In this document: in pieces, positions 1 to 12,528 of the stretch
How the letters are laid out: every line of letters starts with the position of its first letter
Numbering within the stretch: position 1 is the first letter of the stretch
Source: Desulfobulbus sp.
Lineage (GTDB): Bacteria; Desulfobacterota; Desulfobulbia; Desulfobulbales; Desulfobulbaceae
Assembly (NCBI GenBank): GCA_030602145.1
Contig: JAUWAH010000024.1
Span: 1 to 12,528 of the forward strand
DNA: 12,528 nt
Reading direction: 5' to 3'
Notes under the pieces: model-generated
Told to the model about the DNA's origin: nothing
Database searches by the model: none
What the model saw: the letters and a program-made list of their open reading frames with translations, nothing else
Program-made: the position numbers and the translations under genes

Positions 1-2
1 AG

Positions 3-320
3 GAAGGGATCACCGAGGACGCATTGATGGAGATGGCCCTGGAGGCCGGCGCCGAGGATGTGGTGGAGGAGGAGGACGGCTTCCAGATTGTAACCCCTCC
101 CGAGGCGTTCAACGATGTGGTCGAGCAACTGGAAAAGAGCAATATCAAATTCTCCGACGCCAGCCTCTCCATGGTCCCCAAGAACAGCATCGAGGTCACC
201 GAAGAGAAAACGGCCCGATCCCTGTTGCGTCTTCTGGAGAACCTCGAAGACCACGACGATGTCCAGAAAGTGCACGCCAACTTCGATATCGACGATGAAC
301 TGATGGAGCAGTTGTCCTGA
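3..320 (+). CDS. yebC: YebC/PmpR family protein, C-terminal part (5' end outside window)
   Basis: This is the last 105 codons of a YebC/PmpR-family protein, open from the left edge of the window and ending at TGA 318-320. Recognition rests on the C-terminal domain: a run beginning EGITEDALMEMALEAGAEDV, an acidic stretch, then a segment on 'SMVPKNSIEVTEEKTARSLL', and the usual acidic tail containing NFDIDDELM. Family members were first described as DNA-binding regulators, and more recent work links them to relief of ribosome stalling; the sequence here cannot choose between these roles. YebC genes very often sit just upstream of ruvC, as here: ruvC begins 15 nt downstream, so the two are probably co-transcribed. 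The TTG/ATG codons at 24-29 are internal and not a true start, because homology continues to the window edge. Confidence 0.93.
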   Translation, partial: EGITEDALMEMALEAGAEDVVEEEDGFQIVTPPEAFNDVVEQLEKSNIKFSDASLSMVPKNSIEVTEEKTARSLLRLLENLEDHDDVQKVHANFDIDDELMEQLS

Positions 321-335
321 CGGGCTGACCGGCCG

Positions 336-884
336 ATGCGCATCCTCGGTATTGATCCCGGTTCACGGGTCACGGGATACGGAGTGATCGCCACCGACGG
401 GCATGCCATCGGTTTCGTCGCCTGCGGCACCATCCGTACCGGCGGCGAGACCGATTTTCCCCGCAGGCTCCTGACCATTTTCCGGGACCTGTGCGAGGTG
501 ATCAGTGTGCATGGTCCGACGGTGGCGGCGGTCGAAGACATGTTCGTCGACCGCAATCCCCGTTCGGCCCTCAAACTCGGGCAGGCGCGGGGCGCGGCAG
601 TGGTGGCGGCCCTGCACAACAACCTGGCAGTCTACGATTATCCCGCCCGGACGGTCAAGCAGGCCGTGGCCGGTTACGGCCAGGCCGAGAAATCTCAGGT
701 GCAGCACATGGTGCGGACCCTGTTGGGGCTCGATGCCATGCCGTCAACGGATGCCGCCGATGCGCTGGCCGTGGCCATTTGTCATGCCCATCATCGATTC
801 ATGCATCCTGCCGAGATTCTCCGGCCGTCATCCGTTGCCGAAGATGTGCCTGCCTCCGGGTTTCAAGCCGACGGACGCCGATGA
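336..884 (+). CDS. ruvC: Crossover junction endodeoxyribonuclease RuvC
   Basis: RuvC (182 aa) is the dimeric Mg-dependent nuclease that cuts Holliday junctions symmetrically after RuvAB branch migration. The acidic catalytic set is visible: D7 in the N-terminal MRILGIDPGS motif, E67 in VAAVEDMF, and D139 and D142 in STDAADALAVA, close to the E. coli positions D7/E66/D138/D141. Length is normal or slightly long (E. coli 173 aa), with a short unconserved tail after AICHAHHRF. ATG 336 is chosen because it places the family's N-terminal motif at the start; no clear Shine-Dalgarno is seen, so translation may be coupled to yebC 15 nt upstream. The stop overlaps the ruvA start by 4 nt (ATGA, 881-884), a classic sign of coupled translation. 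Confidence 0.97.
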   Translation: MRILGIDPGSRVTGYGVIATDGHAIGFVACGTIRTGGETDFPRRLLTIFRDLCEVISVHGPTVAAVEDMFVDRNPRSALKLGQARGAAVVAALHNNLAVYDYPARTVKQAVAGYGQAEKSQVQHMVRTLLGLDAMPSTDAADALAVAICHAHHRFMHPAEILRPSSVAEDVPASGFQADGRR

Positions 885-1507
885 TAGCTTCCCTCAGTGG
901 TCTTGTTCTCGCCAAAAGTCCCCAGGCCATCGTGGTCGATGTGGGCGGAGTGGGCTATGAAGCCTTTGTTTCCGGGCGAACCTACGATGCCCTGCCTGAA
1001 ATAGGCCACGCCTGTTTCCTCTTTGTGCAGACGGTGGTCCGGGAAGATGCGATCACCCTCTATGGTTTTCATAAGAAGGAGGAGAAGGAGTTGTTTCTTC
1101 TCCTCGTCGCCGTGTCCGGCATCGGCCCCAGGCTGGCACTGACCATCCTCTCGGGCATCGGCGTCGATGCTCTGCGGCAGGCGATCATCGGCAAGGATGT
1201 GTCGCGTCTGACGGCTCTGCCCGGGGTGGGCAAGAAAACGGCCCAGCGACTGTGCGTGGAGTTGGCGGAGAAGGTTGGCGGCAGTGCGGATTTCATGGCG
1301 GAGACGGTGGCCGCGCGGTTGTCGGCCTCCATGTCGGCACCGGATGCCATGGCCGACGCAGCCTCGGCCCTTATCAATCTCGGCTATTCCCAAGTGACCG
1401 CCTGGCAGGCCTTGCGGTCGGTGGAACAGCAACTACCCGAGGGAACGGAACCCCTTCGGGTCGAGGAGCTGATCCGCCGGGCTCTACAATCTTTGGCGGC
1501 AAGATAG
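881..1507 (+). CDS. ruvA: Holliday junction branch migration complex subunit RuvA
   Basis: RuvA (208 aa) binds four-way junctions as a tetramer or octamer and loads the RuvB hexamers. The N-terminal OB-fold domain begins MIASLSG and includes the family pattern VDVGGVGYE (residues 19-27) and VVREDAITLYGF. Two helix-hairpin-helix DNA-binding motifs follow: SGIGPR (79-84) and LPGVGKK (113-119). The C-terminal domain III, which contacts RuvB, spans about 155-208. ATG 881 is chosen although the frame stays open upstream to 491, because MIASLSG aligns with the usual N-terminus and lies in the 4-nt overlap with ruvC. Length matches E. coli RuvA (203 aa). It sits 24 nt before ruvB in a ruvCAB order. 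Confidence 0.97.
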   Translation: MIASLSGLVLAKSPQAIVVDVGGVGYEAFVSGRTYDALPEIGHACFLFVQTVVREDAITLYGFHKKEEKELFLLLVAVSGIGPRLALTILSGIGVDALRQAIIGKDVSRLTALPGVGKKTAQRLCVELAEKVGGSADFMAETVAARLSASMSAPDAMADAASALINLGYSQVTAWQALRSVEQQLPEGTEPLRVEELIRRALQSLAAR

Positions 1508-1531
1508 ACGGCGCGAGGCGGAAAAGAGGCG

Positions 1532-2599
1532 ATGAAGCACGAAGAGCCCCTGATCGGTAAACGACTGGTCGAATCCGGCACCCTGCCCGAGGATGTGCAG
1601 GGAGGACAGGAGATCCGTCCCCGCCGTCTGGTCGACTACATCGGTCAGGATCAGGTCAAGGAGAGCCTGCGGGTGTTCATCCAGGCAGCCCGGCAGCGGG
1701 GCGAACCGCTGGATCATGTCCTCTTTCACGGGTTTCCCGGCCTTGGTAAAACAACGCTTGCCTACATCATCGCCAATGAAATGGGTGCCGGCATCAAGGT
1801 CACCTCGGGCCCGGTCATCGAACGGCCCGGCGATCTGGCCGCCATCCTCACCAGCCTGCAGGCAGGTGATGTCCTCTTCATTGACGAGATCCACCGGCTC
1901 AATCATGTGGTTGAGGAAATTCTCTATCCGGCGATGGAGGATTTTCAGCTTGATTTGGTCATTGGTCAGGGACCGGGTGCCAGGTCGGTAAAAATGGATT
2001 TGCCCCGCTTTACCCTCGTCGGGGCGACGACCCGGACAGGACTTTTGACCCCACCGCTCCGGGACCGTTTTGGCGTGATTCTTCGTTTGGAATATTACAC
2101 CCCCGAACAACTGGTAACCATCATTCAGCGTACCGCCAGGGTGCTCAACATCGACATCGACGATGAGGGTGCCATGGAGTTGGGGCGGCGGTCGCGGGGT
2201 ACTCCCCGGATAGCCAACCGGTTGCTGCGCCGGGTCCGGGACTTTTCCGAGGTCGGCGGGCATCGGGTGGTGAACCGGCAGGTGGCCGACGAGGCACTGG
2301 TCATGCTCAATGTCGACCGGCTTGGTCTGGATGAGATGGATCGCAGGATTCTACTCACCTTGATCGAGAAATTCCAGGGTGGCCCCATCGGCCTGGAGAC
2401 CTTGTCAACCGCCGTCTGCGAAGAAAAAACCACCCTGGAAGACGTCTACGAACCCTTTCTCATTCAATCCGGTTTTCTGTTCCGGACCCCCAGGGGCCGG
2501 ATGGCCACCGCCGCCGCCTACGAACACTTCGGCCTGCCGGCCCGCGCCGGTCTCATCCAGCAACCCGGCCTCTTTGACGATGCCGACCAGCGTGGTTGA
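1532..2599 (+). CDS. ruvB: Holliday junction branch migration ATPase RuvB
   Basis: RuvB (355 aa) is the AAA+ hexameric motor that drives branch migration on RuvA-bound junctions. Visible motifs are Walker [10 protein letters not shown] (67-75, Lys73), Walker [10 protein letters not shown] (D118, E119), the sensor/arginine-finger region [18 protein letters not shown] (about 164-181), the sensor-2-like [17 protein letters not shown], and a C-terminal winged-helix domain with the [10 protein letters not shown] signature. One oddity is that the second Walker A residue is Phe68 where GPPGLGKTT is usual; Lys73 and the rest are intact, so an active enzyme is expected. ATG 1532 fits the family length and has an AGAGG just upstream (1525-1529), though close to the start. 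It appears to be the last gene of the upstream group; a 310-nt gap follows. Confidence 0.97.
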
Positions 2600-2819
2600 A
2601 CGCCACCACCGCCCGTCCAAACCGACCTTGTCCGTGCTCCTTTTCCTGCCCCGTTAAGAAACCCAGCTGTCCTCACCACCCAGGCCGTTTTCAGGCGACA
2701 GGGCAGGTAGCCTTGGCTCGTTCTCTTGTTTATCTTGTTTTTTTGTCGTCACTTTTATTCGCCTTCCCGACTTGCCAATATTCCTCGTATGAGGCGGCGT
2801 ACGCTCCCTGTCTTTTTCC
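2600..2819 (+). other. Non-coding gap between ruvB and the mraZ promoter
   Basis: With the promoter, operator and leader listed separately, the ruvB-mraZ gap is 310 nt. This first part shows no supportable gene. It changes from C-rich (2600-2700) to T-rich (about 2716-2762, with a T7 run at 2738-2744). The longest inverted repeat noticed is CCTGCCC 2645-2651 against GGGCAGG 2701-2707, with an inner CTGTC/GACAG pair (2667-2671, 2697-2701). The loop is long and the two stems share a base, so this is only a weak candidate for a ruvB terminator. A 75-codon frame at 2596-2823 looks spurious. Confidence 0.5.
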
Positions 2820-2846
2820 TTGACTCCGGTGGCTGGTTCGTATACT
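2820..2846 (+). promoter_or_regulatory. Predicted sigma70-type promoter of the mra/dcw operon (Pmra)
   Basis: A TTGACT -35 hexamer (2820-2825, five of six matches to TTGACA) is followed by TATACT (2841-2846, five of six matches to TATAAT). The spacer is 15 nt, shorter than the ideal 17; an overlapping -10 register at 2843-2849 (TACTAAT) would give 17. The expected transcription start is near 2853, just before the MraZ-type repeats, leaving a leader of roughly 55-60 nt before mraZ. This is the only obvious promoter in the window and sits where Pmra lies in other bacteria. It is a prediction from sequence alone. Confidence 0.65.
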
Positions 2847-2856
2847 AATGGGTCAT

Positions 2857-2893
2857 GGAGTGGTGAAAAGTGGTTTAAAGGGGTTGAAAGTGG
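2857..2893 (+). promoter_or_regulatory. Predicted MraZ operator: four direct repeats with 10-bp period
   Basis: Four 7-mers are spaced exactly 10 bp apart: GGAGTGG (2857-2863), AAAGTGG (2867-2873), AAAGGGG (2877-2883) and AAAGTGG (2887-2893). A degenerate fifth (AAGGGGC, 2897-2903) merges with the ribosome binding site. Known MraZ operators are direct repeats on this period: TGGGN separated by 5 nt in E. coli, and AAAGTG[T/G] plus 3 nt in Mycoplasma. The one-helical-turn spacing fits a ring-shaped MraZ oligomer touching one DNA face. The boxes lie directly after the predicted -10 and before mraZ, so MraZ binding could block promoter escape or early elongation. Assignment to MraZ is inference from spacing, sequence and position. 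Confidence 0.75.
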
Positions 2894-2894
2894 C

Positions 2895-2902
2895 GGAAGG
2901 GG
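2895..2902 (+). promoter_or_regulatory. Ribosome binding site for mraZ (GTG start at 2910)
   Basis: GGAAGGGG at 2895-2902 lies 7 nt before GTG 2910 and favours that start. A competing site, AGGAG at 2928-2932, lies only 4 nt before an in-frame GTG at 2937. The two starts differ by nine codons. Confidence 0.5.
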
Positions 2903-2909
2903 CTCGGGC

Positions 2910-3389
2910 GTGACCGAACATGAACACAGGAGTGTTGTGCAGCGATTTCGGAGCCACTCGGAACACGCCCTTGATCCGAAAGGGCGATTGAACATACCGA
3001 GCCGGTTTCGCGAGGTGCTTCGCGAGCGTTACAACTCCGAGGATTTGATCGTGACCCATTGGGACAAATGTCTCCGTGCCTACCCGGTGGCCGAATGGGA
3101 AGCGGTTGAAGAGAAAATGATGTCCAAAGCCGAATACTCCGCGAATTTTAACAAGGCGGTCCGGTATATCACCGCCGGAGTGACGGAATGCCAGGTGGAC
3201 AAACAGGGGCGCATCCTGCTGCCGCAGACACTCAGAAACAGCATGAAGATCGACAAGGAAGTGGCGGTGATCGGCATGCTGAAGCATTTCGAAATCTGGG
3301 ACAAGAAAACCTGGGATGATGAGGCCGGTGAAACGCTTGAAAATTTCGACGATTTCAAAAGCGATCTGGCCAACCTCGGTATTCTCTAG
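2910..3389 (+). CDS. mraZ: Transcriptional regulator MraZ
   Basis: MraZ (159 aa from GTG 2910) is the AbrB-like regulator that binds the promoter of its own operon and controls dcw expression. The family hallmark is the tandem pair of DxxGR motifs: DPKGR (residues 22-26, followed by LNIPSRFR) and DKQGR (94-98, followed by ILLPQTLR), one in each swapped-hairpin half. The frame stays open upstream to TTG 2820, but that extension runs through the promoter and operator and is not coding. Two starts remain: GTG 2910 (SD GGAAGGGG at 7 nt) and GTG 2937 (150 aa, SD AGGAG at 4 nt). The shorter form is nearer E. coli MraZ (152 aa) and begins close to the usual FR-containing N-terminus, so the choice is open. 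It is the first gene of the operon, 13 nt before rsmH. Confidence 0.95.
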   Translation: MTEHEHRSVVQRFRSHSEHALDPKGRLNIPSRFREVLRERYNSEDLIVTHWDKCLRAYPVAEWEAVEEKMMSKAEYSANFNKAVRYITAGVTECQVDKQGRILLPQTLRNSMKIDKEVAVIGMLKHFEIWDKKTWDDEAGETLENFDDFKSDLANLGIL

Positions 3390-3402
3390 CCGATAACGGA
3401 CT

Positions 3403-4296
3403 ATGGTGCAAGCCTCCTGTGCGCTCCATGTCCCGGTGTTGCACGATGAGGTCCTGGCGTGGTTGCATCCCGGTGCCGACGGTCTGTATGTGGATGCCAC
3501 CCTGGGGCTTGGTGGGCATGCGCAGTCCATTCTGGAGCGGTCGGCACCCACCGGACGGTTGGTCGGCTTCGAATGGGATGAGGAGGCGGCAGAGAAGGCT
3601 GCCCAACGGTTGCAACCCTTTGCGGATCGCGTCCGGATCGTTCGGGCCTCCTACGCTGATTTGGTGCCCGAATTAGGCAAGCTGAAAGTGAGCGGTATCG
3701 ATGGCCTGGTAGCCGATCTCGGTGTCTCTTCCCTGCAACTTGACCGGGCGGAGCGAGGGTTCAGTTTCCGGTCGGACAGCGAGTTGGACATGCGCATGGA
3801 CCAGCGCAAGCCGCTGACCGCCGCCGAATTGGTTGCCAGGCTTTCGGAAGAACAGTTGGCCGATATTTTTTATCACTATGGCGAGGAACGGCAGGCACGA
3901 CGCATCGCCAGGTATCTGGTTCGGGCGCGCCAAACAGAATCGGTGACCACGACCAAGCGGCTGGCTGAGGTGGTAGCCGAGGCGGTGCCCCGAAAAGATC
4001 ATCCCACCAAGGTCCATGTAGCCACCAAGGTGTTTCAGGCTCTCCGGATTGCGGTGAACGGCGAACTCGACAACCTGACCAGGCTGCTCGCCACCGCACC
4101 CGAGGTCCTCAGGCTGGGTGCCAGAATCTGTTGCATCACCTTCCATTCCCTGGAGGATAGGATCGTGAAGCAAACTTTTGCCGACAACCCATCCTACCGG
4201 GTGCTGACCAAACGGCCGGTGGAGCCGTCGGTCGAAGAGGTGGCGCGCAATCCGCGGGCGAGGAGCGCCAAGCTGCGGGTGGCGGAAAGAACGTGA
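3403..4296 (+). CDS. rsmH: 16S rRNA (cytosine1402-N4)-methyltransferase RsmH (MraW)
   Basis: RsmH (297 aa) uses S-adenosylmethionine to N4-methylate C1402 of 16S rRNA in the decoding centre. Family features in order: HVPVLHDEVL at the N-terminus (9-18), SAM motif I VDATLGLGGH (30-39), GFEWDEEA (55-62; the SAM-ribose acidic position is Glu rather than the usual Asp), VADLGVSSLQLD (103-114), the RGFSFR...LDMRMD block (118-133), the FQALRIAVNGEL segment in the helical insertion, ITFHSLEDR, and a C-terminal NPRARSAKLRVAE. Length is normal (about 310 aa). ATG 3403 gives the standard N-terminus; only a weak GGA precedes it, and mraZ ends 13 nt upstream, so coupling is likely. A mraZ-rsmH-ftsL order is usual for the dcw cluster. 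Confidence 0.97.
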   Translation: MVQASCALHVPVLHDEVLAWLHPGADGLYVDATLGLGGHAQSILERSAPTGRLVGFEWDEEAAEKAAQRLQPFADRVRIVRASYADLVPELGKLKVSGIDGLVADLGVSSLQLDRAERGFSFRSDSELDMRMDQRKPLTAAELVARLSEEQLADIFYHYGEERQARRIARYLVRARQTESVTTTKRLAEVVAEAVPRKDHPTKVHVATKVFQALRIAVNGELDNLTRLLATAPEVLRLGARICCITFHSLEDRIVKQTFADNPSYRVLTKRPVEPSVEEVARNPRARSAKLRVAERT

Positions 4297-4322
4297 CGGC
4301 GATGGAGTGCATGAACCCATCG

Positions 4323-4329
4323 GGAGGAG
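4323..4329 (+). promoter_or_regulatory. Ribosome binding site that sets the ftsL start
   Basis: GGAGGAG (4323-4329), within a longer GGGAGGAGA run, lies 5 nt before ATG 4335. None of the upstream in-frame starts (GTG 4293, ATG 4302, ATG 4311) has a comparable site, so 4335 is preferred. Confidence 0.7.
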
Positions 4330-4334
4330 AAGAG

Positions 4335-4697
4335 ATGACATCACAAGTAAACGTTCGGGTCTACAGACCGCGTCAACAGGTGTTGTCGAAGGCGACGCAC
4401 CGAAAAGAGTCCCGGTTCGCGGGCGTGCTGTCCGGTGTGCGGACCAGGGTGCTCGCCGGACTGCTGGCCGTCTCTCTGGTGGTCGGTTTGGCGGTCACCC
4501 AGTGCATCCACGGGCTGATGACGACCATGCATGCCAAGGCGGAGCAGGTGCGCGTGGAGAACATGGCGGTGGCCGACAAGAACATGCGGCTTTTGGCGAC
4601 CCGGGCCCAGATGACCTCCAGAACCCAGGTGGCGGCACTGGCCAAGACCAAGTTGAACCTGTTTGAACCTGATCAGCGGCAGGTGCGTCGGATGTAG
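4335..4697 (+). CDS. ftsL: Cell division protein FtsL (small bitopic membrane protein)
   Basis: This 120-aa protein has the FtsL layout: a basic cytoplasmic N-terminus (about 1-38), one hydrophobic membrane segment (about 39-58, VLAGLLAVSLVVGLAVTQCI), and a short periplasmic helix (about 60-105) with coiled-coil character. It ends in an LNLFEPD motif like the LxLxxP end of many FtsL proteins. In known systems FtsL pairs with FtsB and FtsQ and activates the FtsW-FtsI septal synthase. Primary sequence is poorly conserved in this family, so the call rests on topology plus position between rsmH and ftsI. ATG 4335 is chosen for its strong GGAGGAG site; the frame is open back to GTG 4293, which would overlap rsmH. 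The next gene starts 7 nt downstream. It is notable that the putative partner downstream appears catalytically dead and that ftsW is not in its usual place. Confidence 0.85.
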   Translation: MTSQVNVRVYRPRQQVLSKATHRKESRFAGVLSGVRTRVLAGLLAVSLVVGLAVTQCIHGLMTTMHAKAEQVRVENMAVADKNMRLLATRAQMTSRTQVAALAKTKLNLFEPDQRQVRRM

Positions 4698-4704
4698 CTT
4701 GGCG

Positions 4705-6528
4705 ATGACGAAATCCCTCAGGTCCAGAAAGAAATCGCGACGATGGCTTTTTCCTTTTCTTTTCACCATAATTTTGCTGACAGCAGCTGGCGCCGTTCTG
4801 TATAGAATCCATCCCTCCCTCCAGGATATCGGCAGGATACTACAGTCTGCTGTCGGCAAAATTTCCTCTCGTTCAGCGGGCCAAACGCCCGCTGAAGCTG
4901 TTTTAAGGGGAACGGTGTACGATCGGCGCTGGCGGGAATTGGCAGTATCCTATCGGTTGTTTTCGGTGGTTGTCAATCCGGGAGAAGTGGGTGACCAGCG
5001 GAAGGCAGCGGAAGAGTTGGCCCGGGTGATCGGCGAGAAGCCGGAGGTTCTCGAGAATCGGCTGAAACATGCCCAGGATTCCTTTCTGCTTGCCGAGGAT
5101 CTTGATGCGCAACAGGCCGAACGAATCGAAGACCTCCAGCTCAAAGGGGTCACCTGCAGGGTCGAGGAGGCACGGTTCTACCCCGGTCACGCCACCGCCT
5201 CGCATGTGCTTGGCTTCATGGGCGATCGTGTCGGCCTTGCCGGAGTGGAAGGCAAATATGACACTGTCCTGCAGGCAGGAGGTTTTCGGAAAAGCAACAT
5301 TCCGGACATTGATTTCAAGGGACAGGAAACCCTGGGGACCGGAGGCGCCGATCTGGTGCTGACCCTGGACATGGAGTTGCAGAAACAGTTGGAAAACCGG
5401 TTCCGCGGTTATCTGGCGGCGCAGGGCGCGGAAAAGGGGATGGGGCTGGTGATCGAACCGGCCAGCGGCCGGATCGTCGCCCTGGTCAACCAGCCTTCGT
5501 TCAATCCCAATTATTTCTGGAAGGCCAGCGAAAGCAATCGGGTCAATCGCATCTATAACCATGTGCTCAACAAAGCCCTGATCCGGCCCGTTCTAGCCCG
5601 AGCCGCCGCCATCGAACGGGAAGGTCTGGAGGGACCGCCCCTGCTGCCGGTCACCGTTGCCGCTACCGATTACGGCTTTTCCGAACTGAAGCTGGAGGCC
5701 TTTGAACAGCAGATTCAACTGTACGGATCGGTGTTCGGCAACTGGGAGACAGGGCCAGGGTCACAGCAGGAGGAAGGTGGGGAGCAGGTGGTGACCGGGG
5801 TTCAGGTGGGGGTCACCTTGGCGAGCCTGGTCAACGGTGGCTGGCGGATCACTCCCTATGTGGTTGATTCCATTTACGACCATAAGACAGCCAGTCGCTA
5901 TCCGCGCAACAACGAGGCCACGGAAAAGATCCATGTGCTCGATCCGGCCCTGGGGGTGAAGATTCGCCGGGATCTGTTCACCAACTGGCTGTTGGAACAG
6001 GATAACCTGGTGGCCATCACCGCAGAGCATGCCCAGATGCGCAGGGAAAAGGCCTACTCGCGGTTTTCGATCCAGGAGATGTTCGTCGGCTTTGCGCCGG
6101 CCAGGCAGCCACGGTATCTGCTCCTGGTGGCGGTCGAACAGGATCACCTGTACCCCAGGTCCAACGACAAGGGGAGTGGCCTGGCGGCCCTTGAGGCCAT
6201 GGGCAAGGAACTGCTGGCAGGCTTTGTGAGGAGTTCGTCGGCGGAGACGGTTTCGGACCGTCCGCCGGAACGGAGCCGGGAAAACCTGCAACAGTTTTTC
6301 ATCAGCAAACGGCTGAACTTCCGCGAAGCACCTGGCAAGGCCAACGAGCCGGTCCCGGTGATGCCGCAGATGCGCGGCATGAGTCTGCGCAAGGGGCTGC
6401 AACAGATCGACAAGTTCAAGATGAAGGTACGGATCAACGGCAGCGGCCGGATTGTGGCTCAGTATCCGCTCCCCGGGCAGTCGTTGGTCGGTATCGACGA
6501 ATGCATACTCACCCTTGATTCGAAGTGA
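4705..6528 (+). CDS. ftsI: FtsI/PBP3-like division protein with degenerate transpeptidase site and C-terminal PASTA domain
   Basis: A 607-aa class B penicillin-binding protein homologue in the ftsI position. Seen: a basic N-terminus and one membrane segment (about 14-33); the pedestal motifs RGTVYDR (68-74), ARFYPGHATASHVLGF (from about 156) and GLAGVE (177-182); penicillin-binding fold segments GLVIEPASGRIVALVNQPSFNPN, VTGVQVGVTLASLVNGGW (in about 361-386) and FVGFAPARQPRYLLLVAV (from 460); and a C-terminal PASTA domain (about 548-607). The catalytic motifs are missing: SxxK aligns to A291-L-I-R294, SxN to A320-T-D322, and KTG to T439-A-E441 inside VAITAEHAQ (normally VAGKTGTAQ). The first two motif sites are 29 residues apart, against about 52 in E. 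coli PBP3. The frame is uninterrupted and in register on both sides of each site, which argues for a maintained pseudoenzyme, perhaps a scaffold for FtsL or other divisome proteins. ATG 4705 is chosen over TTG 4663, which lies inside ftsL. Confidence 0.88.
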   Translation: MTKSLRSRKKSRRWLFPFLFTIILLTAAGAVLYRIHPSLQDIGRILQSAVGKISSRSAGQTPAEAVLRGTVYDRRWRELAVSYRLFSVVVNPGEVGDQRKAAEELARVIGEKPEVLENRLKHAQDSFLLAEDLDAQQAERIEDLQLKGVTCRVEEARFYPGHATASHVLGFMGDRVGLAGVEGKYDTVLQAGGFRKSNIPDIDFKGQETLGTGGADLVLTLDMELQKQLENRFRGYLAAQGAEKGMGLVIEPASGRIVALVNQPSFNPNYFWKASESNRVNRIYNHVLNKALIRPVLARAAAIEREGLEGPPLLPVTVAATDYGFSELKLEAFEQQIQLYGSVFGNWETGPGSQQEEGGEQVVTGVQVGVTLASLVNGGWRITPYVVDSIYDHKTASRYPRNNEATEKIHVLDPALGVKIRRDLFTNWLLEQDNLVAITAEHAQMRREKAYSRFSIQEMFVGFAPARQPRYLLLVAVEQDHLYPRSNDKGSGLAALEAMGKELLAGFVRSSSAETVSDRPPERSRENLQQFFISKRLNFREAPGKANEPVPVMPQMRGMSLRKGLQQIDKFKMKVRINGSGRIVAQYPLPGQSLVGIDECILTLDSK

Positions 6529-6541
6529 GCACTGTACGGCA

Positions 6542-9500
6542 ATGACCACCCTGGCGCACCTCCTTCAATCCGTTGATTCCCTGGATGCCGACCGGCTGTC
6601 ATCGGCTGTCCTGGCTGCTACGGTTACCTCGGTGACCGCCGATTCGCGCCAGGTGCAGGCCGGCAGCCTGTTCGTGGCCGTTGCCGGGGCGACAACCGAT
6701 GGCCGTTTGTTCATTCCGGATGCGGTCGCCAAGGGCTGCCTGGCGGTGATCGTCGAGGGTGAAACCATTGGGGACGACCTGCCGGTGCCGGTCATCCGCG
6801 TCGAGGACAGCCATGCGGCAATCGGCGATCTGGCGGCTGCCTGGTATGGTCATCCGGCCAAACGCATGGTGATGATCGGCGTGACCGGAACCAACGGCAA
6901 GACCACCTGCACCTGGCTGATCGAGGCAATGGTGGCGGCCGCCGGCGGTCGCCCCGGCGTCATCGGCACGGTCAACTACCGCTATCATGCCGAGGAGGGG
7001 ATCCATGTCCTCTGCGATGCTCCGTTGACCACCCCAGACCCGCTCACCCTGCAAGGGACCCTGCGGATCATGGCGGACAAGGGGGTCACCCATGTGATCA
7101 TGGAGGTGTCTTCCCATGCCCTGCATCAGCGACGGCTGGGGCGAACCTGTTTCGACGCTGCCCTGTTCACCAACCTGAGCCGCGACCATCTTGACTACCA
7201 TCGGACCATGGATGATTATTTCGCCGCCAAAGAGCGGCTGTTCCGGCACCATCTTAAACCGGACGGTGCGGCGGTGGTGGTGATCGGCCCACGGGCCGAG
7301 GGGGTCGATTGGGGCGCGGCGATCAGCCGGACGGTGACGAGCACGCGGTTGTTTCGCTGCGGCCTTGGCGACAGCGGTTTCGAAGCCGGGGCCGAGGCGG
7401 TGGTTCAGTCGGTGGAAGGGTTTCGCTGTCGTCTCAACCTGCAAGGAGACAAGGCCGATTTCGCCTCGCCGCTCACCGGTGGCTACAATGTGCTCAATGT
7501 GCTGGCCGCCGCCGGGGTCGGACTTGCGCTGGGCTTGCCGGCCGACCGGATTCGTTCGGGTCTGGCCGGGGTCAGCCGGGTCCCCGGTCGGCTGGAACGG
7601 GTGCGGCTGGCCGGAGAAACACCTGGAACAGGGCCTGCGGTTTTTGTCGATTATGCCCACACCCCCGATGCCCTGGAGAACGTGCTGGCCACCCTGCGGT
7701 CGCTGGCCACCGGCCGGCTCATCTGCGTCTTTGGCTGCGGAGGGGACCGTGACCGTGGCAAACGCCCCCAGATGGGAGCAATGGCCGGCCGTCATGCCGA
7801 TGTGGTGATCGTCACCTCCGACAACCCGCGCACAGAGGAACCTGAGGCGATCATCGAGGCCATCGTTCCCGGGGTGACGGCCAGCGGCAAGCAGTGCTAC
7901 GGGCTGGATGAGTTGTTCTGCGGCCCGCAGCCGGCCAATGGGTTTGCCGTCATCGTCGATCGCCGTCAGGCCATCGTCGCCGCCTGCAGCCTGGCCGCAC
8001 CCGGGGACAGCGTCCTCATCGCCGGCAAGGGACATGAGCCCTATCAGATCGTCGGCACGGAAAAACATTTCTTCGATGATCGAATGGAAGCCATCGACGG
8101 CCTGCTCCAGTGGAACGAACGGTCCCTGCTGGCGGCCACCGGCGGCCGGGTGGCGGCCGGCGCCCTGCGGCGGGTGGTGCGACGGATCTCCACCGACACC
8201 CGCAGCCTGGAGGATGGGGAGGTCTTCATTGCCCTGGCCGGGGAAACCTTCGCCGGCCATCGCTATATCGATACCGGCGTCGATGCCGGCGCCGCGGCGG
8301 TGATCGTCGAGAGGCTGCCCGCTACCTGCCGGGATGGCGTGCTGTATCTTCAGGTCGAAGAAACCCTGCGGGCACTCGGTGGCCTGGCTGCCCACCGGCG
8401 GCGGCTGTTGGACGGCGCGGTCAAGATAGCGGCGGTCACCGGCAGTTCCGGCAAGACCACGGTCAAGGAGATGGTGGCCGCCATTTTTGCCGAGGCCCTC
8501 GGCGAGAGCCGCACCTCCACCGGACAACTGCTCAAGACGCAAGGCAATTTCAACAATTTGGTCGGGCTGCCGCTGACCCTCCTGCCGCTTGGCGCCGGTC
8601 ACCGGCTGGCGATCGTCGAGATGGGCATGAATGCGCCCGGGGAAATCGCCCGCTTGACCGAGATCGCCGACCCTGACATCGGCTGCATCAACAATGTCCA
8701 TCCCGCCCATTTACAGGGTCTGGGCAACATCGCCGGCGTGGCGGCGGCCAAGGGCGAGCTGTTTTTCGGCATGCGACCCGAGGCCGTCCGGGTGGTGAAC
8801 TGTGACGATCCCCATGTCCTGGACCAGGCGCGCAGGGCGGGAGGAACGCAGATCGGCTTTGCGGTCACCGCCGCCGGCCGCAGACATCGTCCCCTCGTCC
8901 GGATCACCCGGCCGGTCAACCTCGGCGATCGGGGCATGCGGTTCACCCTGCACATCGGCGACTGGCAGCACCGACTCACCGTGCCGGTATACGGCATGCA
9001 TAATGTCAGCAACTGTGCCGCCGCCGCCGCCATCGCCCATGCGGCCCAGATCGGCTCGGAGATCATTGTCCGCGCCCTGGCCCACTATACCCCCGCGGTG
9101 GACAAGCGACTGGCGGTCAGTCAACTGCCCGGCGGCCTCAAGGTGGTCAACGATGCCTACAATGCCAATCCCGCATCCATGGCCGCAGGCCTCCGCACCG
9201 TGGCGGGTTTCGGTGCCGGGTGCCGGCGGATCGCCGCCCTGGGCGACATGCTGGAGCTGGGTGATGCCTCACCGGCGCTCCATGCCGACATCGGGAGCCT
9301 GGTTGCCCGGCTTGGCTTCGATCACCTCCTGGTCACCGGAGCCCAGGCGGAACAGGTGGCCGGAGCGGCCATGGCGGCCGGCATGCGACCGGAGAATGTC
9401 CACGTCTTGTCCGATCCCCCCGCCAGGGCGGACCCGATCTGCAGGATGCTGGCCGAGGGCGGACTGGGGCAAGGCGATTGGCTGCTGATCAAGGGTTCGC

Positions 9501-9565
9501 GCGGCATGCGCATGGAACGGCTCCTCGAGGAACTGGAGCATCGGCTGCAAACGGCACAGATCTGA
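6542..9565 (+). CDS. murE-murF: Fused MurE-MurF: UDP-MurNAc-tripeptide synthetase / D-Ala-D-Ala-adding ligase
   Basis: One 1007-codon frame encodes two cytoplasmic Mur ligases. Residues 1 to about 523 are MurE, adding meso-diaminopimelate to UDP-MurNAc-Ala-Glu: P-loop VTGTNGKTT (114-122, Lys120), EVSSHAL, NLSRDHLDYH, the likely carbamylated Lys230 in AAKERLF, the meso-DAP signature DNPR (427-430) and GKGHEPYQ near its end. From about 524, a MurF begins directly (WNERSLLAATGG) and adds D-Ala-D-Ala: P-loop VTGSSGKTT (632-640, Lys638), TQGNFNNLVGLPLTLL, EMGMNAPGEI, NDAYNANPASM and LGDMLELG. Each half has full length and intact motifs, and there is almost no linker. ATG 6542, 13 nt after the ftsI stop, gives a normal MurE N-terminus (open frame extends to 6452 inside ftsI). 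No good Shine-Dalgarno is seen, so re-initiation after ftsI is likely. Fusion enforces equal amounts of consecutive enzymes and may favour passage of the tripeptide intermediate. Confidence 0.97.
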   Translation: MTTLAHLLQSVDSLDADRLSSAVLAATVTSVTADSRQVQAGSLFVAVAGATTDGRLFIPDAVAKGCLAVIVEGETIGDDLPVPVIRVEDSHAAIGDLAAAWYGHPAKRMVMIGVTGTNGKTTCTWLIEAMVAAAGGRPGVIGTVNYRYHAEEGIHVLCDAPLTTPDPLTLQGTLRIMADKGVTHVIMEVSSHALHQRRLGRTCFDAALFTNLSRDHLDYHRTMDDYFAAKERLFRHHLKPDGAAVVVIGPRAEGVDWGAAISRTVTSTRLFRCGLGDSGFEAGAEAVVQSVEGFRCRLNLQGDKADFASPLTGGYNVLNVLAAAGVGLALGLPADRIRSGLAGVSRVPGRLERVRLAGETPGTGPAVFVDYAHTPDALENVLATLRSLATGRLICVFGCGGDRDRGKRPQMGAMAGRHADVVIVTSDNPRTEEPEAIIEAIVPGVTASGKQCYGLDELFCGPQPANGFAVIVDRRQAIVAACSLAAPGDSVLIAGKGHEPYQIVGTEKHFFDDRMEAIDGLLQWNERSLLAATGGRVAAGALRRVVRRISTDTRSLEDGEVFIALAGETFAGHRYIDTGVDAGAAAVIVERLPATCRDGVLYLQVEETLRALGGLAAHRRRLLDGAVKIAAVTGSSGKTTVKEMVAAIFAEALGESRTSTGQLLKTQGNFNNLVGLPLTLLPLGAGHRLAIVEMGMNAPGEIARLTEIADPDIGCINNVHPAHLQGLGNIAGVAAAKGELFFGMRPEAVRVVNCDDPHVLDQARRAGGTQIGFAVTAAGRRHRPLVRITRPVNLGDRGMRFTLHIGDWQHRLTVPVYGMHNVSNCAAAAAIAHAAQIGSEIIVRALAHYTPAVDKRLAVSQLPGGLKVVNDAYNANPASMAAGLRTVAGFGAGCRRIAALGDMLELGDASPALHADIGSLVARLGFDHLLVTGAQAEQVAGAAMAAGMRPENVHVLSDPPARADPICRMLAEGGLGQGDWLLIKGSRGMRMERLLEELEHRLQTAQI

Positions 9566-9577
9566 GAAGAAACCATT

Positions 9578-10657
9578 ATGTTCTATAACCTGCTCTATCC
9601 CTTTCATACCGACCTGAGCTGGCTCAACGTTTTTCGGTATATCACCTTTCGTTCCATCGGCGGGGCGGTGACTGCTTTTCTGATCGTGGTCATCATCGGC
9701 CCCCGATTTATCGCCTGGCTGCAGCGCAAACAGATCGGCCAGGTGATCCGGGACGACGGCCCGGAAACCCATTTTTCCAAGAAAGGGGTGCCGACCATGG
9801 GCGGCGTGTTGATCCTGTTTGCCATGACCGCCTCGACGCTGCTCTGGACCGATCTGCGCAGCAGCCTGGTCTGGCTGCTCATCGGCATCAGTCTCTTCTT
9901 CGGGGCCATCGGTTCGGCCGACGACATTAAAAAAATCCGCAAAGGCAATTCCAGAGGGCTGAGCGCCCGTGAGAAACTGATCCTCCAGGTTCTCGGAGCG
10001 ACGGTGGTTGGCGTGTTCTTGCTGGTCACCAAGAGCCATGACGGCATCCTCAGTTTCCCCTTTTTCAAGACCTTTCACCCCGATCTGGGTTGGTGGTATC
10101 TGCCCTTCGCGGTCCTGGTCATTGTCGGCGCCTCCAACGCAGTCAACCTCACCGATGGCCTGGACGGTCTCGCCACCGGTCCGATCGTGATCACCGCCTC
10201 CACCTATCTGATCTTTTCCTATGTGGCCGGCAATGCGGTGGTGGCCAGTTATCTCCAGATTCCCTTCGTGCCGGGAGCCGGCGAGGTCACCGTCTTCTGC
10301 GGCGCCATCGTCGGCGCCTGCCTGGGTTTTTTATGGTTCAACTGCTATCCGGCGGAGATCTTCATGGGCGATGTCGGCTCCCTCTCCCTGGGGGGCACCC
10401 TGGGGGTGGTTTCGGTGATCACCAAGCAGGAATTCTTGCTGGTGATCGTCGGGGGCATCTTCGTCATGGAGGCTGTTTCAGTCATTTTGCAGGTGGGCTA
10501 TTTCAAGATGAGCGGCGGCAAGCGAATTTTTCTCATGGCGCCCTTTCATCACCATTTCGAGAAAAAAGGCTGGCTGGAAACCAAGGTGGTGGTCCGGTTC
10601 TGGATCGTTTCCATCATCCTGGGGCTGATGGCCCTGGCCACCCTTAAGCTGAGGTAG
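9578..10657 (+). CDS. mraY: Phospho-N-acetylmuramoyl-pentapeptide-transferase MraY
   Basis: MraY (359 aa, E. coli 360) is the polytopic inner-membrane enzyme that transfers phospho-MurNAc-pentapeptide from UDP to undecaprenyl phosphate, making lipid I. The sequence has about ten hydrophobic segments and the family's catalytic residues: ADDIKK (D115, D116), NAVNLTDGLDGLA (187-199, including D193), FMGDVGSLSLGG (D265) and the HHH motif in MAPFHHHFEKKGW (H324-H326). The N-terminal FRYITFRS and GVPTMGG are also typical. ATG 9578 lies 12 nt after the murE-murF stop and is preceded by a purine-rich GAGAAGAAA. The next gene, murD, starts 3 nt after its stop. Nothing unusual is seen. Confidence 0.98.
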   Translation: MFYNLLYPFHTDLSWLNVFRYITFRSIGGAVTAFLIVVIIGPRFIAWLQRKQIGQVIRDDGPETHFSKKGVPTMGGVLILFAMTASTLLWTDLRSSLVWLLIGISLFFGAIGSADDIKKIRKGNSRGLSAREKLILQVLGATVVGVFLLVTKSHDGILSFPFFKTFHPDLGWWYLPFAVLVIVGASNAVNLTDGLDGLATGPIVITASTYLIFSYVAGNAVVASYLQIPFVPGAGEVTVFCGAIVGACLGFLWFNCYPAEIFMGDVGSLSLGGTLGVVSVITKQEFLLVIVGGIFVMEAVSVILQVGYFKMSGGKRIFLMAPFHHHFEKKGWLETKVVVRFWIVSIILGLMALATLKLR

Positions 10658-10660
10658 AAC

Positions 10661-12037
10661 GTGCAGGTGCGAAGCGGCATGCAGGCGGCGGTGATCGGAC
10701 TGGGGGCGGCAGGGCTGTCCACGGTACGGTATCTGCTGAATCGGGGAGTGCGGGTCCGGGTGTCGGACAAGCGACCTCTTGACCAGATCGAGCCTTCAAC
10801 GGTCCAATGGCTTGATCAGGCCGGGGTGAGCATGGAAACCGGAGCGCATACCGACGCCATGCTCGCCGGTGCCGACCTGGTCGTTCCCGGTCCCGGTGTG
10901 CCTCTCGATCTGCCGGTCCTGGCAACGGCCCGGGCACATGGGCTGCCGATCCTCGGTGAACTGGCCCTGGCGGCCGGCGGATTTGAGGTGCCGGTGATCG
11001 CGGTCACCGGCTCCAACGGCAAGACCACGGTGACCAGCCTGATCGGTCACCTGCTGCGGGCGGCAAACAGGAAACCCTTTGTCGGCGGTAATATCGGCAC
11101 GCCCCTGCTCGAGTACTTTGCCGATCCGGACGGGTATGATGCGGTGGTGCTCGAACTCTCCAGTTTTCAACTCGACCTGGCCGGATCCTTTCGGCCCGAT
11201 ATCGGCCTGCTGCTCAATATCTCGCCGGATCATCTCGACCGTCATGGCACCCTGGCCGCCTATGCCGAGGCCAAGATGCGCCTGTTCAGCTCTCAGAAGA
11301 CGGGCGATATCGCCATCCTGGGCAGCGACGACGCGCTGGCAGCGAATGCTCCGGTCAATGCCGGGGTGCAGCGCTGCACCTTCGGCCGGACCGCCGGGTG
11401 CGAGGCACTGATCGCCGACAGCCGGGTGATCATTGCCCTGGATCGGGGCGGCGAGAAGCAGCAGGAGATGTACGACCTGGGCTCGACCAGGCTCCATTCC
11501 TCGGTCAACCGGTTGAACGCCGCCGCCGCCCTCCTGGCCGCCACCCTGCATGGCTGCGCCGCCGCCGACCTGCGGCGCGGCCTGGCCGATTTCGAGCCGC
11601 CACCGCACCGCATGGCCGAGGTGGCCATCATCGACGGGATCCGATTCGTGGACGATTCCAAGGCCACCAACATCGGTGCCCTGGAGGCGGCCCTGGTCGG
11701 CTGCGAAGCCCCGGTGGTGCTCATTGCCGGCGGCCGGGACAAGAACAGCGACTTCAACCTGCTGCGAAACGTGGTCCAAGCCAAGGTCAAGCATCTGGTG
11801 CTGATCGGCGAGGCAGCCGATTTGATGGAGGCAGCCCTTGGGACGGTGGTCGCAACGGAGCGGGCCACCACCATGGCGGATGCAGTGGGACGAGCCAGGT
11901 CAGCGGCGGTCGGCGGCGACCTGGTGTTGCTGGCCCCGGGATGCGCCAGTTTCGATATGTTCTCCGGCTATGCGGAACGGGGAAGGGTTTTTGCCGAACA
12001 GGTCCGGCTCCTGGGCGGGACTACGGCAAGAAAGTAA
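10661..12037 (+). CDS. murD: UDP-N-acetylmuramoylalanine--D-glutamate ligase MurD
   Basis: MurD (458 aa) adds D-glutamate to UDP-MurNAc-L-Ala in the cytoplasm, the step before MurE. Motifs in order: Rossmann-type N-terminus AAVIGLGAAGLS (9-20), P-loop VTGSNGKTT (115-123, Lys121), ELSSFQLD (165-172), NISPDHLDRHGT (186-197), the likely carbamylated Lys205 in YAEAKMRLF, DDSKATN, GGRDKNSDF and the C-terminal LAPGCASFDMFSGYAERG. GTG 10661 has GAGG (10651-10654) 6 nt upstream; ATG 10679, six codons in, has AGGTG upstream and is a fair alternative (452 aa). It begins 3 nt after mraY and ends at TAA 12035-12037, whose last two bases begin an AAGGAGG site for the next ORF. In most dcw clusters the following gene would be ftsW; here it is not. 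Confidence 0.97.
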   Translation: MQVRSGMQAAVIGLGAAGLSTVRYLLNRGVRVRVSDKRPLDQIEPSTVQWLDQAGVSMETGAHTDAMLAGADLVVPGPGVPLDLPVLATARAHGLPILGELALAAGGFEVPVIAVTGSNGKTTVTSLIGHLLRAANRKPFVGGNIGTPLLEYFADPDGYDAVVLELSSFQLDLAGSFRPDIGLLLNISPDHLDRHGTLAAYAEAKMRLFSSQKTGDIAILGSDDALAANAPVNAGVQRCTFGRTAGCEALIADSRVIIALDRGGEKQQEMYDLGSTRLHSSVNRLNAAAALLAATLHGCAAADLRRGLADFEPPPHRMAEVAIIDGIRFVDDSKATNIGALEAALVGCEAPVVLIAGGRDKNSDFNLLRNVVQAKVKHLVLIGEAADLMEAALGTVVATERATTMADAVGRARSAAVGGDLVLLAPGCASFDMFSGYAERGRVFAEQVRLLGGTTARK

Positions 12038-12042
12038 GGAGG
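12036..12042 (+). promoter_or_regulatory. Strong Shine-Dalgarno for the small cysteine-rich ORF
   Basis: AAGGAGG (12036-12042, continuing as TG) is a near-perfect complement of the 16S anti-Shine-Dalgarno, 7 nt before ATG 12050. It overlaps the murD stop TAA. It is the strongest ribosome binding site noticed in the window and supports real translation of the short ORF. Confidence 0.8.
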
Positions 12043-12049
12043 TGCAGTC

Positions 12050-12271
12050 ATGATTCGCGTCTGTTGCGTTTGTCGCAGAATCGAAACCAACGGGACCTGG
12101 GAGACACGCACCTGTCTGCCTGACCATCAATGGATCACCCATGGCTATTGTCCGGAATGCTTTGCCGAGGCGATGGCCGAGGTTGAGGAGTTGGTGGGTG
12201 AGTTGACTGCGGGAGGCGGTAACGGGACAGCCTGTGGTGTCATGGACGGACAGGGGGGACGATGCGGTTGA
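12050..12271 (+). CDS. Small cysteine-rich, probable zinc-binding protein in the usual ftsW position
   Basis: A 73-aa protein that I cannot assign to a named gene. It starts MIRVCCVCRRIETNGTW and has two Cys pairs, C5-x2-C8 (with an extra C6) and C34-x2-C37 in HGYCPECF, making a likely four-Cys zinc site; C22, C62 and C72 are further cysteines. The pattern (CxxC with 'R-I', an aromatic after a Gly turn, then HGxCPxC) resembles a small zinc-finger-like module I know from the C-termini of some PAS or response-regulator proteins, here free-standing. Residues 38-52 are acidic and helical-looking, and the tail is Gly-rich. There is no membrane segment, so it cannot be FtsW. ATG 12050 is set by a strong AAGGAGG. 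Its last 10 nt overlap the murG start (12262), so it may control or couple murG translation. Function unknown; regulatory or redox roles are guesses. Confidence 0.75.
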   Translation: MIRVCCVCRRIETNGTWETRTCLPDHQWITHGYCPECFAEAMAEVEELVGELTAGGGNGTACGVMDGQGGRCG

Positions 12272-12528
12272 TTGTGGCCGGCGGCGGAACCGGCGGGCAT
12301 CTCTTTCCCGGCATCGCCGTGGCCACTGCTGTCCGGGAGCGGCTGGACAGCAGTCGAGTACTGTTCATCGGGACCTCACGCCTGCTTGACCAGCAGGCCC
12401 TGGCCGGACTGGGGTTTGAACTGGCGGCCCTGGAGTGCGGTGGTGTCAAGGGGTTGGGCTTTGGCGGCCGGCTACGCAGCTTGCTGATGATGCCCGGCGC
12501 CATTGTCGAAGCGGTCCGATTGTTGCGT
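12262..12528 (+). CDS. murG: MurG, N-terminal part (3' end outside window): lipid II-forming GlcNAc transferase
   Basis: The first 89 codons of MurG, running off the right edge. MurG is a peripheral inner-membrane GT-B glycosyltransferase that adds GlcNAc from UDP-GlcNAc to lipid I, forming lipid II. The N-terminal glycine-rich motif RLIVAGGGTGGHLFPGIAVA is diagnostic (GGGTGGH at 7-13, with the catalytic His13). VLFIGTSR and the later GGVKGLGFGGRLRSLL, matching the family's G-L-x-G-K-G segment, support it. ATG 12262 is preceded by a G6 run (12253-12258) and lies inside the end of the small cysteine-rich ORF in another frame (10-nt overlap), so translation is probably coupled. Confidence 0.96.
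   Translation, partial: MRLIVAGGGTGGHLFPGIAVATAVRERLDSSRVLFIGTSRLLDQQALAGLGFELAALECGGVKGLGFGGRLRSLLMMPGAIVEAVRLLR

Follow-up and report, generated by a model that had tools for sequence, protein, structure and literature searches.

A maintained FtsI pseudoenzyme in the ftsW-less dcw cluster of Desulfobulbus and its order

The dcw cluster in the window and its ftsI-slot gene

The window, by which we mean the whole stretch of 12,528 nucleotides analyzed here, comes from a sulfate-reducing bacterium and forms contig C121 in a genome of 2.8 Mb and 72% completeness. Judged by its FtsI-slot protein, designated FtsI*, the closest named relatives belong to Desulfobulbus (D. elongatus, 78%, and MAGs), which places the genome in this genus, and we take its order to be Desulfobulbales. 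The genes run ruvC-ruvA-ruvB-mraZ-rsmH-ftsL-ftsI*-murEF-mraY-murD, followed by a small Cys-rich ORF and murG, where the first three are presumably ruvC, ruvA and ruvB from their sequences. All features located below lie on the + strand. The rsmH (mraW) ORF (3403..4296) was aligned with RsmH of relatives for a tree, and ftsL (4293..4697) was assigned by position, the Pfam FtsL score being only 14 bits. Downstream of the ftsI-slot gene, murE and murF form one ORF of ~1000 codons (6542..9565, start set at an internal ATG); the same fusion occurs in relatives, G044, G140 and G185 among others. It is followed by mraY (9578..10657), an ORF aligned with MraY of relatives, and by murD (10661..12037), which matches Pfam Mur ligase/MurD. 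The gap between murD and murG, the canonical place of ftsW, is occupied by the small ORF (12050..12271), which contains CxxC pairs and has no Pfam match over the cut-off. The 5′ part of murG (MRLIVAGGGTGG...; 12262..12528) is an ORF open at the window end with no ftsW ahead of it. From murD through the small ORF to murG, ftsW was not found in the window.

The ftsI-slot gene (4705..6528) encodes the 607-residue FtsI*, recognized from its ORF, its Pfam matches and its orthologues in the order as a catalytically dead FtsI orthologue. Its 607 open codons had been noted in the original prediction, and we confirmed an uninterrupted ORF from an ATG. A hydrophobic stretch at residues 15-32 (4747..4800) was assigned as the N-terminal membrane anchor by sequence and position, and these residues form a helix in a low-confidence AlphaFold2 model built from a shallow alignment of 15 close relatives (mean pLDDT 40.5). 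The PBP_dimer (pedestal) domain covers residues 66-190 (4900..5274; Pfam PF03717, 57 bits) and keeps many canonical pedestal invariants. Residues 552-594 (6358..6486) are PASTA-like, scoring 20.3 bits against PF03793, below the cut-off of 23.2; the C-terminal region was aligned by hhalign with the PASTA end of canonical FtsI. PDB FtsI chains match FtsI* across query residues 63-271, and hhalign against canonical FtsI gave a probability of 100 across residues 66-606. The Pfam Transpeptidase score is only 34 bits, compared with 285 bits in the canonical FtsI L129. FtsI* thus resembles FtsI/PBP3 in its dcw slot between ftsL and murE, its N-terminal anchor and its pedestal, and resembles the canonical FtsI of this phylum in its PASTA-like end. 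Unlike FtsI/PBP3, it has neither a transpeptidase domain with SxxK, SxN and KTG nor a cognate SEDS partner, FtsW.

Loss of the catalytic motifs and conservation of the remaining protein

The original prediction placed the three lost motifs at A291-L-I-R294, A320-T-D322 and T439-A-E441. These residues are found at those positions, where all three motifs are missing, although the details of the correspondence needed revision. For SxxK (5575..5589), the loss holds and the register does not: three alignments (MAFFT; hhalign, probability 100) shift it by one residue and set L292-I-R-P295 under S-x-x-K. Ser and Lys are absent in either register. Among 98 orthologues of the order, Ser occupies its column in 2% and Lys in 4 sequences, and no sequence has both together. 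SxN is likewise absent, but it has not been replaced as had been proposed; the order alignment shows that the segment bearing it is deleted. In 97/98 sequences the alignment has a gap where the Ser would stand, and therefore A320-T-D322 (5662..5670) is not a real equivalent of SxN. The loss of KTG stands as well, and T439-A-E441 (6019..6027; residue check and hhalign) marks its strand only approximately, since sequence divergence here leaves the register uncertain; Lys is kept in 3% of the 98 sequences, Thr in 0% and Gly in 1%.

Overall, each of the seven motif columns is kept in at most 4% of the 98 order sequences. A strict ordered SxxK-SxN-KTG triple was found in 0/98 orthologues, compared with 42/42 FtsI proteins from other families of the phylum, and a loose triple occurred in 10/98, no more often than in shuffled sequences (262/1960). 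The 98 orthologues include 76 of the 78 class-sample genomes, all 78 of which belong to the order. Four genes cut by contig ends (G007, G016, G034 and G047) and one split gene (G027) are counted among them, and five genomes with no usable FtsI* (G013, G020, G028, G038 and G043) lie outside; L140 (G074), being of the MrdA type, was excluded from the canonical set. Alignment with FtsI of related genomes thus extended the motif loss to the order, and this loss of the transpeptidase/acylation motifs is strongly supported at the level of sequence. Chance or a local sequencing error in the window was rejected because every examined orthologue of the order has the same loss. Because the motifs are lost, FtsI* is predicted not to bind beta-lactams covalently.

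To look for a second, intact FtsI, we ran a profile built from 27 canonical FtsI proteins on 42 genomes. This profile scored 631-931 bits in the six searched genomes that have FtsI. Among the matches listed, no intact FtsI was found elsewhere in 17 genomes of the order, where the best matches were MrdA (210-278 bits) and partial FtsI*; the exceptions for MrdA were a score of 97 bits in a cut contig of G000 and no MrdA match in G003 and G240. PF00905 likewise gave no second strong FtsI-like match in 55 relatives, among the matches listed (at least ~34 bits), which by length and score were MrdA-like, class A-like or, in a few cases, short proteins. In the window's own genome, three matches are class A PBPs (C61, C415 and C203) and one is a carboxypeptidase (C172); the motifs could be read as intact in C61, C415 and C172.

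The remaining parts of the protein are under constraint. Among 18 sequences of the genus, the ten closest pairs gave whole-gene dN/dS values of 0.08-0.17 for ftsI*, and where computable by part, residues 291-400 gave 0.05-0.15 and residues 401-490 gave 0.03-0.20. These NG86 estimates, some with saturated dS, were made for ftsI* only, without a neighbouring gene as control. The comparison across orthologues therefore indicates purifying selection at a ratio of ~0.1, the parts in the dead domain included. Canonical FtsI has 75 invariant or near-invariant sites, 29 ahead of the active site and 46 others. The alignment behind these counts also took in 9 of the 17 slot proteins from other one-SEDS families described below, those shorter than 430 residues being excluded. 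Within the order, 18 of the 29 are at least 92% kept, and R139, Y141, P142, G152, G160, G163, E165, D211, G244 and P253 are kept in 99-100%. The other 11 are poorly kept (for example F108 in 24%, R113 in 29%, D184 in 28% and G187 in 2%). Only N413, G415 and P420 (canonical numbering) among the other 46 are similarly kept, in 93-97%. A separate observation concerns one single-contig genome, in which FtsI* is split over two overlapping frames (L100; G027:C1:2301300-2304400).

With its catalytic motifs lost lineage-wide and its gene under purifying selection, FtsI* is, on sequence grounds, a maintained pseudoenzyme and not a decaying one. The structural role that had been considered plausible gains support from the purifying selection and the pedestal conservation, which point to a maintained noncatalytic function.

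FtsW, other one-SEDS families and the remaining wall enzymes

Exactly one SEDS protein was found in 74/78 genomes of the order. The exceptions are G018, with two pieces of one frameshifted gene, and G000, G003 and G240, with none. The frameshift in G018 (L235; G018:C1:137400-139000) breaks rodA, the first part being in frame 0 and the second in frame 2. The missing rodA of G000 is probably just unsampled, because the mreC-mrdA contig ends inside mrdA. Wherever both places were compared in the order, the single SEDS gene adjoins mrdA, like rodA. Eight dcw clusters of the order (L141-L146, L150 and L237) pass from murD to murG without ftsW, and murD-ftsW-murG was read in L147 and L148. FtsQ, FtsA and FtsZ are present in all eight order clusters read. 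The order is thus without FtsW and without an active FtsI, as is a class A PBP-driven divisome of the Clostridioides difficile type.

A phylum sample of 141 genomes outside the order comprised 108 genomes with two SEDS proteins and 28 with one. From the latter, 17 FtsI-slot proteins of nine families (f28, f35, f39, f40, f65, f66, f72, f75 and f76) were read; all 17 are without the motif triple and, at 248-643 residues, are dead or shrunken. The lone SEDS gene adjoins mrdA, and is hence rodA, in 7/17 (G067, G103, G132, G155, G079, G140 and G074), and FtsW loss is only presumed in the other 10 because the location of their lone SEDS was not established. The f28 cluster, read across murD-murG (L149), is without ftsW. 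The other one-SEDS genomes comprise G068 and G072, in which the SEDS gene lies ~6-7 kb from an intact FtsI on the same contig, where ftsW is expected; G055, G116 and G189, with an intact FtsI and a SEDS gene whose place was not tied to it; G069, G099, G143 and G179, outside the FtsI comparison; and G113 and G114, not included among the proteins read. A pedestal and a weak transpeptidase remnant score above the cut-offs in f66, f72 and f76. No recognizable pedestal was found in the f35 and f65 slot proteins tested, and therefore the pedestal is not always needed. PASTA matches in two f35 proteins fell one over and one below the cut-off, and the f65 protein tested gave no match, yet it ends in PASTA-like sequence. 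Where ftsW would stand after murD, both families have an unrecognized ORF for a multi-helix membrane protein (L151, L152 and L158); three copies, tested as partial sequences, matched no Pfam family and reached no significant score for SEDS. This ORF may be a decayed FtsW beside a decayed FtsI.

In a tree of RsmH, MraY and MurE from 45 genomes, the order falls into a wider group with other one-SEDS genomes of this kind (SH-aLRT 97), and f28 and f35+f65 stand apart, giving three changes in the best tree. The AU test did not reject one common clade of these genomes (p = 0.228), and the starred branches of the tree offered only one independent pair, too few for a test. One to three losses of FtsW are possible, and we do not claim several independent losses.

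At least one GT51 protein was found in 28/29 genomes of the order or of the other one-SEDS families (1-6 each), seven of the 29 having exactly one. The count was 1-7 in 14 genomes with an intact FtsI, and the numbers do not clearly separate genomes whose FtsI is dead from those in which it is intact. One very long class A PBP (L004; G000:C203) has an ORF exceeding 1000 codons and a transpeptidase domain that carries a large insert, and GT51 proteins of ~1100 residues recur across the order. Most genomes of the order retain RodA and MrdA. SEDS, MrdA and MreC were not detected in the 99%-complete G003, of the same genus, which still has FtsI* and, in addition, three class A-sized GT51 proteins; its missing neighbouring genes could be one assembly gap. 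G240, of the same family (2.0 Mb, 90%-complete), still carries mraZ-rsmH-FtsI*-murEF (L192 and L236), and SEDS, GT51, MrdA, MreC and YkuD were not detected there. L,D-transpeptidases were rejected as a general substitute cross-linker because 5/29 genomes (G240, G067, G074, G110 and G079) gave no YkuD match.

A putative role for FtsI* in the divisome

The active site and FtsW have been lost and FtsI* is still under selection; therefore, other enzymes probably build the dividing wall in these bacteria. We lean toward the reading that FtsI* is a noncatalytic divisome scaffold and that a class A PBP makes the septal wall instead of FtsW-FtsI. By descent and position FtsI* is an FtsI orthologue, and the lineage in which its three catalytic motifs disappeared has also lost the glycosyltransferase partner, FtsW. 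FtsI* would stay in the divisome with its anchor and pedestal bound to FtsL/FtsQ/FtsB and would recruit or switch on a class A PBP; this bifunctional enzyme would polymerize and cross-link the septal wall in place of FtsW-FtsI. We count in favor of this reading the motif loss in the order and in all 17 slot proteins of other one-SEDS families, the failure to find a second FtsI or an FtsW, the purifying selection, the well-kept sites ahead of the active site, the retention of FtsQ, FtsA and FtsZ, the near-universal GT51, and G003, which has GT51 but no detected SEDS, MrdA or MreC. Counted against it are RodA and MrdA, which most genomes of the order keep and which could act at the septum; G240, which has FtsI* but no detected GT51, SEDS or MrdA, though it is only 90% complete; the possible assembly gap in G003; and the similar GT51 numbers with dead and intact FtsI. 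The scaffold part is weakened by the pedestal-free slot proteins of f35 and f65 and by the 11 poorly kept invariants ahead of the active site. For the broader proposal, that the order and several further families use a third kind of division engine in which FtsW is gone, FtsI acts as scaffold and activator, and a class A PBP both polymerizes and cross-links the septal wall, we consider the case evenly balanced.

The retention of a single SEDS gene in nearly all genomes of the order, next to mrdA wherever compared, suggests another arrangement, in which RodA and PBP2 (MrdA) build both the side wall and the septum and FtsI* is an adaptor bringing the pair to the Z ring. We consider this possible but rather unlikely. 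FtsI* is kept in G003 and G240 without detected SEDS, MrdA or MreC, and rodA is frameshifted in G018, although an assembly or sequencing fault may account for each of these cases. FtsI* might instead be only a wall-binding anchor or checkpoint, whose PASTA-like end binds septal peptidoglycan and which governs no synthase; the f35 and f65 slot proteins, which consist only of a hydrophobic stretch near the N terminus and a PASTA-like sequence at the other end, fit this idea. We regard it as unlikely: in the order, the pedestal core is conserved beyond the needs of a mere tether, and the PASTA match is absent in the two f39 proteins tested.

The split gene of G027 and the strongly shrunken versions in some families would be expected if ftsI* were a decaying gene retained by chance in its operon. 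This is highly improbable given a dN/dS of ~0.1 that extends to the dead domain and the preserved pedestal core; moreover, no copy among the 98 other than that of G027 was seen to be split, and the four further incomplete ones are cut by contig ends. Even harder to credit is a transpeptidase still active through an intact motif set elsewhere in the protein or a new mechanism. A fold remnant is recognizable (34 bits), and N413, G415 and P420 are kept, but the strict triple is absent from all 98 proteins, the loose triple appears at the shuffled rate and the motif columns are at most 4% kept.

Noncatalytic scaffolding by a division PBP and septal synthesis by a class A PBP both have parallels in the literature. 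The original prediction invoked a catalytically dead B. subtilis PBP2B that supports division, and this precedent is real (PMC5656894). The analogy holds for a dead PBP with a structural role and is incomplete as to the compensation. PBP2B S309A is a laboratory mutant whose activity is covered by another class B PBP, PBP3, whereas FtsI* is natural and lineage-wide, extending through the order and further families, with ftsW missing and no second intact FtsI found. FtsW-FtsI has been considered universally conserved and essential for septal wall synthesis, with C. difficile as the exception (PMC10693644). Vegetative division in C. difficile likewise proceeds without the FtsW-FtsI pair (PMC10693644, PMC12539705), and its class A PBP1 makes the septal wall (PMC12539705). 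We propose this synthase as a parallel, in which the GT51 proteins, scored here by presence, would have the same role. The two systems differ in that SpoVE/SpoVD of the C. difficile dcw cluster serve sporulation, whereas the order keeps a dead FtsI in an ftsW-less cluster. Contacts of the proposed kind have been described in E. coli, in which PBP1b is said to reach midcell by binding FtsI (PMC12539705) and FtsBLQ inhibits the polymerase of PBP1b, to which it binds (PMC6325244).

The absence of ftsW was known before. ftsW and ftsN are absent from four Desulfobulbaceae genomes in a study that treats FtsI as an ordinary recruited divisome protein (PMC7873302), and ftsW has been lost from the cluster in Thermodesulfobacteria (PMC8871954). 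Both agree with our data on the missing ftsW, and the parts of these papers that were covered do not mention the loss of the FtsI active site. Our literature searches, with most subscription papers outside their scope, found no report of a natural dead FtsI in these bacteria, and within that literature the active-site loss is apparently unreported. It bears on annotations and division models in which the FtsI of this group figures as a normal divisome enzyme, for example the model for cable bacteria (PMC7873302).

A whole order has dropped FtsW and switched off FtsI, yet it keeps the dead FtsI under selection. Beta-lactams that act via FtsI should not act through FtsI* in these bacteria. If the proposed reading is true, the loss of FtsW would release FtsI from needing an active site, and the graded natural series from full-length pseudoenzyme to remnants of ~250 residues would reveal the part of FtsI that is still required once catalysis is gone. 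The long-standing question of what FtsI does besides cross-linking thereby becomes directly testable in cultivable bacteria.
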